Below, in pieces: positions 1 through 64,000 of a DNA stretch of 64,000 nucleotides. This stretch comes from Prevotella sp. (GTDB taxonomy: Bacteria; Bacteroidota; Bacteroidia; Bacteroidales; Bacteroidaceae): positions 1-64,000 of the forward strand of contig JAFUTI010000024.1 of the NCBI GenBank assembly GCA_017471465.1, written 5' to 3'. The notes under the pieces are model-generated. The model saw nothing but the letters and a program-made list of their open reading frames with translations, had not been told where the DNA came from and made no database searches. Every line of letters begins with the position of its first letter. Positions within the stretch are counted from its first letter, which is position 1. A program made the position numbers and the translations under genes.

Positions 1-138
1 GCAGGGGAATAATGAACGGGTTGGTGAAGCGGTCCGTCATCTCCCTGCACCTTTAATAGAACGAAAAATAGTGTAAAATATTGGTGATGAGTGGGAGCCG
101 CAGGGCTTTAGCTTTTTCACCGCAGTGAAAATTAGTAC

Positions 139-267
139 AACAAAAGGAATATAATCATTAGAGAAGTGTGCGAACAGGGAGCAGGATTCAGACAACTGGC
201 CAGAATAACAGGGATAAGCTATGGAATTATCCAAAGAGTTGTAACAGATCAGAGAACCGTCCCCTGA
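139..267 (+). pseudogene. C-terminal remnant of a REP-associated (RAYT/IS200-like) transposase
   Basis: Frame 1 is open from just after a stop near 151 to a TGA at 265-267. Its last part reads as a helix-turn-helix tail, with the stretch GFRQLARITGISYGIIQRV. This matches the general pattern of the C-terminal DNA-binding tail of Y1-type RAYT transposases (RQLARLTGIS followed by I-Q-R). No catalytic HUH or Tyr motif is present, and the upstream frames contain stops, so this is a fragment, perhaps cut further by the window edge. The stop codon lies inside a 20-mer that recurs inverted at 1188-1207, as expected for a RAYT and its cognate REP. The family call rests on one short motif and is tentative. 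Confidence 0.5.
247..266 (+). repeat. REP-like 20-mer, left copy
   Basis: The 20-base word containing GAGAACCGTCCCC is repeated perfectly in reverse complement at 1188-1207. The two copies bracket the T9SS-tail gene and the truncated propeptide gene. GGGGACGGTTCT words are, from memory, common RAYT-associated repeats in several phyla; this was not searched. Confidence 0.75.
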
Positions 268-343
268 TCTACGCGAGTTGTTTCTTCCAATTTTTCTTTT
301 TACCTCCCAAACCTTGACGTGTAGTGCATTATTCTATGGAATT

Positions 344-375
344 TTTGGTAGTTAGGAAAATAGTTCGTATTTTTG
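344..375 (+). promoter_or_regulatory. Bacteroidota-type promoter for the 411-899 gene
   Basis: TTTG at 344-347, a 20-bp spacer and TATTTTTG at 368-375 match the phylum consensus (TTTG-N19-21-TAnnTTTG) exactly. The start codon at 411 would have a leader of about 30 bases. Confidence 0.7.
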
Positions 376-410
376 CGACATAAACATTAAAAACCTATTT
401 TTTTAAGCTT

Positions 411-899
411 ATGAAGCAGAGAATACTACTCCTATTGTTTCTGTTGGCATCTGTTGTCAGCATGCATACAGCTACAACGGCAGACACAGAGAACGCTATC
501 GTTGTCTATCAGAAGGACGGTCAGGTAGCGAAGTTTGCCTTTTTCGAAAAGCCCGTTGTGACCTATTCAGGCAACAACTTGGTGCTGACAACCACCAAGA
601 CAGCGGTACATTATCCCATCTATATGCTGCAGAAGGTAGTCATCGACGTGTCGGACGAGATTATCAACGACGTCGAGGAAGTGAAGCGCGAAGCCCAGTT
701 CCGTTTCAAGGGTGGCATGCTGGTCATCAGTGGTGGAGACCCAGGGTCAACCGTATACATATACGACATCAAAGGCGTGAAGGCCGGCCAATACGTGCTG
801 GACGGCGAGGGATGCGCCACGTTGCCACTACAACATCTGGGGCAACAGCTCTATATCGTCAAGACCACCCGTTTCACCTTTAAATTCCGTAAGTCATGA
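411..899 (+). CDS. Secreted protein with T9SS-like C-terminal tail
   Basis: This is a 162-residue protein with an N-terminal signal peptide (MKQR then a Leu-rich core, likely cut near Ala24). The last ~50 residues look like a type IX secretion sorting tail: VYIYDIKG, a glycine turn, a PLQHLG segment, then LYIVKTTRFTFKFRKS, the usual pattern of beta strands ending in basic residues. The middle (residues 28-110) has no motif I recognise. The gene overlaps the next one by 4 bases (ATGA), so the two are translationally coupled. Small tail-bearing proteins beside streptopain-type propeptides are familiar in Prevotella. The function is unknown; a role with the neighbouring C10 protease is inferred only from position. 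Confidence 0.65.
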   Translation: MKQRILLLLFLLASVVSMHTATTADTENAIVVYQKDGQVAKFAFFEKPVVTYSGNNLVLTTTKTAVHYPIYMLQKVVIDVSDEIINDVEEVKREAQFRFKGGMLVISGGDPGSTVYIYDIKGVKAGQYVLDGEGCATLPLQHLGQQLYIVKTTRFTFKFRKS

Positions 900-1186
900 A
901 GAAGATTTTCTCGCTCCTCATAGTCGCATTGTTTGCGACAACCAGTGTGTTGGCTGATGACATCAATGTCGAGCAGGCTTTGCAGATTGCTGGCAAGTTT
1001 GCCAAGAATCCCGCAACGCAACAGCTGTCGAAGCGCAGAGCGCCTATGGCTGAGGTCACACCTACGCTAGCTCATACGCTGAAGTCGAAGGTAGCTGACA
1101 AGGATAATGCTTATGTTGTCAATCTGGGCAATGACCAGGGCTTTGTCATCGTGTCTGGCGAGAGCGGTACGGGCGACAATAAATGA
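896..1186 (+). pseudogene. Truncated C10 (streptopain-type) peptidase, propeptide only
   Basis: This is a 96-residue product with a clear signal peptide (MKKIFSLLIVALFATTSVLA). Residues 22-90 resemble the Spi/streptopain propeptide: a helix with A-x-x-I-A-G-K-F, a K-R-R-A-P segment, and the strand YVVNLGNDQGFVIVSG. Full C10 peptidases are several hundred residues longer and carry a Cys-His protease domain, which is absent here. The frame ends at a TGA directly before the inverted REP-like 20-mer at 1188, so the catalytic part was probably lost at that junction. A free-standing inhibitor-like propeptide is the alternative reading. Confidence 0.6.
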
Positions 1187-1187
1187 C

Positions 1188-1207
1188 CAGGGGACGGTTC
1201 TCTGATC
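1188..1207 (-). repeat. REP-like 20-mer, right (inverted) copy
   Basis: This is a perfect reverse complement of 247-266. It begins two bases after the stop of the truncated propeptide gene. Confidence 0.75.
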
Positions 1208-1301
1208 ACTTTTCTTGGGTAAAATTTTGATGATAAAGAAAATGTCACACTAGTGACATAAAAATATAGGATAAATTTAACAAAAGAAGAAATAAAATAT
1301 T

Positions 1302-1719
1302 ATGAGAAGATTGTTGACTTTGGTGATGATGCTGAGTTGCATTGCCGTGATTCAGAAGATGGGTCAGCGACATACACATATGCTAAAAAATCAAATTATC
1401 CGCTTATCCTACACCCGCTACTGATTATCAGGGAGTTAGCGCGAAATTATCCGCTAATTATCCTACACCTAAATGCGAAAAACGGGTTTATCGCAAGGTC
1501 TGCGAATTTGAATATTCATATTCTGATATGTTAGGATATATCAACAGAACTGTCGATGCCATCTACTGCATTGAAAATTCTGTTATACGAAGAAAGCAAA
1601 CCCTTGAACGTTGGAAGAAATGGCATATGGCAAATACAGGTCATTGGTATTATGCCTATTCTATTGATGGCAATAGCATAACGATACATGATGCATACCA
1701 TGAACAGAACATGAAGTAA
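1302..1719 (+). pseudogene. Broken gene of unknown family, interrupted by a repeat
   Basis: An ATG at 1302 opens 40 codons with a signal-peptide-like start (MRRLLTLVMMLSCIAV) and stops at 1422 inside the left arm of an inverted repeat. A second frame at 1528-1719 encodes 63 residues ending with GHWYYAYSIDGNSITIHDAY, which looks like the end of a soluble domain. The two pieces are in different frames and may be the start and end of one secreted protein split by the repeat. GHW..YSIDGN..TIHDA is loosely reminiscent of a papain-like or C39 peptidase His region, but too little remains to call it. Confidence 0.35.
1394..1469 (+). repeat. Inverted repeat, left arm
   Basis: This 76-base arm contains ATTATCCGCTTATCC, CACCCGCTACTGA, ATCAGGGAGTTAGCGCG and AATTATCCTACACC. 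It pairs with 1915-2001 with two substitutions and one 12-base insertion in the right arm. It also contains a direct repeat of AATTATCCGCT. Confidence 0.8.
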
Positions 1720-1756
1720 AATTTTTTTTAGCTCATTCTATGGCGCCGGCAAATCA

Positions 1757-1830
1757 ACCGTCCGACGGCCTCGGACAAAAATCCGACAAGGGCGGACAAA
1801 AGTCCGAACGGCGCGGACTCCCAGCGAACA
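1757..1830. repeat. Cluster of alternating TCCGA / CGGAC words
   Basis: Short G+C-rich words (GTCCGA, TCGGAC, TCCGAC, GCGGAC, GTCCGA, GCGGAC) alternate in orientation, separated by A-runs such as CAAAAAT and CAAAAGT. They can fold into several small hairpins. The next 80 bases repeat CTGTAGT twice or more (1833, 1873, 1890). This lies between the two arms of the inverted repeat. No coding potential was seen. Confidence 0.55.
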
Positions 1831-1914
1831 GACTGTAGTGCTAAGGCAAAATGACCGTTCGCGTCCGACCAACTGTAGTCCTTAAGTCCTGTAGTCCGCT
1901 GCAATTTCTGAAAT

Positions 1915-2001
1915 GGTGTAGGATAATTGGCGGATAATGAGCGGATAATTTCGCGCTAACTCCCTGATATTCAGTAGCGGGTGCAGGATAAGCGGATAAT
2001 T
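1915..2001 (-). repeat. Inverted repeat, right arm
   Basis: This is the reverse complement of the arm at 1394-1469, 87 bases long because of an extra GGCGGATAATGA-type unit near 1929-1940. It ends about 27 bases before the stop of the next (minus-strand) gene and may serve in its 3' region. Confidence 0.8.
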
Positions 2002-2027
2002 CGTTTTTTTTGAGCGTTTAGAACTGG

Positions 2028-3695
2028 TCAATGTGAGTATTTCTCAATCAGGTCGTTGGCCTGCGGATCACCAAGTTCTTTGGCACGTTGCAGGTTCTTG
2101 ACGCCTTCGACTTTATTACCCTTTAGACATTGGGCAATGCCGAGGAAGAGGTAGCCGTCGCTGTAGTCAGGAGCAACGCGGATGCACTCGTTAGCCGTCG
2201 CGATGGCTTCGTCGTAAAGACCGACGCGAACCTGCAGCGAGGCCTTCTCGGCATAGTAGAGATCGTACTCAGGCTGCATCTTGATAGCCTGGTCGATATC
2301 GTTGAGGGCCTGCTGGTACAGACGTCCGCCGACTTCTGCCTGGAAGCGCAGGTAGTAGAAATTGGCATTGACGGTCGCTTGCATCAGTTTCTCGTAGTCA
2401 TTCAAGTCGGTAGTGGCCTGACGGAATTTGCCAGCTTCGAGCAGGGCCTGTGCACGCATCATCAGATAGGGGGCTGCCTCCTTCAGATAAGGCTTGCTGA
2501 ACATTGCCACACAGCTGTCGAGCAGGGCGAGCTGGCCGATGGTGTCGTTCAGAGCGGCCTTGCAGCGTGACGCTTCGTAGAAGAGTCCGGCAGAACGCAG
2601 TTCGCTGCCCGTGATAGTGGTGTAGATGTCGCTGGCTTCGGCATATTTCTTCTGTGCGTAGAGGATGACGGCCTGCTGCTGGCGATATACGGGTATGGGA
2701 TTAATGCGTTCAGCAGTACGTGCCTCCTCCAAAGCCTTATCCAATGACCAGCCGTCGTAGGGGTCGTTGGACATGTAGAGCTCTTTCTGGTAGATTAGTT
2801 TGGAGTAGGTGAAATGGACTTCATCTTTCTTATCCGCTACGCGAATGGCTTTTTCCATGTCGGCAGCAGCTTCGGCAAAGTGTTTGTTTGCGGCAGCTCT
2901 CTCTGCACGGTAGGTGTAGCCGTCGGGGGAGTCGGGGAAGCGGGCGATGAAATCGGTGAGAATCTGGTCGTAGGCTGCGGAGTCGAGTGAACCTTGTGCC
3001 ATGTAGAGTGTCAGAATTGCCTGTTCAAGACTTTGAGGCAGGTCTTTTTTGATATAGGTGCTGCGTAGCGTGCGATCGTTGATACTCAGGCCGTTGATGG
3101 ACAATGAGTCGGCAAAGCGTGCGCTGACGGCATAGCTTAGTGTGTCGTCCTGACGGTAGGGCTGCTGCATCAGACCGAGGACCTCGCCAGCTTCGTTCAT
3201 CAGCGGACAGCTGGCAGTGCCCCCGGGCATGTTCAGTGCTACGGTATAGTAGGCATAGCCCTGACGGAATGTCTCGGCTTTTCGAATGGAGCCTTGAGGT
3301 ACGTTTTTTACCTCATGATAAGGCAGTAACCACACCTGATCATCAGCTGACGCATTAGTAGCAGCAATCGTCAGGGGAACAGTCTTCTTGGTATCGACTC
3401 GGAAGCGGGCCACGTCGTAGGTGTCGTTGGCACCTAACATACAAGCCACGGGCAACTCGCGTCCCAGGGCATCGATGACAACGGCTCTGTAGGCTCCTTT
3501 GAAGGGGGTAAAGCTGCTGACGGCCTCTCCCTGCTCTCCGGTGAAGAAGCCGCAGGAACTGGCCAGAAGCGACCCCTTGTCGTCGAATGTCTTGAGCATG
3601 AATACTGACTTCGAGGCTTTCTTCACCCACGAAGGTTGCGCTGTGACAGCAACGGCTACGAGCAGCGCCATTATGATGGTATAGACTCTATTCAT
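2028..3695 (-). CDS. Secreted degenerate trypsin-like domain plus TPR repeats
   Basis: This 555-residue protein has a signal peptide (MNRVYTIIMALLVAVAVTAQ). Residues 25-200 follow the fold pattern of a trypsin-like peptidase (CGFFTGEQG, then NDTYDVARFRVD, then GGTASCPLMNEAGEVLGLM). The catalytic His position reads SSFTPFKG, and the usual GNSGGPL reads GTASCPL, so His and Ser are missing and it is probably inactive. From about residue 225 to the end there are TPR-like helical repeats (FPDSPDGYTYRAERAAANKH; YDLYYAEKASLQVRVGLYDE). It is last in the dnaN-recN operon and overlaps recN by 4 bases. A periplasmic or surface scaffold role is likely; the target is unknown. Confidence 0.7.
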   Translation of the reverse strand: MNRVYTIIMALLVAVAVTAQPSWVKKASKSVFMLKTFDDKGSLLASSCGFFTGEQGEAVSSFTPFKGAYRAVVIDALGRELPVACMLGANDTYDVARFRVDTKKTVPLTIAATNASADDQVWLLPYHEVKNVPQGSIRKAETFRQGYAYYTVALNMPGGTASCPLMNEAGEVLGLMQQPYRQDDTLSYAVSARFADSLSINGLSINDRTLRSTYIKKDLPQSLEQAILTLYMAQGSLDSAAYDQILTDFIARFPDSPDGYTYRAERAAANKHFAEAAADMEKAIRVADKKDEVHFTYSKLIYQKELYMSNDPYDGWSLDKALEEARTAERINPIPVYRQQQAVILYAQKKYAEASDIYTTITGSELRSAGLFYEASRCKAALNDTIGQLALLDSCVAMFSKPYLKEAAPYLMMRAQALLEAGKFRQATTDLNDYEKLMQATVNANFYYLRFQAEVGGRLYQQALNDIDQAIKMQPEYDLYYAEKASLQVRVGLYDEAIATANECIRVAPDYSDGYLFLGIAQCLKGNKVEGVKNLQRAKELGDPQANDLIEKYSH

Positions 3696-5350
3696 AATTT
3701 TAGCAGTTCTTTTGCGTTCTGGATGGCAGCGGCTGTGACGTCGCTACCGCTCAACATTTGTGCTATCTCGTTCACGCGCTCCTCAGCAGTCAGTTCTGTC
3801 ATCGTACTTGTCGTACCGTTCTCGGTCTCTGTCTTCGACACCTTGTAATGACTGGTGCCGAGGGCAGCAATCTGTGGCAGATGGGTGATGCTGATGACCT
3901 GGCGGTCGTGACTGCCCATCTCCTGCATCAGCTGGGCCATCTGCTCGGCCACGCGTCCGCTGACGCCGGTGTCAATCTCGTCGAAGATAATCGTCGGCAA
4001 CTTGACGGCACCGCTGATCATCACCTTCAGCGACAGCATGACACGAGCTATCTCACCGCCCGAAGCCACCTGTGACACGGGTTGGAGTGGGGTGGAGGTG
4101 TTGGCCGAGAAGAGGAACGACACACGGTCGTGTCCGCTCCGCGACAGTTCGGTCGGCTCGATGGTGATGGCAAAGCGTACGTGGGGCATCCCTAACGGCA
4201 CGAGCCGTTGCTGCATCTCCTTCTCTATCTGTCGGGCGGCTTTCGTGCGCTGACGGGTCAGGACGTCGGCCTGCTGTTGGCTTTTGGCTCTTAGCTGTTG
4301 GCACTTGGCTTCTAACTCTTCCAGGGCTTCGTCGCTATTCTCGACGGCAGCGAGTTTCTTTCCGATGTCGTCACGGAGAACGATGAGTTCGGCAACACTG
4401 TCTACATGGTATTTCTTCTGAAGGTCGTAGATGCGGTCGAGTCGTGCGTTGACGGCATCGAGCTCGGCGGGGTCGAAGTCGACATCCTCCAAGAGGCTGC
4501 TGACCTCCTGTGCGACATCTTTCAATTCAATATAGGTTGTATCGATGCGTTCGCCCAACTCTGCGGCTGGAGGAAACACGCGGCTGATGCCCTTGAGGGC
4601 ACTGGCGGCATTGCGCAGCGACGTGACGACACCCGTCTGTTCGGCTTGCAATGCGTTATCAGTCTCGTAGAGCGCACTCTTGATATCCTCAGCGTGGGTC
4701 ATCGTCTCGCTTTGCTGTTCCAGCTCCTCCTGCTCACCGTCAGTCAGGCGGGCTTCACAGAGTTCGTTGTACTGGAAACTGAGGAAGTCGGCCTGTTGGC
4801 GGTTCTGCCCGATGCTGTCCTTCAGCTCCTGCAACTGGCGCTGAGCCTCGTGGAAATCGTTGAAGGTCTGTCGATAGGCCTCCTGTTCGCGTGCATCGTC
4901 AGCAATGATGTCCACCACCGACAACTGGAAGTCCTGTTTCTGCAGCAACAGGTTCTGGTGCTGAGAGTGTACGTCAACCAGCTGTTCGCCCAGTTCTTTA
5001 AGCGTAGACAGTGCTACCGGTGTGTCGTTGATGAAGGCACGGCTCTTGCCGGCGGCAGTCAGTTCGCGACGGATAATGGTGTCCGTAGCGTCATATTCTA
5101 TGTCGTTGGCCTTGAAGAACGGCTCCATCTGATAGCGCGAGAGGTCGAAGTGTGCCTCGACCACGCATTTCTCAGCTCCCTGCTTGATGGTCTTCGAGTC
5201 AGCCCGTTGTCCCAGGAGCAGGGCGATGGCGCCAAGGATGATGCTCTTGCCCGCACCTGTCTCGCCGGTGATGACCGAAAAGCCAGGGTGCAGTTGTATG
5301 TCGAGCGTATCAATAAGTGTGAAGTTCCTGATGTATAGCTTTTGAAGCAT
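3692..5350 (-). CDS. recN: DNA repair protein RecN
   Basis: RecN is an SMC-like ATPase of double-strand break repair that acts with RecA on DNA ends. The 552 residues fit the family. Walker A is GETGAGKS at residues 29-36. The long middle region is rich in Glu, Gln, Leu and Arg and forms the coiled coil. The signature and Walker B lie near the C-terminus (QVASGGEIARVMLSLK, then TIIFDEIDTGVSG, then the STHLPQ-type ISITHLPQIAALG). It lies 9 bases after porD and overlaps the TPR gene by 4 bases, so it is part of the dnaN operon. No SOS box could be recognised. Confidence 0.96.
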   Translation of the reverse strand: MLQKLYIRNFTLIDTLDIQLHPGFSVITGETGAGKSIILGAIALLLGQRADSKTIKQGAEKCVVEAHFDLSRYQMEPFFKANDIEYDATDTIIRRELTAAGKSRAFINDTPVALSTLKELGEQLVDVHSQHQNLLLQKQDFQLSVVDIIADDAREQEAYRQTFNDFHEAQRQLQELKDSIGQNRQQADFLSFQYNELCEARLTDGEQEELEQQSETMTHAEDIKSALYETDNALQAEQTGVVTSLRNAASALKGISRVFPPAAELGERIDTTYIELKDVAQEVSSLLEDVDFDPAELDAVNARLDRIYDLQKKYHVDSVAELIVLRDDIGKKLAAVENSDEALEELEAKCQQLRAKSQQQADVLTRQRTKAARQIEKEMQQRLVPLGMPHVRFAITIEPTELSRSGHDRVSFLFSANTSTPLQPVSQVASGGEIARVMLSLKVMISGAVKLPTIIFDEIDTGVSGRVAEQMAQLMQEMGSHDRQVISITHLPQIAALGTSHYKVSKTETENGTTSTMTELTAEERVNEIAQMLSGSDVTAAAIQNAKELLKL

Positions 5351-5359
5351 GGCAGTTGA

Positions 5360-6268
5360 TTACTGTTTGATTTTCTCCCAGGTATTGTTCTGTGAGGCAT
5401 TAATACTGAAGAGAATGTCGTAGACGGCTTCCTTCTCCTTCTGCGTGCCCTTACCTTTATATATATTAGCCAGCTCGTCCTTCTTGTAGTCCGTCCATAT
5501 CTGGGGCAGCAGACTCAGGGGCTTGTCCTCGTGAGCCTTCTTTAACCCTGTTTCTAAAGCTGTCGTCACCTCCGTGCGGCCGCGCTCCACATTGGTGGCC
5601 ATCTCGTCGAGTCCCTTGCGGTAGTAGTCGTACTGTAACTGGCGGAAGGCCTTCATGGCCTCATCCAGGTAGTCGTTGATGATGGCAAAGCGGTTGCGCG
5701 AGTCCTCGAACGATTTCCATCCCGGGAATCCCAAGTCCTGGGCATTGTTCACCAGGTACATACAGCGTTGCAGCACGTCAGTGCCACCCAAGGGGGAGAA
5801 GGTGTCGAGGTCGAGACCGATGATGAGGTAGGCGTAATAGGCAAAGAGAGCTGTCAGCTGGTTGTCGACGGTCTCGTCGGTGAAGTTCAGCTGGTCGAAC
5901 TGTGCAAACTGGAACTGGAACTGCTTGTCGGTGTTGTTGTAGATAGTCGTTGTGTAAGCAGAGTTCCATACAGGACGGTTGGCCTGGATGATGGCCGTAC
6001 ATTCGAAGCGGTTCTCGGCCTGCACGTACTTGTCGACAGTAATGTTGAAGTTGCACTGTATGCGCTCGTTCTGCTGAAACTGCAATGCCGTCCACTGGCG
6101 CTCGTTGACAAACTGCTCAAGCGTCTGTTTCAGGTTCTCAAAGACTGAGGCATCGGTGCCTTGAATCTTGGAGTGGTTGATGTTAATCTTTGCCTCCAGT
6201 TCCTGAGTACTAGCCACGTGAGCTACAAGAAGAAGCGCAAGAGTGAGAACAGTTTTCCTAATCATCAC
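5360..6268 (-). CDS. porD: Type IX secretion system protein PorD (DUF4835)
   Basis: This is a 302-residue protein with a signal peptide (MMIRKTVLTLALLLVAHVAS). It matches the DUF4835/PorD family in order: an N-terminal strand ELEAKININHSKIQGTD, a VNERQWT segment, QANRPVWNSAY, then YAYLIIGLDLDTFSPLGG, and a C-terminal helical part ending NTWEKIKQ. PorD is a periplasmic or outer-membrane-associated protein of the T9SS, which exports proteins bearing C-terminal tails such as the one at 411-899. The start overlaps the end of the exonuclease gene by 4 bases. In relatives this gene also sits next to recN, often with coaBC between the neighbours; coaBC is absent here. Confidence 0.85.
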   Translation of the reverse strand: MMIRKTVLTLALLLVAHVASTQELEAKININHSKIQGTDASVFENLKQTLEQFVNERQWTALQFQQNERIQCNFNITVDKYVQAENRFECTAIIQANRPVWNSAYTTTIYNNTDKQFQFQFAQFDQLNFTDETVDNQLTALFAYYAYLIIGLDLDTFSPLGGTDVLQRCMYLVNNAQDLGFPGWKSFEDSRNRFAIINDYLDEAMKAFRQLQYDYYRKGLDEMATNVERGRTEVTTALETGLKKAHEDKPLSLLPQIWTDYKKDELANIYKGKGTQKEKEAVYDILFSINASQNNTWEKIKQ

Positions 6269-7083
6269 TTGTTCATAGTGGCTTCCCGCAGTCTTATACG
6301 TGTCAGCACTTGTTTCGTGTTGTAGGTAAAGTCACCTGCTAGTATCCAACTATAGTAACCAGGGTCAAAGCGCAGGACGTCGGCAACCGGTTTGCCTTTA
6401 TGTTTGCCAAAGTTAAACACTTCTGTACGCTGACCGTTGACGTCTTGCCACACGATACGTCCGGCAAAGTCGACATTGTCGTTCTGCTTTGAGAATTCTG
6501 CCAACTTGTCCATATCGTTCTCCAGCACTTTCTCAGGATCCTCGTTAGCGCCAGGGGCATACTTGTCGAGTTCGCCCATCAGCACGCGGTAAGTGGCTTC
6601 AGTGTCCTGGTCGGCACGATGGGCTTCAAAGTCATCCTCCATCTTACGGCCGCAGTAAAACTTGTAAGCTGCTGCCAGATTGCGGCGTTCCATCTTGTGA
6701 AAAATGGTCTGTGCGTCAATCAATCGACATTTGGAGAAATCAAAGTCGATGCCAGCACGTAGAAACTCCTCAGCTAGCAAGGGTACATCAAAATGGTTGG
6801 AGTTGAAACCAGCAATGTCGCTTCCTGAGAAAACTTCGTTAAGCTTACTTCCAAGCTGTTTGAATGTGGGTTTGTCTTTCACGTCATCAGCACCAATACC
6901 CGTCAGCTGGGTGATAAATGGGTCGATAGGACACTCAGGATTAATAATCTCGTTGCCACGCTCCTCGCGGCCATCAGGATATACTTTAATATAAGATATT
7001 TGGATGACACGGTCTTTTACCAAGTCCAATCCCGTAGTTTCCAAATCGAAAATGACCAGAGGCTTCGTCAGATTAAGTTTCAT
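6265..7083 (-). CDS. DnaQ-like 3'-5' exonuclease (DEDDh) with extra C-terminal domain
   Basis: This 272-residue protein starts with Exo I (IFDLETTGLD; D13 and E15 are metal ligands). It continues with the Exo II region (GFNSNHFDVPLLAEEF) and the DEDDh His (HRADQDTEATY). Residues 200-272 form a small extra domain (FNFGKHKGKPVADV, then PGYYSWIL) like that found after several RNase T/ExoX-type exonucleases. It begins 6 bases after dnaN, which fits a proofreading or repair exonuclease working with the sliding clamp. The true PolC/DnaQ partner of the replicase cannot be decided from sequence alone. Confidence 0.88.
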   Translation of the reverse strand: MKLNLTKPLVIFDLETTGLDLVKDRVIQISYIKVYPDGREERGNEIINPECPIDPFITQLTGIGADDVKDKPTFKQLGSKLNEVFSGSDIAGFNSNHFDVPLLAEEFLRAGIDFDFSKCRLIDAQTIFHKMERRNLAAAYKFYCGRKMEDDFEAHRADQDTEATYRVLMGELDKYAPGANEDPEKVLENDMDKLAEFSKQNDNVDFAGRIVWQDVNGQRTEVFNFGKHKGKPVADVLRFDPGYYSWILAGDFTYNTKQVLTRIRLREATMNK

Positions 7084-7089
7084 TGTCTA

Positions 7090-8214
7090 TCAGTCGTTTA
7101 ACAGCATGGGCATCATCAACATCAAAACATCCTGGTTCTCAGGCTGCTCAGATGGCAAAACGAGACCGGCACGGCTTGGGTCGGCCAGTTGAATGACAAT
7201 CTCCGGACAATCGAAGTTGCTCAGTACCTCAATAAATGACGAACCTTTAAAACCGATACTCATGGCCTGACCGTTGTAGTCGCATGACATACGTTCGGTA
7301 GCTGTCTTTGAGAAGTCGTAGTCTTCTGCATCAAGCTGCAAAACAGCATTCTCAACATGGAAGCGAATCAGGTTGCTTGAGTCATTGGCGAAAGGCTGTA
7401 CGCGGCGGAGTGCTGCCAACAGGCCAAGACGGTCAACTCGAAGTTCATTGGGATTGTTCTGAGGAATGACAGAGTTGTAGTTGGGGTAACGACCCTCTAT
7501 GAGACGGCAAAGGATGATACCGTCGCCATAGTTGATTTCGGCATTACGCTCATCGAAGCGGATGGTGATGTCACCACCTTCTTTGCCTAGCATGTTCTTC
7601 AACAGCGTAGCAGGTTTCTTAGGGAGAATGAATGAAGCAGGTTGGTCGCTTTTGATGGTGTATAATTTGTTGCGTACCAGTTTGTGGCCGTCAGATGCCA
7701 CAATAGCCAGACAATCAGGTGTCAGATCGAAATAGATGCCGTTCATAACAGGACGCAACTCGTCCTGAGCTGTCGCAAAGATACTGCGATTAATATTCTC
7801 TGACAGCATTTGGCTATTGATAATGATGGAAGTTGAAGCATCGCCGATAGTTTGTGCTGTAGGATATTCGTCAGCATTTTCCGTAGGCAGACTGAATAAA
7901 CCGTTTTGGTATGTTATCTTGGCGATTCTCGCACTCATGTCAACATCAAAGGTGATGGGCTGTTCAGAAAACCCTTTGACAGCTTCCAACAGGTCGTGAT
8001 TGCCGATAGCAAAGCGACCGTTACCATCGCTTTCGTTCAGTTCCACCGTCGTCTGCATAGTGTTTTCACTATCTGATGCAGTCAGGCCCAGAGTCTGTCC
8101 GTTAATGTCAAATACAAAGTCGCCGAGAATAGGAAGGGCGTTCTTACTGTTGATTACTCTTGCGAGTGCTACGAGTTTTGCACTCAGTGCGGTGCTTGAT
8201 ACTGTAAATCTCAT
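7090..8214 (-). CDS. dnaN: DNA polymerase III beta subunit (sliding clamp)
   Basis: The 374-residue protein is of normal length with three clamp domains. It starts MRFTVSSTALSAKLVALARVI, and the domain boundaries are near residues 120 and 245. Family landmarks include GDFVFDI, the LPTENADEYP segment, FILPKKPATLL and the C-terminal MMPMLLND in place of the MPMR-type end. The homodimer ring tethers the polymerase and repair proteins to DNA. It is the first gene of a five-gene minus-strand unit (dnaN, exonuclease, porD, recN, TPR protein), with a promoter in the divergent intergenic region shared with the DUF3127 gene. dnaA and an origin are not in view. Confidence 0.96.
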   Translation of the reverse strand: MRFTVSSTALSAKLVALARVINSKNALPILGDFVFDINGQTLGLTASDSENTMQTTVELNESDGNGRFAIGNHDLLEAVKGFSEQPITFDVDMSARIAKITYQNGLFSLPTENADEYPTAQTIGDASTSIIINSQMLSENINRSIFATAQDELRPVMNGIYFDLTPDCLAIVASDGHKLVRNKLYTIKSDQPASFILPKKPATLLKNMLGKEGGDITIRFDERNAEINYGDGIILCRLIEGRYPNYNSVIPQNNPNELRVDRLGLLAALRRVQPFANDSSNLIRFHVENAVLQLDAEDYDFSKTATERMSCDYNGQAMSIGFKGSSFIEVLSNFDCPEIVIQLADPSRAGLVLPSEQPENQDVLMLMMPMLLND

Positions 8215-8251
8215 AATATAATATTGTTTTTATTTACTACTCATTGGGCTA

Positions 8252-8283
8252 CAAAATTACAAAAAAAAAGTGTGATTAGAAAA
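8252..8283 (-). promoter_or_regulatory. Promoter for the dnaN operon
   Basis: On the minus strand TAATTTTG (8252-8259) matches the -7 consensus. TTTT (8280-8283) sits 20 bp upstream as an imperfect -33. The leader would be about 30 bases. Confidence 0.55.
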
Positions 8284-8374
8284 ATTTATGCTTAAAAATT
8301 CTGCTTTTCAAACTATTTTTAGTACTTTCGCAGTCGCAAATCACTTAAATCAACATTTTAATACATAAATAATA

Positions 8375-8773
8375 ATGGATTTAACAGGTAGAATCATTGC
8401 TGTATTGCCAGCACAGAGTGGCGTTTCTTCACGCACAGGTAATTCGTGGATGTCTCAAGATTATGTAATTGAGGTCCCCGGACAGTATCCACGTCGTTGT
8501 GTCTTCCGTATCTTCGGAGAAGATCGTATTAAGCAGTTTAATGTTCAGATGAATGAGGATGTGACTGTACAGTTCGAAATTGATGCCCATGAATATCAAG
8601 GCCGTTGGTTCAACGACATCCGAGCCTATAATATCATTCGCGGTCAGGTTGCTCCTGCCGCCGGCGCAACACCATTCCCGCCGACACAGCCAGCTGCACC
8701 CGCATCTGACGCGCCATTCCCACCAGCACAGGAAGTTCCGGCCGAGGGTTCCGCCGACGACCTACCCTTTTAA
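8375..8773 (+). CDS. DUF3127 OB-fold protein with SSB-like acidic tail
   Basis: This is a 132-residue cytoplasmic protein. Residues 1-92 match the DUF3127 family of Bacteroidota (MDLTGRIIAVLPAQSGVSS, a PRRCVFRIFGED strand pair, NDIRAYNI), predicted to be an OB-fold related to single-strand DNA binding proteins. Residues 93-126 are a Pro/Ala-rich linker, and the protein ends ADDLPF, very like the DDIPF tip by which SSB recruits repair partners. It is divergent from dnaN. Its stop codon overlaps that of the ferredoxin gene (3' to 3', 4 bases). A DNA-binding role is inference; the family has no function I know to be proven. Confidence 0.75.
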   Translation: MDLTGRIIAVLPAQSGVSSRTGNSWMSQDYVIEVPGQYPRRCVFRIFGEDRIKQFNVQMNEDVTVQFEIDAHEYQGRWFNDIRAYNIIRGQVAPAAGATPFPPTQPAAPASDAPFPPAQEVPAEGSADDLPF

Positions 8774-9540
8774 TGATGGCCATAGTAATACTGCCCGCGT
8801 CGACGCGTGAAACGTCCATAATTGATGGCGTGGACAGGACAGTGATGATAGCAGCTGAGACAACATGTACAGCTGCTATCATTTTTCCATTGAGGGGACT
8901 CGTTGAACTCAATATCTCCAACCGGACATAATTCGGCACACTTCCCGCAGTGGATGCAGACGTCGGTATCGACGGTAAACTTCTTGTCGGTTATCATATA
9001 ACGGTTGAAGTAAGCGCCGATAATATGACTGAAAACCCATGGAGTCGGTCCTGTTTTTAATTTATGGTAGCCGCTCTGCCGATTACATATTATCTCTGTA
9101 TAGGTCTTCAGTTCCAGACTTGCCTGCTTTAATTTGTTTTGTTCACGTTCAGGAGTGTCGGTATACATAAATGGCAAGCATACATAACTCTCAGGCATAG
9201 TAAGTGAAAGGGCACTTTGCACCATAATCCCCTTTAAGGCCAGCTGTCGACTCAGCATCCTGACTGCCAGACCTGTGCTGTCGCCACAAGAACAGAGTAC
9301 ATAAGTGTAATGTCCTTGTGGACAATGGATGTTTAGTCGACTTACGAAGTCGCTTACAATGCGCGGTGGTTGCCACCCATGAACGGGGAAGCAGAAGCCG
9401 ATACGCTCGTCATTCTCAAGAGTGAATTCACATGCTGTGTTCAGAATCTCTGGAATGAATAACAGTCTTTCGTTTGTGGCTGCAGCCAACTGTTCTGCAG
9501 CCCATCTTGTATTGCCAGTTCCGGAAAAATAGAATATCAT
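8770..9540 (-). CDS. EFR1-type flavodoxin/ferredoxin fusion
   Basis: This 256-residue protein has an N-terminal flavodoxin-like domain whose FMN phosphate loop is FSGTGNTRW (residues 5-13). Two [4Fe-4S] motifs follow near the C-terminus, CIHCGKCAELCP and CTCCLSCYHHCP (each C-x2-C-x2-C-x3-CP). It fits the EFR1 family, anaerobic electron carriers of unassigned partners. The start is fixed because the FMN loop begins at residue 5. The -7 box ends only 4 bases before the ATG, so the mRNA is probably leaderless. It is divergent from truA and convergent with the DUF3127 gene. Confidence 0.85.
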   Translation of the reverse strand: MIFYFSGTGNTRWAAEQLAAATNERLLFIPEILNTACEFTLENDERIGFCFPVHGWQPPRIVSDFVSRLNIHCPQGHYTYVLCSCGDSTGLAVRMLSRQLALKGIMVQSALSLTMPESYVCLPFMYTDTPEREQNKLKQASLELKTYTEIICNRQSGYHKLKTGPTPWVFSHIIGAYFNRYMITDKKFTVDTDVCIHCGKCAELCPVGDIEFNESPQWKNDSSCTCCLSCYHHCPVHAINYGRFTRRRGQYYYGHH

Positions 9541-9544
9541 GGTG

Positions 9545-9552
9545 CAAAGTTA
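9545..9552 (-). promoter_or_regulatory. -7 box for the EFR1 gene (leaderless start)
   Basis: TAACTTTG on the minus strand ends 4 bases before the ATG. No good TTTG is found 19-21 bp upstream. Confidence 0.55.
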
Positions 9553-9596
9553 GAAAATAATTGTGAAATATGAATCACGAATTATGATTATTTTCG

Positions 9597-9604
9597 TACC
9601 TTTG
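9597..9604 (+). promoter_or_regulatory. -7 box for truA (leaderless start)
   Basis: TACCTTTG ends 8 bases before the truA ATG at 9613. The sequence from 9542 to 9607 is a near palindrome (GGTGCAAAG..GAAAATAAT against ATTATTTTC..CTTTGCACC). Confidence 0.6.
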
Positions 9605-9612
9605 CACCCGCA

Positions 9613-10341
9613 ATGAGATATTTTGTTACTTTTTGCTACGATGGAACACGTTACCATGGGTGGCAGATTCAACCTAATGGTGATTCGGTGCAAGCACAGA
9701 TGCAACGTGCATTGTCACTCTTGCTTCGTCGTGAAATTATTGTTACAGGAGCCGGCCGTACAGATGCTGGTGTTCATGCTCGTAAGATGGTTGCACACTT
9801 TGATTACGTGGACGAAATTGACTGCAAGCAATTGGTTTACAAACTTAACAAGATTTTGCCTCGTGACATAGCTGTGGCTGAAATCGAGCGTGTAGCAGAC
9901 GACCTGCATGCCCGCTTCTCTGCTACCAGCCGCATGTATCGTTACTACCTTCATACAGAAAAAAAACCATTCCTAAGTTTTACTTCATACGAGATTCATT
10001 ACCAGTTGGATTTCAACAAGATGAACGATGCAGCAAAAGTGTTGCAAGAATACGAAGACTTCGGCGCATTCTGCAAAGCGCATGCTGATGTGAAGACAAC
10101 GCTCTGCCATGTTATGGAAGCTGAATGGCACCAGACATCAGCATCGACGTGGTATTTCGAGATACGTGCCAATCGCTTCCTGCGCAACATGGTGCGTGCT
10201 GTTGTGGGGACGCTCGTAGATGTTGGACGGGGAAGGGTGACGATAGACGACTTCCGCAAGATAATAGAAGGAAAAAAACGGACAGAAGCAGGTGAATCCA
10301 TGCCTGCCCATGCTCTGTTTCTTGAAGATATAACATATTAA
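9613..10341 (+). CDS. truA: tRNA pseudouridine(38-40) synthase TruA
   Basis: TruA converts uridines 38-40 in the anticodon arm of many tRNAs to pseudouridine. The 242 residues are of usual length. The catalytic Asp51 lies in GAGRTDAGVHA, and the later motifs RYYLHTEKKPF and RFLRNMVRAVVGTLVDVGRG are intact. The conserved N-terminus begins right at MRYFVTFCYDGTRYHGWQ, so the ATG at 9613 must be the start even though it is only 8 bases after a -7 box. The transporter gene follows after 2 bases, so the two are probably co-transcribed. Confidence 0.96.
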   Translation: MRYFVTFCYDGTRYHGWQIQPNGDSVQAQMQRALSLLLRREIIVTGAGRTDAGVHARKMVAHFDYVDEIDCKQLVYKLNKILPRDIAVAEIERVADDLHARFSATSRMYRYYLHTEKKPFLSFTSYEIHYQLDFNKMNDAAKVLQEYEDFGAFCKAHADVKTTLCHVMEAEWHQTSASTWYFEIRANRFLRNMVRAVVGTLVDVGRGRVTIDDFRKIIEGKKRTEAGESMPAHALFLEDITY

Positions 10342-10343
10342 AA

Positions 10344-11261
10344 ATGTGGTTAATACTGGCTTTTATGTCGGCAGTTTTGTTGGGCTGTTACGACTCGTTC
10401 AAGAAGGAAGCATTGAAGGATAACGCGGTAATACCTGTACTGTTTCTAAATACGCTGTTCTCATCGCTGATCTTCCTACCGTTTATCATCCTTAGCAGTA
10501 CGACAACAGCGCTTGATGGCACTTTCCTGCACGTCGGTTCTGGGGGGTGGAATGTTCACAGGTATGTAGTGCTGAAGGCCCTTATCGTGCTGTCATCTTG
10601 GGTGTTGGGCTACTTTGGCATGAAGCATCTTCCGTTGACAATTGTTGGTCCCATCAATGCTACACGGCCTGTGATGGTACTCATCGGAGCCTTGCTTGTC
10701 TTTGGCGAAAGACTGAATTTGTGGCAGTGGGTTGGCGTGATGCTTGCCGTTGCCTCGTTCTTCATGTTAAGTCGTTCAGGCAAGAAAGAAGGTATCGACT
10801 TCAAACACGACCACTGGATATACATGATAGTGTGTGCTGCCGTCCTGGGGGCTGTCAGCGGACTTTACGACAAGTACCTGATGACTCCTGTCAGCGAAGG
10901 AGGCTTAGGCCTCGACCGCATGCTGGTGCAGTCGTGGTATAACATCTACCAGTGTCTGATGATGTTGACGATGTTGCTTCTGTTGTGGTGGCCAAAGCAC
11001 AAGGAGACGACACCCCTTCATTGGACTTGGTCCATCATTGGTGTCAGCATTTTCCTGTCGACGGCCGACTTCATGTACTTCTATTCCTTGTCACTGCCGT
11101 CGGCTATGATCAGCATCGTGTCGATGGTACGCCGAGGTTCAGTGGTAGTCAGTTTCCTTTTTGGAGCTCTTCTTTTCCACGAAAAAAATCTCAAGGCCAA
11201 GGCTCTCGATTTGATGTTGGTGCTTCTCGGTATGGTGTTCCTTTATATAGGTTCTAAATAA
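10344..11261 (+). CDS. DMT-superfamily (EamA-type) permease
   Basis: This is a 305-residue integral membrane protein with about ten hydrophobic segments in two homologous halves, the layout of drug/metabolite transporters. Typical elements include PINATRPVMVLIGALLVFGERL at the end of the first half and MVRRGSVVVSFLFGALLFHEK at the end of the second, each with a conserved Glu. The substrate cannot be predicted. It starts 2 bases after truA and is followed by 93 noncoding bases with the promoter of the Fur-family gene. Confidence 0.8.
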   Translation: MWLILAFMSAVLLGCYDSFKKEALKDNAVIPVLFLNTLFSSLIFLPFIILSSTTTALDGTFLHVGSGGWNVHRYVVLKALIVLSSWVLGYFGMKHLPLTIVGPINATRPVMVLIGALLVFGERLNLWQWVGVMLAVASFFMLSRSGKKEGIDFKHDHWIYMIVCAAVLGAVSGLYDKYLMTPVSEGGLGLDRMLVQSWYNIYQCLMMLTMLLLLWWPKHKETTPLHWTWSIIGVSIFLSTADFMYFYSLSLPSAMISIVSMVRRGSVVVSFLFGALLFHEKNLKAKALDLMLVLLGMVFLYIGSK

Positions 11262-11320
11262 AATTGACAGCGTATAAATAAAAATGTTGTTAAACTATCG
11301 TCTGTTTCCGATTTTATTTG

Positions 11321-11328
11321 TAACTTTG
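11321..11328 (+). promoter_or_regulatory. -7 box for the fur-purA-hisS unit
   Basis: TAACTTTG lies 26 bases before the ATG at 11355. There is no convincing -33. Confidence 0.5.
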
Positions 11329-11354
11329 CGGCTGGTTTATGAAGCTTATATTAG

Positions 11355-11858
11355 ATGAAAGATAGTGTAAAGACCGCCGTGGAGCGGATTCTCGACAGCT
11401 ACCTTGAAATGAACAATCACCGTAAGACGCCTGAACGCTATGCTATTCTGCGCGCTATTTACGAGACGAATGGTCATTTTACACTGGACGAGTTGGGAGA
11501 CAAGATGATAAAAGTGTACAAGTTTCCTGTGAGCAGGGCAACGCTGTATAATACGCTCAACCTGTTTTTGGAATTACGGTTGGTTATTCGCCATCGGTTC
11601 CAGGGGACGACAAAGTATGAGGCATGTTATGACAACAATTCCCACTGTCATCAGATGTGTACCGTTTGTGGCAAGGTGACAGAAGTAAGGTCGTTAGAAA
11701 TAACAAATGCCATCAACGAGTTGCATTTGAAACGTTTCCGCAAGGATGGCTTTACACTTTATATCTACGGCATTTGTTCCACTTGTCAGGCAAAAATAAC
11801 AAGACAGAAGAATTTACGAAAAACAAAAACAGATATCAACAACAATGAACCAAGGTAA
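11355..11858 (+). CDS. Fur-family metal/redox-responsive repressor
   Basis: This 167-residue protein has an N-terminal winged helix (residues 10-85; TPERYAILRAIYETNGHFT, then VSRATLYNTLNLFLEL). The C-terminal part carries the regulatory metal region (NNSHCHQMC) and two structural-zinc CxxC pairs (CTVC and CSTC). Whether it senses iron, zinc, manganese or peroxide cannot be told. The gene overlaps purA by 14 bases (purA starts at 11845), so translation is coupled and the regulator is co-transcribed with purA and hisS. This unusual linkage does not show that it regulates them. Confidence 0.88.
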   Translation: MKDSVKTAVERILDSYLEMNNHRKTPERYAILRAIYETNGHFTLDELGDKMIKVYKFPVSRATLYNTLNLFLELRLVIRHRFQGTTKYEACYDNNSHCHQMCTVCGKVTEVRSLEITNAINELHLKRFRKDGFTLYIYGICSTCQAKITRQKNLRKTKTDINNNEPR

Positions 11859-13116
11859 AGTAGATGTTCTGCTGGGACTTCAGTGGGGCGACGAAGGTAA
11901 AGGAAAGGTGGTCGACGTACTGACCCCTAAGTATGATGTGATAGCTCGTTTTCAGGGTGGGCCAAACGCAGGTCACACGTTGGAGTTTGAAGGCCAGAAA
12001 TACGTACTGCGTTCTATTCCCTCTGGCATCTTTCAGGGGGGTAAGGTAAATATTATAGGCAACGGCGTTGTATTGGCCCCCGACCTGTTTATGGACGAGG
12101 CCAAGGCCCTTGAGGCTAGCGGACACGAGTTGCGTAGCCGCCTGCACATCTCAAAGAAAGCCCACCTCATCATGCCGACCCACCGTGTCCTGGATGCTGC
12201 CTATGAAGCTCAGAAAGGGAAGAACAAAGTTGGCACTACAGGCAAGGGCATTGGTCCGACTTATACCGACAAGGTCAGCCGTAATGGTTTGCGCGTCGGC
12301 GACATCTTAGAAAACTTCCCTGAGAAATATGCTGCTGCCAAAGCCCGTCATGAGGCTATCCTAAAGTCGCTCAACTTTGAGTACGACATCACTGAGGTTG
12401 AAAAGAAGTGGTTGGAGGGTATAGACTACTTGCGCCAGTTTCCCATCGTCGACTCTGAGCATGAGATCAATAATATCCTCAAAAGTGGCAAGAGCGTGCT
12501 TTGCGAGGGCGCTCAGGGCACGATGCTTGACGTGGACTTTGGTTCATATCCTTTCGTGACATCGTCGAACACTATCTGCGCTGGAGCCTGCACAGGTTTA
12601 GGCATTGGTCCTAATAAAATAGGTGATGTATTCGGTATCATGAAAGCCTACTGCACACGAGTCGGAGCAGGTCCATTCCCCACAGAGCTGTTCGATGAGA
12701 CAGGTAAGAAAATCCGTGACCTTGGCCACGAGTACGGTGCAGTGACTGGGCGCGAACGCCGCTGCGGCTGGATCGACTTAGTGGCTCTAAAATATTCTAT
12801 CATGGTCAACGGAGTCACGAAGCTCATTATGATGAAGAGCGATGTCCTTGACGGCTTCGATACCATCAAAGCCTGTGTGGCCTACAAGCAGAACGGTCAG
12901 GAGATAGACAATTTCCCATACAATATCGAGGACGGTATTGAGCCTGTTTATCGAGAACTTTCTGGCTGGAAGACTGATATGACGCAGTTTACCTCGGAGG
13001 AACAGTTCCCTCAACAGTTTAAAGACTATATCATGTTCTTGGAGCAACAGCTTGAGACACCTATTTGTATTATCAGTATCGGCCCTGACCGTGCACAAAC
13101 TATTGTTCGTAAATAA
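11845..13116 (+). CDS. purA: Adenylosuccinate synthetase
   Basis: PurA joins IMP and aspartate using GTP in the first committed step to AMP. The 423-residue protein has the phosphate-binding loop [11 protein letters not shown] (residues 11-21) with the catalytic Asp15. Further landmarks are [36 protein letters not shown] and the C-terminal [10 protein letters not shown]. The start overlaps the regulator gene, and the stop TAA shares its last A with the hisS ATG (TAATG). Confidence 0.97.
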
Positions 13117-14477
13117 TGGCAAGCAAACCAAGCATACCTAAAGGCACACGCGACTTCGGACCTCAGGAGATGGCCCGTCGCAACTATATTTTCAACACCA
13201 TCCGCCAGGTCTATGAACTATATGGCTTCCAGCAGATAGAGACACCGGCAATGGAGACCCTTCAGACACTGATGGGCAAGTATGGTGAAGAAGGCGACAA
13301 ACTGCTCTTCAAAGTGCTTAACTCAGGCGATTTCCTGACAAAGGTCAACGATGACGAATTGGTGGAACGTAATACCCTCCATCTTGCCGCTAAGCTCTGT
13401 GAGAAAGGTTTGCGCTATGACCTGACGGTGCCTTTTGCCCGTTATGTAGTGATGCATCGTGAGGAACTTCAGTTGCCTTTTAAGCGTTATCAAGTGCAAC
13501 CTGTCTGGCGTGCTGACCGTCCGCAGAAGGGCCGCTATCGTGAGTTCTATCAGTTTGATGGCGACGTTGTAGGTAGCGATTCGCTTTTGAACGAAGTCGA
13601 GTTGATGCAGATAGTCGACACCGTCTTTACACGCTTTGGCGTACGTGTACAGATTAAGATTAACAACCGTAAGATTCTCACTGGCATTGCCGAAGTCATT
13701 GGTGCTGCCGATAAGATTTTTGACATTACCGTTGCTATCGACAAGCTCGACAAGATAGGCATTGACAACGTCAACGCTGAGTTGCGCGAGGATGGGCTTT
13801 CCGAAGAGCAGATAGAAAAACTACAGCCCATCATTTCGCTTGAAGGTTCCAATGACGAGAAACTTGATACCATTGCCGATGTTCTGAGAGACAGTGAGAC
13901 GGGTCAGAAAGGTGTGGAAGAACTACGCTTTATCCTCGGTATGTTGAAAGATGTTTTGAACAACGAACTACAGCTCGACCTGACGTTGGCACGTGGCTTA
14001 AACTACTATACCGGAGCCATCTTTGAGGTTAAGGCCCTTGATGTACAGATAGGCTCTATCACGGGTGGCGGACGTTATGACAATCTGACGGGTATCTTCG
14101 GTATGCCCGGTATTTCTGGTGTTGGCATCAGCTTTGGTGTTGACCGTATCTACGACGTCCTTAACCAACTTGACGCCTATCCCAAGGACGCTGTCACCAG
14201 CACTCAACTGCTGTTTATCAACTTCGGTGAACAGGAGATGGCCTACTGCTTGCCTATAGTGGCTATGACCCGTCAGGCTGGTATACGTACGGAGATGTTC
14301 CCTGATGCTACGAAGATGAAGAAGCAGATGGCATACGCCAATGCCAAGCAGATTCCCTATGTGGCGCTGGCCGGTGAGAGTGAGATGGCTGCTGGTAAGG
14401 TGACGTTGAAGAATATGGAAACAGGCGAGCAACAACTCCTGACTCCTGACGAACTGGTGGCAATCCTCAGCATGTGA
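13116..14477 (+). CDS. hisS: Histidyl-tRNA synthetase
   Basis: This is a class II synthetase of 453 residues. Motif 1 lies near [17 protein letters not shown], motif 2 at [23 protein letters not shown], the histidine-binding GLNYYTG at about residue 305, and motif 3 at [20 protein letters not shown]. The C-terminal anticodon-binding domain covers residues ~360-453. It overlaps purA by one base. No terminator is obvious; a 7-bp palindrome (14483-14497) follows the stop. Confidence 0.96.
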
Positions 14478-14548
14478 CGGAGACAGACATTGTCTGTTGC
14501 CGAATAATCCCTGTTCCCTTGCCGGGAAGAGTTGGTTTTGTGCAGTGA

Positions 14549-14968
14549 ATCACAGGTTTTTTTACAAGGCAGTCAGCGTTTGCCACTCTGATTTGCCTTA
14601 CTATTTTGCTGTTTGCTGCCTGCGAAGGTGGCAGGAGCAGTAAGATGTCGGCGCTACTCGAAAGGGCCGACAGTCTCAATCGCAATTATGTGCCTTTGAC
14701 TGACGGCATTGACTCGCTGCTTTTGGAGGCCTCGTACTATTACGATAGTCACGGCAACCCCAATCAACAGATGCGCGTTCACTATCTTCTTGGCTGTGCT
14801 TATCGTGATCTTGGAGATGCCCCCCAAGCCCTCCACTATTATCAGGATACTGTTGATGCTGCCGATACCGTAAACTTCGACTGCGACAATCGGTTGTTAT
14901 CCAGCATCTACGGACAGTCGGGTAATCTTTTTCGCGATGCAATCACGGGAACAGGTTGTTTGATGTGA
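14549..14968 (+). pseudogene. Broken TPR lipoprotein (regulator-type) gene
   Basis: Reading in frame 2 from 14549 gives a lipoprotein-like signal (LICLTILLFAAC, Cys then EGG) followed by TPR-like helices (LERADSLNRNYVPLTDGID; MRVHYLLGCAYRDLGDAPQA; DCDNRLLSSIYGQSGNLFRD). No ATG serves this frame, only a TTG at 14606 inside the signal. If one T is removed from the 7-T run at 14557-14563, a GTG at 14545 reads straight in as V-N-H-R-F-F-T-R-Q-S-A, a sensible N-region. The frame ends after about 110 residues at a hairpin-forming repeat (14940-15006). Full proteins of this type have many TPRs and often a C-terminal DNA-binding domain, so this is a frameshifted and truncated relic. Confidence 0.6.
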
Positions 14969-15006
14969 ATTCCATAATTCAATCAAAAACCTGTCTCCGT
15001 GATTGA
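14940..15006. repeat. Imperfect inverted repeat with GTGATTG units
   Basis: CAATCACGGGAACAGGTT (14940-14957) pairs with AACCTGTCTCCGTGATTG (14989-15006) at 16 of 18 positions. The word GTGATTG then recurs at about 15013 and 15022. It looks like another REP-type element and marks the truncation point of the TPR gene. Confidence 0.6.
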
Positions 15007-15496
15007 CTCCCCGTGATTGAACGTGATTGCCTTTAGAACGTAAGTTACGAACGATGACAAAAGCCTTCACGAAGTCGTAACGTGCTGATTGTCAGTGTGT
15101 TAATGTGAACAGTTCTGAGCGCCGGTCATTTCGTCATTCCTATAAGGAGTCTACTCGCTATAATCTCGCGGCTATTTTTTTCTCCTCGCGGCTATTTTTT
15201 TTCATTTCGCGGCTCGAAATTTTCATCTCGCGACTCGAAAAGTTTACCGGACGGCTATTGGCGTTCCTTCACCATAACCACGTATATTACAGATGGTTAC
15301 CAGTCTGGTGAAGAGTTCGGCATTTCGAACTCACGTACTGATTAGAGTTATAGGTAAGCGTATCCGCTTTATTATCTCATCCGTCTGTTTTTCAGGCAGT
15401 TAAGTGCCAGGTGTAAGAGGTGCGGGTATTTCCGTTCTTGACACAATAACCTTGGAGTTTTCACGTTATAAAGGAAAGAAATGCATTTTAACAACT
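15007..15496. other. Noncoding stretch before the esterase gene
   Basis: No convincing gene was found. It contains the 20-21-bp CGCG array at 15165-15232 and an imperfect hairpin near 15269-15310 (TTCACCATAACCA against TGGTTACCAGTCTGGTGAA). The last 100 bases probably hold the esterase promoter, but no clear TAnnTTTG was found. Confidence 0.6.
15165..15232. repeat. CGCG array A (four cores, 20-21 bp apart)
   Basis: CGCG cores begin at 15167, 15187, 15208 and 15229. The first two units read CTCGCGGCTATTTTTTT and the last two carry CGCGRCTCGAAA. The spacers are T-rich. The same spacing recurs at 27521, 50523 and 59158. Confidence 0.8.
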
Positions 15497-16510
15497 ATGA
15501 TGAAGACAAAAGCTAATTTACTGTTTGCTGCTTTTGCAGCATTGTTATTGTTGGCCACTGCCGCAACAAAGGACCAGACGACAACAATATTTATTATCGG
15601 TGACTCTACTGCTGCCAACAAAGACCTCTCGCAAGGCAAGCTGGAGCGTGGATGGGGTATGGCCCTACAGTGTTTCTTCGACGACAACATCCGTGTTGAC
15701 AACCATGCTGTCAACGGCCGTTCGTCGCTCTCGTTTTTTAACGAGGGGCGCTGGAATAAAGTGCTCGAGAAGATGAAGCCAGGCGACTATGTCATCATCC
15801 AGTTCGGCCATAACGACGAGAAGCCTAAAGCCGATCGTCATACCGATCCTGGTTCTACCTTCGACTATATGCTGGCCCGCTACGTCCGCGAGACGCGTGA
15901 GCACGGTGGCATACCTGTACTGATGAACTGTGTCGTTCGCCGCAATTTCTTCGTTCAAGCGCCAGAGAACGACGATGACGAGAAACTACGTACGCAGACC
16001 TTTAAAGATGGTGTGAAGATGGTAGAGGGCGACTCGCTGATTGATACTCATGGACTCTATCGCGTGGCTCCCCGTGACGTTGCCAAACGCATGAATGTTC
16101 ACTTTGTTGATGCCAACAAGTTAACACACGACTTAGAACAGGGTTTGGGCACAGAGGCATCTAAAAAACTACACATGTGGTATCTTCCTGATACAGAACC
16201 GACAGAACCCAAGGGAAAGCAGGATAATACACATTATAATATATATGGTGCGCATGTCGTTGCAAAACTCCTTGCCGATGCGCTGTGTGAGGAAATTCCT
16301 GTGCTGAAGAAGTATCGCTGCAATGCTGATATTACCGTCGACAGCAAAGGACGTGGCGACTATATGGATTTGGAGGCAGCTGTAGCTGCTGTTAAGGACA
16401 GCAAACAACCTGTCACAATACAGATTCTTGGCGGTGAATGGCAGAAGCCTCAGTTGCCCAAGAAGTCACGTTTGCAGTTTGTACTGCGCGAAGGTGCTAC
16501 ATGGAAGTAA
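15497..16510 (+). CDS. Rhamnogalacturonan acetylesterase-like SGNH hydrolase with pectinesterase-like stump
   Basis: Starting at the ATG at 15497 gives 337 residues with a signal peptide (MMKTKANLLFAAFAALLLLA). SGNH/CE12 blocks are intact: IIGDSTAAN (nucleophile Ser), VNGRSSLSF, FGHNDEKP and the DxxH motif DNTHYNIYGAH. This enzyme class removes acetyl groups from rhamnogalacturonan of pectin. After residue ~275, ADITVDSKGRGDYMDLEAAV and VTIQILGGEWQKPQLPKKS match the opening of a CE8 pectin methylesterase beta-helix, which stops after 60 residues. So the gene looks like a CE12-CE8 fusion truncated in its second half. A bidirectional terminator follows. A start at 15404 is open but adds residues before the signal peptide. 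Confidence 0.82.
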   Translation: MMKTKANLLFAAFAALLLLATAATKDQTTTIFIIGDSTAANKDLSQGKLERGWGMALQCFFDDNIRVDNHAVNGRSSLSFFNEGRWNKVLEKMKPGDYVIIQFGHNDEKPKADRHTDPGSTFDYMLARYVRETREHGGIPVLMNCVVRRNFFVQAPENDDDEKLRTQTFKDGVKMVEGDSLIDTHGLYRVAPRDVAKRMNVHFVDANKLTHDLEQGLGTEASKKLHMWYLPDTEPTEPKGKQDNTHYNIYGAHVVAKLLADALCEEIPVLKKYRCNADITVDSKGRGDYMDLEAAVAAVKDSKQPVTIQILGGEWQKPQLPKKSRLQFVLREGATWK

Positions 16511-16538
16511 CATTATTAGTATACGATACAATATAAAG

Positions 16539-16571
16539 AAATCAGGTATGTCAGCGCGATATACCTGATTT
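16539..16571. terminator. Bidirectional terminator between convergent genes
   Basis: Perfect 11-bp arms (AAATCAGGTAT and ATACCTGATTT) surround an 11-base loop, with A/T-rich flanks on both sides. It serves the esterase gene and the GGGtGRT gene. Confidence 0.8.
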
Positions 16572-16594
16572 GCTTTATGATGATAAATAACTGT

Positions 16595-17608
16595 TTACTT
16601 ACCGTTCAGAGCAAGGCTCACCTCAACGGCGATAGATACCGTAGCACCTACCATCGGGTTGTTACCGATGCCGAGGAAGCCCATCATCTCAACGTGGGCA
16701 GGCACAGAAGACGAACCAGCGAACTGAGCATCGCTGTGCATGCGTCCCAGCGTGTCGGTCATACCGTAAGAGGCGGGACCGGCAGCCATGTTATCAGGGT
16801 GCAGGGTGCGACCTGTACCACCACCGCTGGCTACTGAGAAGTAGGGCTTGCCAGCGAGCACGCGCTCTTTCTTGTAGGTACCTGCCACGGGGTGCTGGAA
16901 GCGGGTGGGGTTGGTAGAGTTACCGGTGATAGAGACGTCAACGTTCTCCTTCCACAGGATAGCTACACCCTCACGAACATCGTCGGCACCATAGCACTTT
17001 ACCTTGGCACGGGGACCATCGCTATACGGTGTCTCCTTGACGACCTTCACCTCGCCGGTGTAGTAGTCAAACTGTGTCTGAACGTATGTGAAGCCATTAA
17101 TACGGCTGATGATCATGGCGGCGTCCTTGCCCAGACCGTTCAGGATGACGCGGAGAGGCTTCTGGCGAACCTTGTTAGCCTTCTCGGCAATCTTGATGGC
17201 ACCCTCAGCAGCAGCGAACGACTCGTGACCAGCCAGAAAGGCAAAGCACTCGGTCTCCTCGCGCAGCAGACGGGCAGCCAGATTGCCGTGACCCAGACCA
17301 ACCTTGCGGTCGTCGGCCACAGAGCCGGGGATACAGAACGACTGCAGACCGATGCCGATAGCCTCAGCAGCGTCAGCGGCGTTCTTCACACCCTTCTTGA
17401 TGGCGATGGCTGCACCACAGACGTATGCCCACTTAGCATTCTCAAAGCAGATGCGCTGTGTGTCCTCACACATCTGGTAGGGATCGACGCCAGCCTTCTC
17501 GCAGATCTCGTTGGCCTCTTCGATGCTGTTGATTCCGTTCTCTTTCAGAGCGGCCAGTACCTGGTTGATACGACGCTCGTAGCTCTCGAATGATACTTTT
17601 CTAATCAT
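16595..17608 (-). CDS. GGGtGRT protein of unknown function
   Basis: This 337-residue cytoplasmic protein carries the motif that names the family, ASGGGTGRTLHPDN (GGGTGRT at about residues 262-268). It also has SGNTSNPTRFQHPVAGTYKK-like nucleotide- or cofactor-binding features and a GHESFAAAEGAIK stretch. No signal peptide or membrane segment is seen. It begins 14 bases after the IscU/NifU-like scaffold gene, and the pair is transcribed from one promoter. That pairing, known in many anaerobes, suggests a job in iron-sulfur or sulfur chemistry, but no activity is established to my knowledge. Confidence 0.82.
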   Translation of the reverse strand: MIRKVSFESYERRINQVLAALKENGINSIEEANEICEKAGVDPYQMCEDTQRICFENAKWAYVCGAAIAIKKGVKNAADAAEAIGIGLQSFCIPGSVADDRKVGLGHGNLAARLLREETECFAFLAGHESFAAAEGAIKIAEKANKVRQKPLRVILNGLGKDAAMIISRINGFTYVQTQFDYYTGEVKVVKETPYSDGPRAKVKCYGADDVREGVAILWKENVDVSITGNSTNPTRFQHPVAGTYKKERVLAGKPYFSVASGGGTGRTLHPDNMAAGPASYGMTDTLGRMHSDAQFAGSSSVPAHVEMMGFLGIGNNPMVGATVSIAVEVSLALNGK

Positions 17609-17622
17609 AGTCCTGGTCCTCC

Positions 17623-18324
17623 TTATTCTTTACGTGGATCAATAACCTTAACAATTCCCTGCTCGGCGGTGGTGCGGCCATAGCTGCCGGTGAACTTCTT
17701 CACAGCCTCGTTGGCGTCCATACCGTCCTTGATAGCTTCCATCATCTTGCCCAGATGTACATACTCGTAACCGCAAACCTGGTTGTCCTTGTCAAGGAAC
17801 TGCTTGGTGATGTAACCCTCGGTCAGCTCCAGATAGCGTGTGCCCTTGGCAACGGTGCCGTAGAGCGTACCCGTCTGTGAGCGCAGACCCTTACCCAGGT
17901 CTTCCAGACCGGCGCCGATAACGAGACCACCCTCAGAGAAGGCGCTCTGTGTGCGGCCATAGACAATCTGGAGGAACAGCTCGCGCATAGCGGTGTTGAT
18001 AGCATCGCAGACGAGGTCGGTGTTCAGGGCCTCGAGGATGGTCTTGCCAGGCAGGATCTCAGAAGCCATTGCTGCTGAGTGAGTCATACCCGTGCAACCG
18101 ATCGTCTCGACAAGCGCCTCCTGAATGATGCCGTCCTTGACGTTGAGCGACAACTTGCAGGCACCCTGCTGAGGTGCGCACCAGCCGATTCCGTGAGTGT
18201 AACCTGAGATATCCTTAATCTCTTTTGCCTGAATCCATTTGCCCTCTTCAGGAATGGGGGCGGGTCCGTGGTTAGGACCTTTGGCAACAACACACATGTT
18301 GTTGACTTCGTTAGAATACTGCAT
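17623..18324 (-). CDS. IscU/NifU-like iron-sulfur scaffold homologue
   Basis: This 233-residue protein is related to the NifU N-terminal/IscU scaffold. The IscU-like cysteines appear as Cys49 or Cys56 (GIGWCAPQQGACKL), Cys77 (ETIGCTGMTHSA) and Cys106 (TDLVCDAIN). It is longer than IscU (about 130 residues), with an added C-terminal region after residue ~125 ending in KKFTGSYGRTTAEQG. It heads a two-gene unit with the GGGtGRT gene. It may build or carry an Fe-S cluster or another sulfur species for its partner; the extra domain has no known role. Confidence 0.78.
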   Translation of the reverse strand: MQYSNEVNNMCVVAKGPNHGPAPIPEEGKWIQAKEIKDISGYTHGIGWCAPQQGACKLSLNVKDGIIQEALVETIGCTGMTHSAAMASEILPGKTILEALNTDLVCDAINTAMRELFLQIVYGRTQSAFSEGGLVIGAGLEDLGKGLRSQTGTLYGTVAKGTRYLELTEGYITKQFLDKDNQVCGYEYVHLGKMMEAIKDGMDANEAVKKFTGSYGRTTAEQGIVKVIDPRKE

Positions 18325-18363
18325 ATTTAAGAAATAAAAATAAATGATGATTCAAATCATTTG

Positions 18364-18371
18364 CAAAGATA
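18364..18371 (-). promoter_or_regulatory. -7 box for the scaffold/GGGtGRT unit
   Basis: TATCTTTG on the minus strand lies about 39 bases before the ATG at 18324. The -33 is not clear. Confidence 0.55.
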
Positions 18372-18464
18372 CAAAATAATACCTAATTCTTGGTAGAATC
18401 ACCATTTACTTTAACCTTATTTAATTCTGCTGTATACAGAATTGGAATCTTCACATTGCAGAAT

Positions 18465-21008
18465 TCAATCCTTTATGGTGCTGAAGGACAGTTCTTCCTT
18501 GTCGGCCGACTTTGTTATGTGGATAACTGAACCAGGTTCGATTTCCCCGTTAACGATACGTTCACAGACGCCGTCCTCGACATAGTTCTGGATAGCACGC
18601 TTCAGCGGACGGGCGCCAAACTGCACGTCGTAGCCCTTTGTTGCCACAAACTCCTTGGCGTCGTCGCTCATCTCAAGGCTGTATCCCAGATCGCCGATTC
18701 GCTGATACAGTCCTCGTAACTCGATATCGATGATACGCTTAATAGCATCCAGGTCGAGCTGGTCGAAAGTGATAATTTCGTCCAGTCGGTTCAGGAATTC
18801 TGGCGAGAATTGTTTTGACAGCGCTTTCTGTACAATGCTCCGGGCGTGCTCCTTGTCCTGCTCGTTGAGGGCAAGTCCGCTGCCTGTCGGTGCGCTGAAC
18901 CCTATACCACGGCCGAAGTCCTTCAGCTGGCGGGTGCCAGCGTTGGAGGTCATGATAATCACGGTGTTGCGGAAGTCGACAAGTCGACCGTTACCATCCG
19001 TCAGACGTCCTTCGTCGAGCACTTGCAGCAGCAGGTTGAACACGTTGGGGTGAGCCTTTTCAATCTCGTCAAGCAGGACGATAGAGTAGGGGCGGCGGCG
19101 TACACGCTCGGTCAACTGTCCACCCTCCTCATAGCCCACATAGCCCGGAGGCGCACCGATAAGACGACTGGTGTTGAACGACTCCGTATATTCACTCATG
19201 TCGACACGAATCAGGGCGTCGCTATTGCCGAACATAAACTCTGCGAGCTTCTTGGCCAAATAGGTTTTTCCTACGCCTGTCGGCCCGAGGAACATAAATG
19301 CCCCTATGGGATGGTTTGGCTCCTTCAGTCCTACACGGTTGCGCTGGATGGCACGCACCATCTTGTCAATAGCTCTATCTTGGCCGATAACAGCGCTCTT
19401 CAGCTCTGTCCCCATCCCTTTCAGACGGATGACATCCTGTTCTGCCATCCGTTGGACGGGCACACCCGTCATCATCGAGATAACCTCTGACACCTCTTTC
19501 TCAGTGACAGCTTGTCGCTCATTGCCTTCACCAGTCTGCCATTTCTTGTTCAATTCCTCCAACTCATTCTCAAGTCGTGTCTGGCGATCGCGGTAACTGG
19601 CAGCTAACTCGTAGTTCTGGTTTTTGACAGCCGTCTTCTTACGTTCCTTGACGGTGGCAATCTCTTGTTCTTTTTCTGTGATTTCCGATGGTATCTGTAC
19701 GTTGCCAAGATGAACACGTGACCCAACTTCGTCCATTGCATCAATGGCCTTATCAGGCATAAAGCGGTCGTTGACATAGCGGTCTGTCAATTTGACACAT
19801 GCCGCCAAGGCATCATCTGTATAGCTGACATGATGGTGACTTTCGTACCGATCTTTAATGTTGTGAAGGATTTGCAAGGTCTCCTCGTTCGTCGTAGGTC
19901 GAACCTGTATCTTCTGGAATCTGCGTTCCAAAGCACCGTCCTTCTCAATGGAATTGCGGTATTCGTCCAGCGTGGTTGCACCTATACACTGAATGGTGCC
20001 ACGTGCCAAGGCCGGCTTCATGATGTTGGCAGCATCCATTGAACCGGGAGCAGAACCAGCCCCAATAATAGTATGGATTTCATCGATAAAGACGATAATA
20101 TCCTTGTTCTGTTCCAGCTCCTTCATCAGCTGCTTCAGTCGCTCCTCAAACTGTCCGCGATATTTCGTGCCGGCAACAACGGATGTCATGTCGAGTGTAT
20201 AGATCTTCTTGCCAAAGAGCATGGGCGAGGTGTGATGTTGGGCTATCATCTGAGCCAGCCCTTCCACAATAGCACTCTTGCCGACGCCAGGTTCACCTAT
20301 TAATATAGGATTGTTCTTCTTGCGTCGACCCAGAATCTCGACTACGCGCTGGATCTCATGTTCACGTCCCACGCAGGGGTCGAGCAGCCCTTCAGCTGCA
20401 GCATGCGTCAGATCGGTGCCAAAGCTGTCGAGTACAGGTGTCTTTGACTTTTCTTTTACCTGTTGTGCTGTTGTTGACTGACTGCTATGACTGGCAGAAT
20501 GGTTACTGTCCAGAGCGTCACTCTCTTCATAATCCTCTTCTGGCAGTCCAATGCCGTCACTCACACTACTTTTCATCGGTGCGAGCATAGCAAGAATGTC
20601 TTCATATTTCATATCGTTGGATTCTAACACTTGTTTAGCACCATTTTGCACTTGATCATGCAGGATGGCTAACAGCAGATGCTGTTCTTCCACTTGTTCT
20701 TTTCTTTGTATACGTGCCTCAAGTACAGCGAGTTTCAAAATGTTGCTCGCCTTTTCATTGAGGACAAGGTCACTGGCATGGATAGGTGTCTGTAGCTCGT
20801 TTTCCTTGACTTTATCTTCTATTTCCGATTTCACGGATTGTAAATTCAAATTCAGACGATGGAAAACGTCAATCACCGGACTTTCATTCATTCTCAGCAG
20901 ACCCAGTAACAGATGCTCCGGCCCTACTGAACGGCTGGCCAGTCTTGACGCCTCCTCACGCGAGAAGGCCAGTACCTCAGACACTTTGGGTGAAAACTGA
21001 CTTGTCAT
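18465..21008 (-). CDS. clpC: ClpC-type AAA+ unfoldase of the Clp protease
   Basis: This 847-residue ATPase feeds substrates to ClpP. Two Clp-N repeats occupy residues ~5-145. A Ser/Gln-rich linker follows. AAA domain 1 has Walker A GEPGVGKS (about residue 240) and FIDEIHT. A UVR-like middle region ([17 protein letters not shown]) follows. AAA domain 2 has [19 protein letters not shown], and the loop GRGIGFSAP that holds the IGF tripeptide for docking on ClpP. The upstream region carries a perfect sigma-54-type element (21055-21070), so expression may depend on RpoN. The start ATG at 21008 follows GAAGATA. Confidence 0.95.
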
Positions 21009-21054
21009 TATCTTCTTTTTACCTCTTTTTCGTTTGCAAATTTACTGATTATTT

Positions 21055-21070
21055 TGCAAACACTGTGCCA
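21055..21070 (-). promoter_or_regulatory. Sigma-54-type -24/-12 promoter of clpC
   Basis: On the minus strand TGGCACAGTGTTTGCA matches the RpoN consensus (TGGCAC-N5-TTGCW) with the exact GG-to-GC spacing. The -12 GC is at 21056-21057, which predicts a start near 21044 and a leader of about 36 bases. A TAAATTTG (21037-21044) in the leader could be a second, housekeeping -7 box. Confidence 0.7.
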
Positions 21071-21149
21071 AAAAAGATAAAACTTTTGTTTTTATGTTTC
21101 ATTTGAGAAAAAGTTTTAGAAAAAAGTATGTGCTTTCAGATAATTTTTG

Positions 21150-21157
21150 TATTTTTG
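21150..21157 (+). promoter_or_regulatory. -7 box for transketolase
   Basis: TATTTTTG lies 38 bases before the ATG at 21196. The -33 is weak. It lies inside the longer open frame that begins at 21094, which argues against that earlier start. Confidence 0.5.
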
Positions 21158-21195
21158 TAGCCAGTTATAACCTTTTATTATTATCAAACACGTTT

Positions 21196-23208
21196 ATGAA
21201 CGACAACAAAGTAATGAACCGCGCAGCAGACAACATCAGAATCCTGGCTGCAGCAATGGTTGAAAAGGCAAAGTCGGGCCACCCCGGCGGCGCTATGGGA
21301 GGTGCTGACTTTATCAACACGCTTTACTCAGAATTTTTAGTTTATGATCCCGAGAATCCCTATTGGGAGGGACGCGACCGCTTCTTCCTCGATCCGGGAC
21401 ACATGGCTCCGATGCTTTACTCACAGCTGGCCCTTATCGGCAAGTATGAGATTGAAGACTTGAAGAACCTACGTCAATGGGGCTCTGTCACTCCTGGTCA
21501 CCCTGAGCGTGAGCTGGCTCGTGGTATTGAGAATACTTCCGGTCCCCTTGGCCAAGGTCACACCTTTGCCGTTGGCGCTGCCATTGCCGCCAAGTTCCTG
21601 AAGGCTCGTCTGGGTGATGTGATGAACCAGACGATTTATGCCTATATCTCCGATGGTGGCGTGCAGGAAGAGATTTCGCAGGGAGCTGGTCGTATTGCCG
21701 GTAACTTGGGGCTGGACAATCTTATCATGTTCTATGATGCCAATGATATCCAGCTGTCAACACGTACCGAGGTCGTCACCTGCGAGGATACTGCCAAAAA
21801 GTATGAGGCATGGGGATGGTATGTTCAGAAGATTGACGGTAACAATGTCGACGAGATTCGCAAGGCCATCAAGAATGCCCAGGCTGAGACGGCCCGTCCT
21901 TCGTTGATTATCGGTCACTGTATCATGGGTAAGGGTGCCCGTAAGGCCGATGGTTCTTCTTACGAGTCTAACTGTGCTACTCACGGTGCTCCTCTCGGCG
22001 GCGACAACTTCGTACAGACGATGAAGAATCTGGGTGCTGATCCCGAGAATCCGTTCCAGATATTCCCAGAAGTGAAAGAGCTCTACGCTAAGCGTGCTGA
22101 GGAGCTGAAGAAGATTGTGGCTGAGCGCTATGCAGCCAAGGCTGAGTGGGCCAAGGCTAACCCTGAGAAAGCTCAGCAGCTCGAGGAGTGGTTCAGCGGC
22201 AAGGCTCCGAAGATTGACTGGAGCAAGGTCGAGCAGAAAGCCGGTTCGGCTACCCGCAGTGCTTCGGCTGCCGTGCTGGGTCAGCTGGCCGAGCAGGTGC
22301 CCAATATGATTTGCGCTTCTGCCGACCTGTCTAACTCTGACAATACCAACGGGTTCCTGAAGAAGACGCACGACATTGTGAAGGGTGACTTCAGCGGTGC
22401 TTTCTTCGAGGCGGGTGTTGCTGAGTTGACGATGGCTTGCTGCTGCATCGGTATGGCACTGCATGGTGGTGTCATCCCCGCCTGCGGTACTTTCTTTGTG
22501 TTCTCTGACTACATGAAGCCAGCCGTCCGCATGGCTGCCCTGATGGAACTGCCTGTGAAGTTTATCTGGACTCACGATGCCTTCCGCGTTGGTGAGGACG
22601 GTCCTACTCACGAGCCTGTTGAGCAGGAGGCACAGATTCGCTTGATGGAGAAGCTGAAGAACCACCACGGCAAGAACTCCGTACTCGTCGTTCGTCCTGC
22701 CGATGCTGAGGAGACAACTGTCTGCTGGCGCATGGCTATGGAGAATGTCGACACGCCTACCGCTCTTATCTTCTCGCGTCAGAACATCGAGATGCTGCCT
22801 GAGGGCAATGACTACACACAAGCCGCCAAGGGTGCTTATGTGGTAGCTGGCTCTGACGAGGACTATGATGTCATCCTGTTGGCTTCAGGTTCCGAGGTGT
22901 CAACACTTGAGGCTGGTGCAAAGCTGCTTGCTGCCGACGGCATCAAGACACGCGTTGTGAGCGTTCCTTCTGAGGGACTGTTCCGTTCTCAGAGCAAGGA
23001 GTACCAGCAGAGCGTACTGCCCGTAGGCAAGAAGAAGTTCGGTTTGACCGCCGGTCTGCCTGTCAACCTCGAAGGCCTGGTAGGTGCCGATGGTACTGTC
23101 TGGGGTCTTGAGAGCTTCGGCTTCTCTGCTCCCTATAAGGTGCTTGACGAGAAACTTGGCTTCACAGGACAGAACGTTTATGAGCAGGTAAAGAAGCTGC
23201 TGGCATAA
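21196..23208 (+). CDS. tkt: Transketolase
   Basis: This thiamine-diphosphate enzyme of the non-oxidative pentose phosphate pathway moves two-carbon ketol units between sugar phosphates. The start at 21196 (MNDNKVMNRAADNIRILAA) gives 670 residues, the usual size. Landmarks are SGHPGGAMGGADF, TPGHPERELA, GPLGQGHTFAVGAAIA, the cofactor/Mg region ISDGGVQEEISQGAG..DANDIQLS, and in the second half THDAFRVGEDGPTHEPVEQ. An upstream extension of 34 residues is open but contains the promoter. It is convergent with htpG across a strong terminator. Confidence 0.96.
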   Translation: MNDNKVMNRAADNIRILAAAMVEKAKSGHPGGAMGGADFINTLYSEFLVYDPENPYWEGRDRFFLDPGHMAPMLYSQLALIGKYEIEDLKNLRQWGSVTPGHPERELARGIENTSGPLGQGHTFAVGAAIAAKFLKARLGDVMNQTIYAYISDGGVQEEISQGAGRIAGNLGLDNLIMFYDANDIQLSTRTEVVTCEDTAKKYEAWGWYVQKIDGNNVDEIRKAIKNAQAETARPSLIIGHCIMGKGARKADGSSYESNCATHGAPLGGDNFVQTMKNLGADPENPFQIFPEVKELYAKRAEELKKIVAERYAAKAEWAKANPEKAQQLEEWFSGKAPKIDWSKVEQKAGSATRSASAAVLGQLAEQVPNMICASADLSNSDNTNGFLKKTHDIVKGDFSGAFFEAGVAELTMACCCIGMALHGGVIPACGTFFVFSDYMKPAVRMAALMELPVKFIWTHDAFRVGEDGPTHEPVEQEAQIRLMEKLKNHHGKNSVLVVRPADAEETTVCWRMAMENVDTPTALIFSRQNIEMLPEGNDYTQAAKGAYVVAGSDEDYDVILLASGSEVSTLEAGAKLLAADGIKTRVVSVPSEGLFRSQSKEYQQSVLPVGKKKFGLTAGLPVNLEGLVGADGTVWGLESFGFSAPYKVLDEKLGFTGQNVYEQVKKLLA

Positions 23209-23230
23209 ACAATAACTGATAAATAAAAAG

Positions 23231-23261
23231 AAAGACGTTCGTTGTTGCAGCGAACGTCTTT
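23231..23261. terminator. Bidirectional terminator between transketolase and htpG
   Basis: Perfect 11-bp arms AAAGACGTTCG and CGAACGTCTTT enclose a 9-base loop, with A-runs to the left and T-runs to the right. Confidence 0.88.
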
Positions 23262-23273
23262 TCTTTTGTCTGT

Positions 23274-25328
23274 TTACTTAATCAAATCGACCGAACGTTT
23301 CAGGAACCTGTCGAGGGCTTCACCTTTCAGCATACCGTTCTGAAGCAGGGCGAGGTCAATCAGTTGATGCACCACATCGTTAGTCTTCGCATAGTCGGCA
23401 AAAATCTGTTGCATCTTGTCCTTCTCAGCCTGTACGGCTTTTTCGGCCTCACTCTTCTGGTCGCGGTCCTCCTGTGTCAGCTCGTCATACTTCTTCTTCT
23501 CCTGCTGTTGCTGGATAGCGGCAAGACGTGCCTCTTGTCCCTTCAGTTCCGACTGTATGGGCTTCAGGGCCTCTTCCGTAGCAGCCTTAGAGTCGGCCAA
23601 TACACGCTTCACCAACGGATGGTCGCTGTTCAGCACGAAGTTGAATGAGTCGGGCATCTGTCCGTAGAAGTTCATGCCCTGTTGGAAGCGGCTCATCTCC
23701 TTCATACGGCGCATCCACTCATTCTGGGTGATGATGACAGGTCGGGCCTCGGCGCCGAGGGCGTCCACCTGTACCATAAACTCGGTCTTGTCGAGATTCG
23801 GCAGCTGACTCTTAAAAACGGCTGACAAATTGTCACTCTCTTCCTGACTCAAGTCGCTCTTTGGTGCATCGCTCTTTACGATAAGACGGTCGATGATGTC
23901 GCTGTCAACACGGGTGAATCGGCTCTTCTCGAACTTCTGTTCCAGCGTCTGGATGGTGGGCACGTCGAGCTGGCCGTCGAGCAGCAGCACGGAGTAGCCC
24001 TTGTCCTCAGCAGCCTTGATGTAGCTGTACTGCTCCTCCTTGTCGGTGGCATAGAGGTATATCAGCGTGTCGTCCTTGTCCTTCTGTGAGGCCTCGATGA
24101 GTGTCTTGTACTCGTCGAACGTGAAATACTTGCCGTTGACGTCCTTCATCAGGGCGAACTCCTTGGCGCGATCGTAAAAACCTTCTTCGCTGAGGATGCC
24201 GTAGTTGATGAAGAGTTTCAGGTCGTCCCACTTCTCCTCATACTGCTTGCGGTCCTCGCCGAAGATGGCTTTCAGGCGGTCGGCCACCTTCTTGGTGATA
24301 TAGGTCGAGATCTTCTTCACCTCACGGTCGCTCTGCAGATACGAACGGCTAACGTTCAGAGGGATGTCTGGCGAGTCGATGACACCGTGTAGCAACGTCA
24401 GGAACTCCGGCACAATGCCCTCCACCTGGTCGGTCACAAACACCTGGTTGCAATAAAGCTGTATTTTGTTGCGCTGCAATTCGATGTTCGACTTAATCTT
24501 GGGGAAGTAGAGGATGCCTGTCAGGTTGAACGGATAGTCAACATTCAGGTGAATCCAGAACAGTGGCTCGTCGCTCATGGGGTAGAGTGTACGGTAGAAA
24601 GACTTGTAGTCTTCGTCCTTCAGTGTCGACGGTGCCTTCGTCCACAGAGGTTCCACATTATTAATAATATTGTCCTCATCGGTATCCACCTGCTTGCCGT
24701 CCTTCCACTCGGTCTTCTTGCCGAAGGCGACGGGAACGGCCAGGAACTTGCAATACTTGTTGAGCAACTGTTCCAGCTTATACTTGTCGAGAAACTCCTT
24801 GCAGTCGTCGTCAATATAAAGGATAATGTCTGAACCGCGGTCCTCGCGTTCTGCTTCGTCAATCTCATAGGCAGGGCTGCCGTCGCAACTCCATTTGACG
24901 GCCTTGGCACCTTCTTTGTACGACTTTGTGACAATCTCCACCTTTTGGGCTACCATGAAACTGGAGTAGAAACCCAGTCCGAAGTGGCCGATAATGCTGT
25001 TGGCCGTGTCCTTGTACTTCTCCAAGAAGTCGGTGACACCTGAGAAAGCAATCTGGTTGATATATTTGTCAATCTCATCCTCTGTCATGCCGATACCATG
25101 GTCGGAGATTGTGATGGTGCCTTTGTCTGCGTCCATGCTGACTCGCACCGTCAGATCGCCCAGCTCTCCCTTAAAATCGCCCTTCTGTTGGAGGGTTTTC
25201 AGTTTCTGTGTAGCATCGACGGCATTTGATACCATCTCGCGCAGGAAGATCTCATGGTCAGAGTAGAGAAACTTTTTGATGACGGGGAATATGTTCTCAG
25301 TCGTAACCCCGATGTTACCTTTTTGCAT
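23274..25328 (-). CDS. htpG: Chaperone HtpG (Hsp90)
   Basis: This 684-residue cytosolic Hsp90 has a GHKL ATP-binding domain (residues 1-230). Its features are REMVSNAVDATQKL with the catalytic Glu region, ISDHGIGMTEDE, and the GHFGLGFYSSFMVA lid and phosphate-binding segment. The middle domain includes the DSPDIPLNVSRSYLQ motif with the ATPase Arg. A C-terminal dimerisation domain with a Gln/Glu-rich charged region covers about residues 590-640. It has no housekeeping-type promoter; instead a perfect sigma-54-type element lies at 25370-25385. Confidence 0.96.
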   Translation of the reverse strand: MQKGNIGVTTENIFPVIKKFLYSDHEIFLREMVSNAVDATQKLKTLQQKGDFKGELGDLTVRVSMDADKGTITISDHGIGMTEDEIDKYINQIAFSGVTDFLEKYKDTANSIIGHFGLGFYSSFMVAQKVEIVTKSYKEGAKAVKWSCDGSPAYEIDEAEREDRGSDIILYIDDDCKEFLDKYKLEQLLNKYCKFLAVPVAFGKKTEWKDGKQVDTDEDNIINNVEPLWTKAPSTLKDEDYKSFYRTLYPMSDEPLFWIHLNVDYPFNLTGILYFPKIKSNIELQRNKIQLYCNQVFVTDQVEGIVPEFLTLLHGVIDSPDIPLNVSRSYLQSDREVKKISTYITKKVADRLKAIFGEDRKQYEEKWDDLKLFINYGILSEEGFYDRAKEFALMKDVNGKYFTFDEYKTLIEASQKDKDDTLIYLYATDKEEQYSYIKAAEDKGYSVLLLDGQLDVPTIQTLEQKFEKSRFTRVDSDIIDRLIVKSDAPKSDLSQEESDNLSAVFKSQLPNLDKTEFMVQVDALGAEARPVIITQNEWMRRMKEMSRFQQGMNFYGQMPDSFNFVLNSDHPLVKRVLADSKAATEEALKPIQSELKGQEARLAAIQQQQEKKKYDELTQEDRDQKSEAEKAVQAEKDKMQQIFADYAKTNDVVHQLIDLALLQNGMLKGEALDRFLKRSVDLIK

Positions 25329-25369
25329 AGTTCTGTATCTTGTTGTTTATATGTTTCCGACTGTGATTA

Positions 25370-25385
25370 TGCAAAAAGTGTGCCA
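25370..25385 (-). promoter_or_regulatory. Sigma-54-type -24/-12 promoter of htpG
   Basis: On the minus strand TGGCACACTTTTTGCA matches the RpoN consensus with exact spacing. The predicted start is near 25359, with a leader of about 31 bases. No TAnnTTTG is present between it and the ATG. Confidence 0.72.
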
Positions 25386-25401
25386 AAAGTCGTTTAATGA
25401 T

Positions 25402-25430
25402 GGAGGCAGAGTCTTAAATACTCTGCCTCC
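25402..25430. terminator. Hairpin after the kinase/lipoprotein unit
   Basis: Perfect 11-bp arms GGAGGCAGAGT and ACTCTGCCTCC flank a 7-base loop, 6 bases past the lipoprotein stop. The downstream T-run on the minus strand is poor. Confidence 0.75.
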
Positions 25431-25436
25431 CCAGTG

Positions 25437-25832
25437 TTATTGTCTGCCGTAATCGCTGGCTTTAAAGACGGTCTCGAAGAGCTTTGTCCCTCGCTGCCGC
25501 TTGGAATGATAGGTGTAGGCGAAGCTATAGCCAGCCTTCTTATAAGCCATCATAGAGGTGGTGTTCTTCAACTCCGTCAGCAAAGCGCTCCTTGCTGTCT
25601 CAGGATTCAGCAGCCCAACGCTGTCGGCTGCACCTGTTATGGTGTAGTAGTAGTGCAGCGTGCGTGTCTGAGACTCAAAAGTGAGACTGTCCATCGTCAG
25701 GTTTTCAGCTATCTGCGCGGGACAGTTCTTCTTTGTATAGAGCTCTGCCTCTTTAGCAGCCTTCTCGTCGAGCGACTCCTGACAGCCCATCAGGACCAGC
25801 GACATGACTACGGCTATGAATGTGACTCTCAT
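25437..25832 (-). CDS. Small lipoprotein of unknown function
   Basis: This 131-residue protein has a type II signal peptide; the lipobox is VLMGCQ (Cys17). The mature part has one more Cys (KKNCPAQIAENL) and the pattern TLHYYYTI, then a helix (ETARSALLTELKNTTSM) and a Tyr-rich end. It resembles small periplasmic lipoproteins of Bacteroidales with no assigned role. It lies 6 bases after the FGGY kinase gene, so it is co-transcribed, and is followed by a hairpin terminator. Confidence 0.7.
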   Translation of the reverse strand: MRVTFIAVVMSLVLMGCQESLDEKAAKEAELYTKKNCPAQIAENLTMDSLTFESQTRTLHYYYTITGAADSVGLLNPETARSALLTELKNTTSMMAYKKAGYSFAYTYHSKRQRGTKLFETVFKASDYGRQ

Positions 25833-25838
25833 TAGCGC

Positions 25839-27428
25839 TTATTTGTTGTCGACGGCACACTGCTCGACAGACAAACAGCGCTTGTAGTTCTCGATATACT
25901 TTTCGAAACCTGCAACGTCTTCAGGCGTGGGAGCGATGCTGACACCGGTATTACCGGCAAAGACGACGGTCTCAAGATAGTCGGCAAGGCTCAGCTTGTT
26001 GGGGTTGTTCACCATATAGCCTGCCAACAGAGCAATACCCCAGGCACCGCCTTCACCAGCCGTCTCCATGACAGAGATGGGCGAGTTGATGGCGGCAGCC
26101 AATACGCGCTGCCCCACGCCCTTGGTCTTGAAGAGTCCGCCGTGTCCAGTAATGCGGTCCACACGAATCTTCTCGTCCTTGAACAGAATATCGTTGCCTA
26201 TCTTCAGCACACCTACCGATGCATAGAGGTGGGCACGCATGAAGTTGGCCAGGTTGAACTTGTCGTTGGCTGAGCGCACGAAGAGGGGACGACCCTCGCT
26301 CAGACCCGTCACAGGCTCGCCGCTGATGTAGTTGTAGCTCACCAGTCCGCCGCAGTCGGCATCACCGTTCAGGGCGTTGTTGTATAGCTTGCCGAAGATA
26401 TCATTCATATCCACAGGCACACCCAGCAACTGCTGGTATTCCTTAAAGAGGTTTACCCATGCGTTCAGATCGCTTGTACAGTTATTGCAATGCACCATTG
26501 CCACCAGGCTGCCGTCAGGTGTCGTCACCATGTCGATCTTCTCGTAGGGCTTCGACAGCGGCTTCTCCAGCACAATCATCGAGAACGACGACGTACCGGC
26601 AGAGACGTTACCCGTGCGCTGCTTCACGGCGTTGGTGGCAACCATACCTGTGCCGGCATCACCCTCAGGAGGACAGACGGGGATGCCTGCCTTCAAGTGG
26701 CCGCTGACGTCAAGTTTCTTCGCACCCTCAGGTGTCAGGAATCCAGCACTTTCGCCAGCGTTCAGCGACTTCGGCAGTATGTCGAGCAGCTTCCATCCGA
26801 AGCCCTTGGGAGCAACAAGCTTGTCGAACTTCTCAACCATCGTGGCGTCATAGGTCTTCGTAGCGGGGTCAACGGGAATCATGCCCGAAGCGTCGCCGAC
26901 GCCCAGCACAAACTGGCCTGTCACCTGCCAGTGCACATAGCCTGCCAGCGTAGTCAGGTATTTGATGTCGCCCACATGCTCCTCGTTGTCAAGTATTGCC
27001 TCGTACAGGTGGCTGATACTCCAGCGCAGAGGAATGTTATAGTTGAACAGTTCGGAAAGCTCGGCAGCGGCCTTGCCCGTGTTCGTATTGCGCCAGGTAC
27101 GGAAGGGCACCAAAATCTCCTGCTTCTCGTTGAATGCCATATAGCCGTGCATCATGGCCGAGAAACCGATGGCTGCCAACGACTCTATCTCGCAGTCGTA
27201 CTGCTTCTGTACGTCTTTGCGCAACTCGGCGTAGCAATCCTGCAGACCGTACCAGATGGCTTCGGTAGAGTAAGTCCAAAGACCGTCGACGAGCTGGTTC
27301 TCCCACTCGTGACTGCCCTGAGCGATGGGTTTGTTGTCTTGGTCGATAAGTACGGCCTTAATACGCGTGGAACCGAACTCGATTCCCAGAATGGCTTTTC
27401 CAGCCTCGATTGTTTGCTTTGCGGTCAT
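25839..27428 (-). CDS. FGGY-family carbohydrate kinase (probable pentulose kinase)
   Basis: This 529-residue sugar kinase has two actin-like ATPase domains. The N-terminal phosphate motif is [15 protein letters not shown] (residues 14-28). The catalytic base region is [10 protein letters not shown], and the second ATPase part contains [12 protein letters not shown] and the adenosine motif [14 protein letters not shown]. From memory it is close to kinases annotated as L-ribulokinase or xylulokinase in Bacteroides; the substrate is not settled by sequence. No isomerase, epimerase or transporter lies beside it. It has a strong own promoter and is divergent from uvrD. Confidence 0.8.
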
Positions 27429-27456
27429 TGTTTTTTCAGTTTAAAGGTTTTGTCTG

Positions 27457-27488
27457 CAAATTTACAATTATATTTTTAAACGGCCAAA
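27457..27488 (-). promoter_or_regulatory. Promoter of the FGGY kinase unit
   Basis: On the minus strand TTTG (27485-27488), a 20-bp spacer and TAAATTTG (27457-27464) are a full consensus match. Confidence 0.75.
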
Positions 27489-27520
27489 TATTTGTAACAC
27501 AAATTGCACTGTTTTCAGCA

Positions 27521-27566
27521 CGCGAAAAAAATATTTGAGGCCGCGAAAATATTTTTTCACGGCGCG
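27521..27566. repeat. CGCG array B (three cores, 21 bp apart)
   Basis: CGCG begins at 27521, 27542 and 27563. Each is followed by GAAA and an A/T-rich spacer such as CGCGAAAATATTTTTTC. It sits between the divergent kinase and uvrD promoters, 30 bp from the uvrD -33. Confidence 0.8.
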
Positions 27567-27595
27567 AAACTCCAATGCTTTTTTGTCTGATTTGT

Positions 27596-27627
27596 TTTGG
27601 TGAAATGCAAAACTATGCGTATCTTTG
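27596..27627 (+). promoter_or_regulatory. Consensus promoter of uvrD (leaderless start)
   Basis: TTTG (27596-27599), 20 bp, TATCTTTG (27620-27627). The ATG follows after only 4 bases, at 27632. Confidence 0.8.
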
Positions 27628-27631
27628 CAGC

Positions 27632-29959
27632 ATGAACCAAGAAACACTATTAAAGGAACTGAATGAGAGTCAGTGCGAGGCGGTGCTCTACTGCGACGGA
27701 CCGTCGCTGGTGATAGCCGGTGCAGGTTCTGGCAAGACACGGGTGCTGACGTACAAGATAGCCTGGCTGCTGGAACAAGGTCTGAAGCCGTGGCAGATAC
27801 TAGCACTGACATTCACCAACAAGGCTGCCCGCGAGATGCGAGAGCGAATAGGACGACTGGTAGGCGAGGAGAGGTCTCGCTACTTGCAGATGGGCACGTT
27901 CCACTCGGTTTTCGCCAGGATTCTGCGAGCCGAGGCAGACAGCATAGGCTTCAACGCCAACTTTACCATCTACGACCAGAGCGATGCCCGCTCGCTGGTG
28001 AAGGCTATCATCAAGGAGATGGGACTCGACGACAAGGTGTACAAGCCGTCATCAGTTGCCGACCGCATCTCGATGGCAAAGAACCACCTGATACTGGCTG
28101 GGCAGTACGGACAGACGGCCTGGGCACAAGACGACGTTCACCGTAAGCGGCCGCAGATATCAGCCATCTATACAAGGTATGCCGAACGCTGCCGCCAGGC
28201 CAATGCGATGGATTTCGACGACCTGCTGGTACACACCTACATGCTCTTCCAGAACCATGAGGATATACTGCGGAAGTATGTAGAACGGTTCCTGTTTGTG
28301 TTGGTCGACGAGTATCAGGATACGAACTTCGCGCAACAGGCCATCGTGTTGCAGCTCACACAGGAGCGCCAGCGTGTGTGCGTGGTGGGCGACGATGCAC
28401 AGAGCATCTACAGCTTCCGTGGTGCCAACATCGACAATATCCTGAATTTCCGTTCGGCCTATGACGATGCCCGCCTTTTCAAACTTGAACAGAACTATCG
28501 TTCGACGCAGCTCATCGTCGAGGCAGCTAATTCGCTGATACGTAAGAACGAACGCCAGATACCGAAGGACGTCTACAGCCGCAACGAACACGGCGAGCTG
28601 GTGACGCTGAAGCCTGCCTATTCCGATCGTGAGGAAGCCATCATCGTCTGTCAGGACATCAAGCGGCTGAAGCGTGAGGACCGTTGTGAGTGGAGTGACT
28701 TTGCTATTCTGTATCGCACAAACTCGCAAAGCCGCTCTTTCGAGGAACAGATGCGCAAGGACAATATCCCTTATCGCATCTACGGCGGCCTGTCATTCTA
28801 TCAGCGCAAGGAAATCAAAGACGTTATTGCCTACTTCAGGCTGGTAGCCAATCCTGATGATGAAGAAGCCTTCAAGCGCATCATCAACTATCCTACGCGC
28901 GGTATCGGCAGCACTACTGTCGACAAGATCATACAAACGGCCAATAGCTATGGCGTAAGTCTCTGGCGCGTCATTGCCGACCCTGTACTGTTCCCGTTGG
29001 ACGTGAGCAAGGCAACGCTGACAAAGTTAGGCAACTTCAAGGCAATGGTTGATGGTTGGCGCGACCGTCTGCTGACGGAAGATGCCTACCAATTGGGGCA
29101 CGACATCATCATGAGCAGCGGCATCAGCCGAGATATCTATGGCGGGCGAAATCCTGACGACATCGCGCGGCAGGAAAACCTGGAGGAGTTTCTCGGCGGC
29201 ATGCAGGACTTTGTGGAGGGACGCCGCGAGGAGGATCAGGGTGAACAGGTATTTCTGCCTGACTTCCTGCAGGAGGTCGCTCTGCTGACCGATCTCGACA
29301 GCGATAATAGCGATGACAACAACAAAGTGACACTGATGACCATACATGCTGCCAAAGGACTGGAGTTCCCTACGGTATTCGTCGTAGGCCTGGAGGAGAA
29401 TATTTTCCCCTCGCCAATGTCTACAGGCTCGATGCGTGAATTAGAGGAGGAACGGCGACTGCTTTATGTGGCTATTACGCGGGCTGAGAAGCATTGCATC
29501 CTGACGTGTGCACAGAACCGTTTCCGCTATGGCCGTATGGAGTATGACACGCCGTCGCGCTTCATCAGGGATTTTGATCCACAATTGATACGTGTGGAGT
29601 CGGAGACTGGTGGCGATTATACCTCACGGACAACGTCACAGCAGCGACAGACACCGCGCTTGGTGATGCCACAGTTCAAGCCTGTGATGCCACAGACGCA
29701 GCCGATAATGCCGAAAACGGTTCTTCGTACCTCAGTAGCACCGCAGTTCAAGCCTGTCAGCCGTGCAGTTGCCTCGCCACAGTCTTCGGCTGGCACTACA
29801 CTCCAGGAGGGTAGCATGATAGAGCACCAGCGTTTCGGCATAGGCCGTGTCATCAGAGTGGACGGTAGTGGTGAGAACCAAAAAGCAACTGTTGAGTTCA
29901 AGAATACCGGGACCAAACAGTTGCTATTAAAGTTTGCTCGTTACAAAATCATTTCATAA
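27632..29959 (+). CDS. uvrD: UvrD/PcrA-type DNA helicase
   Basis: This 3'-5' superfamily 1 helicase acts in repair and in removing RecA or stalled complexes. With the start at 27632 it has 775 residues. Motifs are Q-motif LNESQCEAV, Walker A AGAGSGKT, motif Ia TFTNKAAREMRER, Walker B VDEYQDTN, motif III GDDAQSIYSFRGA, motif IV QNYRST, and motif V/VI TIHAAKGLEF...LYVAITRAEK. A Pro/Gln-rich linker with imperfect QFKPVMPQ repeats precedes a C-terminal Tudor-like domain (HQRFGIGRVIRVDGSG). The 19 extra codons upstream contain the promoter, so the ATG at 27632 is the start. Confidence 0.95.
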   Translation: MNQETLLKELNESQCEAVLYCDGPSLVIAGAGSGKTRVLTYKIAWLLEQGLKPWQILALTFTNKAAREMRERIGRLVGEERSRYLQMGTFHSVFARILRAEADSIGFNANFTIYDQSDARSLVKAIIKEMGLDDKVYKPSSVADRISMAKNHLILAGQYGQTAWAQDDVHRKRPQISAIYTRYAERCRQANAMDFDDLLVHTYMLFQNHEDILRKYVERFLFVLVDEYQDTNFAQQAIVLQLTQERQRVCVVGDDAQSIYSFRGANIDNILNFRSAYDDARLFKLEQNYRSTQLIVEAANSLIRKNERQIPKDVYSRNEHGELVTLKPAYSDREEAIIVCQDIKRLKREDRCEWSDFAILYRTNSQSRSFEEQMRKDNIPYRIYGGLSFYQRKEIKDVIAYFRLVANPDDEEAFKRIINYPTRGIGSTTVDKIIQTANSYGVSLWRVIADPVLFPLDVSKATLTKLGNFKAMVDGWRDRLLTEDAYQLGHDIIMSSGISRDIYGGRNPDDIARQENLEEFLGGMQDFVEGRREEDQGEQVFLPDFLQEVALLTDLDSDNSDDNNKVTLMTIHAAKGLEFPTVFVVGLEENIFPSPMSTGSMRELEEERRLLYVAITRAEKHCILTCAQNRFRYGRMEYDTPSRFIRDFDPQLIRVESETGGDYTSRTTSQQRQTPRLVMPQFKPVMPQTQPIMPKTVLRTSVAPQFKPVSRAVASPQSSAGTTLQEGSMIEHQRFGIGRVIRVDGSGENQKATVEFKNTGTKQLLLKFARYKIIS

Positions 29960-30085
29960 CGCTTCGTCATCGGGCTTTGCTATCTGGCGCGTCTGCAGTT
30001 TCTGCAGGTGCGCCTTTTTACGCAGCCAGGCTGTCTTACGCTTCTCGTAATCCCTCTGGTGGGTCTCCAGGTAGCCGTCAGCCAT
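29954..30085 (-). CDS. Small basic protein, 43 residues, conserved-looking
   Basis: This is an ATG (30085) to TGA (29954) frame of 43 codons on the minus strand. It begins MADGYLETHQRDYEKRK and continues with AWLRKKAHLQKLQTR, a charged helix-forming protein. It follows the DUF4270 gene by 11 bases, has the purine-rich AAGGGGAGAG before its ATG, and overlaps the uvrD stop region by 6 bases at its 3' end. Short proteins of the form MADxYLExHxxxYExRKxxWLxKKxH are, from memory, common in Bacteroidales, often left unannotated or named hypothetical. The function is unknown. Confidence 0.7.
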   Translation of the reverse strand: MADGYLETHQRDYEKRKTAWLRKKAHLQKLQTRQIAKPDDEAL

Positions 30086-30096
30086 CGTCTCTCCCC

Positions 30097-31566
30097 TTAT
30101 TGTTTGAATTTGCCGTATACAATGTCCAAAGTGATGGGGGCATGACCATTCCGACTGCCGCCGACAAGTTTCGTACTGGCAATACCGACATAGTGCTCTA
30201 TGCCTGTGACGGTCGACGTTGTAGACGACGTCGTGCTCCGTTTCAGCTGAACTGGGACGAGGAGTACTTTATTCCAGTTGGGATGCGCTGCCGTCCATTG
30301 TTCGCCACCAGCTTTTTTAGCATGATACATTGACGAAATGAGGTTCGAGATGTTTGCAAATGAGTACTGATTAGCATAGCCGCTACTGACAGCGTATGCC
30401 GCATAGAAGCTTGTCGCGTTGTCGGTCAGTTTCTTCTTCTCAAAGAATGACGAGAGACTGTCGGTAGGCAGCATTAGAATGTAGGGTGGAACGGACAGTG
30501 CGTCGTCCTTAATAACATTATTGATGCGCTGGAAACCGATTTTAGCCGTCATAATGGAGTCGTTTTCGTGACCTTTGAAGATGTCGTCGACAGGCAGGGT
30601 GACCTCTGTATAGAGACCAGCAGGAGCCTTCAGATAGGTACAGGTGTCGATGAGCTGCAGTTCTTCAAGGACGGCCTTCTCGTTGATAATCTTCGTGGTT
30701 TGGAGGACTTCCTCTGTGCCTGCAACGGTGCTGGAATAGCTGACAATGCTGTCGCTGCTGTTTTTACCCTTGTAGAAAAAGCGCAAGGCCATATCGGGCA
30801 CTTCGGTATAGACACCCTCGCCATCGTGGACGGAGACATAGAAGCCTGGGCACACGTTGTGGGTGAAAGCGTAGGAATTGCGGAAATATTCTGGGTGACG
30901 ATAGTACTGCTGCATCAGGTATGTACCGTAGTTGTTGTAAGTCGTTCCGTCTTTTGCAGTATACGGTTTGTTCAACTTGAAGACGATGCAGTTGTAATAG
31001 TTGGACGTGGCGCGGAGACTGTCGGAGACGGTAAGGTCATTGTAGGAGAACATCTTGTCGATGACAAGTCCATTGCTGCGCGTCTTACCGGCTTTTACCG
31101 GATCGTAGTTAGAATAGTACCTGACGTTCTCCTCCAAGGGCTCCGACAGTTCTGTCAGTCTTATTTTCAAGGCTGCCAGCGTGTCGGTGATGCCCGTTGC
31201 CGTACTCATGTACAGTTCTATCTGGCACGAGTCAGCTCCGGCCATATCATCGTCGAACCGGCTAGTAATCTTGTCCTCGGCAGTCAAGGTATAGGTGTTG
31301 AGAACATTGAACTGTGTCATCATCTCGCTGGTGACGTAAGCACCCGTCTCGGGGTCTTTCACACGACCCAAATAGCATTTGCTGCTCCTTAGCAGCACAG
31401 AGTCGGCCAATACAGAGCGTGTCGTTACCTGATAGACGGTGTCGCTGATATCCAGTTTGTCAGCCTGCGCAGTCAGTGTGTTTCCAAAGTCGAAAGTATC
31501 GTCACTACATGCAGCAAATGATAGTGCTGTGAGTATCATTGCTGTCAGCAATTTCCTGTTTGTCAT
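30097..31566 (-). CDS. DUF4270 outer-membrane-type lipoprotein
   Basis: Starting at the ATG at 31566 gives 489 residues with a lipoprotein signal (LTALSFAAC, then SDD). The body is beta-rich, with features such as YYSNYDPVKAG, NYYNCIVFKLNKPYT and PGFYVSVHDGEG, and ends with HYVGIASTKLVGG..ITLDIVYGKFKQ. It fits the DUF4270 family, found across Bacteroidota next to the short glycogen/starch synthase as here (16-base gap). The role is unknown. A longer frame continues upstream to 31899 but runs antiparallel in phase through the synthase gene and lacks a signal, so it is rejected. Confidence 0.8.
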   Translation of the reverse strand: MTNRKLLTAMILTALSFAACSDDTFDFGNTLTAQADKLDISDTVYQVTTRSVLADSVLLRSSKCYLGRVKDPETGAYVTSEMMTQFNVLNTYTLTAEDKITSRFDDDMAGADSCQIELYMSTATGITDTLAALKIRLTELSEPLEENVRYYSNYDPVKAGKTRSNGLVIDKMFSYNDLTVSDSLRATSNYYNCIVFKLNKPYTAKDGTTYNNYGTYLMQQYYRHPEYFRNSYAFTHNVCPGFYVSVHDGEGVYTEVPDMALRFFYKGKNSSDSIVSYSSTVAGTEEVLQTTKIINEKAVLEELQLIDTCTYLKAPAGLYTEVTLPVDDIFKGHENDSIMTAKIGFQRINNVIKDDALSVPPYILMLPTDSLSSFFEKKKLTDNATSFYAAYAVSSGYANQYSFANISNLISSMYHAKKAGGEQWTAAHPNWNKVLLVPVQLKRSTTSSTTSTVTGIEHYVGIASTKLVGGSRNGHAPITLDIVYGKFKQ

Positions 31567-31582
31567 TGAATGTGTGTATTGT

Positions 31583-32395
31583 TTATTCCTCTTCTGGACA
31601 AATCTGATTGTAAAAAGCCTCATAGCCTTCAGCAAAATCCTCCTGATAACCAAGCAGAGGGATTCCCTTCGTTGCGGCATAGTTCTCCAGTGTCTTGTTG
31701 ACCTCAGGGCTAGACAGGATAACACCGTCGCTGTAGTCGATGGCAAGCTTTCCCATTTCAACGAAGTCGAAATTGTCGTTATAGCCAGTGAGCAAGTCGG
31801 CTGTTGTCTCGCGGAATTCCAGACACTTCTTGAAGTTGGTTCCCAAGTTGTTGGTGAGGCTCTTGGCAAAGAGCGACGTGACAACCTTTGTGTCGGCAAA
31901 TGAGGGCTCGTCCTGATATGCTGTCTTGATATAAAGAGGAACTACCGCACTCATCCAGCCTTGGCAATGGATGATGTCGGGCACCCAGCGCAACTTCTTA
32001 ACCGTTTCCAGCACGCCACGTGCAAAGAAGATTGCACGTTCGCCGTTGTCAGGATAGTCGTTGCCCATCTCGTCCTTCTCCATCTGACGTCTGGAGAAGT
32101 AGTCGTCGTTGTCGATGAAATAGACCTGAACGCGTGCTTGCTGGATAGAAGCAACCTTAATTATCAGTGGATGGTCAGTATCATTGATGATAAGATTCAT
32201 TCCCGATAGGCGAATGACCTCGTGCAACTGCCCACGGCGCTCATTGATAGTACCCCATTTGGGCATAAATGTACGAATTTCGTGACCTTTCTCCTGCATG
32301 GCCTGCGGCAGAGCACGCCCCATCAGAGACAGTTCCGTATCAGGCACGTATGGAGAAATCTCCTGGTTGATGAATAATATCTTCTTCTTTGCCAT
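31583..32395 (-). CDS. Short glycogen/starch synthase (GT5 N-terminal domain only)
   Basis: This 270-residue protein matches the N-terminal half of GT5 starch synthases: KKILFINQEISPYVPDTELS, GHEIRTFMPKWGTINERRGQLHEVIRL, and VYFIDNDDYF. A full glycogen synthase has about 470 residues and a second Rossmann domain, which is absent. The short form is a standing family in Bacteroidota, so it is not a recent truncation; whether it is catalytic is unclear. In relatives it neighbours panC/panD and a DUF4270 gene; here DUF4270 is present and panC/panD are not. Confidence 0.8.
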   Translation of the reverse strand: MAKKKILFINQEISPYVPDTELSLMGRALPQAMQEKGHEIRTFMPKWGTINERRGQLHEVIRLSGMNLIINDTDHPLIIKVASIQQARVQVYFIDNDDYFSRRQMEKDEMGNDYPDNGERAIFFARGVLETVKKLRWVPDIIHCQGWMSAVVPLYIKTAYQDEPSFADTKVVTSLFAKSLTNNLGTNFKKCLEFRETTADLLTGYNDNFDFVEMGKLAIDYSDGVILSSPEVNKTLENYAATKGIPLLGYQEDFAEGYEAFYNQICPEEE

Positions 32396-32417
32396 CTTTT
32401 CATGATTTTTAGCAGCG

Positions 32418-32425
32418 CAAAGGTA
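32418..32425 (-). promoter_or_regulatory. -7 box for the synthase-DUF4270-small protein unit
   Basis: TACCTTTG on the minus strand lies 22 bases before the ATG at 32395. The -33 is weak. Confidence 0.5.
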
Positions 32426-32492
32426 CGAAAAAAAACTTTAATTCGGGAGCTTTACGCTTCGATTTTAGTTTTTTTTGTGAAAAGATAGCTGT

Positions 32493-33476
32493 TTAGTCAC
32501 GATAAATCCATGATAAAATGGCGTTTATCCAGTGTATGGAGCATCGGAACCAACGATAGGTGCTGACGGGTTTTCCGCCAAAACGCAGAATGAATTCGCG
32601 GAAAGGGTTATGCGAGAATGGCAGGCCGACATCGAGAAAGAACACGTGCTGATAGCCACGATAGTGGGAGTCTTTAAGAACATGCCACAGGGTCAGTTCG
32701 TCGGGATGAACCAAGGCGAATGACTTACGTCTGGAGGCCATATACCACAGATAGGCATTCTGCTGGCTATAAGCAACGGCAGAGCAACCAACAATGTGGT
32801 CGTGGTAGCGGGTGAGGTATAGCCGTCCATGACTTTCTTGCCGTATCTTGCGAAAGAACACCTCGTCAGGTATATAGCGCTTGGGCTTCAGCCAGTGATG
32901 CTGTCTCAGCAATTTGATGAATTGTCGAAAATCCTCTTCTGATTTCACCTCATTGGTAACCACTCCCTTTGCGTAGGCGCCCTTGATGTGCCTGGCAAGT
33001 CGCTTGCTGATACGTTCCTCAGGAGTGTGGCTATGCAGAGAGTTGTGAATACTCATCCATCGCACAGGGAAATACTGCTGTTGCTTCAGTTCACGGTAGG
33101 CAAACATCTTTTGTCTGAGGTTGCTGACCTCATAGAATAGAACGCGATAGCCAATATGGGAGCGCAAGGTCTCGAGCATCTGGCTGAAGAGCTCATCGTT
33201 GCTGTAGCCTTCATGGTCGTAGCTGTAGACACCTTCACCAAGGATGCGGCAGTGCATATATAAATAAGGTGGCAACCACAGCGTGCGATAGCGCACGATA
33301 GCCAAAACATGGGAAAGGACACGTCCGTCTGCCGCCGTTGCAACCAACATATAAGGCCGTTGACGCGGCGTCATCTTAATAATTTCAAACAGTTGGCGGC
33401 TATGGAAGAAGTTGCTATTGTCAAGTTCTGGCAAATCCTTCTGTTTGGTTATGACACGTACGACGAGCTTGTTCAT
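32493..33476 (-). CDS. FemAB/GNAT-like acyltransferase
   Basis: This 327-residue cytoplasmic protein has the two-lobed GNAT-like fold of FemAB/BioF2-type transferases. It has an N-terminal lobe ending near residue 150 and a C-terminal lobe with RLYLTRYHDHIVGCSAV, AYLWYMASRRKS and the closing FLDVGLPFSHNPFREFILRFGGKP, whose tail resembles the F-K-x-x-F-G-G end of such proteins. Substrates in relatives are aminoacyl-tRNA or acyl-CoA donors, used on peptidoglycan, lipids or glycans; none can be chosen here. The gene is monocistronic, with a full promoter and an ATG only 4 bases after the -7 box. Confidence 0.65.
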   Translation of the reverse strand: MNKLVVRVITKQKDLPELDNSNFFHSRQLFEIIKMTPRQRPYMLVATAADGRVLSHVLAIVRYRTLWLPPYLYMHCRILGEGVYSYDHEGYSNDELFSQMLETLRSHIGYRVLFYEVSNLRQKMFAYRELKQQQYFPVRWMSIHNSLHSHTPEERISKRLARHIKGAYAKGVVTNEVKSEEDFRQFIKLLRQHHWLKPKRYIPDEVFFRKIRQESHGRLYLTRYHDHIVGCSAVAYSQQNAYLWYMASRRKSFALVHPDELTLWHVLKDSHYRGYQHVFFLDVGLPFSHNPFREFILRFGGKPVSTYRWFRCSIHWINAILSWIYRD

Positions 33477-33480
33477 GTGG

Positions 33481-33513
33481 CAAAGATAGAAAAATTATAT
33501 GAATTGTGACAAA
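33481..33513 (-). promoter_or_regulatory. Consensus promoter of the FemAB-like gene (leaderless start)
   Basis: On the minus strand TTTG (33510-33513), 21 bp, TATCTTTG (33481-33488), then 4 bases and the ATG at 33476. Confidence 0.75.
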
Positions 33514-33531
33514 TAAATTATGTTTTTTTTG

Positions 33532-33539
33532 TAACTTTG
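33532..33539 (+). promoter_or_regulatory. -7 box for nitroreductase-kdsC-maf
   Basis: TAACTTTG lies 25 bases before the ATG at 33565. The -33 is unclear. It is back to back with the FemAB-like promoter. Confidence 0.55.
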
Positions 33540-33564
33540 CAGCGAATAATTAACAAATAAGAAT

Positions 33565-34101
33565 ATGACTGATTTTAAAGACTTGGCGCAGATGCGCCGT
33601 TCGCATCGAAAATTTACCGGTCAGGAACTGGAGGCTGAACAGGTGCGTCTGATTCTTCGTGCCGCCCTTATGGCCCCTACGTCCAAGGGGCAGCGGGCGT
33701 GGCAGTTCGTTGTTGTTGATAACAGGCAGGATATAGAGAAAGTTGCTGATGCAAAGGAGCTGGGATCGCAGTTCCTGAAAGAAGCTCCATTAGCCATCGT
33801 TGTGCTGGGCGACCCCATACAGAATGACTGCTGGATTGAAGACGGATCGATAGCCGCCATCTCGATGCAATACCAGGCCGAAGACCTGGGACTTGGTAGC
33901 TGTTGGATTCAGATGCGAGGTCGCGGACTTTCGGACGGGACGACAGCCGACACTGTCATTCGCGGCATACTTGACATACCAGAGAACCTCAGCGTACTCT
34001 GTGTCGTTGCATTTGGCTATAAAGCAGATGAACGTAAACCTCAGAACGAAGACAAACTGAAATGGGAGAATGTACATATAGACAGATACCGCAATGATTA
34101 A
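33565..34101 (+). CDS. Nitroreductase-family flavoprotein
   Basis: This 178-residue FMN-dependent oxidoreductase has the N-terminal R-R-S-H-R-K-F motif for the FMN phosphate, [38 protein letters not shown] (the core helix and loop) and the C-terminal [13 protein letters not shown]. Members reduce nitro groups, quinones or flavins with NAD(P)H; the physiological substrate is unknown. It is the first gene of a three-gene unit and overlaps kdsC by 8 bases. Confidence 0.88.
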
Positions 34102-34612
34102 CTATGACCTTCGGCTTATCAAAGCTATTATTTTCGATGTCGACGGCGTGTTGTCGGCTGAGACCATCACATTGTCAGCTGACGGCGAACCCCTTCGGAC
34201 GGTAAACATCAAGGACGGCTATGCTATTCAGCTGGCAATGAAGATGGGATTGCGTGTGGTTATCCTGACTGGAGGCCGGACAGAAGCCGTACGCCTACGC
34301 TACGAAAGGCTGGGGGTGAAGGACATATTTATGGGGTGTGCCGTAAAGGTCAAAACCTACGACGAACTCCTGCAGAAATACCAGTTGGAAGACGCGGAGG
34401 TAATGTATATGGGCGACGATGTGCCTGACATTGAGATTATGCGTCGCGTGGGGTGTCCTGTCTGTCCTCAGGATGCCTGTCCCGACGTGAAGGATACCAG
34501 TATCTATGTCAGTCCTTACCGCGGTGGTTACGGTTGCGGACGTGATGTCATTGAACAGACACTGCGTGCCCAGAATAAATGGTTAAGTGACGCAAAAGCT
34601 TTCGGATGGTGA
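34094..34612 (+). CDS. kdsC: KDO 8-phosphate phosphatase
   Basis: This HAD-superfamily C0 phosphatase of 172 residues releases KDO from KDO 8-phosphate in lipopolysaccharide core synthesis. HAD motif I is [10 protein letters not shown] (nucleophile Asp and Asp+2), motif II VILTGGR, motif III Lys in [10 protein letters not shown], and motif [13 protein letters not shown]. The C-terminal [11 protein letters not shown] segment typical of KdsC is present. It overlaps the genes on both sides (8 and 7 bases). Confidence 0.9.
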
Positions 34613-35211
34613 ACGAATATAAGATGATTCTGGCCAGCAACTCGCCGCGCAGACGTGAATTGCTAGCAGGTCTTGGAGTAGACTTTACGGTGCGCGTACT
34701 ACCTGATATCGATGAGAGTTATCCTGCATCGCTGCCAGCTGCCGAGACAGCAGAATATATTGCCTGCAAAAAGGCGGCTGCATATCGTCGGCAGATGGCT
34801 GACGACGAACTTGTAATAACGGCCGACACTGTCGTCATCGTCGACGAGGAGGTGTTAGGGAAACCGGCAGATGCGGAAGAAGCGACACAGATGCTCAAAA
34901 AACTCAGCGGACGTACACACCAGGTGACGACCGGCGTATGCCTGACAACTGTTGAACAGACGGTGGCCTTTTCTGTGAAAACAGATGTCACCTTTAAACA
35001 GCTACTGGACACTGAGATTGAATTCTACATAAAAAAATACCAGCCTTATGACAAGGCTGGTGCGTATGGCATCCAAGAATGGATTGGCTATATTGGATGC
35101 ACGGGGCTCAACGGCAGCTATTATAACGTCATGGGACTGCCGGTACAGCGCATATATACCGAATTGCAGCGTTTTACTCATCGGCGTAGTCTTCAAGACT
35201 ATCGGCAGTGA
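34606..35211 (+). CDS. maf: Maf-family nucleotide pyrophosphatase
   Basis: This 201-residue protein matches the dTTP/UTP (and modified nucleotide) pyrophosphatase family. It has the N-terminal substrate loop [12 protein letters not shown], the catalytic segment [30 protein letters not shown], and [11 protein letters not shown] near the C-terminus. It hydrolyses nucleoside triphosphates to monophosphates, cleaning the pool. It starts inside kdsC, and its last 38 bases overlap, on the other strand, the end of the acidic-protein gene. Confidence 0.92.
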
Positions 35212-35992
35212 TGTCATCATCATCGCCGCTTAAGTCCATCATTGTCGAGTAGTTGTCTTCGTTGATTTCGTCATCGTCAGGCTCTCCTATTTCAACATCA
35301 TCCTCGTCAGGCTTATTGTAGGTGTCCTCTATCTCAACATCAGCCTCTCCGTCTTCGTCTTCAGAATCCTCATTAAGAGAGAATTTCATACGAGGCTTCT
35401 CAGCTTCAGGTTTCAGTTTGGCAAAGATGGCCTCGACCCATGTGCCCTTTTCGACTTCGAGAACGTCGTAGCCATCGGCCAATTTCTTCTCATACATACC
35501 CCCCTTCTTGTGCAGGCGATCTTTGGGTAGCGTAGTGGTGGAAATGTCAAAGCCACTTTCAATAATATCCTTTATGGATTGAGAAAGCGAGTCCCAGCCA
35601 CCGCCAAAATTGCGATCCAAAACTTCTACTAACTTTGCGGCAGAGATATGGCGGATGTTCTCGTATGTAAGGTCGGTAACACGAACAATAGGTTTCTTTT
35701 TCAAAGCCCACGTCACTTTTGCGTTTTCACTGTACTTGACTTGAGCTACCTTATAGCCCTGTTGCTCGTATTTCTCCTTCAAGGCTTTTGAATCATCCTT
35801 GATCTCTTCAATTAAGAAGGCACTACGAATAATGTCCTGAAAATGACGGGGATTCTCCTGAACATCAGTGTCTTTTTCAGCACTTTCCCAAAGCCTGAAC
35901 ACATCATTTTCCTGTAAATCCCAAACACTGCTCTTGTTTAAGGCCTTGAGTGTCAGACTCTTACTATTTTCTTCCTTATTATCCATGTTCAT
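35174..35992 (-). CDS. Acidic cytoplasmic protein of unknown function
   Basis: From the ATG at 35992 (or 35986) this is 272 residues with no signal peptide or membrane segment. The first ~190 residues are mixed helix and strand (ENDVFRLWESAEKDTDVQEN; FGGGWDSLSQSIKDIIESGF; KKLADGYDVLEVEKGTWVEA). The last ~75 residues are an extremely acidic Asp/Glu tail. I do not recognise a family. The frame opens earlier, but those 20 codons contain the -7 box. Its 3' end overlaps maf by 38 bases. Confidence 0.7.
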   Translation of the reverse strand: MNMDNKEENSKSLTLKALNKSSVWDLQENDVFRLWESAEKDTDVQENPRHFQDIIRSAFLIEEIKDDSKALKEKYEQQGYKVAQVKYSENAKVTWALKKKPIVRVTDLTYENIRHISAAKLVEVLDRNFGGGWDSLSQSIKDIIESGFDISTTTLPKDRLHKKGGMYEKKLADGYDVLEVEKGTWVEAIFAKLKPEAEKPRMKFSLNEDSEDEDGEADVEIEDTYNKPDEDDVEIGEPDDDEINEDNYSTMMDLSGDDDDITADSLEDYADE

Positions 35993-36011
35993 ATTTATTT
36001 GGTTTCTGCTG

Positions 36012-36019
36012 CAAAGATA
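36012..36019 (-). promoter_or_regulatory. -7 box for the acidic-protein gene
   Basis: TATCTTTG on the minus strand lies 19 bases before the ATG at 35992. Confidence 0.55.
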
Positions 36020-36063
36020 GAAAATAATTTTGATATATGGATTATATTTCACGAAATATTTCG

Positions 36064-36071
36064 TACCTTTG
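36064..36071 (+). promoter_or_regulatory. -7 box for rarA (nearly leaderless)
   Basis: TACCTTTG is followed by 9 bases and the ATG at 36081. Confidence 0.6.
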
Positions 36072-36080
36072 CCGTCGATT

Positions 36081-37352
36081 ATGTCACAACCATTAGCTGA
36101 GAGGCTTCGACCACACTCGCTTGACGATTATATCGGGCAACGACATTTAGTTGGCGAAGGGGCTGTGCTGCGTCGGATGATTGATGCGGGACGGGTCTCT
36201 TCCTTTATTCTATGGGGGCCTCCAGGTGTTGGCAAAACGACATTAGCACAGATTATTGCTAACCGTCTTGATACACCATTCTATACACTGTCGGCTGTTA
36301 CTAGTGGTGTAAAGGATGTGCGCGACGTCATAGAAAAGGCCCAGAAGGGACGTTTCTTCAATGCGGCTTCACCAATTCTCTTTATAGACGAAATACACCG
36401 CTTTTCCAAATCGCAACAGGACTCGTTGCTTGGAGCCGTTGAGCGCGGTATTGTCACGCTGATTGGCGCTACGACAGAAAACCCCTCATTTGAGGTCATA
36501 CGACCATTGCTATCTCGCTGTCAGCTCTACGTTCTGAAGTCGCTGGAGAAAGAGGACCTGCTACAGTTGCTGCAACGGGCGATTACCACAGACGTGATAC
36601 TCAAGGAACGACATATAGAGCTCCATGAAACAGATGCCCTATTGAGATACAGCGGCGGTGATGCACGTAAACTACTGAATATTCTAGAACTTGTAGTGGA
36701 GGCAGAATCTGGCGATGTGGTAATAACGGACGAACTGGTTGTCTCAAGGTTGCAGCAGAATCCACTGGCGTACGATAAGGATGGCGAGATGCATTACGAC
36801 ATTATCTCGGCTTTTATCAAGAGTATTCGCGGTAGCGATCCTGACGCAGCTCTTTATTGGCTGGCTAGGATGATAGAGGGTGGAGAGGACCCGAAGTTCA
36901 TTGCGCGGCGTTTGGTCATCTCTGCAGCAGAGGATATCGGTCTGGCAAACCCTAATGCCTTGCTTTTGGCAAATACAGCTTTTGATGTCATTCAGAAGAT
37001 AGGATGGCCTGAGGGACGTATTCCTTTGGCTGAAGCTACTGTCTATCTGGCTACGTCACCAAAGAGCAACTCTGCCTATTTGGGCATTGACGCTGCCATC
37101 GATTTGGTGCGACGTACTGGTAATCAGCCAGTTCCACTCCCTATCCGAAACGCACCTACACAACTGATGAAAGAATTAGGATATCATGACGGCTATAAAT
37201 ACCCTCATGACTTTCCTGGCCATTTCACTCCACAGCAATATATGCCTGATGCTTTGCGCGATGAACGGCTGTGGCACGCTCAGCATTCACCTTCAGAACA
37301 AAAACTATATGAACGTATGCTGGCCTATTGGGGTGACAGATTTAAAGAATAA
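36081..37352 (+). CDS. rarA: Replication-associated recombination protein RarA (MgsA)
   Basis: This 423-residue AAA+ ATPase is of the clamp-loader clade and works at stalled replication forks. It starts MSQPLAERLRPHSLDDYIGQ. Walker A is GPPGVGKTT, Walker B LFIDEIHRFSK, sensor 1 GATTENPSF, and the arginine finger lies in LLSRCQ. The C-terminal tetramerisation domain includes YWLARMIEGGEDPKFIARR and the conserved end HDGYKYPHDFPGHFTPQQYMP. The 17 codons before the ATG at 36081 contain the promoter, so they are excluded. The TRIC gene follows after 2 bases. Confidence 0.94.
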   Translation: MSQPLAERLRPHSLDDYIGQRHLVGEGAVLRRMIDAGRVSSFILWGPPGVGKTTLAQIIANRLDTPFYTLSAVTSGVKDVRDVIEKAQKGRFFNAASPILFIDEIHRFSKSQQDSLLGAVERGIVTLIGATTENPSFEVIRPLLSRCQLYVLKSLEKEDLLQLLQRAITTDVILKERHIELHETDALLRYSGGDARKLLNILELVVEAESGDVVITDELVVSRLQQNPLAYDKDGEMHYDIISAFIKSIRGSDPDAALYWLARMIEGGEDPKFIARRLVISAAEDIGLANPNALLLANTAFDVIQKIGWPEGRIPLAEATVYLATSPKSNSAYLGIDAAIDLVRRTGNQPVPLPIRNAPTQLMKELGYHDGYKYPHDFPGHFTPQQYMPDALRDERLWHAQHSPSEQKLYERMLAYWGDRFKE

Positions 37353-37354
37353 CG

Positions 37355-37972
37355 ATGGAACAGGATATTGTTATCAGAATCATTGAGCTGTTAGGGACGT
37401 TTGCTTTTGCCATATCCGGAATACGGCACGCAGCAGCCAAGCAGTTCGACTGGTTTGGAGGTTATGTATGCGGAATTGCCGTTGCTATCGGCGGCGGTAC
37501 TATCCGCGACGTGATGTTAGGGACAACCCCATTCTGGATGACGACACCTATTTATATGATTTGTACGGCGATAGCACTACTGACAGTCGCTTTCTTCGGC
37601 CGTTGGATGGAACCTTTGAAAAATGCCTGGTTTGTTTTCGACACACTAGGATTAGCACTTTTCACGATAGCGGGTATTCAGAAGTCGCTGACTTTTGGTC
37701 AGCCTTTTTGGGTTGCTATCATCATGGGATGCATCACAGGATCGGCTGGAGGCGTGATTCGTGATGTACTGTTGAATAACGAACCCGTCATCTTCCACAA
37801 GGAAATCTATGCAATGGCCTCTGTGCTTGGGGGAATCGTCTATTGGGCACTTGCTTATCTGACAATGCCGTTAGAAGCGACTGTCATTGCCTCATTCGTT
37901 ACTACATGTTCTGTCCGTTTCCTGGCTGTTAGATACCATATCTCGCTGCCAACGCTGAATGAAGAATCATAG
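37355..37972 (+). CDS. TRIC-type trimeric cation channel (UPF0126)
   Basis: This 205-residue membrane protein has about seven hydrophobic helices in two repeats. Each repeat has the glycine-rich kink followed by RD: AIGGGTIRDVMLG and SAGGVIRDVLLN. The HAAAKQFDWFGG segment of the family is also present. Prokaryotic TRIC homologues are monovalent cation channels. It is probably co-transcribed with rarA (2-base gap) and convergent with the DEAD-box gene (5-base gap). Confidence 0.85.
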   Translation: MEQDIVIRIIELLGTFAFAISGIRHAAAKQFDWFGGYVCGIAVAIGGGTIRDVMLGTTPFWMTTPIYMICTAIALLTVAFFGRWMEPLKNAWFVFDTLGLALFTIAGIQKSLTFGQPFWVAIIMGCITGSAGGVIRDVLLNNEPVIFHKEIYAMASVLGGIVYWALAYLTMPLEATVIASFVTTCSVRFLAVRYHISLPTLNEES

Positions 37973-37977
37973 AAAGC

Positions 37978-39240
37978 TTATTCCTGTCGCTTCTTCCTGT
38001 CGCCACGAGGACGGTTGTTGCGTTTTCCATTGCCATGACTGTGCCAACGTCCGTGTCGACGGGTGTTTGAGCGTTTCTTCTCGCGCTTAGTGTATGCAGG
38101 ACCTTCACCCAATGCTTCTGGCAAGGCGTTCTTCAAAACCTCCTTACCCAAGAAATGCTCTATTTCGTGGAACTTACCCATCTCCGCTTCGTTGACAAAA
38201 GTGATGGCGACTCCGTCGCGATCGGCACGAGCTGTACGTCCTATGCGATGCACATAATCTTCAGCATCATGTGGCACGTCGTAGTTGATGACAATACGGA
38301 TGTCGTCGATGTCAATACCTCGGCTTACGATGTCGGTAGCCACAAGAACATCAACCTGACCGGCCTTGAAACGATACATCACATCGTCGCGCTCGGCTTG
38401 TGAAAGGTCACTGTGCATTTCGGCACAATTAATTTTCATACGTTTCAACTGCCGGGTAATCTCCTTCACACGGTCTTTCTTGCCGCTAAATATTATCACA
38501 CGTTTCAGGTCACCGGCTTTGAAGAGATGTTCGATGATGCCAAGTTTCTGCGGGTCGTAGCATAGATAAGCTGACTGATGGATTTTCTCTGCGGGCTTCG
38601 AAACGGCCAGTTTCACCTCTACAGGATTATGAAGCAACGAGACGGCAAGTTCGCGTATCTTGGAGGGCATTGTTGCTGAGAACATCACCCGCTGACAGCT
38701 TTTTGGCAGCTCATTGACAATTTTCATGATATCCTCAGAAAAACCCATGTCAAGCATACGGTCGGCCTCGTCAAGCACGAAGAACGAACAACGAGACAGG
38801 TCAAGGTTACCTACTTTCAAATGGCTGATAAGACGACCAGGTGTGGCTATCAGGACGTCGGCTCCGAGACGCATACCCCGCAACTCCTGATCATAGCGGT
38901 TGCCATCGTTACCGCCATAGACAGCTACTGAGGATACACCGTCAAGATAGTAACCAAAGCCCTGCATGGCTTGATCTATTTGTTGAGCCAGCTCACGTGT
39001 AGGCGACATGACAACACAGTTGATGGCATCTTTCGGATAGTCACCATCATCAAGCATCGATAGAATAGGTAGCAGATAGGCAGCAGTTTTGCCTGTACCC
39101 GTCTGTGCCACACCCAGCACGTCGTACCCGTCAAGAATCTCTGGGATACACTTCTCTTGAATAGGTGTCATATCGTCAAAGCGCATGTCGTAGAGCGCAT
39201 CAAGAATATTATCGTTCAAATAAGTTTCTTCAAATTTCAT
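37978..39240 (-). CDS. DEAD-box RNA helicase (RhlE-like)
   Basis: This 420-residue helicase has a Q motif (DDMTPIQEKCIPEIL), Walker A AQTGTGKT, PTRELAQQ, the DEAD motif VLDEADRMLDMGF, SAT in FSATMP, and HRIGRTARAD. The C-terminal 40 residues are a basic Arg/Lys/Gly-rich tail that probably binds RNA. Likely roles are ribosome assembly or mRNA turnover. It is last in the lon-tgt-lptF/G operon and starts directly after the permease stop. Confidence 0.92.
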   Translation of the reverse strand: MKFEETYLNDNILDALYDMRFDDMTPIQEKCIPEILDGYDVLGVAQTGTGKTAAYLLPILSMLDDGDYPKDAINCVVMSPTRELAQQIDQAMQGFGYYLDGVSSVAVYGGNDGNRYDQELRGMRLGADVLIATPGRLISHLKVGNLDLSRCSFFVLDEADRMLDMGFSEDIMKIVNELPKSCQRVMFSATMPSKIRELAVSLLHNPVEVKLAVSKPAEKIHQSAYLCYDPQKLGIIEHLFKAGDLKRVIIFSGKKDRVKEITRQLKRMKINCAEMHSDLSQAERDDVMYRFKAGQVDVLVATDIVSRGIDIDDIRIVINYDVPHDAEDYVHRIGRTARADRDGVAITFVNEAEMGKFHEIEHFLGKEVLKNALPEALGEGPAYTKREKKRSNTRRHGRWHSHGNGKRNNRPRGDRKKRQE

Positions 39241-40476
39241 TTAATTAGGAGCTTGTCGCCAGCAGAAATAGGCTATGAATACATATAATATATTGGGAAT
39301 CCACTCTGCCAACATGGCGGGTGTGCCAGCATTGATGGCAAAGGTGGCGCTAATGGTTTGCAAGAGAATATAGGCAAATGACAGGGCAAGACCAATACCT
39401 AAGTAGAGACCCATACCGCCCTTTCGCTTTCGCGATGACAGTGAGGCACCGATGACCGTCAGGATAAATGAGGCGAAAGACATCGCAATACGCTTGTGAT
39501 ACTCCACCTCGTACTGAACGACGTTCTGTGAACCGCGTTCCTGCTGCTTGGAGATGTATTGACGCAGTTCAGGACTTGTAAATGTCTCCTGCTGCCCTTT
39601 GGAAAAGACCAGATCCATTGGTTCCATCATGATTGTAGTGTCCAGTTCCACACCCGTCTTAATCTCCTCACGCAGGCCTTTTAGTGTACGGATTTTATAA
39701 TTCTGTGCGCGCCAGTGGAAGCGTGACTCGCTGATGGTGTCGTAACGAATGACACTGGCCGTCATGTGGCTTACCAGCTTTTTCTTCTCAAACTTGTCGA
39801 GAGAGAATCCGTAGCCTGTTTTTATGTTGTCATCATACTGCTGGATATAGGCGATTACTCCTTTTCCAACCTGCAATTGAACGTTTGTGGCCGATGTAAT
39901 CTTCTTGTTGTTCTTGTATTGCGTCTCAAAATTCTGGCGAATGACCGTTCCTTGCGGAATGACAAACGAGCCGAGATAGTAGTTGAGCACAGCAATGAGG
40001 GCCGCCGATATGAAGTAGGGCCGCATCAGTCGCTTAAAACTCAATCCTGATGCCAGCATGGCAATTATCTCACTGTTACCAGCCAGCTTTGACGTGAAGA
40101 AGATAACGGCAATGAAGACGAACAGCGGTGAGAAGAGGTTGGCAAAGTAAGGTACGAAGTTTGCATAGTAGTCTAATACAATGGCTCTCAGAGGTGCGTG
40201 GTTCGTAGTGAACTTGGCCAAATTCTCGTTGACGTCAAATACTATCGAAATAGAAATAATTAGCAAGATAGAATAGATATATGTGCCAATAAACTTCTTA
40301 ATGATATAACGGTCAATGCGTGTCAGGTAGTGAAAGGGGTTAACGTGCTTCAGATAGCTCAGCCAGTGACCTATACGACGCATAAAACGACCTGTTGAAC
40401 GCAGCCGATGGTAGCGCTTATGATGCCGTCGTATCTTGGCAAACGTTTTCGACTTCCTCTTGAACAGTTTCTTCAT
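39241..40476 (-). CDS. LptF/LptG-family LPS export permease
   Basis: This 411-residue inner-membrane protein of the YjgP/YjgQ family works with LptB and LptC to extract LPS for transport. A long basic N-terminus (about 55 residues, KRKSKTFAKIRRHHKRYH) precedes the first helix region IDRYIIKKFIGTYIYSILLI. The periplasmic beta-jellyroll spans about residues 150-310, and three further helices close the protein. It overlaps tgt by 4 bases and abuts the helicase gene. The extra basic head is longer than usual, and an internal start near HYLTRIDRYIIKKF is possible. Confidence 0.88.
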   Translation of the reverse strand: MKKLFKRKSKTFAKIRRHHKRYHRLRSTGRFMRRIGHWLSYLKHVNPFHYLTRIDRYIIKKFIGTYIYSILLIISISIVFDVNENLAKFTTNHAPLRAIVLDYYANFVPYFANLFSPLFVFIAVIFFTSKLAGNSEIIAMLASGLSFKRLMRPYFISAALIAVLNYYLGSFVIPQGTVIRQNFETQYKNNKKITSATNVQLQVGKGVIAYIQQYDDNIKTGYGFSLDKFEKKKLVSHMTASVIRYDTISESRFHWRAQNYKIRTLKGLREEIKTGVELDTTIMMEPMDLVFSKGQQETFTSPELRQYISKQQERGSQNVVQYEVEYHKRIAMSFASFILTVIGASLSSRKRKGGMGLYLGIGLALSFAYILLQTISATFAINAGTPAMLAEWIPNILYVFIAYFCWRQAPN

Positions 40477-41600
40477 CTTCTTCTTCCAAGTTGTTCAATG
40501 ACAGAACGTTTCCAACAGACGAAGTCGCCTTGCTCAATGTGCTGACGGGCATCAGTAACCAGCCGCAGGTAGAAAGCCAGATTGTGAATTGAAGCGATTT
40601 GCATAGCCAGCAATTCCTGAGCCTTAAACAAATGGTGCAGATAGGCTTTGGTGTGGATACGGTCAATATCGCATCCGTCAGGATCGATGGCCGTAAAGTC
40701 CTGTTCCCACTTTTTGTTGCGCATATTCATTGTTCCTTCGTAGCTGAAGAGAAGTGCATTGCGGCCATTGCGCGTAGGCATCACACAATCAAACATGTCG
40801 ACGCCACGTTCAATGGCTTCAAGAATGTTTTGAGGGGTACCTACGCCCATCAGGTAACGGGGTTTGGCTTTAGGCAGTATTTCGTTCACTACCTCAATCA
40901 TTTCATACATCACCTCAGTAGGTTCGCCAACAGCTAATCCTCCGATGGCATTGCCGTCGGCACCCTTGTCGGCCACATATTTGGCAGCTTCGCGGCGCAG
41001 ATCCTTGAATGTGCAGCCCTGAACAATAGGGAAAAGGCTTTGCTTGTAACCATAAAGTGGCTCTGTCTCATTGAAACGCTTAATACAGCGGTCAAGCCAT
41101 CGTTGGGTGAGTCCTAACGACTTTTTGGCATACTGATAGTCACTCTGTCCTGGTGGACATTCATCAAGTGCCATCATGATATCAGCTCCGATAATGCGTT
41201 CCGTGTCCATTACATTTTCAGGCGTGAAGATGTGCTTAGAGCCGTCAATGTGACTTCTAAATTCACAACCCTCTTCGCGCAGTTTGCGGATACCCGTAAG
41301 CGAGAATACTTGAAAACCGCCGGAATCAGTCAGGATTGGACGATCCCAGGTGTTGAACTTGTGCAAACCGCCTGCCTTGCGTAGTGTGTCAAGTCCAGGT
41401 CGCAGATACAGGTGGTAGGTGTTGCCAAGGATGATTTGCGCTTTGACCTGTTCACGCAGCTCCGAGAAATGCACGCCCTTGACACTGCCAACGGTGCCGA
41501 CAGGCATGAAGATGGGGGTCTTGATTTGGCCGTGATCGGTCGTTATCAAGCCTGTGCGAGCATTGCTGGAAACGTCGGTATGCTGTAGTTCAAAGGTCAT
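40473..41600 (-). CDS. tgt: tRNA-guanine transglycosylase
   Basis: Tgt exchanges guanine-34 for the queuine precursor in tRNAs for Asp, Asn, His and Tyr. In 375 residues the catalytic and substrate motifs are present (LTDSGGFQVFSL, IGGLAVGEP, RYLMGVGTPQNI, DMFDCVMPTRNGRNALLF). The usual zinc site C-x-C-x2-C is reduced: the segment before AYLHHLF reads DPDGCDIDRIHTK, keeping only one Cys. It overlaps lon and the permease by 4 bases each. Zinc loss may be a clade trait. Confidence 0.94.
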   Translation of the reverse strand: MTFELQHTDVSSNARTGLITTDHGQIKTPIFMPVGTVGSVKGVHFSELREQVKAQIILGNTYHLYLRPGLDTLRKAGGLHKFNTWDRPILTDSGGFQVFSLTGIRKLREEGCEFRSHIDGSKHIFTPENVMDTERIIGADIMMALDECPPGQSDYQYAKKSLGLTQRWLDRCIKRFNETEPLYGYKQSLFPIVQGCTFKDLRREAAKYVADKGADGNAIGGLAVGEPTEVMYEMIEVVNEILPKAKPRYLMGVGTPQNILEAIERGVDMFDCVMPTRNGRNALLFSYEGTMNMRNKKWEQDFTAIDPDGCDIDRIHTKAYLHHLFKAQELLAMQIASIHNLAFYLRLVTDARQHIEQGDFVCWKRSVIEQLGRRR

Positions 41601-44065
41601 TTCTTATCCTCGTTCTTTTCTTCAGGTATCGTGAAGTCTGTCGGATTTTTCACCATTTCGCCTGTCAATGCGAAATCCCACACGTCCTGCACGTTTTCCA
41701 CATAATGGAAAGTGACGCCTTTCAGATAAATGTCAGGAATCTCGTTGACATCCTTCTCGTTTTCGCGGCACATCATTATATCGGTGATACCGGCACGCTT
41801 GGCAGCCAAGATCTTCTCTTTAATTCCGCCTACGGGAAGAACCTTCCCGCGCAGCGTTATCTCTCCCGTCATTGCCGTGTTTTTGCGTACCTTGCGCTGG
41901 GTTAGTGCTGATGCAATGGATGTGGCAATGGTGATGCCTGCAGACGGCCCATCCTTCGGCGTAGCACCTTCAGGCACGTGGATATGGATGTTCCAGTTCT
42001 CAAAGATGCGATAGTCGACGCCAAGCTTGTCGACGTGAGCCTTGACATACTCTAAAGCGATGATGGCCGACTCCTTCATCACGTCGCCGAGATTACCTGT
42101 CAGCGTCAACTTACCGGCCTTACCCTTTGAGAGCGAAGTTTCAATAAACAGAATCTCGCCGCCAACGCTTGTCCATGCCAATCCTGTCACCACACCAGCA
42201 TAGTCATTGCCTTGATAGATGTCACGATAGAATGGCGGGTTGCCTAATAGCTCTTCCACTTCCGTGGGTGTGATTTTATTGTAAGGCATCGCACCGTCGA
42301 GAGCCTGCTTGAAAGCCAGCTTGCGCATTGCCTTGTTGATTTGCTTCTCCAGCTGACGGACGCCACTCTCACGTGTGTATCGCTCAATGACCATCTCTAT
42401 GGCAGTCTTGTTAAATGACGGTTTGGGAGTTATCAGGTTCAATCCTGTGTTCTCCATTTCGCGAGGAATAAGATGACGCTTTGCTATCTCTATCTTCTCC
42501 TCTGTTATATAACCGCTGACCTCAATGATTTCCATACGGTCGCGTAATGGACCGGGAATGGTTGCCAGATTATTGGCTGTAGCGATAAAGAGGACCTTTG
42601 ACAAGTCGTAGTCAACATCCAGATAGTTGTCGTGAAAGGCATTGTTCTGCTCAGGGTCTAGTACTTCCAGTAAAGCCGATGCCGGATCGCCGTTGTGCGT
42701 GTTCTGTGTCACCTTGTCTATCTCGTCGAGGATGAATACAGGATTGCTTGAGCCTGCCTTTTGTATCGACTTGATGATACGTCCAGGCATTGCACCTATA
42801 TAGGTGCGCCGATGACCGCGAATCTCAGCTTCGTCGTGGAGTCCGCCGAGCGACATGCGTACGTATTTGCGCTTCATGGCAGCAGCTATCGACTTGCCCA
42901 GCGACGTTTTGCCTACGCCCGGAGGACCATAGAGGCAGATAATCGGTGATTTCAGATCGCCGCGCAGCGAGAGTACCGACATGTGCTCCAGGATGCGCTC
43001 CTTCACCTTCTCCATGCCATAATGGTCGCGGTCGAGAATCTTCTGTGCCCGTTTCAAGTTCAGGTCGTCATCGGTGAACTCGCCCCAAGGGAGGTCAACC
43101 ATCGTCTGGAGGTAAGTCAGCTGCACATTGAAATCAGGACTTTGCGGATTGAGGTTGTCTAGTTTGTCCACCTCTTTGAAAAAGAGTTTGGCCACATCGG
43201 TCGGCCATTTCTTGTTCTGTGCCTTCTTAATCAGCTCCGACTTCTCAGGCGACGATTCGCCGTTGCCCATCTCTGCCTGCAGGTTCTTGATCTGTTGTTG
43301 AAGGAAGTAGTTACGCTGCTGCTCGTCCAGGTCTTCACGGGTCTTATTGCGGATGTCTGCTTTCAGGTGCTGCAGGTTGATTTCGCGGTTGAGCACCTTC
43401 ATTGTGGCAAAAAGCCGCTCTTTTACTGTTTCGCACTCCAGCAGCATCATCTTCTCTTTGATGCTGAACGGCATGTTCGAACAGGTAAAGTTCAGAGCCA
43501 TCACGTCGTTGTTGATATTCTGAACGGCAAAGGTGGCTTCGTCGGGAATCTCTTCGCTCATGTTGATGTAGTCGTGAACCTGCTGACGTAAGTCCTGCAT
43601 GGCTGTTCTGAACTCCTTGTCACGTTTATCCGGCTGTATTTCAGGTGCCAGCTCTACGTGCCCCGTCAGATAAGGGTGGTCTCCCAGCAGTTCTACCAGC
43701 TTCAGCCTTCCTAGGGCCTGCACAATGGCCGTAATGTTGCCGTTGGGCAGCGTCAGTTGCTTAACCACCTTGGCAAAAACACCGTATTCGTAGAGGTCTT
43801 CCTTAGTGGGTTCGTCCACTTCGGGGTCGCGCTGACAGACGATGCCGATGACCATCGAGCGTTTCTCGGCACGTTTGATGAGCACTGAGCTTGACTCGCG
43901 TCCTATCAGTATTGGCGAGACAACACCGGGAAAGAGCACAAGATTGCGCACGGGCAAGATAGGCACCTCGTCGGGTGTCGGCACATTATTAATAAGGTCT
44001 TTAAAATCTCCTTCGATGTCGGCAATCATTGAGAATGCCTTGTTATTCTGACTGTCTAAAAACAT
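41597..44065 (-). CDS. lon: ATP-dependent protease Lon
   Basis: This 822-residue hexameric protease degrades misfolded and regulatory proteins. The LAN substrate domain starts at [17 protein letters not shown] (about residue 40). Walker A is [14 protein letters not shown], Walker [12 protein letters not shown]. The proteolytic domain has the Ser in [12 protein letters not shown] and the Lys in [12 protein letters not shown]. It heads a four-gene operon (lon, tgt, lptF/G, DEAD helicase) with a housekeeping-type promoter, unlike clpC and htpG, which carry sigma-54-type elements. Confidence 0.97.
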
Positions 44066-44095
44066 ATTTCTTTATAATGAGCGTGCAAAGTTACA

Positions 44096-44103
44096 CATTT
44101 TAA
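44096..44103 (-). promoter_or_regulatory. -7 box for the lon operon
   Basis: TAACTTTG on the minus strand lies 30 bases before the ATG at 44065. The region just upstream (44101-44138) is an A/T-rich near-repeat of ATTAAGAAT. Confidence 0.55.
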
Positions 44104-44148
44104 TTAAGAATTAAGAATATAAGGATTAAGAATTAACAAAAAAATGTA

Positions 44149-44156
44149 TATCTTTG
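44149..44156 (+). promoter_or_regulatory. -7 box for trmN6 (nearly leaderless)
   Basis: TATCTTTG is followed by 9 bases and the ATG at 44166. Confidence 0.55.
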
Positions 44157-44165
44157 CACTCGAAA

Positions 44166-44858
44166 ATGGCAAACGACTATTTTAAATTCCAGAAATTCAC
44201 CGTTTTTCAGAGCCGCTGTGCTATGAAAGTAGGTACCGACGGCACTTTACTTGGAGCATGGGGCAGAGGTGGTAGCAGTATACTTGACATTGGAACAGGA
44301 ACCGGCCTTGTGGCTCTGATGATGGCTCAACGTTTTCCTGAAGCCCGTGTGGTTGGCATCGACATCGACCGTGAATCTGTCGTACAGGCACGCGAAAACA
44401 TGTGGGCATCACCTTTTGCCGATCGCTTGACAGCTGCAGAAGCCGATGTAAAGTTGTTTGCAGCCGATCCGTTCGATGCCGTTGTCTGCAATCCTCCATT
44501 TTTTCTCCGCTCACTCCAATGTCCCGACACTCAGCGCACGATAGCCCGTCATGCGTCATCTTTGACATACGCAGAGCTAATGGCTGCCGCGCATCGTTTG
44601 CTGGCTGACAATGGTGAGTTGTCGATGGTCATCCCTTTCGATTGCAAAGCTCGTCTCGAACAGGAAGCGGCACTTGCCGGCTTCTTCAAGGTGCGACAAT
44701 GTGCCGTGAAGACAACGCCACAGAAACAACCGCGTCGATATCTGTTGGCTTTCCGTAAACACCCTTCAGAGCCGGAACTGACCGAGGGCATCATTGAGAC
44801 ATCGCCAGGTGAGCGCTCGCGATGGTATGAAGAACTGACAAAAGACTTCTATCTATGA
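44166..44858 (+). CDS. trmN6: tRNA1(Val) adenine-37 N6-methyltransferase
   Basis: This 230-residue SAM-dependent methyltransferase starts at 44166 (MANDYFKFQKFTVFQ). Motif I is LDIGTGTGLVALMM, followed by the acidic VVGIDIDRESV and the N6-adenine motif NPPF (DAVVCNPPFF). CAMKVGTDGTLLGAW near the N-terminus is typical of TrmN6 (YfiC) proteins. A TTG 12 bases upstream lies within the -7 box and is not a credible start. It overlaps the nitrilase gene by 4 bases. Confidence 0.88.
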   Translation: MANDYFKFQKFTVFQSRCAMKVGTDGTLLGAWGRGGSSILDIGTGTGLVALMMAQRFPEARVVGIDIDRESVVQARENMWASPFADRLTAAEADVKLFAADPFDAVVCNPPFFLRSLQCPDTQRTIARHASSLTYAELMAAAHRLLADNGELSMVIPFDCKARLEQEAALAGFFKVRQCAVKTTPQKQPRRYLLAFRKHPSEPELTEGIIETSPGERSRWYEELTKDFYL

Positions 44859-45610
44859 AAGTAACGATTTTTCAAACCGATGTCCATTGGGCTAATCCCG
44901 ATGAAAACGTCAGGAATGTAGAGCAACTGCTTGGCAAAAACACAGGGTCAGACTTATATGTTCTGCCTGAGATGTGGGCCACCGGTTTTGCTACGACACC
45001 TCAGGAAATAGCAGAAACCGATGATTCTATCGCATTAAAATGGATGAAGCAGACGGCTAGCGACTTCTCGTGTGCAGTCAGTGGGAGCTTGTTGATTCAG
45101 ACGAACGATGGAAAATACAGAAATCGTCAATATTTTATCACGCCATCCGACGTGTATTACTACGATAAGCACCATCTGTTCACTTACGGACACGAAGACC
45201 GTTTTATCACACCAGGCAATGACCATGTTATAGTCAGCTGGAAAGGTGTGCGTTTCCTGCTGCTGACGTGTTATGACTTGCGGTTTCCATTATGGGCGCG
45301 CTATGGAAGAGCAGGGGAGTATGATGCCATTATCGTTGTTGCCAACTGGCCGGAAAGCCGCCAGCAGGCTTGGCGGGTGCTGACGCGTGCCCGTGCTATT
45401 GAGAACCAATGCTACTTGATAGGAGCCAACCGCGTAGGCGATGACGAATTCTGTCACTACTGCGGAGAAAGTGTTGTCTGTGACACCAAGGGCGATACGC
45501 TTGCCGAAGGTGGCAGAAATCAACAGACAGCAATAACGGTCGACCTGGATTTTGAAGTGATAACGTACGTAAGAGAGCGTTTTAAAGTATTAAACAACAG
45601 AGATTTATAA
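44855..45610 (+). CDS. Nitrilase-family amidase (omega-amidase-like)
   Basis: This 251-residue carbon-nitrogen hydrolase has the catalytic triad Glu in LPEMWATGF, Lys in YDKHHLF and Cys in LLTCYDLRFP. The conserved VVANWPESRQQAWRVLTRARAIEN segment is close to the YafV/omega-amidase group, which deaminates alpha-ketoglutaramate and similar omega-amides. This points to metabolite repair rather than nitrile use. It is co-transcribed with trmN6 (ATGA overlap). Its last 6 bases overlap the end of the AMP-ligase gene on the other strand. Confidence 0.85.
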   Translation: MKVTIFQTDVHWANPDENVRNVEQLLGKNTGSDLYVLPEMWATGFATTPQEIAETDDSIALKWMKQTASDFSCAVSGSLLIQTNDGKYRNRQYFITPSDVYYYDKHHLFTYGHEDRFITPGNDHVIVSWKGVRFLLLTCYDLRFPLWARYGRAGEYDAIIVVANWPESRQQAWRVLTRARAIENQCYLIGANRVGDDEFCHYCGESVVCDTKGDTLAEGGRNQQTAITVDLDFEVITYVRERFKVLNNRDL

Positions 45611-46918
45611 TCCTCTGTAAAACTTACGATTTAACTTCCCGTTATACGTCCGTTCTATGTGGTCGACCTGCTCATAGAGCATAGGGACTTTGTAGATTTC
45701 GAGTCGCTGTTTCAGATGCAGTGCCACTTGTCGTTTGTTCAATTTTTCACCGCCAGCCGTCACAACGAGCAGCTTCAAGGCATTACCGGTAATCGGGTGG
45801 GGGGCCGAGATGCAGATGCAGTCTTTCACAAGGGGCAGCAACAGCGCAGCGTCTTCCACCTCTGTAGGGGCCACTTTGTAGCCGCCGACATTGATGACAT
45901 CGTCCTGTCGTCCACCGATATGCAGGCGTCCCTGTTCATCGATGCGTCCCAAGTCTGACATGTAGACAGTATTGTCGTGCAACACACTGGCCGTCAGTTC
46001 TGGCTCGCCGATGTAACCACTCATCAAAGTTTCGCCCTGACAGGAGATGTGTCCGTCGGGGGTGATGATGATACGTGAGTGCTGCATGGTTTTCCCCAGA
46101 CATCCTACCAGACACTCGCCGTCATTGTAGTTGTAGGTGCTGATAATGCCTGTCTCTGTCGAGGCGTAGGTGTTGTAAAGGCGAGTATGGGGCAACAGTC
46201 TACACAGGTCGAGCATGTCGGCGTGGGGTAGTGGTGCGCCACCACATTCGATGAAATCGAGTTTTTCAGCGTAGGAAGCCAGCCGTTCGGCACTCAGCTG
46301 TGTCAACATTCGCACGTTGGCCGGCACGAAGAACGTGGCCATCTTCTCAGCGGGATAGTCGAGAGCGTCGTAGAACTTGTTGATATCCCGCATTCCATCG
46401 ATGATCAGCAGGGTTGCTCCTAGTACGACAACGGGGTAGATTTTCGATAAACTCCCGATGTGGTTTAGCGGCCCGTTGATAATGAAGACCAAATCGTGGC
46501 TAAATCCCTGTCCACCTATAAGATTTTCAGCATCGGCAATGATGGTGCGGTGACTGATCATCACGCCCTTCGAGCGTCCCGTCGTGCCTGTCGTGTATAG
46601 CACGTCGGCTATACCTTCGGGAACGGTGGCAGAACTGAGTTTTCCGTCCAATTCATCGATGATTTCCTGTGGTGTGTCTTTCTCCATAGGGGCGGCAACG
46701 GCTCCTGCTATGTGAATAGCGAAGTAGGTTACGAGGAAGTCGATGGTCTGTGAGGCTCTGAACAGCACCACACGTCCGCGCTGTCCGACGTAGTCGGCAG
46801 CACGTCGGCATGAGCGTTCGTAAAGATCACTATAAGAGCATGTCTCCGCCCCGCAGACAGCGGCTGTCTTTTGGGGGTAGAGACGTGCGTTTTGTGCGAG
46901 ATAATCCTCGAGTGTCAT
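45605..46918 (-). CDS. AMP-forming acyl/aminoacyl ligase (adenylation enzyme)
   Basis: This 437-residue ANL-family enzyme has an adenylation core: the P-loop YTTGTTGRSKGVMISH, the aromatic motif YNTYASTETG, GRLHIGGRQDDVINVGGYKV and the C-terminal catalytic Lys in RTYNGKLNRKF. It is somewhat shorter than usual (about 500), with a compact N-terminal lobe. The start overlaps the stop of an acyl carrier protein gene by 4 bases, so the two are likely partners: the ligase activates an acid and loads it on the carrier's phosphopantetheine. The substrate is unknown; a fatty, aromatic or amino acid are all possible. Confidence 0.82.
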   Translation of the reverse strand: MTLEDYLAQNARLYPQKTAAVCGAETCSYSDLYERSCRRAADYVGQRGRVVLFRASQTIDFLVTYFAIHIAGAVAAPMEKDTPQEIIDELDGKLSSATVPEGIADVLYTTGTTGRSKGVMISHRTIIADAENLIGGQGFSHDLVFIINGPLNHIGSLSKIYPVVVLGATLLIIDGMRDINKFYDALDYPAEKMATFFVPANVRMLTQLSAERLASYAEKLDFIECGGAPLPHADMLDLCRLLPHTRLYNTYASTETGIISTYNYNDGECLVGCLGKTMQHSRIIITPDGHISCQGETLMSGYIGEPELTASVLHDNTVYMSDLGRIDEQGRLHIGGRQDDVINVGGYKVAPTEVEDAALLLPLVKDCICISAPHPITGNALKLLVVTAGGEKLNKRQVALHLKQRLEIYKVPMLYEQVDHIERTYNGKLNRKFYRGL

Positions 46919-47142
46919 TGCTTCTCAGCGAGTTTTCGTTCCACCATCGCCACGATGTTGTCCAGCGACTTCAAGTTCTTTGGCGTGGCGTCAGTCGCTT
47001 CCAGTTTGATACCATACTTGTCGGCCAGCGTCATCAGGATGGTAGTGACATCAAGTGAGTTCAACTCGGCAAAGAGGAAGTCGGAGTCGAAATCCACCAG
47101 CGGCAGCAAGTCTTCCAAGAGCGTTCTAATCTCGTCTTTCAT
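46915..47142 (-). CDS. Acyl carrier protein (stand-alone)
   Basis: This 75-residue four-helix carrier protein has the attachment Ser29 in AELNSLDVTTI, where the usual DSL reads NSL, a variation seen in dedicated carriers rather than fatty-acid ACP. It is acidic, as expected. It lies 13 bases after carB and overlaps the AMP-ligase by 4 bases. No acyltransferase, synthase or membrane O-acyltransferase is nearby, so the acceptor of the loaded group is not visible here. Confidence 0.85.
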   Translation of the reverse strand: MKDEIRTLLEDLLPLVDFDSDFLFAELNSLDVTTILMTLADKYGIKLEATDATPKNLKSLDNIVAMVERKLAEKQ

Positions 47143-47155
47143 TTTCTGTTTGTTT

Positions 47156-50100
47156 TTAAGCGTTGTACTCCTGCCAGGGCTTTATCTGGATATCCTCCTC
47201 ATTCATGGCCGTGAAAGCCTCGATAAAGGCCTTTGCCAGACGAACGTTGGTCATCAGGGGGATATTGTGGTCGATAGCGCCGCGGCGAATGCGGTAACCA
47301 TTGGTCAGCTCGCGCTTCGTGTGGTTCTTCGGAACGTTGACGATGAGGTCGAACTTGTGCTCGGCAATCATGTCCATCACGTTGTTGGCACCCTCCTCGT
47401 CAGGCCAGCTCACGGGGGTGGCCTTCACACCGTTGTCATTGAAGAACTTGGCCGTTCCGCCGGTGGCGTACACCTCGAAGCCCTTCTTCACCAAGTCCTG
47501 AGCTGGCTCTAAGAGCGACACCTTGCCCTTAGCACCACCCGAAGAGATGAGTACCGACTTCTTTGGCAGACGATAACCTGTTGCTATCAAGGCGTTTAAT
47601 AGTGCTTCGTTCAAGCTGTCTCCCAAGCATCCTACCTCACCCGTAGAACTCATGTCGACACCCAGGACGGGGTCGGCATTCTGCAGACGGGCAAAGGAGA
47701 ACTGGCTAGCTTTGACGCCGATGCGGTCGATGTCGAACTCGCTCTTGTCGGGACGCGAGTAGGGGGCGTCGAGCATAATCTTCGTGGCCGTCTCGATGAA
47801 GTTGCGCTTCAGTATCTTCGACACGAAGGGGAACGAACGTGAGGCACGCAGGTTACACTCTATAACCTTCACCTCGCGGTTCTTGGCCAGGAACTGGATG
47901 TTGAACGGTCCTGAGATGTTCAGCTCCCTGGCAATCTTGCGCGAGATGTTCTTAATCTGCCGGATGGTGGAGTAGTAGATGTGCTGGGCGGGGAACACCA
48001 TCGTAGCGTCGCCGGAGTGAACACCGGCGTACTCCACGTGCTCGGAGATGGCATACTCTATGACCTCACCCTTGTCGGCAACGGCATCAAACTCTATCTC
48101 CTTGGTCTCGGTCATGAACTTCGAGATGACAACGGGAAACTCCTTTGACACCTCGGTGGCCATGTTGAGGAAGCGGTGCAGCTCCTCGTCGTCGTAGCAG
48201 ACGTTCATGGCGGCACCCGAGAGAACATACGAGGGACGTACAAGGACGGGATAGCCTACCTTGTCGACAAACTCCTTGACGTCGTCAAACGAGGTCAGCG
48301 CGCGCCAGGCCGGCTGGTCGATGCCGAGTTTGTCGAGCATGGCCGAGAACTTGTCGCGGTTCTCAGCACGGTCGATGTTGACTGGACTCGTTCCCAGTAC
48401 GGGCACACCCTGACGATGCAGCTTCATGGCGAGGTTGTTGGGAATCTGACCACCCACGGAGACGATGACGCCACGCGGCTGTTCGAGGTCCATCACGTCA
48501 AGCACACGCTCCAGCGACAGCTCGTCGAAATACAGGCGGTCGCACATGTCATAGTCGGTCGACACGGTCTCAGGGTTGTAGTTGATCATGATCGACTTAT
48601 ACCCCAGCTTGCGTGCGGTGTTGATGGCATTTACGCTACACCAGTCAAACTCTACGCTCGAACCGATGCGGTAGGCGCCGGAACCCAGCACGACGACCGA
48701 CTTCTCGTTGTTGTAGTAATTGATGTCGTGCTTGGCTTTGTACTGCTCTCCCTGAGGATTGCCGAAGGCTGGCGTGTGCGTGTATGTGAAATAGAGGTAA
48801 TTCGTCAGTTCGGGGTGCTCGGAAGCAACGGTGGGTATGCGCTTCACCGATGGCATGATGCCGCGCTCCTTGCGATAGTGGCGCACCAGCAGGTTCTCCT
48901 TCTCCATGTTCGTAGCGGTCGACTTCAGGACGAAGCGTGCTATCTGGAAGTCGGAGAAGCCGCAGCGCTTCACTTCGAGCAGCAGCTCGTCGGAAAGGTC
49001 CTCTAGCCGGTTGTACTGCTGCAGCTTGTGCTTCAGGTCGACAATGTGATTCAGGCGCTCCAGGAACCAGACGTCGATCTTTGTCAGTTCCTCAATACGC
49101 TCCACAGTGTAGCCCTCTTCCAGAGCCTGTGCGATGGCGAAGATACGCAGGTCGGTGGGGTTGGCCAGCGCGTCGTCCAGGTCGTCGAACTTCGTGTGGT
49201 CGTTGCCGACGAAGCCGTGCATACCCTGACCGATCATTCGCAGGCCTTTCTGAATCATCTCCTCGAAGGAGCGGCCGATAGACATAATCTCGCCGACGGA
49301 CTTCATGCTGGAACCTATCTGACGGCTCACGCCAACGAATTTCGTGAGATCCCAGCGCGGAATCTTGCAAATCATGTAGTCGAGCTGCGGTGCGACGTAT
49401 GCAGAGCTGGTGGTCCCCATCTCGCCAATCTGGTCGAGCGTGTAGCCAAGCGCAATCTTGGCGGCCACGAAGGCGAGGGGATAGCCGGTAGCTTTCGATG
49501 CGAGTGCCGACGAACGGCTCAGACGGGCGTTGATCTCGATGATGCGGTAGTCGTTGGTCTCGGCGTTGAAGGCAAACTGAATGTTGCACTCGCCGACGAT
49601 ACCGAGGTGCTTTACGCACTTGATAGTAATGTCCTGCAGCATCTTCACCTGTTCCTCCTTCAGCGAGCAGGTGGGAGCTACGACAATCGACTCGCCCGTA
49701 TGGATGCCCAGCGGGTCGAAGTTCTCCATCGAGGCCACAGTGAAGCAGCGGTCGTTGGCGTCGCGTATGCACTCGAACTCTATCTCCTTCCAACCTTTCA
49801 GTGACTCCTCGACGAGAATCTGCGGAGCGAAGGTGAAGGCGCTTTCAGCCAACTCAACAAAGGTCTTCTCGTCGGGACAGATGCCCGAGCCGAGACCTCC
49901 AAGCGCGTATGCACTACGAATCATAATGGGGAAGCCAATCTCGTGGGCGGCTTTCAGTGCATCGTCCATATTCTCCACAGCGTGGCTCACGGGCACCTTC
50001 AGATCGACCTCGGCCAGCTTCTTGACAAAGAGGTCACGGTCTTCGGTATTCATGATGGCCTCAACGCTGGTGCCGAGCACCTCTACGCCGTACTCTTTCA

Positions 50101-50416
50101 GAACGCCGCTCTGGTAGAGCTCTGTTCCGCAGTTCAGCGCCGTCTGTCCGCCGAAAGCCAGAAGGATGCCGTCCGGACGCTCCTTCTTGATGATTTCCGT
50201 CACGAAGTAGGGGGTCACGGGCTGGAAGTACACCTTGTCGGCAATGCCGTCCGACGTCTGGATGGTTGCGATGTTGGGGTTTACCAGCACGGAGGAGATG
50301 CCTTCTTCGCGCAATGCCTTCAGAGCCTGGGAGCCGGAGTAGTCGAACTCGCCAGCCTGTCCGATTTTCAGCGCGCCCGAACCGAGTACGAGCACTTTCT
50401 TGAGTTGTTTCTTCAT
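47156..50416 (-). CDS. carB: Carbamoyl-phosphate synthase large subunit (copy 1, without carA)
   Basis: This 1086-residue protein has two ATP-grasp halves. Landmarks are [41 protein letters not shown] and [18 protein letters not shown] in half 1, then GSGAYRIGSSVEFDW, VSVGGQIPNNLA, RPSYVLSGAAM in half 2, with an MGS-like allosteric domain from about residue 945. It makes carbamoyl phosphate with CarA for pyrimidines and arginine. No carA is adjacent; the carA in this window is at 61223 with a second carB. It has its own promoter, and the carrier protein gene follows after 13 bases. Confidence 0.93.
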   Translation of the reverse strand: MKKQLKKVLVLGSGALKIGQAGEFDYSGSQALKALREEGISSVLVNPNIATIQTSDGIADKVYFQPVTPYFVTEIIKKERPDGILLAFGGQTALNCGTELYQSGVLKEYGVEVLGTSVEAIMNTEDRDLFVKKLAEVDLKVPVSHAVENMDDALKAAHEIGFPIMIRSAYALGGLGSGICPDEKTFVELAESAFTFAPQILVEESLKGWKEIEFECIRDANDRCFTVASMENFDPLGIHTGESIVVAPTCSLKEEQVKMLQDITIKCVKHLGIVGECNIQFAFNAETNDYRIIEINARLSRSSALASKATGYPLAFVAAKIALGYTLDQIGEMGTTSSAYVAPQLDYMICKIPRWDLTKFVGVSRQIGSSMKSVGEIMSIGRSFEEMIQKGLRMIGQGMHGFVGNDHTKFDDLDDALANPTDLRIFAIAQALEEGYTVERIEELTKIDVWFLERLNHIVDLKHKLQQYNRLEDLSDELLLEVKRCGFSDFQIARFVLKSTATNMEKENLLVRHYRKERGIMPSVKRIPTVASEHPELTNYLYFTYTHTPAFGNPQGEQYKAKHDINYYNNEKSVVVLGSGAYRIGSSVEFDWCSVNAINTARKLGYKSIMINYNPETVSTDYDMCDRLYFDELSLERVLDVMDLEQPRGVIVSVGGQIPNNLAMKLHRQGVPVLGTSPVNIDRAENRDKFSAMLDKLGIDQPAWRALTSFDDVKEFVDKVGYPVLVRPSYVLSGAAMNVCYDDEELHRFLNMATEVSKEFPVVISKFMTETKEIEFDAVADKGEVIEYAISEHVEYAGVHSGDATMVFPAQHIYYSTIRQIKNISRKIARELNISGPFNIQFLAKNREVKVIECNLRASRSFPFVSKILKRNFIETATKIMLDAPYSRPDKSEFDIDRIGVKASQFSFARLQNADPVLGVDMSSTGEVGCLGDSLNEALLNALIATGYRLPKKSVLISSGGAKGKVSLLEPAQDLVKKGFEVYATGGTAKFFNDNGVKATPVSWPDEEGANNVMDMIAEHKFDLIVNVPKNHTKRELTNGYRIRRGAIDHNIPLMTNVRLAKAFIEAFTAMNEEDIQIKPWQEYNA

Positions 50417-50455
50417 TATAGTTGGTTAAATTTGTTGGTTCATGCAATTCGGGTG

Positions 50456-50487
50456 CAAAGTTACAAAAAAAAAATAAAACGCGCAAG
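50456..50487 (-). promoter_or_regulatory. Promoter for carB copy 1
   Basis: On the minus strand CTTG (50484-50487), 20 bp, TAACTTTG (50456-50463); the ATG is 39 bases further on. Confidence 0.65.
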
Positions 50488-50522
50488 AGTTGCAAATAAT
50501 TATTATGCATTATGCGTGACAC

Positions 50523-50568
50523 CGCGCGGACGCACTGTTGCGGCGCGATAAAATAATTTCGCGCCGCG
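50523..50568. repeat. CGCG array C (three phased cores)
   Basis: CGCG begins at 50523, 50544 and 50565, exactly 21 bp apart. An extra out-of-phase CGCG lies at 50560. Spacers are mixed to A/T-rich (GATAAAATAATTTCG). It lies between the divergent carB and ileS promoters; the rest of the 298-base gap (50417-50714) holds only those promoters. Confidence 0.8.
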
Positions 50569-50643
50569 AGAATTCACTTTCACAGCCATTGGCCAGAAAG
50601 AGTTATCGCCCGGCCGGCATAAAACTTAAAATATATTTATATA

Positions 50644-50675
50644 TTTGGCAGTATCGGAAAAAATTCATACCTTTG
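50644..50675 (+). promoter_or_regulatory. Consensus promoter of ileS
   Basis: TTTG (50644-50647), 20 bp, TACCTTTG (50668-50675). The leader to the ATG at 50715 is about 35 bases. Confidence 0.8.
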
Positions 50676-50714
50676 CATGTCTTAAAAAGGAACATCATAA
50701 AAATCATAATAGAA

Positions 50715-53700
50715 ATGAGTAAGAGATTTGCCGAACATAACGGCTTGAACCTGACACAAGTCAACAACGACGTGCTGCAGATGTGGCGCGAGAAGAACGT
50801 GTTCTGGCGCTCCGTAACCGAGCGCGAGGGCTGTCCGCAGTTCATCTTCTTTGAGGGACCGCCCTCGGCTAACGGTCATCCCGGCATCCACCACGTGCTG
50901 GCACGCACCATCAAGGACACCTTCAACCGCTACAAGACCATGAAGGGCTTCCAGGTGAAGCGCAAGGCCGGCTGGGACACCCACGGACTGCCTGTGGAGC
51001 TGGGCGTCGAGAAGGAACTGGGCATCACCAAGGCCGACATCGACAACAAGGAGTCGGAAAAATACATCTCTACGGAGGACTACAACCGCAAATGCCGTGA
51101 GAACGTGATGATGTACACTCAGGAATGGCGCGACCTGACGGAGCGCATGGGCTACTTCGTCGACCTTGACAATCCCTACATCACCTACGACAACAAATAC
51201 ATTGAGACGCTGTGGTGGCTGCTGCGACAGCTTTACGACAAGGGGCTACTCTACAAGGGCTATACCATCCAGCCTTACTCGCCGGCAGCGGGTACAGGCT
51301 TGTCGAGCCACGAGCTGAACCAGCCAGGATGCTATCGCGATGTGAAGGACACGACGTGCACGGCGCTGTTTAAGATAAAGAATCCGAAGCCGGAGATGAC
51401 AGGGTGGGGGACACCATACTTCATGGCTTGGACGACCACACCGTGGACACTGGCCGCCAACTCGGCTCTCTGCGTCGGTCCGAAGATTGACTACGTGGCC
51501 GTAGAGACCTACAACCCCTATAGCGCCGAGAAGATAACTGTCGTGCTGGCCGAGGCCCGTCTGAACGCTTACCTGCCTGCCGAGGGCAACATCACCGACG
51601 GCGGCGAGATGCCTGAATACAAGAAAGGCGAGAAATTCATTCCCTACCGCATCGTCGGCCGCTACAAGGGCACCGACCTCGTCGGGATGGAATACGAGCA
51701 GCTGATGCCTGCCATACGGCCTATGGGCGATGCCTTCCGCGTGATTCCCGGCGACTACGTCACGACTGAAGACGGTGCCGGTATCGTGCATATCGCGCCA
51801 AACTTCGGTGCCGACGATGCTTTCGTGGCCAAGAAAGCCGGTATCTGTCCCATAGTGCTCATCGACAAGAAGGGCGCAGAGCGGCCTGTGGTCGACCTGC
51901 AGGGTAAGTACTTCAACGTCGAAGACCTCGATGCCGACTTCGTTGCGAAGTATGTCAATGTTGACGAGTGGAACAAGTTCGCCGGCCGCTACGTGAAGAA
52001 CGCTTACGACGACACGCTGATCGATAAGGACGAGACGCTAGACATCAGCATCTGCATGGACCTGAAAGCGCAGGACAAGGTGTTTAAGATTGAGAAGCAC
52101 GTACACAACTACCCCCACTGCTGGCGTACCGACAAGCCCGTGCTCTACTATCCACTCGACTCGTGGTTTATCCGCTCCACAGCCAAGAAGGAGCGCATGT
52201 TCGAACTGAACAAGACCATCAACTGGCAGCCTGAGTCGACAGGCACCGGTCGCTTTGGCAACTGGCTTGAGAACCTGAACGACTGGAACCTCAGCCGCAG
52301 CCGCTTCTGGGGCACCCCGCTGCCCATCTGGCGCGACGAGGATGGCAAGGCCGAGAAGTGCATCGGCAGTGTCGAGGAGCTGTACAACGAGATAGAGAAG
52401 GCCGTCGAGGCGGGCGTCATGCAGAGCAATCCGCTGAAGGAGAAGGACTTCGTTCCTGGCGACATGAGCAAGGAAAACTACGACCGCATCGACCTGCACC
52501 GTCCGTATGTCGACAACATCGTTCTCGTCAGCGACGACGGTAAGCCTATGAAGCGCGAGACCGACCTCATCGACGTGTGGTTCGACTCCGGCTCTATGCC
52601 TTACGCACAGGTGCACTATCCGTTTGAGAACCGCGACTTGATTGACAAGCGCGAGGCTTTCCCCGCCGATTTTATCAACGAAGGTGTCGACCAGACGCGC
52701 GGCTGGTTCTTTACGCTGCATGCCATAGCCACGATGGTGTTCGACTCCGTAGCCTTCAAAAACGTGATTTCATCGGGATTGGTGCTCGACGCCAAGGGCA
52801 ATAAGATGTCGAAGCATGTGGGCAACGTAGTCAATCCGTTCGAGATGATCGAGAAATACGGCTCGGATGCCGTGCGACTCTACATGATGACCAACTCGGA
52901 GCCGTGGGACAACCTGAAGTTCGACCCCGAAGGCGTAGACGAGATACGCCGCAAGTTCTTTGGTACCTTATATAATACATACTCGTTCTTCGCATTGTAT
53001 GCCAATGTCGACAACTATGATCCGTCCGTTGGCGGAGCTGAGACGCTGTCGCAGCGTCCTGAAATCGACCGCTGGATTCTCAGCTGCCTGAACACGCTGG
53101 TCAAGGGCGTGCAGAAGGAGCTCGACAATTACGACCCGACACGCGCCGGCCGACTCATCGACGCCTTCGTCAACGATGACCTGTCGAACTGGTATGTCCG
53201 TCTGAACCGCAAGCGCTTCTGGGGCAAGGACATGAGCGACGACAAACGCTCGGCCTACGACACGCTCTACACCTGCCTGATGACCGTCGCACGGCTGCTG
53301 GCACCGTTCGCACCGTTCTATGCCGACCAGCTTTATAAGGATCTTGGCGGACGGCTCGACTCCGTCCATCTTGAAACGTTCCCTGTGGCCGACGAATCGG
53401 TCATCAACAAGGAGCTGGAGGCCCGCATGGAGATGGCCCAGAAGATTACCTCGATGGTGCTGGCTCTGCGCCGCAAGGTGAATATCAAGGTGCGCCAGCC
53501 GCTGCAGGCCATCATGATTCCTGCTAATGAGGAGCAGAAAAAGCATATTGAGGCGGTGAAGCAACTCATTATGAACGAGGTGAACGTCAAGGAGTTGAAA
53601 TTCGTTGAGGGACAGGGTATTCTTGTCAAGAAGGTAAAGTGCAACTTCAGGACGATGGGTAAGAAGTTCGGCAAGCTCATGAAGGCCGTAGCCGCCGCTG

Positions 53701-54140
53701 TCGACCATCTGTCGCAGGAGCAGATAGCCGAGTTGGAGCAGAATGGCACTATCGGTATCAGCGTTGACGGACAGACGCTCACAGTCGAAGCCGCAGACGT
53801 CGATATCATCAGTGAGGACATCCCCGGCTGGCTCGTGTCGAATGAAGGTAACCTGACCGTAGCCCTTGAGGTAGAACTGAATGACGAACTTCGCAAGGAA
53901 GGTATGGCCCGTGAAATCATCAACCGTGTGCAGAACCTGCGCAAGGAAGCCGGTTTTGAAATCACCGACCGTATCAACATTACCTTGACTCCTAATGCCG
54001 AGATAGAACAGTCGGTGGACGCTTTCGCTGAATATATCAAGACGCAGGTTCTGGCCGACGTTATTACTGTCGCGTCGAATGATGGCGCAGAAGTAGAGTT
54101 TGACGACTTTAAACTTAATATTCAAATAACTAAAAACTAA
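50715..54140 (+). CDS. ileS: Isoleucyl-tRNA synthetase (long form)
   Basis: This class I synthetase has 1141 residues from the ATG at 50715. The HIGH-type motif is ANGHPGIHHVLA, the editing domain includes TTPWTLAANSAL and DGAGIVHIAPNFGADD, the KMSKS motif reads GNKMSKHVGN, and the anticodon domain holds the WDNLKF and DLSNWYVRLNRKRFWG region. The length and sequence resemble the long IleRS type rather than the ~940-residue E. coli type. The frame is open 59 codons further upstream, but this covers the promoter. It heads a seven-gene plus-strand series to 58469. Confidence 0.96.
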   Translation: MSKRFAEHNGLNLTQVNNDVLQMWREKNVFWRSVTEREGCPQFIFFEGPPSANGHPGIHHVLARTIKDTFNRYKTMKGFQVKRKAGWDTHGLPVELGVEKELGITKADIDNKESEKYISTEDYNRKCRENVMMYTQEWRDLTERMGYFVDLDNPYITYDNKYIETLWWLLRQLYDKGLLYKGYTIQPYSPAAGTGLSSHELNQPGCYRDVKDTTCTALFKIKNPKPEMTGWGTPYFMAWTTTPWTLAANSALCVGPKIDYVAVETYNPYSAEKITVVLAEARLNAYLPAEGNITDGGEMPEYKKGEKFIPYRIVGRYKGTDLVGMEYEQLMPAIRPMGDAFRVIPGDYVTTEDGAGIVHIAPNFGADDAFVAKKAGICPIVLIDKKGAERPVVDLQGKYFNVEDLDADFVAKYVNVDEWNKFAGRYVKNAYDDTLIDKDETLDISICMDLKAQDKVFKIEKHVHNYPHCWRTDKPVLYYPLDSWFIRSTAKKERMFELNKTINWQPESTGTGRFGNWLENLNDWNLSRSRFWGTPLPIWRDEDGKAEKCIGSVEELYNEIEKAVEAGVMQSNPLKEKDFVPGDMSKENYDRIDLHRPYVDNIVLVSDDGKPMKRETDLIDVWFDSGSMPYAQVHYPFENRDLIDKREAFPADFINEGVDQTRGWFFTLHAIATMVFDSVAFKNVISSGLVLDAKGNKMSKHVGNVVNPFEMIEKYGSDAVRLYMMTNSEPWDNLKFDPEGVDEIRRKFFGTLYNTYSFFALYANVDNYDPSVGGAETLSQRPEIDRWILSCLNTLVKGVQKELDNYDPTRAGRLIDAFVNDDLSNWYVRLNRKRFWGKDMSDDKRSAYDTLYTCLMTVARLLAPFAPFYADQLYKDLGGRLDSVHLETFPVADESVINKELEARMEMAQKITSMVLALRRKVNIKVRQPLQAIMIPANEEQKKHIEAVKQLIMNEVNVKELKFVEGQGILVKKVKCNFRTMGKKFGKLMKAVAAAVDHLSQEQIAELEQNGTIGISVDGQTLTVEAADVDIISEDIPGWLVSNEGNLTVALEVELNDELRKEGMAREIINRVQNLRKEAGFEITDRINITLTPNAEIEQSVDAFAEYIKTQVLADVITVASNDGAEVEFDDFKLNIQITKN

Positions 54141-54145
54141 TAAAC

Positions 54146-54526
54146 ATGACAGAAAAAACACGCTACAGTGACGAAGAGCTCGAAGAGTTCCGCACTATCA
54201 TCAATGAAAAATTGGCGTTGGCCAAGCGTGACTACGACCAAATGATGGCCGCCATCACCAATCAGGACTCTAATGACGTCGATGACACGTCGCCTACATA
54301 CAAGGCCCTGGAGGAGGGCTCGGCCACACAGTCGAAGGAGGAAATCATCACGATGGCTGCCCGCCAGCAGAAGTTCATTCAGGGCCTGAAAGCAGCACTC
54401 GTCCGCATTGAGAATAAGACCTACGGCGTCGATCGTCTGACGGGGAAGCTCATACCTAAAGAGCGTCTGAAGGCCGTTCCACACGCAACGCTCTCTGTAG
54501 AGTCGAAAATGAATCAGAAGAAGTGA
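54146..54526 (+). CDS. TraR/DksA-family protein lacking the zinc cysteines
   Basis: This 126-residue protein has an N-terminal coiled-coil hairpin (EELEEFRTIINEKLALAKRD) with an acidic tip (DSNDVDDTSPTY), then the DksA-type C-terminal motif TYGVDRLTGKLIPKERLKAVPHATL. In DksA the zinc finger has four Cys around this motif; here there is none. Even so the fold signature is clear. DksA relatives bind RNA polymerase in the secondary channel and tune promoters with ppGpp. It starts 5 bases after ileS and its stop overlaps the GTG start of lspA. Confidence 0.82.
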   Translation: MTEKTRYSDEELEEFRTIINEKLALAKRDYDQMMAAITNQDSNDVDDTSPTYKALEEGSATQSKEEIITMAARQQKFIQGLKAALVRIENKTYGVDRLTGKLIPKERLKAVPHATLSVESKMNQKK

Positions 54527-55155
54527 AGTTAACAAGACACATACTCTCTGACGGTTGGCTGGCAACGCTTTTCGTCGTTGCCAGCATCGTCGTCGACCAA
54601 CTCATCAAAATCTGGGTAAAGACGTCGATGACGCTCCATGAGAGTATCCGCATGACCGACTGGTTCTACATCTCGTTCATCGAGAACAACGGTATGGCTT
54701 ACGGCATGCAGATTGGCTCGAAGCTGGCCCTGTCGCTCTTCCGCATACTAGCTATAGCCCTGCTGGCCTACTATATATGGACGCAAGTTAGGAAGCGGGC
54801 ACGAACAGGATACATCCTCTGCCTGTCAATGGTATTGGCAGGGGCCATCGGAAACCTTATCGACTGCATGTTCTACGGCTTGATCTTCAACGCATCGTCA
54901 CCCTATTACACATCCTACTTCGTACCCTTTGGCAGCGGTTATGCACCGTTCCTGATGGGCAAGGTTGTCGACATGTTCTACTTTCCGCTCATTGTCACCA
55001 CATGGCCGGAGTGGGTTCCTTACTGGGGAGGCGACGAGTTCATCTTCTTCAGCCCTGTCTTCAACTTTGCCGATGCCAATATCTCTGTAGGCGTAGTTCT
55101 GTTGCTGCTGTTCTATCGGAAGGAAATCAGTCAAATAAGCCTGAAACGTGAATAG
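54523..55155 (+). CDS. lspA: Lipoprotein signal peptidase
   Basis: This 210-residue membrane aspartyl protease cleaves prolipoproteins ahead of the lipidated Cys. It has four hydrophobic helices. The catalytic Asp pair lies in GAIGNLIDCMFYG and FNFADANISVG; the ENNGMAYGM segment is also conserved. A ~45-residue insert (YYTSYFVPFGSGYAP...) between the last two helices is larger than in E. coli LspA and typical of Bacteroidota. The start is GTG at 54523, sharing bases with the preceding stop; it also overlaps the next gene by 8 bases. It serves the many lipoproteins in this window. Confidence 0.95.
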   Translation: MKLTRHILSDGWLATLFVVASIVVDQLIKIWVKTSMTLHESIRMTDWFYISFIENNGMAYGMQIGSKLALSLFRILAIALLAYYIWTQVRKRARTGYILCLSMVLAGAIGNLIDCMFYGLIFNASSPYYTSYFVPFGSGYAPFLMGKVVDMFYFPLIVTTWPEWVPYWGGDEFIFFSPVFNFADANISVGVVLLLLFYRKEISQISLKRE

Positions 55156-55993
55156 ACACCTATTATATATTATAATAGTCTCATTGGCAATAGCCGCCTG
55201 TAAGCCATCAGTCCCTTCGCGCTACATACAGCCAAGCGACATGGAAGACATCCTTTGCGACTTCCATGTGTCGCAGGCGATGGCCAATCAGCAAGGGAAG
55301 AGCGAACAGGAGCGCAACTACCTCAAGACGCTTTACTTCGCATCCGTACTTGAGAAATACGGTGTCACGAGAGCCGACTTCGACTCCTCACTTGTCTACT
55401 ACTATATACGCGCCGACCGTTTCAGCGAAGTCTATAAGCGTGTTGCAGGGAGGCTTGCCGATGAAGCTATGGAGCTGGGCACCGCCGAGGGCGAGATCAA
55501 CCGCTTTGCCAACTTGAACTCAGGAGGCGATACGACCAACGTATGGACAGGTGATCTCTCGAAAATCCTCATCCCCTACGCCCCTTACAACATCTACAGC
55601 TTCGAGCAGAAAAGCGACACATCGTTCCACAAGGGCGACTCGTTCATGCTGATATTTAATACAGACTTCATCTGCCAGAACGGCATGCGCAGTGCTGAGG
55701 CCTGTCTTTCACTACGCTACGACAACGACAGCATCGTCAGCCGTGCTACAGGTCTGTCGGCTTCCGGAGCCAACCAGATACGCATACCGCCCAATGGCAA
55801 TCATCTGGTAAAAGAAATACGTGGCTTTATATACATGACGCCTGAGAAGGAAAGTGAGACAACGACAAAGATCATGCTTGTTCGCGACATACAGCTCATT
55901 AAGTTCCGCAAGAAAGAATCAGCCGCGACAGTGCCTGAAGATTCTACAAGTCTGAAATTAGAAAAAGATAACTTTAAACTGAAAGAAATATGA
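55148..55993 (+). CDS. DUF4296 lipoprotein
   Basis: This 281-residue protein begins at GTG 55148 with a lipobox (VSLAIAACKPS). The N-terminal ~110 residues match DUF4296 of Bacteroidota: IQPSDMEDILCDFHVSQAMA, then KTLYFASVLEKYGVTRADFDSSLVYYY. The C-terminal half is a beta-rich domain (SFEQKSDTSFHKGDSFMLIF) not obvious in the short members. It is placed directly after lspA, which would process it. The function is unknown. Confidence 0.75.
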   Translation: MNRHLLYIIIVSLAIAACKPSVPSRYIQPSDMEDILCDFHVSQAMANQQGKSEQERNYLKTLYFASVLEKYGVTRADFDSSLVYYYIRADRFSEVYKRVAGRLADEAMELGTAEGEINRFANLNSGGDTTNVWTGDLSKILIPYAPYNIYSFEQKSDTSFHKGDSFMLIFNTDFICQNGMRSAEACLSLRYDNDSIVSRATGLSASGANQIRIPPNGNHLVKEIRGFIYMTPEKESETTTKIMLVRDIQLIKFRKKESAATVPEDSTSLKLEKDNFKLKEI

Positions 55994-57231
55994 ATCTGAA
56001 AATCCGATTAGCTGTGATGAACTTCCTGGAGTTTGCCGTCTGGGGAGCTTATCTGACATGTATGGGACTCTATCTGGGTCGTATCGGAATGGCCTCCGAA
56101 ATTGGCTATTTCTTTGCCGTTCAGGGCATCGTCAGTATCTTTATGCCGGCTGTCATGGGCATCGTCGCCGACAAATGGATTCCCGCTCAACGACTGCTCG
56201 GCTATTGCCACCTGCTGGCAGGCCTCTTCATGTTTACCGCGGCCTACTATGGCTATCAGGCAGGAAGCAACGTACAGTTTAGCGTGCTCTTCATGCTCTA
56301 CAGCCTGAGCGTCGCTTTCTTCATGCCTACCATCGCGCTGGTCAACTCTGTGGCCTACAATACGCTGACAAAGGCTGGTATGGATACCGTCAAGGACTTC
56401 CCGCCCATCCGCGTCTTCGGAACCATCGGATTCATCTGCTCCATGTGGCTGGTCGACCTTGCCGGCTTCAAGGACAATGAGCTGCAGTTTGTCACCTCTG
56501 GCGTGCTTAGCATCCTCCTGTTCCTGTATACCTTCACGCTCCCTCCCTGCCCGCTGGCCCCAAAGGGACAGGCCAAGTCGCTGGTCGACGCCCTCGGCCT
56601 TCGCGCCTTTACGCTGTTCAAGCAGAAAGAGATGGCCATCTTCTTCATCTTCTCGTCGCTGCTTGGCGTAAGCCTGCAAATCACCAACGGCTTCGCTACG
56701 CCTTACATTGAGAGTTTCAAGGCCATTCCGGAATATGCTTCCACATTCGGCGTGCAGCATGCCAACATCCTTTATTCGCTCTCGCAGGTCAGCGAGACCT
56801 GCTGCATACTGCTTATCCCGTTCTTCATGAAACGCTACGGCATCAAGCAGGTCATGCTGATAGCGATGTTCGCCTGGGTGCTGCGATTCGGATTCCTTGG
56901 GATGGGGAATCCCGGCACACCAGGAGTCATTCTCTTCATCCTGTCGATGCTCATCTATGGTGTGGCTTTCGATTTCTTCAACATCTCCGGCTCCTTGTTC
57001 GTCGACAAGACCACCGATCCTGTCATCCGTTCGTCGGCACAGGGATTGTTCATGCTGATGACCAACGGACTTGGCGCCTCTATCGGCTCTATTGCCGCGC
57101 AGGCCGTTGTCAACGCCAACACATCGGCCGACGGTGTGGTGGCTTGGACGTCCGTATGGACAACGTTCTCTGTCTACGCACTCATCGTCGGTGTCGTTTT
57201 TGCCGTGATATTCCGTCCTAAGAAGGTATAG
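55990..57231 (+). CDS. NupG-like nucleoside transporter (MFS)
   Basis: This 413-residue protein has about twelve membrane helices. The opening MNLKIRLAVMNFLEFAVWGAYL and the loop IFMPAVMGIVADKWIPAQRLLG fit the nucleoside:H+ symporter family (NupG/XapB), as does IALVNSVAYNTL. Proton-coupled uptake of nucleosides is the likely role, consistent with salvage. It overlaps the DUF4296 gene by 4 bases and is followed 3 bases later by rsmE. Confidence 0.85.
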   Translation: MNLKIRLAVMNFLEFAVWGAYLTCMGLYLGRIGMASEIGYFFAVQGIVSIFMPAVMGIVADKWIPAQRLLGYCHLLAGLFMFTAAYYGYQAGSNVQFSVLFMLYSLSVAFFMPTIALVNSVAYNTLTKAGMDTVKDFPPIRVFGTIGFICSMWLVDLAGFKDNELQFVTSGVLSILLFLYTFTLPPCPLAPKGQAKSLVDALGLRAFTLFKQKEMAIFFIFSSLLGVSLQITNGFATPYIESFKAIPEYASTFGVQHANILYSLSQVSETCCILLIPFFMKRYGIKQVMLIAMFAWVLRFGFLGMGNPGTPGVILFILSMLIYGVAFDFFNISGSLFVDKTTDPVIRSSAQGLFMLMTNGLGASIGSIAAQAVVNANTSADGVVAWTSVWTTFSVYALIVGVVFAVIFRPKKV

Positions 57232-57234
57232 GCC

Positions 57235-57960
57235 GTGAAGGAGATACGCTTCTTTTATGTGCCCGAGGCGGCCACACGACAGGAGCTGCCTCCCGACGAA
57301 GCCAGTCACGCCCTGAGAGTCTTGAGACTTAAGGAAGGCGACGAACTGATGCTGACAGACGGTGCGGGAACATTCTATCGGGCTGAAGTCACTATGGTTG
57401 CTAATCATCATTGCTGCTACCGCATTGTTGACAAGCAACCACAGCAGCGCCAATGGCCCGGACATATCCATCTTGCCATTGCGCCTACAAAGATGAACGA
57501 CCGCATAGAGTGGATGACAGAGAAAGCCGTCGAAGTGGGTGTCGACGAATTGTCGTTCCTCGATTGCCAGTTCTCTGAACGCCGCCAGTTGAAGACGGAA
57601 CGCCTTGAGAAGATTGTGGTGGCAGCCGTCAAGCAGAGCCATAAAGCCTATAAGCCGACAATCAACGAGATGACACCTTTTAACCGTTTCATCGCTTCAC
57701 ATCCTGGCGGCCACCGCTACATCGCCCACTGCTATCAGGAAGTGCCGCGAGTCAATCTCTTCGACCAGTTATGCCGTCTGAAAAGCGCAGACGACGTTCT
57801 GGTGCTGGTAGGGCCAGAAGGCGATTTCAGCATCGACGAGGTTCGCATGGCTGTCGATGCCGGCTTCGTCAGCGTCGACCTGGGCAAGAGCCGCCTGCGT
57901 ACCGAGACGGCTGGACTCTCAGCAGTTATGGCCATACAACTGGCCAAACAATTAAGTTAA
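57235..57960 (+). CDS. rsmE: 16S rRNA (uracil-1498-N3)-methyltransferase
   Basis: This 241-residue SPOUT-class enzyme has an N-terminal PUA-like domain (ASHALRVLRLKEGDELMLTDG) and a knotted SAM-binding domain with KMNDRIEWMTEKAVEVGVDEL, VGPEGDFSIDEVRMA and the closing LGKSRLRTETAGLSAV. It starts at GTG 57235. The DUF3256 gene begins 8 bases after its stop. Confidence 0.94.
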   Translation: MKEIRFFYVPEAATRQELPPDEASHALRVLRLKEGDELMLTDGAGTFYRAEVTMVANHHCCYRIVDKQPQQRQWPGHIHLAIAPTKMNDRIEWMTEKAVEVGVDELSFLDCQFSERRQLKTERLEKIVVAAVKQSHKAYKPTINEMTPFNRFIASHPGGHRYIAHCYQEVPRVNLFDQLCRLKSADDVLVLVGPEGDFSIDEVRMAVDAGFVSVDLGKSRLRTETAGLSAVMAIQLAKQLS

Positions 57961-57968
57961 AAACGAAC

Positions 57969-58469
57969 ATGAAAAGACTTTTACTATTCTCACTCCTGGC
58001 TCTGACGATGCTCCCGTCAACGGCCGATACGCTGACCATACGTCAGGCATTTATCGAAATGCCCGACTCCCTGATACCCTATCTGTCGCATAACAGCCGG
58101 CTCGACTTCATCGACTTCATGGATTCACAGATGAAAGCCGAAATAACCAACGATTTTGGCGGTAAAAGCCTCATGACGGCATTGGGCGACGATTCGCTGA
58201 CAATCCGGCTAAACGATGCCTGTACGCTGGATCTGCTCCTGCTGACGACAATAGAGCCAGTAGACAACAGCCGCCATGTAATCGCAATGATAACGACGGT
58301 TGGTGTGGACGATGGCTATCAGGAGAGCTCGGTTGAATATTATTCCGTCAATTGGAATCGGTTGACAACCGTACCGACGTTGACTGCCGACGACAGAAAA
58401 CGGCTGGAATCACGCGAAAAGCCCTTAAAGATTCTTAAATTTATAGGCGACAAGCTTAACAAAAACTAA
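57969..58469 (+). CDS. Secreted DUF3256 protein
   Basis: From the ATG at 57969 this is 166 residues with a signal peptide (MKRLLLFSLLALTMLPSTA). The mature part (FIEMPDSLIPYLSHNSRLDFIDFMDS, then LLTTIEPVDNSRHVIAMITTV) fits the DUF3256 family, small periplasmic proteins of Bacteroidales. The function is unknown. An open frame starting at 57771 runs inside rsmE and has no signal, so it is rejected. This gene ends the ileS series; the candidate small RNA follows. Confidence 0.78.
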   Translation: MKRLLLFSLLALTMLPSTADTLTIRQAFIEMPDSLIPYLSHNSRLDFIDFMDSQMKAEITNDFGGKSLMTALGDDSLTIRLNDACTLDLLLLTTIEPVDNSRHVIAMITTVGVDDGYQESSVEYYSVNWNRLTTVPTLTADDRKRLESREKPLKILKFIGDKLNKN

Positions 58470-58495
58470 TTTTTCGCAGGTATGACACCTAATAT

Positions 58496-58527
58496 ATTGG
58501 AATCTTGAAAATCTTTTTTTATATTTG
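58496..58527 (+). promoter_or_regulatory. Promoter of the candidate small RNA
   Basis: ATTG (58496-58499), 20 bp, TATATTTG (58520-58527). No gene begins within 360 bases downstream. Confidence 0.65.
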
Positions 58528-58532
58528 CAGAG

Positions 58533-58664
58533 TGTTTTTCATGGTATTAGATTATTAAGGTTAATCGGTTTTCATTTGTCGTGAGACAATTGATTATCCG
58601 CTTATTCGCATCATCTGCGAATGAGAATTCTAAAAAGGAGAGCCTGTGAAGGTTCTCCTTTTCT
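58533..58664 (+). ncRNA. Candidate small RNA, about 130 nt
   Basis: Downstream of a good promoter lies a non-coding segment. It starts with TTTTTCATGGTATTAGATTA. Next comes a hairpin closed by a GNRA-type loop (TTGTC-GTGA-GACAA, 58576-58589), then a 10-bp hairpin (58601-58610 with 58616-58625; core ATTCGCA/TGCGAAT). It ends with a terminator-like hairpin of 12 bp. The CATGGTATTAGATT and GTCGTGAGAC words feel familiar from other Bacteroidales intergenic regions, but I cannot name an Rfam family. It could also be a leader for a now truncated downstream gene. Confidence 0.55.
58633..58662 (+). terminator. Terminator hairpin of the small RNA
   Basis: AAAAGGAGAGCC (58633-58644) and GGTTCTCCTTTT (58651-58662) pair over 12 bp with one G-U, with a 6-base loop. 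Confidence 0.75.
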
Positions 58665-58703
58665 GTGTGTTTACTCTGCTCGGCAAGGAGTGGTAAAGGT
58701 ACA

Positions 58704-58859
58704 GGTTGTGTGACAGTTACGGTTGTGACAGTAAAAAAATGATAAGGGTATAGTCTTTAAATGTTATATAACTAACTGATATATAGATAGTTAACCACAT
58801 ATTACGGAGGTAATACCCCCTTCAAAAAAACAACTGTCACAACTGTCATCTGTCACACC
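58704..58859. repeat. Inverted TGTGACAGT-type repeats (iteron-like)
   Basis: The left block 58704-58732 has GTGTGACAG and GTTGTGACAGT. The right block 58833-58859 is its near reverse complement (ACTGTCACAACTGTCATCTGTCACACC). The ~100 bases between are A/T-rich with TATATA and AACTAACTGATATATAG. It precedes the DUF3987 stump, so it may be an operator or origin-like site of a former element. Confidence 0.6.
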
Positions 58860-58895
58860 GTTCATTCAAAAAACAATCTAAATAGCAGAAAATCA

Positions 58896-59190
58896 ATGAG
58901 ATACGATATTTCAAAATCAACGGCACCAAAGATGCCGACACTTGGACGGGGCACAGAATGCATCAAATTGCTGCTCTCACAGGCCTCAAAAGACATGCAC
59001 GAACCCCTCGTTCCGATGCTTTTCCCGCCTCTTGGCGCACACATCAGCGGCGCAGAATTTCAATATCCCGACCTCAGTTGGAAGGAGCCGACGGGCTTAA
59101 TGGCCAATCTGGTGGCCAATTCTGGCGATAATAAGGGCCAGTTTAAGGATTTCAGCGCGCGAAAAAATCTTTTCAAGCCGCGAATAATAT
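58896..59190 (+). pseudogene. N-terminal stump of a DUF3987-like (mobile-element primase/helicase type) gene
   Basis: The ATG at 58896 opens MRYDISKSTAPKMPTLGRGT. About 80 residues follow that resemble the start of DUF3987 proteins: MHEPLVPMLFPPLGAHISGA, FQYPDLSWKEPTGLMANLVA, then NSGDNKGQ at the place of the ATP loop (usual A-x-S-G-S-G-K-G). Here the match stops and the frame runs into the CGCG array and the 39-bp palindrome, so the rest of the gene is lost. Such genes belong to integrated elements of Bacteroidota. The family call is from pattern memory and moderate. Confidence 0.5.
59158..59182. repeat. CGCG array D (two cores, 21 bp apart)
   Basis: CGCG at 59158 (with an overlapping core at 59156) and 59179, separated by GAAAAAATCTTTTCAAGC. 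It is fused to the left end of the palindrome at 59191. Confidence 0.7.
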
Positions 59191-59229
59191 TTTTTCCACA
59201 CAAAGGGTCAGACCCTTTGTGTGGAAAAA
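59191..59229. repeat. Perfect 39-bp palindrome (19-bp arms, 1-base centre)
   Basis: The left arm (59191-59209) contains CCACACAAAGGGTC and the right arm (59211-59229) contains GACCCTTTGTGTGG, each flanked by five T or A. GGGTCAGACCC words are, from memory, another type of REP-like repeat. It lies 27 bp upstream of the glmS -33 box. Confidence 0.88.
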
Positions 59230-59255
59230 TTTAAATGCAATTTTTTTTGTCATTT

Positions 59256-59287
59256 TTTGGCAGAACGATTTTTTTGCCGTACCTTTG
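59256..59287 (+). promoter_or_regulatory. Consensus promoter of glmS
   Basis: TTTG (59256-59259), 20 bp, TACCTTTG (59280-59287). The leader to the ATG at 59318 is about 25 bases, too short for a glmS ribozyme. Confidence 0.78.
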
Positions 59288-59317
59288 CAGCCAATAACAC
59301 AAACAACATTTCAGAAA

Positions 59318-61162
59318 ATGTGCGGAATAGTCGGATATATTGGAAACAAGGAGGCATATCCCATTCTGATTAAAGGTCTTCGCAGGCTTGAGTATCGTGG
59401 TTACGATAGCGCAGGGGTAGCACTTGTCAATGACAATGGTGACTTAAGCGTTTTTAAGTCGAAAGGTAAGGTTGATAATCTTTGTGAGTATTGCAGCGAC
59501 AAGAATGTCAGCGGTACTGTAGGCATAGCTCACACGCGGTGGGCCACTCATGGTGAGCCGTCGAGCCGGAATGCCCATCCGCATTATTCAGAATCTCGCA
59601 ATCTGGCGATTATCCATAACGGCATCATTGAGAACTATGCAGACATCAAGGCAAAGCTGATCGAGAAAGGTGTCCACTTCATGAGCGACACAGACACCGA
59701 GGTGCTCGTCCAGCTTATCGAGTATATCGCCAATCGCAAGCAGCTGTCGTTACTGGAGGCTGTACAGGTGGCGTTGTATCAGGTTATCGGTGCCTATGCC
59801 ATTGCCGTCCTCGACAAGAGCGACCCCGACCAGATTATCGCCGCCCGGAAACAGAGCCCGCTGGTGGTGGGCATCGGCGACGGTGAGTTCTTCCTGGGCT
59901 CTGACGCCAGCCCTATTGTGGAATATACTGACAAGGTGGTGTATCTGGAAGACGGCAACATTGCGGTTATCCGTCGTGGCGAAGAGCTGCACGTTACGAG
60001 CATCCTCGGCCAGGAACAGGAGTTGCACGTGAAAACCGTCGACATAGACCTCGGCCAGATTGAGAAAGGCGGCTACGACCACTTCATGCTCAAAGAGATT
60101 TTCGAACAGCCAGAGTGCCTCACCAACTGTATGCGCGGGCGTGTCAACGTGGAGGCCGACCACGTGACGCTTTCGGCGCTTATCGACTATCGCCGTCAGC
60201 TGCTCAATGCCAAGCGTGTCGTCATCGTTGCCTGTGGCACCAGTTGGCACGCCGGACTTATCGGCAAGCAGATCATCGAGTCGCTCTGTCGTATTCCCGT
60301 CGAAGTGGAGTATGCCTCAGAGTTCCGCTACCGCAATCCCGTTGTAGGTCAGGGCGACGTTGTCATCGCCATCAGCCAGAGCGGTGAGACGGCCGATACG
60401 TTAGCCGCCGTACAGCTGGCCAAGGAACGTGGCGCGTTCATCTATGGCGTCTGCAATGCCATCGGCTCTTCCATTCCCCGTGCTACCGATACCGGTACGT
60501 ATATTCACGTAGGTCCTGAGATTGGTGTCGCCTCAACGAAGGCTTTCACCGGTCAGGTGACGGTCCTGACGATGATAGCCCTTGCCTTGGGTGACGCAAA
60601 AGGGACTATCGGGCGTGAGGAATACCAGCAGGTTGTGAAGGGACTGAGCGAGATACCTGACAAGATCCGTGAGGTGCTGCAGCTGAACAGTCGCATCAAG
60701 GACTTGGCACGCACGTTCACATACGCGCATAATTTCCTCTATCTGGGTCGCGGATACTCCTATCCCGTAGCGCTTGAGGGGGCTTTGAAGCTGAAGGAGA
60801 TATCCTACATCCACGCTGAAGGCTATCCGGCTGCCGAGATGAAGCATGGGCCGATAGCGCTGATCGACTCCGACATGCCTGTCGTCGTCATCGCAACCCA
60901 TAATGCGATGTACGAAAAGGTGCTGTCGAATATTCAGGAGATCAAAGCCCGGCAGGGTAGGGTGATAGCCCTCGTCTCCAAAGGTGACAGCACGATAGCC
61001 AAGATTGCCGACGAAGTGATAGAGCTGCCCGACGTCATAGAATGTCTGGAACCGCTGGTGGCAACTATCCCCCTGCAGCTTCTGGCATACCACGTTGCCG
61101 TCTGCAAAGGCAAGAATGTCGACCAGCCGAGAAACTTGGCCAAGTCGGTAACTGTCGAATAA
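59318..61162 (+). CDS. glmS: Glutamine-fructose-6-phosphate aminotransferase (isomerizing)
   Basis: GlmS makes glucosamine 6-phosphate, the entry to peptidoglycan and LPS amino sugars. The start at 59318 exposes Cys2 (MCGIVGYIG), the N-terminal nucleophile of the glutaminase domain; 614 residues is the usual length. Two SIS domains follow (CGTSWHAGLIGKQ...SQSGETADTLAA and LGRGYSYPVALEGALKLKEISYIHAE), and the end KNVDQPRNLAKSVTVE is conserved. The open frame from 59219 includes the promoter and is excluded. It is followed by a terminator, then carA. Confidence 0.97.
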   Translation: MCGIVGYIGNKEAYPILIKGLRRLEYRGYDSAGVALVNDNGDLSVFKSKGKVDNLCEYCSDKNVSGTVGIAHTRWATHGEPSSRNAHPHYSESRNLAIIHNGIIENYADIKAKLIEKGVHFMSDTDTEVLVQLIEYIANRKQLSLLEAVQVALYQVIGAYAIAVLDKSDPDQIIAARKQSPLVVGIGDGEFFLGSDASPIVEYTDKVVYLEDGNIAVIRRGEELHVTSILGQEQELHVKTVDIDLGQIEKGGYDHFMLKEIFEQPECLTNCMRGRVNVEADHVTLSALIDYRRQLLNAKRVVIVACGTSWHAGLIGKQIIESLCRIPVEVEYASEFRYRNPVVGQGDVVIAISQSGETADTLAAVQLAKERGAFIYGVCNAIGSSIPRATDTGTYIHVGPEIGVASTKAFTGQVTVLTMIALALGDAKGTIGREEYQQVVKGLSEIPDKIREVLQLNSRIKDLARTFTYAHNFLYLGRGYSYPVALEGALKLKEISYIHAEGYPAAEMKHGPIALIDSDMPVVVIATHNAMYEKVLSNIQEIKARQGRVIALVSKGDSTIAKIADEVIELPDVIECLEPLVATIPLQLLAYHVAVCKGKNVDQPRNLAKSVTVE

Positions 61163-61165
61163 TTT

Positions 61166-61203
61166 CAAGGGCGATTCGTTTCATCAACGTTTCGCCTTTT
61201 TTA
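61166..61203 (+). terminator. Terminator after glmS
   Basis: AAGGGCGATTCGTT pairs imperfectly with AACGTTTCGCCTTT and is followed by a T-run. carA starts 20 bases later, so part of the transcription probably reads through. Confidence 0.6.
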
Positions 61204-61222
61204 TAGAGTAATAAGGAAGCTA

Positions 61223-62296
61223 ATGAAAAAAGTAACACTCGTCCTTCAGGACGGAACAGAATTTCGCGGAGAGAGTTTCGGCTATGAAAAGCCGGTGGCC
61301 GGTGAAGTGGTGTTCAACACGGCTATGATGGGCTATCCTGAGTCGCTCACCGACCCGTCGTATGCCGGTCAGTTGTTGACGCTCACCTACCCGTTGGTAG
61401 GAAACTACGGCGTGCCGCCGTTTACGGTTGAGAAGAATGGTATTCCTACGTTTATGGAGAGCGACCGCATTTACGCTCAGGCTCTCATCGTGAGCGACTA
61501 TTCAGAACACTATTGTCACTGGAACGCCGTCGAGAGTCTTGCCGACTGGTTAAAACGCGAGCACGTGCCCGGTGTGACAGGCATCGACACGCGACAGCTG
61601 ACAAAGGCGCTCCGGGAGCACGGTGTCATGATGGGCCGACTGCTGTTTGACAGTTCTGACAACGATCTGGAAGAAGAGGACTACGGCGCTATCAACTGGG
61701 TGGAACGTGTATCGTGCCGCGACGTCGTGCGCTACAACGAAGGCGGCGGCCATAAGGTGGTACTTGTCGACTGCGGCGTGAAGGCCAATATCATCCGGTG
61801 TCTGGTGAGTCGCGGCTGTGAGGTCATTCGTGTGCCTTGGAACTACGACTATACCGGTATGACGTTCGACGGGCTGTTCCTGGCCAACGGTCCTGGCGAC
61901 CCCGACAAGTGTGTTGCCGCCGTCGAGACACTCAGGAAACAGATGTCGCAGAGCCGTAAGCCCATCTGTGGCATCTGCATGGGCAATCAGTTGCTGGCCA
62001 AAGCAGGAGGCGCTTTCGTCTACAAGCTGAAGTACGGTCACCGCTCTCACAACCAACCGGTTCGTGAAGTGGGCACCAATCGCTGCTATGTGACATCTCA
62101 GAACCATGGATATGCCGTTGATGCCGCCACGCTGGGCAAGGACTGGAGGGAGCTGTTCGTCAACATGAACGACGGCTCCAACGAGGGTATCCGCCATCAG
62201 ACAAATCCCTGGTTTTCATCACAGTTCCATCCGGAGGCCTGTTCCGGACCTGTTGATACAGAATTTATGTTTGACCGTTTTATTGAAGCATTATGA
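61223..62296 (+). CDS. carA: Carbamoyl-phosphate synthase small subunit
   Basis: This 357-residue glutaminase subunit supplies ammonia to CarB. The class I amidotransferase triad is intact: Cys in CGICMGNQ, and His-Glu in [12 protein letters not shown]. The N-terminal CarA domain contains [20 protein letters not shown] and [23 protein letters not shown] before the ATG is a plausible ribosome binding site. The stop TGA overlaps the ATG of the second carB (ATGA). Confidence 0.96.
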
Positions 62297-64000
62297 GAGA
62301 CCAGAATATCAAGAAAGTGCTGCTGCTCGGTAGCGGCGCATTGAAAATCGGTGAGGCCGGTGAGTTCGACTATAGCGGTTCGCAGGCGTTAAAAGCCTTG
62401 CGCGAAGAAGGCATCAAGACCGTCCTGATCAACCCCAACATCGCTACCGTACAGACCTCAGAGGGCGTCGCCGACGAGATTTATTTCCTGCCTGTTCAGC
62501 CCTATTTCGTCGAGAAGGTCATCGAGAAGGAGCGGCCCGACGGCATCCTGCTCGCCTTTGGCGGACAGACGGCTCTGAACTGTGGTGTCGAGCTCTATCA
62601 GAGCGGCGTTTTGGAAAAATACAATGTGAAGGTGCTGGGTACGCCCGTGCAGGCGATTATGGACACCGAAGACCGGGAGCTCTTCGTACGCAAGCTTGAC
62701 GAGATTCAGGTCAAGACCATCAAGTCGCAGGCTTGCGACAACATTGCCGATGCCCGTAAGGCGGCAGCCGAACTTGGCTATCCTGTCATCCTCCGTGCCG
62801 CCTACGCTTTGGGCGGTCTGGGATCAGGCTTCTGTGACAACGAAGAGGAACTCGACAAACTGGCCGAGAAAGCATTCGCATTCTCGCCACAGGTGTTGGT
62901 AGAGAAATCGCTCAAGGGCTGGAAAGAAATAGAGTACGAGGTGGTACGCGACCGCTACGACAACTGTGTCACCGTCTGTAACATGGAGAATTTCGACCCG
63001 CTGGGCATCCACACCGGTGAGTCTATCGTTATCGCACCCTCGCAGACGTTAACCAATTCAGAATATCATAAGCTTCGTGCGCTGGCTATCAAGATTATCC
63101 GCCACATCGGCATCGTCGGCGAGTGTAATGTGCAATACGCCTTTGATCCGCAGTCGGAGGACTATCGTGTCATCGAGGTCAACGCCCGACTCTCGCGTTC
63201 GTCAGCATTAGCCTCAAAAGCGACAGGCTATCCGCTGGCTTTCGTGGCCGCCAAGCTCGGAATGGGATACGGTCTGTTTGAACTGAAGAACTCGGTCACA
63301 AAGACCACGAGTGCGTTCTTTGAACCGGCGCTCGATTATGTCGTCTGTAAGATTCCACGCTGGGATCTCTCCAAGTTCCACGGCGTCGACAAGGAACTGG
63401 GCTCGTCGATGAAGTCCGTAGGCGAAGTGATGGCCATCGGCCGCAATTTCGAGGAGGCTCTGCAAAAGGGACTTCGGATGATCGGACAGGGAATGCACGG
63501 CTTCGTTGAGAACAAGGAGCTGAAGCTAGCCGACATCGATGCCGCTCTCAGGGAGCCTACCGACAAGCGCATTTTCGTCATATCGAAGGCCATGCACCTG
63601 CCTGAGTATGATATCGACAAGATACACGACCTGACAAAGATTGACAAGTGGTTCCTCTATAAGTTGCAGCATATTATCGATATCGACGAACGTTTGAAGA
63701 GGCAGAATATCAACACGCTGGAAGAATCGTTGCTGCGTGAGGCCAAGGTCTATGGATTTACCGACTTCCAGATAGCACGTGCCATCGGGTTGGAGGACGA
63801 AATCAACACGATGCACAACGCGATGCTGTTGGTTCGTAACCGCCGTAAACAGATGGGTATCCTGCCGGTCGTCAAACAAATAGACACACTCGCGGCTGAA
63901 TATCCTGCGCAGACAAATTATCTGTATGTGACTTATTCCGGCGTTGCCGCTGACATACAGTATGAGCACGACCACCGCAGTATTATTGTGCTCGGTTCAG
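62293..64000 (+). CDS. carB: Carbamoyl-phosphate synthase large subunit (copy 2, partial at window end)
   Basis: The frame begins [20 protein letters not shown] at 62293 and stays open to the last base, about 569 residues, roughly the first half of a CarB. Landmarks are [39 protein letters not shown] and [17 protein letters not shown], and the second-half P-loop region IIVLGS is just reached. It is translationally coupled to carA (ATGA), so this is the natural CarAB pair. It is clearly a diverged paralogue of the carB at 47156-50416 rather than a recent duplicate. Confidence 0.95.

Follow-up and report, generated by a model that had tools for sequence, protein, structure and literature searches.

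A conserved sigma-54-type promoter element upstream of htpG in Prevotella-type bacteria and a candidate activator for a chaperone regulon

Introduction

Sigma-54 serves elsewhere as a factor for nitrogen, motility or envelope genes. In the window, by which we mean the whole stretch of 64,000 nucleotides analyzed here, the gene for the HSP90 chaperone HtpG is preceded by what looks like a perfect -24/-12 element of this sigma factor, and a twin of the element precedes clpC. This raises the question of whether htpG is read by RNA polymerase carrying RpoN, which other genes would share the same switch, and which activator would operate it. Here, we address the question by comparing the element across relatives, by following it to other genes, and by surveying RpoN and sigma-54 activators in the same genomes.

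Results

Promoter elements upstream of htpG, clpC, and lon

The 16 bases TGGCACACTTTTTGCA upstream of htpG, read on the minus strand, match the sigma-54 consensus exactly and carry the TGG-N10-GC core, in agreement with the original prediction of a perfect element at this site (Table 1). The first base of the element lies 57 bp from the ATG, and the upstream region including it reads TTTTGGCACACTTTTTGCATAATC on the same strand. Judging from the spacing, transcription of htpG would be expected to start near position 25359, 12 bases past the C of the GC pair, giving a leader of approximately 31 nucleotides. Between the upstream open reading frame and the element lies a stable hairpin (z score of -4.96, with none of 200 shuffles as stable), which is probably the 3' end of the upstream transcript; the terminator role is one that we infer, since no T run directly follows the hairpin.

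In the accessible text of PMC7366714, the housekeeping -7 box of Bacteroidetes is given as TAnnTTTG. No such box is present within 250 bp upstream of htpG in the window, as had been claimed for this gene. The exact pattern TGGCACN5TTGCW occurs twice in the window, against a mean of 0.10 in shuffled sequence, and none of 100 shuffles reaches two occurrences. Allowing one mismatch leaves a count that is only weakly informative (7 versus a mean of 2.9, with 3 of 100 shuffles reaching 7). The two exact occurrences are the elements of htpG and clpC, and the two genes thus share both consensus and spacing, as originally proposed. At lon, the predicted housekeeping promoter is consistent with TAACTTTG, a sequence of the housekeeping -7 box type located 28 bp before the ATG; the best sigma-54-like site in the lon upstream scan has three mismatches, and we do not count lon among the genes preceded by the element.

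Table 1. Positions of the promoter elements, genes, and hairpin discussed in the text.
Feature	Position	Strand	Basis or remark
clpC, 847 aa	18465..21008	-	Pfam: Clp_N, two AAA modules, UVR motif (HSP100)
Candidate housekeeping -7 box of clpC, TAAATTTG	21037..21044	-	at -36
Sigma-54 element of clpC, TGGCACAGTGTTTGCA	21055..21070	-	exact match, 62 bp before clpC
htpG, HSP90 chaperone, 684 aa	23274..25328	-	NF003555, E 1.2e-198
Predicted start-site box	25355..25361	-	GGCARAA columns +24 to +30, 79 aligned promoters
Sigma-54 (-24/-12) element of htpG	25370..25385	-	TGGCAC-N5-TTGCA; GG 25384-25383, GC 25372-25371
Stable hairpin between upstream ORF and htpG element	25398..25433	-	-22.1 kcal/mol
lon, 822 aa	41597..44065	-	catalytic motif scan, upstream scan

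Minus-strand proteins of the window, when used as queries for family and similarity searches, were one codon short at the start. The ClpC protein also matches the NCBIfam ClpB and ClpA models, in both cases below cut-off. Downstream of clpC, the minus strand encodes a NifU_N-like protein (weak, below cut-off) and a GGGtGRT protein (positions 16595-18324).

Conservation of the htpG element

Of at least 580 similar htpG loci, the 80 best-matching ones were used to assess conservation; they show 83 to 94% protein identity and are therefore close relatives. According to their record titles, all of them belong to Prevotella, Prevotellaceae, Xylanibacter, or Bacteroidales, and many come from rumen or other gut samples; the nearest named htpG relatives of the window genome are Prevotella. 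Together with the window itself, 74 of 81 htpG upstream regions contain the strict motif and 5 more contain a relaxed form, while the remaining two have neither (L020 is degenerate and L072 has one mismatch). Mononucleotide shuffles of these regions, which like our other shuffle controls take no account of how the sequences are related, yield 4e-5 strict and 9e-4 relaxed matches per region, and the reversed pattern is found in 0 of 81. Across both strands of the 80 fetched loci (390,528 bp), the strict motif occurs 73 times, always upstream of htpG. The distance from element to ATG ranges from 48 to 83 bp, with a median of 57.

The column profile of 79 sites reads TTTGGCACG-N-TATTTGCA, and conservation is near background further upstream. 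Alignment of the same 79 promoters reveals a second, weaker conserved box, GGCARAA, 24 to 30 bases after the first T of the element, which by its spacing sits where sigma-54 transcripts should begin.

Outside the family, a search of 109 genomes of the phylum gave 72 with a match, of which the best 30 (the window genome and 29 others) were compared. A site with at most two mismatches is present in 23 of the 29 (24 of 30 with our own locus), compared to 8.6% of shuffles, and 18 of these 24 sites lie between -34 and -71. Distant htpG elements often read TGGTAT-N5-TTGA, i.e., they end in TTGA, not TTGC. A composite pattern joining the element to the HtpG N terminus gave three matches in 395 genomes of the class, our own included; this pattern requires one codon set and a gap of 20 to 50 bases, so that the low number reflects low sensitivity and not absence.

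Recurrence of the element at other chaperone genes

For clpC, 30 loci were sampled from 31 family genomes, our own included, and 22 of them carry a site with at most one mismatch (21 of 29 without our own), compared to 0.33% of shuffles. In detail, 8 loci match TGGCAYN5TTGCW exactly, 14 have one mismatch, 3 have two, and 5 have three, the last group including L252, L260, and L261, whose start is poorly placed. Upstream of groES, the window genome carries TGGCACGGTTTTAGCT, with one mismatch, at 64 bp. All 29 testable groES loci (among 30) have a site with at most two mismatches, 17 of them with one and 12 with two. Without our own locus, 28 have at most two mismatches and 16 have one, whereas shuffles give 8.9% and 0.8%, respectively.

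The original prediction had suggested a motif scan, which we ran genome-wide. The assembly of the window genome comprises 2.396 Mb in 53 contigs and is 63% complete. It contains 7 exact sites versus 5 for the reversed pattern, and 220 versus 171 with one mismatch. Four of the 7 exact sites are located at chaperone gene starts, namely those of clpC, htpG, a DnaJ-type gene, and hsp20; of the remaining three, two fall within coding frames, and the third has no following gene in its direction. The scan is thus favorable as to where the sites fall, but their total is near that of the reversed control. Defining the regulon by genome-wide counts of the bare motif was rejected as too noisy.

When eight relatives are added, the exact matches number 54 versus 20 for the reversed pattern. 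Inspection covered 53 of the 54 (a match on contig C95 of G398 was left out) and flagged 35 as falling within frames of 150 aa or longer, although a few of these (e.g., L009 and L123) represent starts of genes that a long open frame overlaps. Eleven of the inspected matches precede chaperone genes, four of them in the window genome. In the relatives, the genes concerned are htpG (G396, G398, and G400), dnaK and grpE (G398), groES (G397), and a DnaJ-type gene (G395), while no exact match before a chaperone gene was found in G399, G401, and G402. The chaperone identities of the 11 were based on a Pfam or NCBIfam match, except for htpG of G396, which was read from the protein start. Exact sigma-54-like sites were also observed in G395, 53 bp before a phosphoglycerate mutase (iPGM, gpmI) gene (L124), and in G396, before an NlpC/P60 gene.

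The near-control total, together with the three exact sites of the window genome that are not at a correctly oriented gene start, is what one would expect if the element were a chance match to the consensus and htpG were read from an unrecognized housekeeping promoter. We consider this highly improbable, as 79 of 81 htpG regions keep the element while their flanks diverge, and as the element recurs at clpC and groES. A further point is the count of TAnnTTTG: within 80 bp of the start codon, the box is present in 4 of 81 htpG regions (mononucleotide shuffles predict 2.7%), and within 150 bp, in 10 of 81 (5.4% predicted). We therefore regard the element as real because of its position and conservation; genomic counts alone would give no proof. 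Since it recurs at clpC and groES and, in one or two genomes each, at dnaK, grpE, a DnaJ-type gene, and hsp20, the proteostasis regulon proposed from the window alone gains support.

RpoN and the search for an operator

A single RpoN is encoded in the window genome, with an intact ARRTVAKYRE, which we take to be the RpoN box. RpoN is present in 58 of the 59 genomes used for the htpG and clpC comparisons. In the exception, G425, which is 97% complete, the clpC site is perfect and an activator is present, yet RpoN gave no match; either its rpoN gene is missing from the assembly or its clpC site is a relic.

A k-mer and dyad search for an enhancer site, performed on 60 non-redundant regions of the 79 htpG regions, found no shared operator. 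Some words do exceed shuffles (one 9-mer, for instance, recurs in 12 of the 60, against at most 5 in shuffled sequence), and these over-represented words look like conserved neighboring coding sequence and divergent housekeeping promoters. The lack of an enhancer site in this search, as well as the conserved position of the element near the start codon, would also fit a conserved operator that is bound by a different protein and is similar to a sigma-54 site by coincidence. This explanation appears improbable in view of the GG-10-GC geometry, the start-site box at sigma-54 distance, and the near-constant presence of RpoN. It is further opposed by the sigma-54-type starts that have been mapped for such genes in Flavobacterium psychrophilum, as reported in the accessible part of PMC9723704. 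We thus retain a promoter read by RpoN as the most probable explanation of the element.

Candidate activators

All 61 family genomes searched encode at least one strong sigma-54 activator (best E value of 1.1e-63 or better). The window genome has one strong match (E value of 1e-67) and three weaker PF00158 matches, ClpC itself among them. The strong match (contig C33, L205, positions 6092-8643) has a receiver-AAA-HTH architecture and is directly followed by a PAS histidine kinase. Its contact loop reads GSFTDA, whereas the canonical sigma-54 contact loop is GAFTGA. Loops of the type GAFTDA or GSFTDA were found in 10 of 23 parsed family activators, our own included (23 of 30 best-activator loci could be parsed).

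A second type of activator, approximately 410 aa long and without a receiver, heads an lptE-TPR-secG gene group in family loci L194 to L203. Among these 10 loci, which were chosen for an activator frame of this length and annotated by simple ORF calls and reading of protein starts, a TPR-type gene follows in 10 of 10, lptE in 9 (not in L200), and secG in 9 (not in L201). A domain check, performed on L194 only, identified PF00158 from residue 15, LptE, a weak TPR match, and SecG. The protein carries its AAA+ domain at the N terminus, preceded by neither a receiver nor any other sensor, and Walker A begins at index 39 to 47 in 28 copies parsed from 29 loci. Approximately 110 residues separate the AAA lid from the HTH, and they include a conserved EREILYxxLFxLR-like stretch in 26 copies (out of 29 activator loci, these 26 remained after filtering); for this region, no solved relative was found by sequence. 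As a control, the upstream region of the activator gene itself was scanned, and 1 of 19 has a site with at most two mismatches (the start is misplaced in L300).

The 410-aa protein was recovered from 19 of 20 hand-chosen htpG relatives, with 71 to 76% identity, and in 15 of the 20 no other activator match reaches an E value of 1e-40. Of these 15, 14 keep the htpG element, and only L020 does not. The protein was not found in the window genome (63% complete, receiver type only) or in G539; G170, a relative from the same genus, does have it.

Two activators thus come into consideration for the same promoter. A two-component route, in which the receiver-type activator of contig C33 would respond to its adjoining histidine kinase, is favored by the lack of any other strong activator match in the window genome. 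We hold it to be rather unlikely, since the assembly is 63% complete, since the 410-aa protein is the sole strong match in most of the hand-chosen relatives and nearly all of those keep the htpG element, and since the GSFTDA loop departs from the canonical form, although DA-type loops are common in the family. The receiver-less protein is the most likely activator of the chaperone promoters, because most of the checked relatives that keep the promoter have no other strong activator match.

Discussion

A proposed mechanism and its implications

A -24/-12 element with conserved sequence and spacing lies before htpG, its genomic companions are RpoN and at least one activator, and it recurs at a set of other chaperone genes. 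We propose that this element is a promoter recognized by the RpoN form of RNA polymerase. The polymerase would remain at the element in a closed complex, which an AAA+ enhancer-binding protein would open at the expense of ATP, and mRNA would then start near the predicted site at 25359. In the window genome, clpC, groES, the DnaJ-type gene, and hsp20 are most likely under the same switch, as are dnaK and grpE in relatives, and together they would form a proteostasis regulon. The enhancer-binding protein would most likely be the receiver-less one of approximately 410 aa from the lptE-TPR-secG operon. For this reading as a whole, i.e., an RpoN-read promoter within a proteostasis regulon that is likely controlled by a receiver-less activator, we estimate a probability of about 0.9. 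The RpoN dependence of the htpG element, its start site, and the signal inducing htpG are what we infer.

A further-reaching proposal, to which we give slightly less than even odds, is that sigma-54 is the main proteostasis sigma factor of Prevotella-type bacteria, under a single receiver-less activator, in place of a sigma-32 or repressor system. If this is true, the supply of chaperones would be tied to lipopolysaccharide assembly and protein export through the activator of the lptE-TPR-secG operon. As 15 of 20 relatives have a single strong activator match, the command over chaperones in these gut bacteria is testable by one gene deletion.

Comparison with known systems

PspF of Escherichia coli is the phage-shock activator and has a link to the envelope. 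Like the 410-aa protein, it is an AAA+ sigma-54 activator without an N-terminal regulatory domain. Unlike PspF, the 410-aa protein has approximately 110 residues between AAA lid and HTH, and by sequence it is matched better by AAA domains of the NtrC and FleQ types than by PspF.

In the open-licence literature, we found nothing on rpoN together with htpG in Prevotella, and no link from a receiver-less activator to a chaperone promoter. Passages of two Bacteroides thetaiotaomicron transcriptome papers and one regulatory-network paper yielded no mention of sigma-54 for the terms used (PMC7366714, PMC10994844, and PMC12596196), and those of PMC3162934 and PMC2754498 no link for Bacteroidota. In the accessible part of the aRpoNDB survey of 2025 (PMC12316311), HSP90 (COG0326) is enriched as a predicted sigma-54 target in Bacteroidia, COG0542 proteases appear as targets in Flavobacteriia and Bacteroidia, and a chaperone cluster comprises GroES, GrpE, DnaK, and IbpA. 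The survey also lists COG0466 (Lon), whereas lon of the window lacks the element. It remains at survey level, the words Prevotella, htpG, and clpC being absent from its main text, and the accessible part assigns no activator to the chaperone genes. Where the same survey states that grpE and groES of B. thetaiotaomicron depend on sigma-54, it cites reference 80, which by its title is a Blattabacterium genome paper; this citation looks misnumbered.

The closest known system is the SM4 (sigma-54) set of the related fish bacterium F. psychrophilum, for which the accessible part of PMC9723704 gives mapped starts before htpG, groES-groEL, dnaK, grpE-dnaJ, clpB, lon, and skp. Both sets have -24/-12 elements at htpG and groES; at dnaK and grpE, the counterpart on our side consists of the exact sites in one relative, G398. 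The F. psychrophilum set includes lon and gliding motility, whereas lon of the window looks housekeeping, and clpC, hsp20, and the DnaJ-type gene belong to the set described here as differences from F. psychrophilum. That bacterium has three PF00158 proteins, whereas 15 of 20 Prevotella relatives have one strong match. Its unit of sigma-54 regulator and lptE is assigned to SM5, not SM4, and the activator gene described here is likewise without a sigma-54 site upstream. A sigma-54 proteostasis regulon is thus already known from F. psychrophilum and is not new. Here, the chaperone set known from this one flavobacterium is extended to Prevotella-type bacteria, with its core kept at htpG, clpC, and groES, and to it we add the footprint in Prevotella, the conserved box at the predicted start site, and a receiver-less candidate activator.
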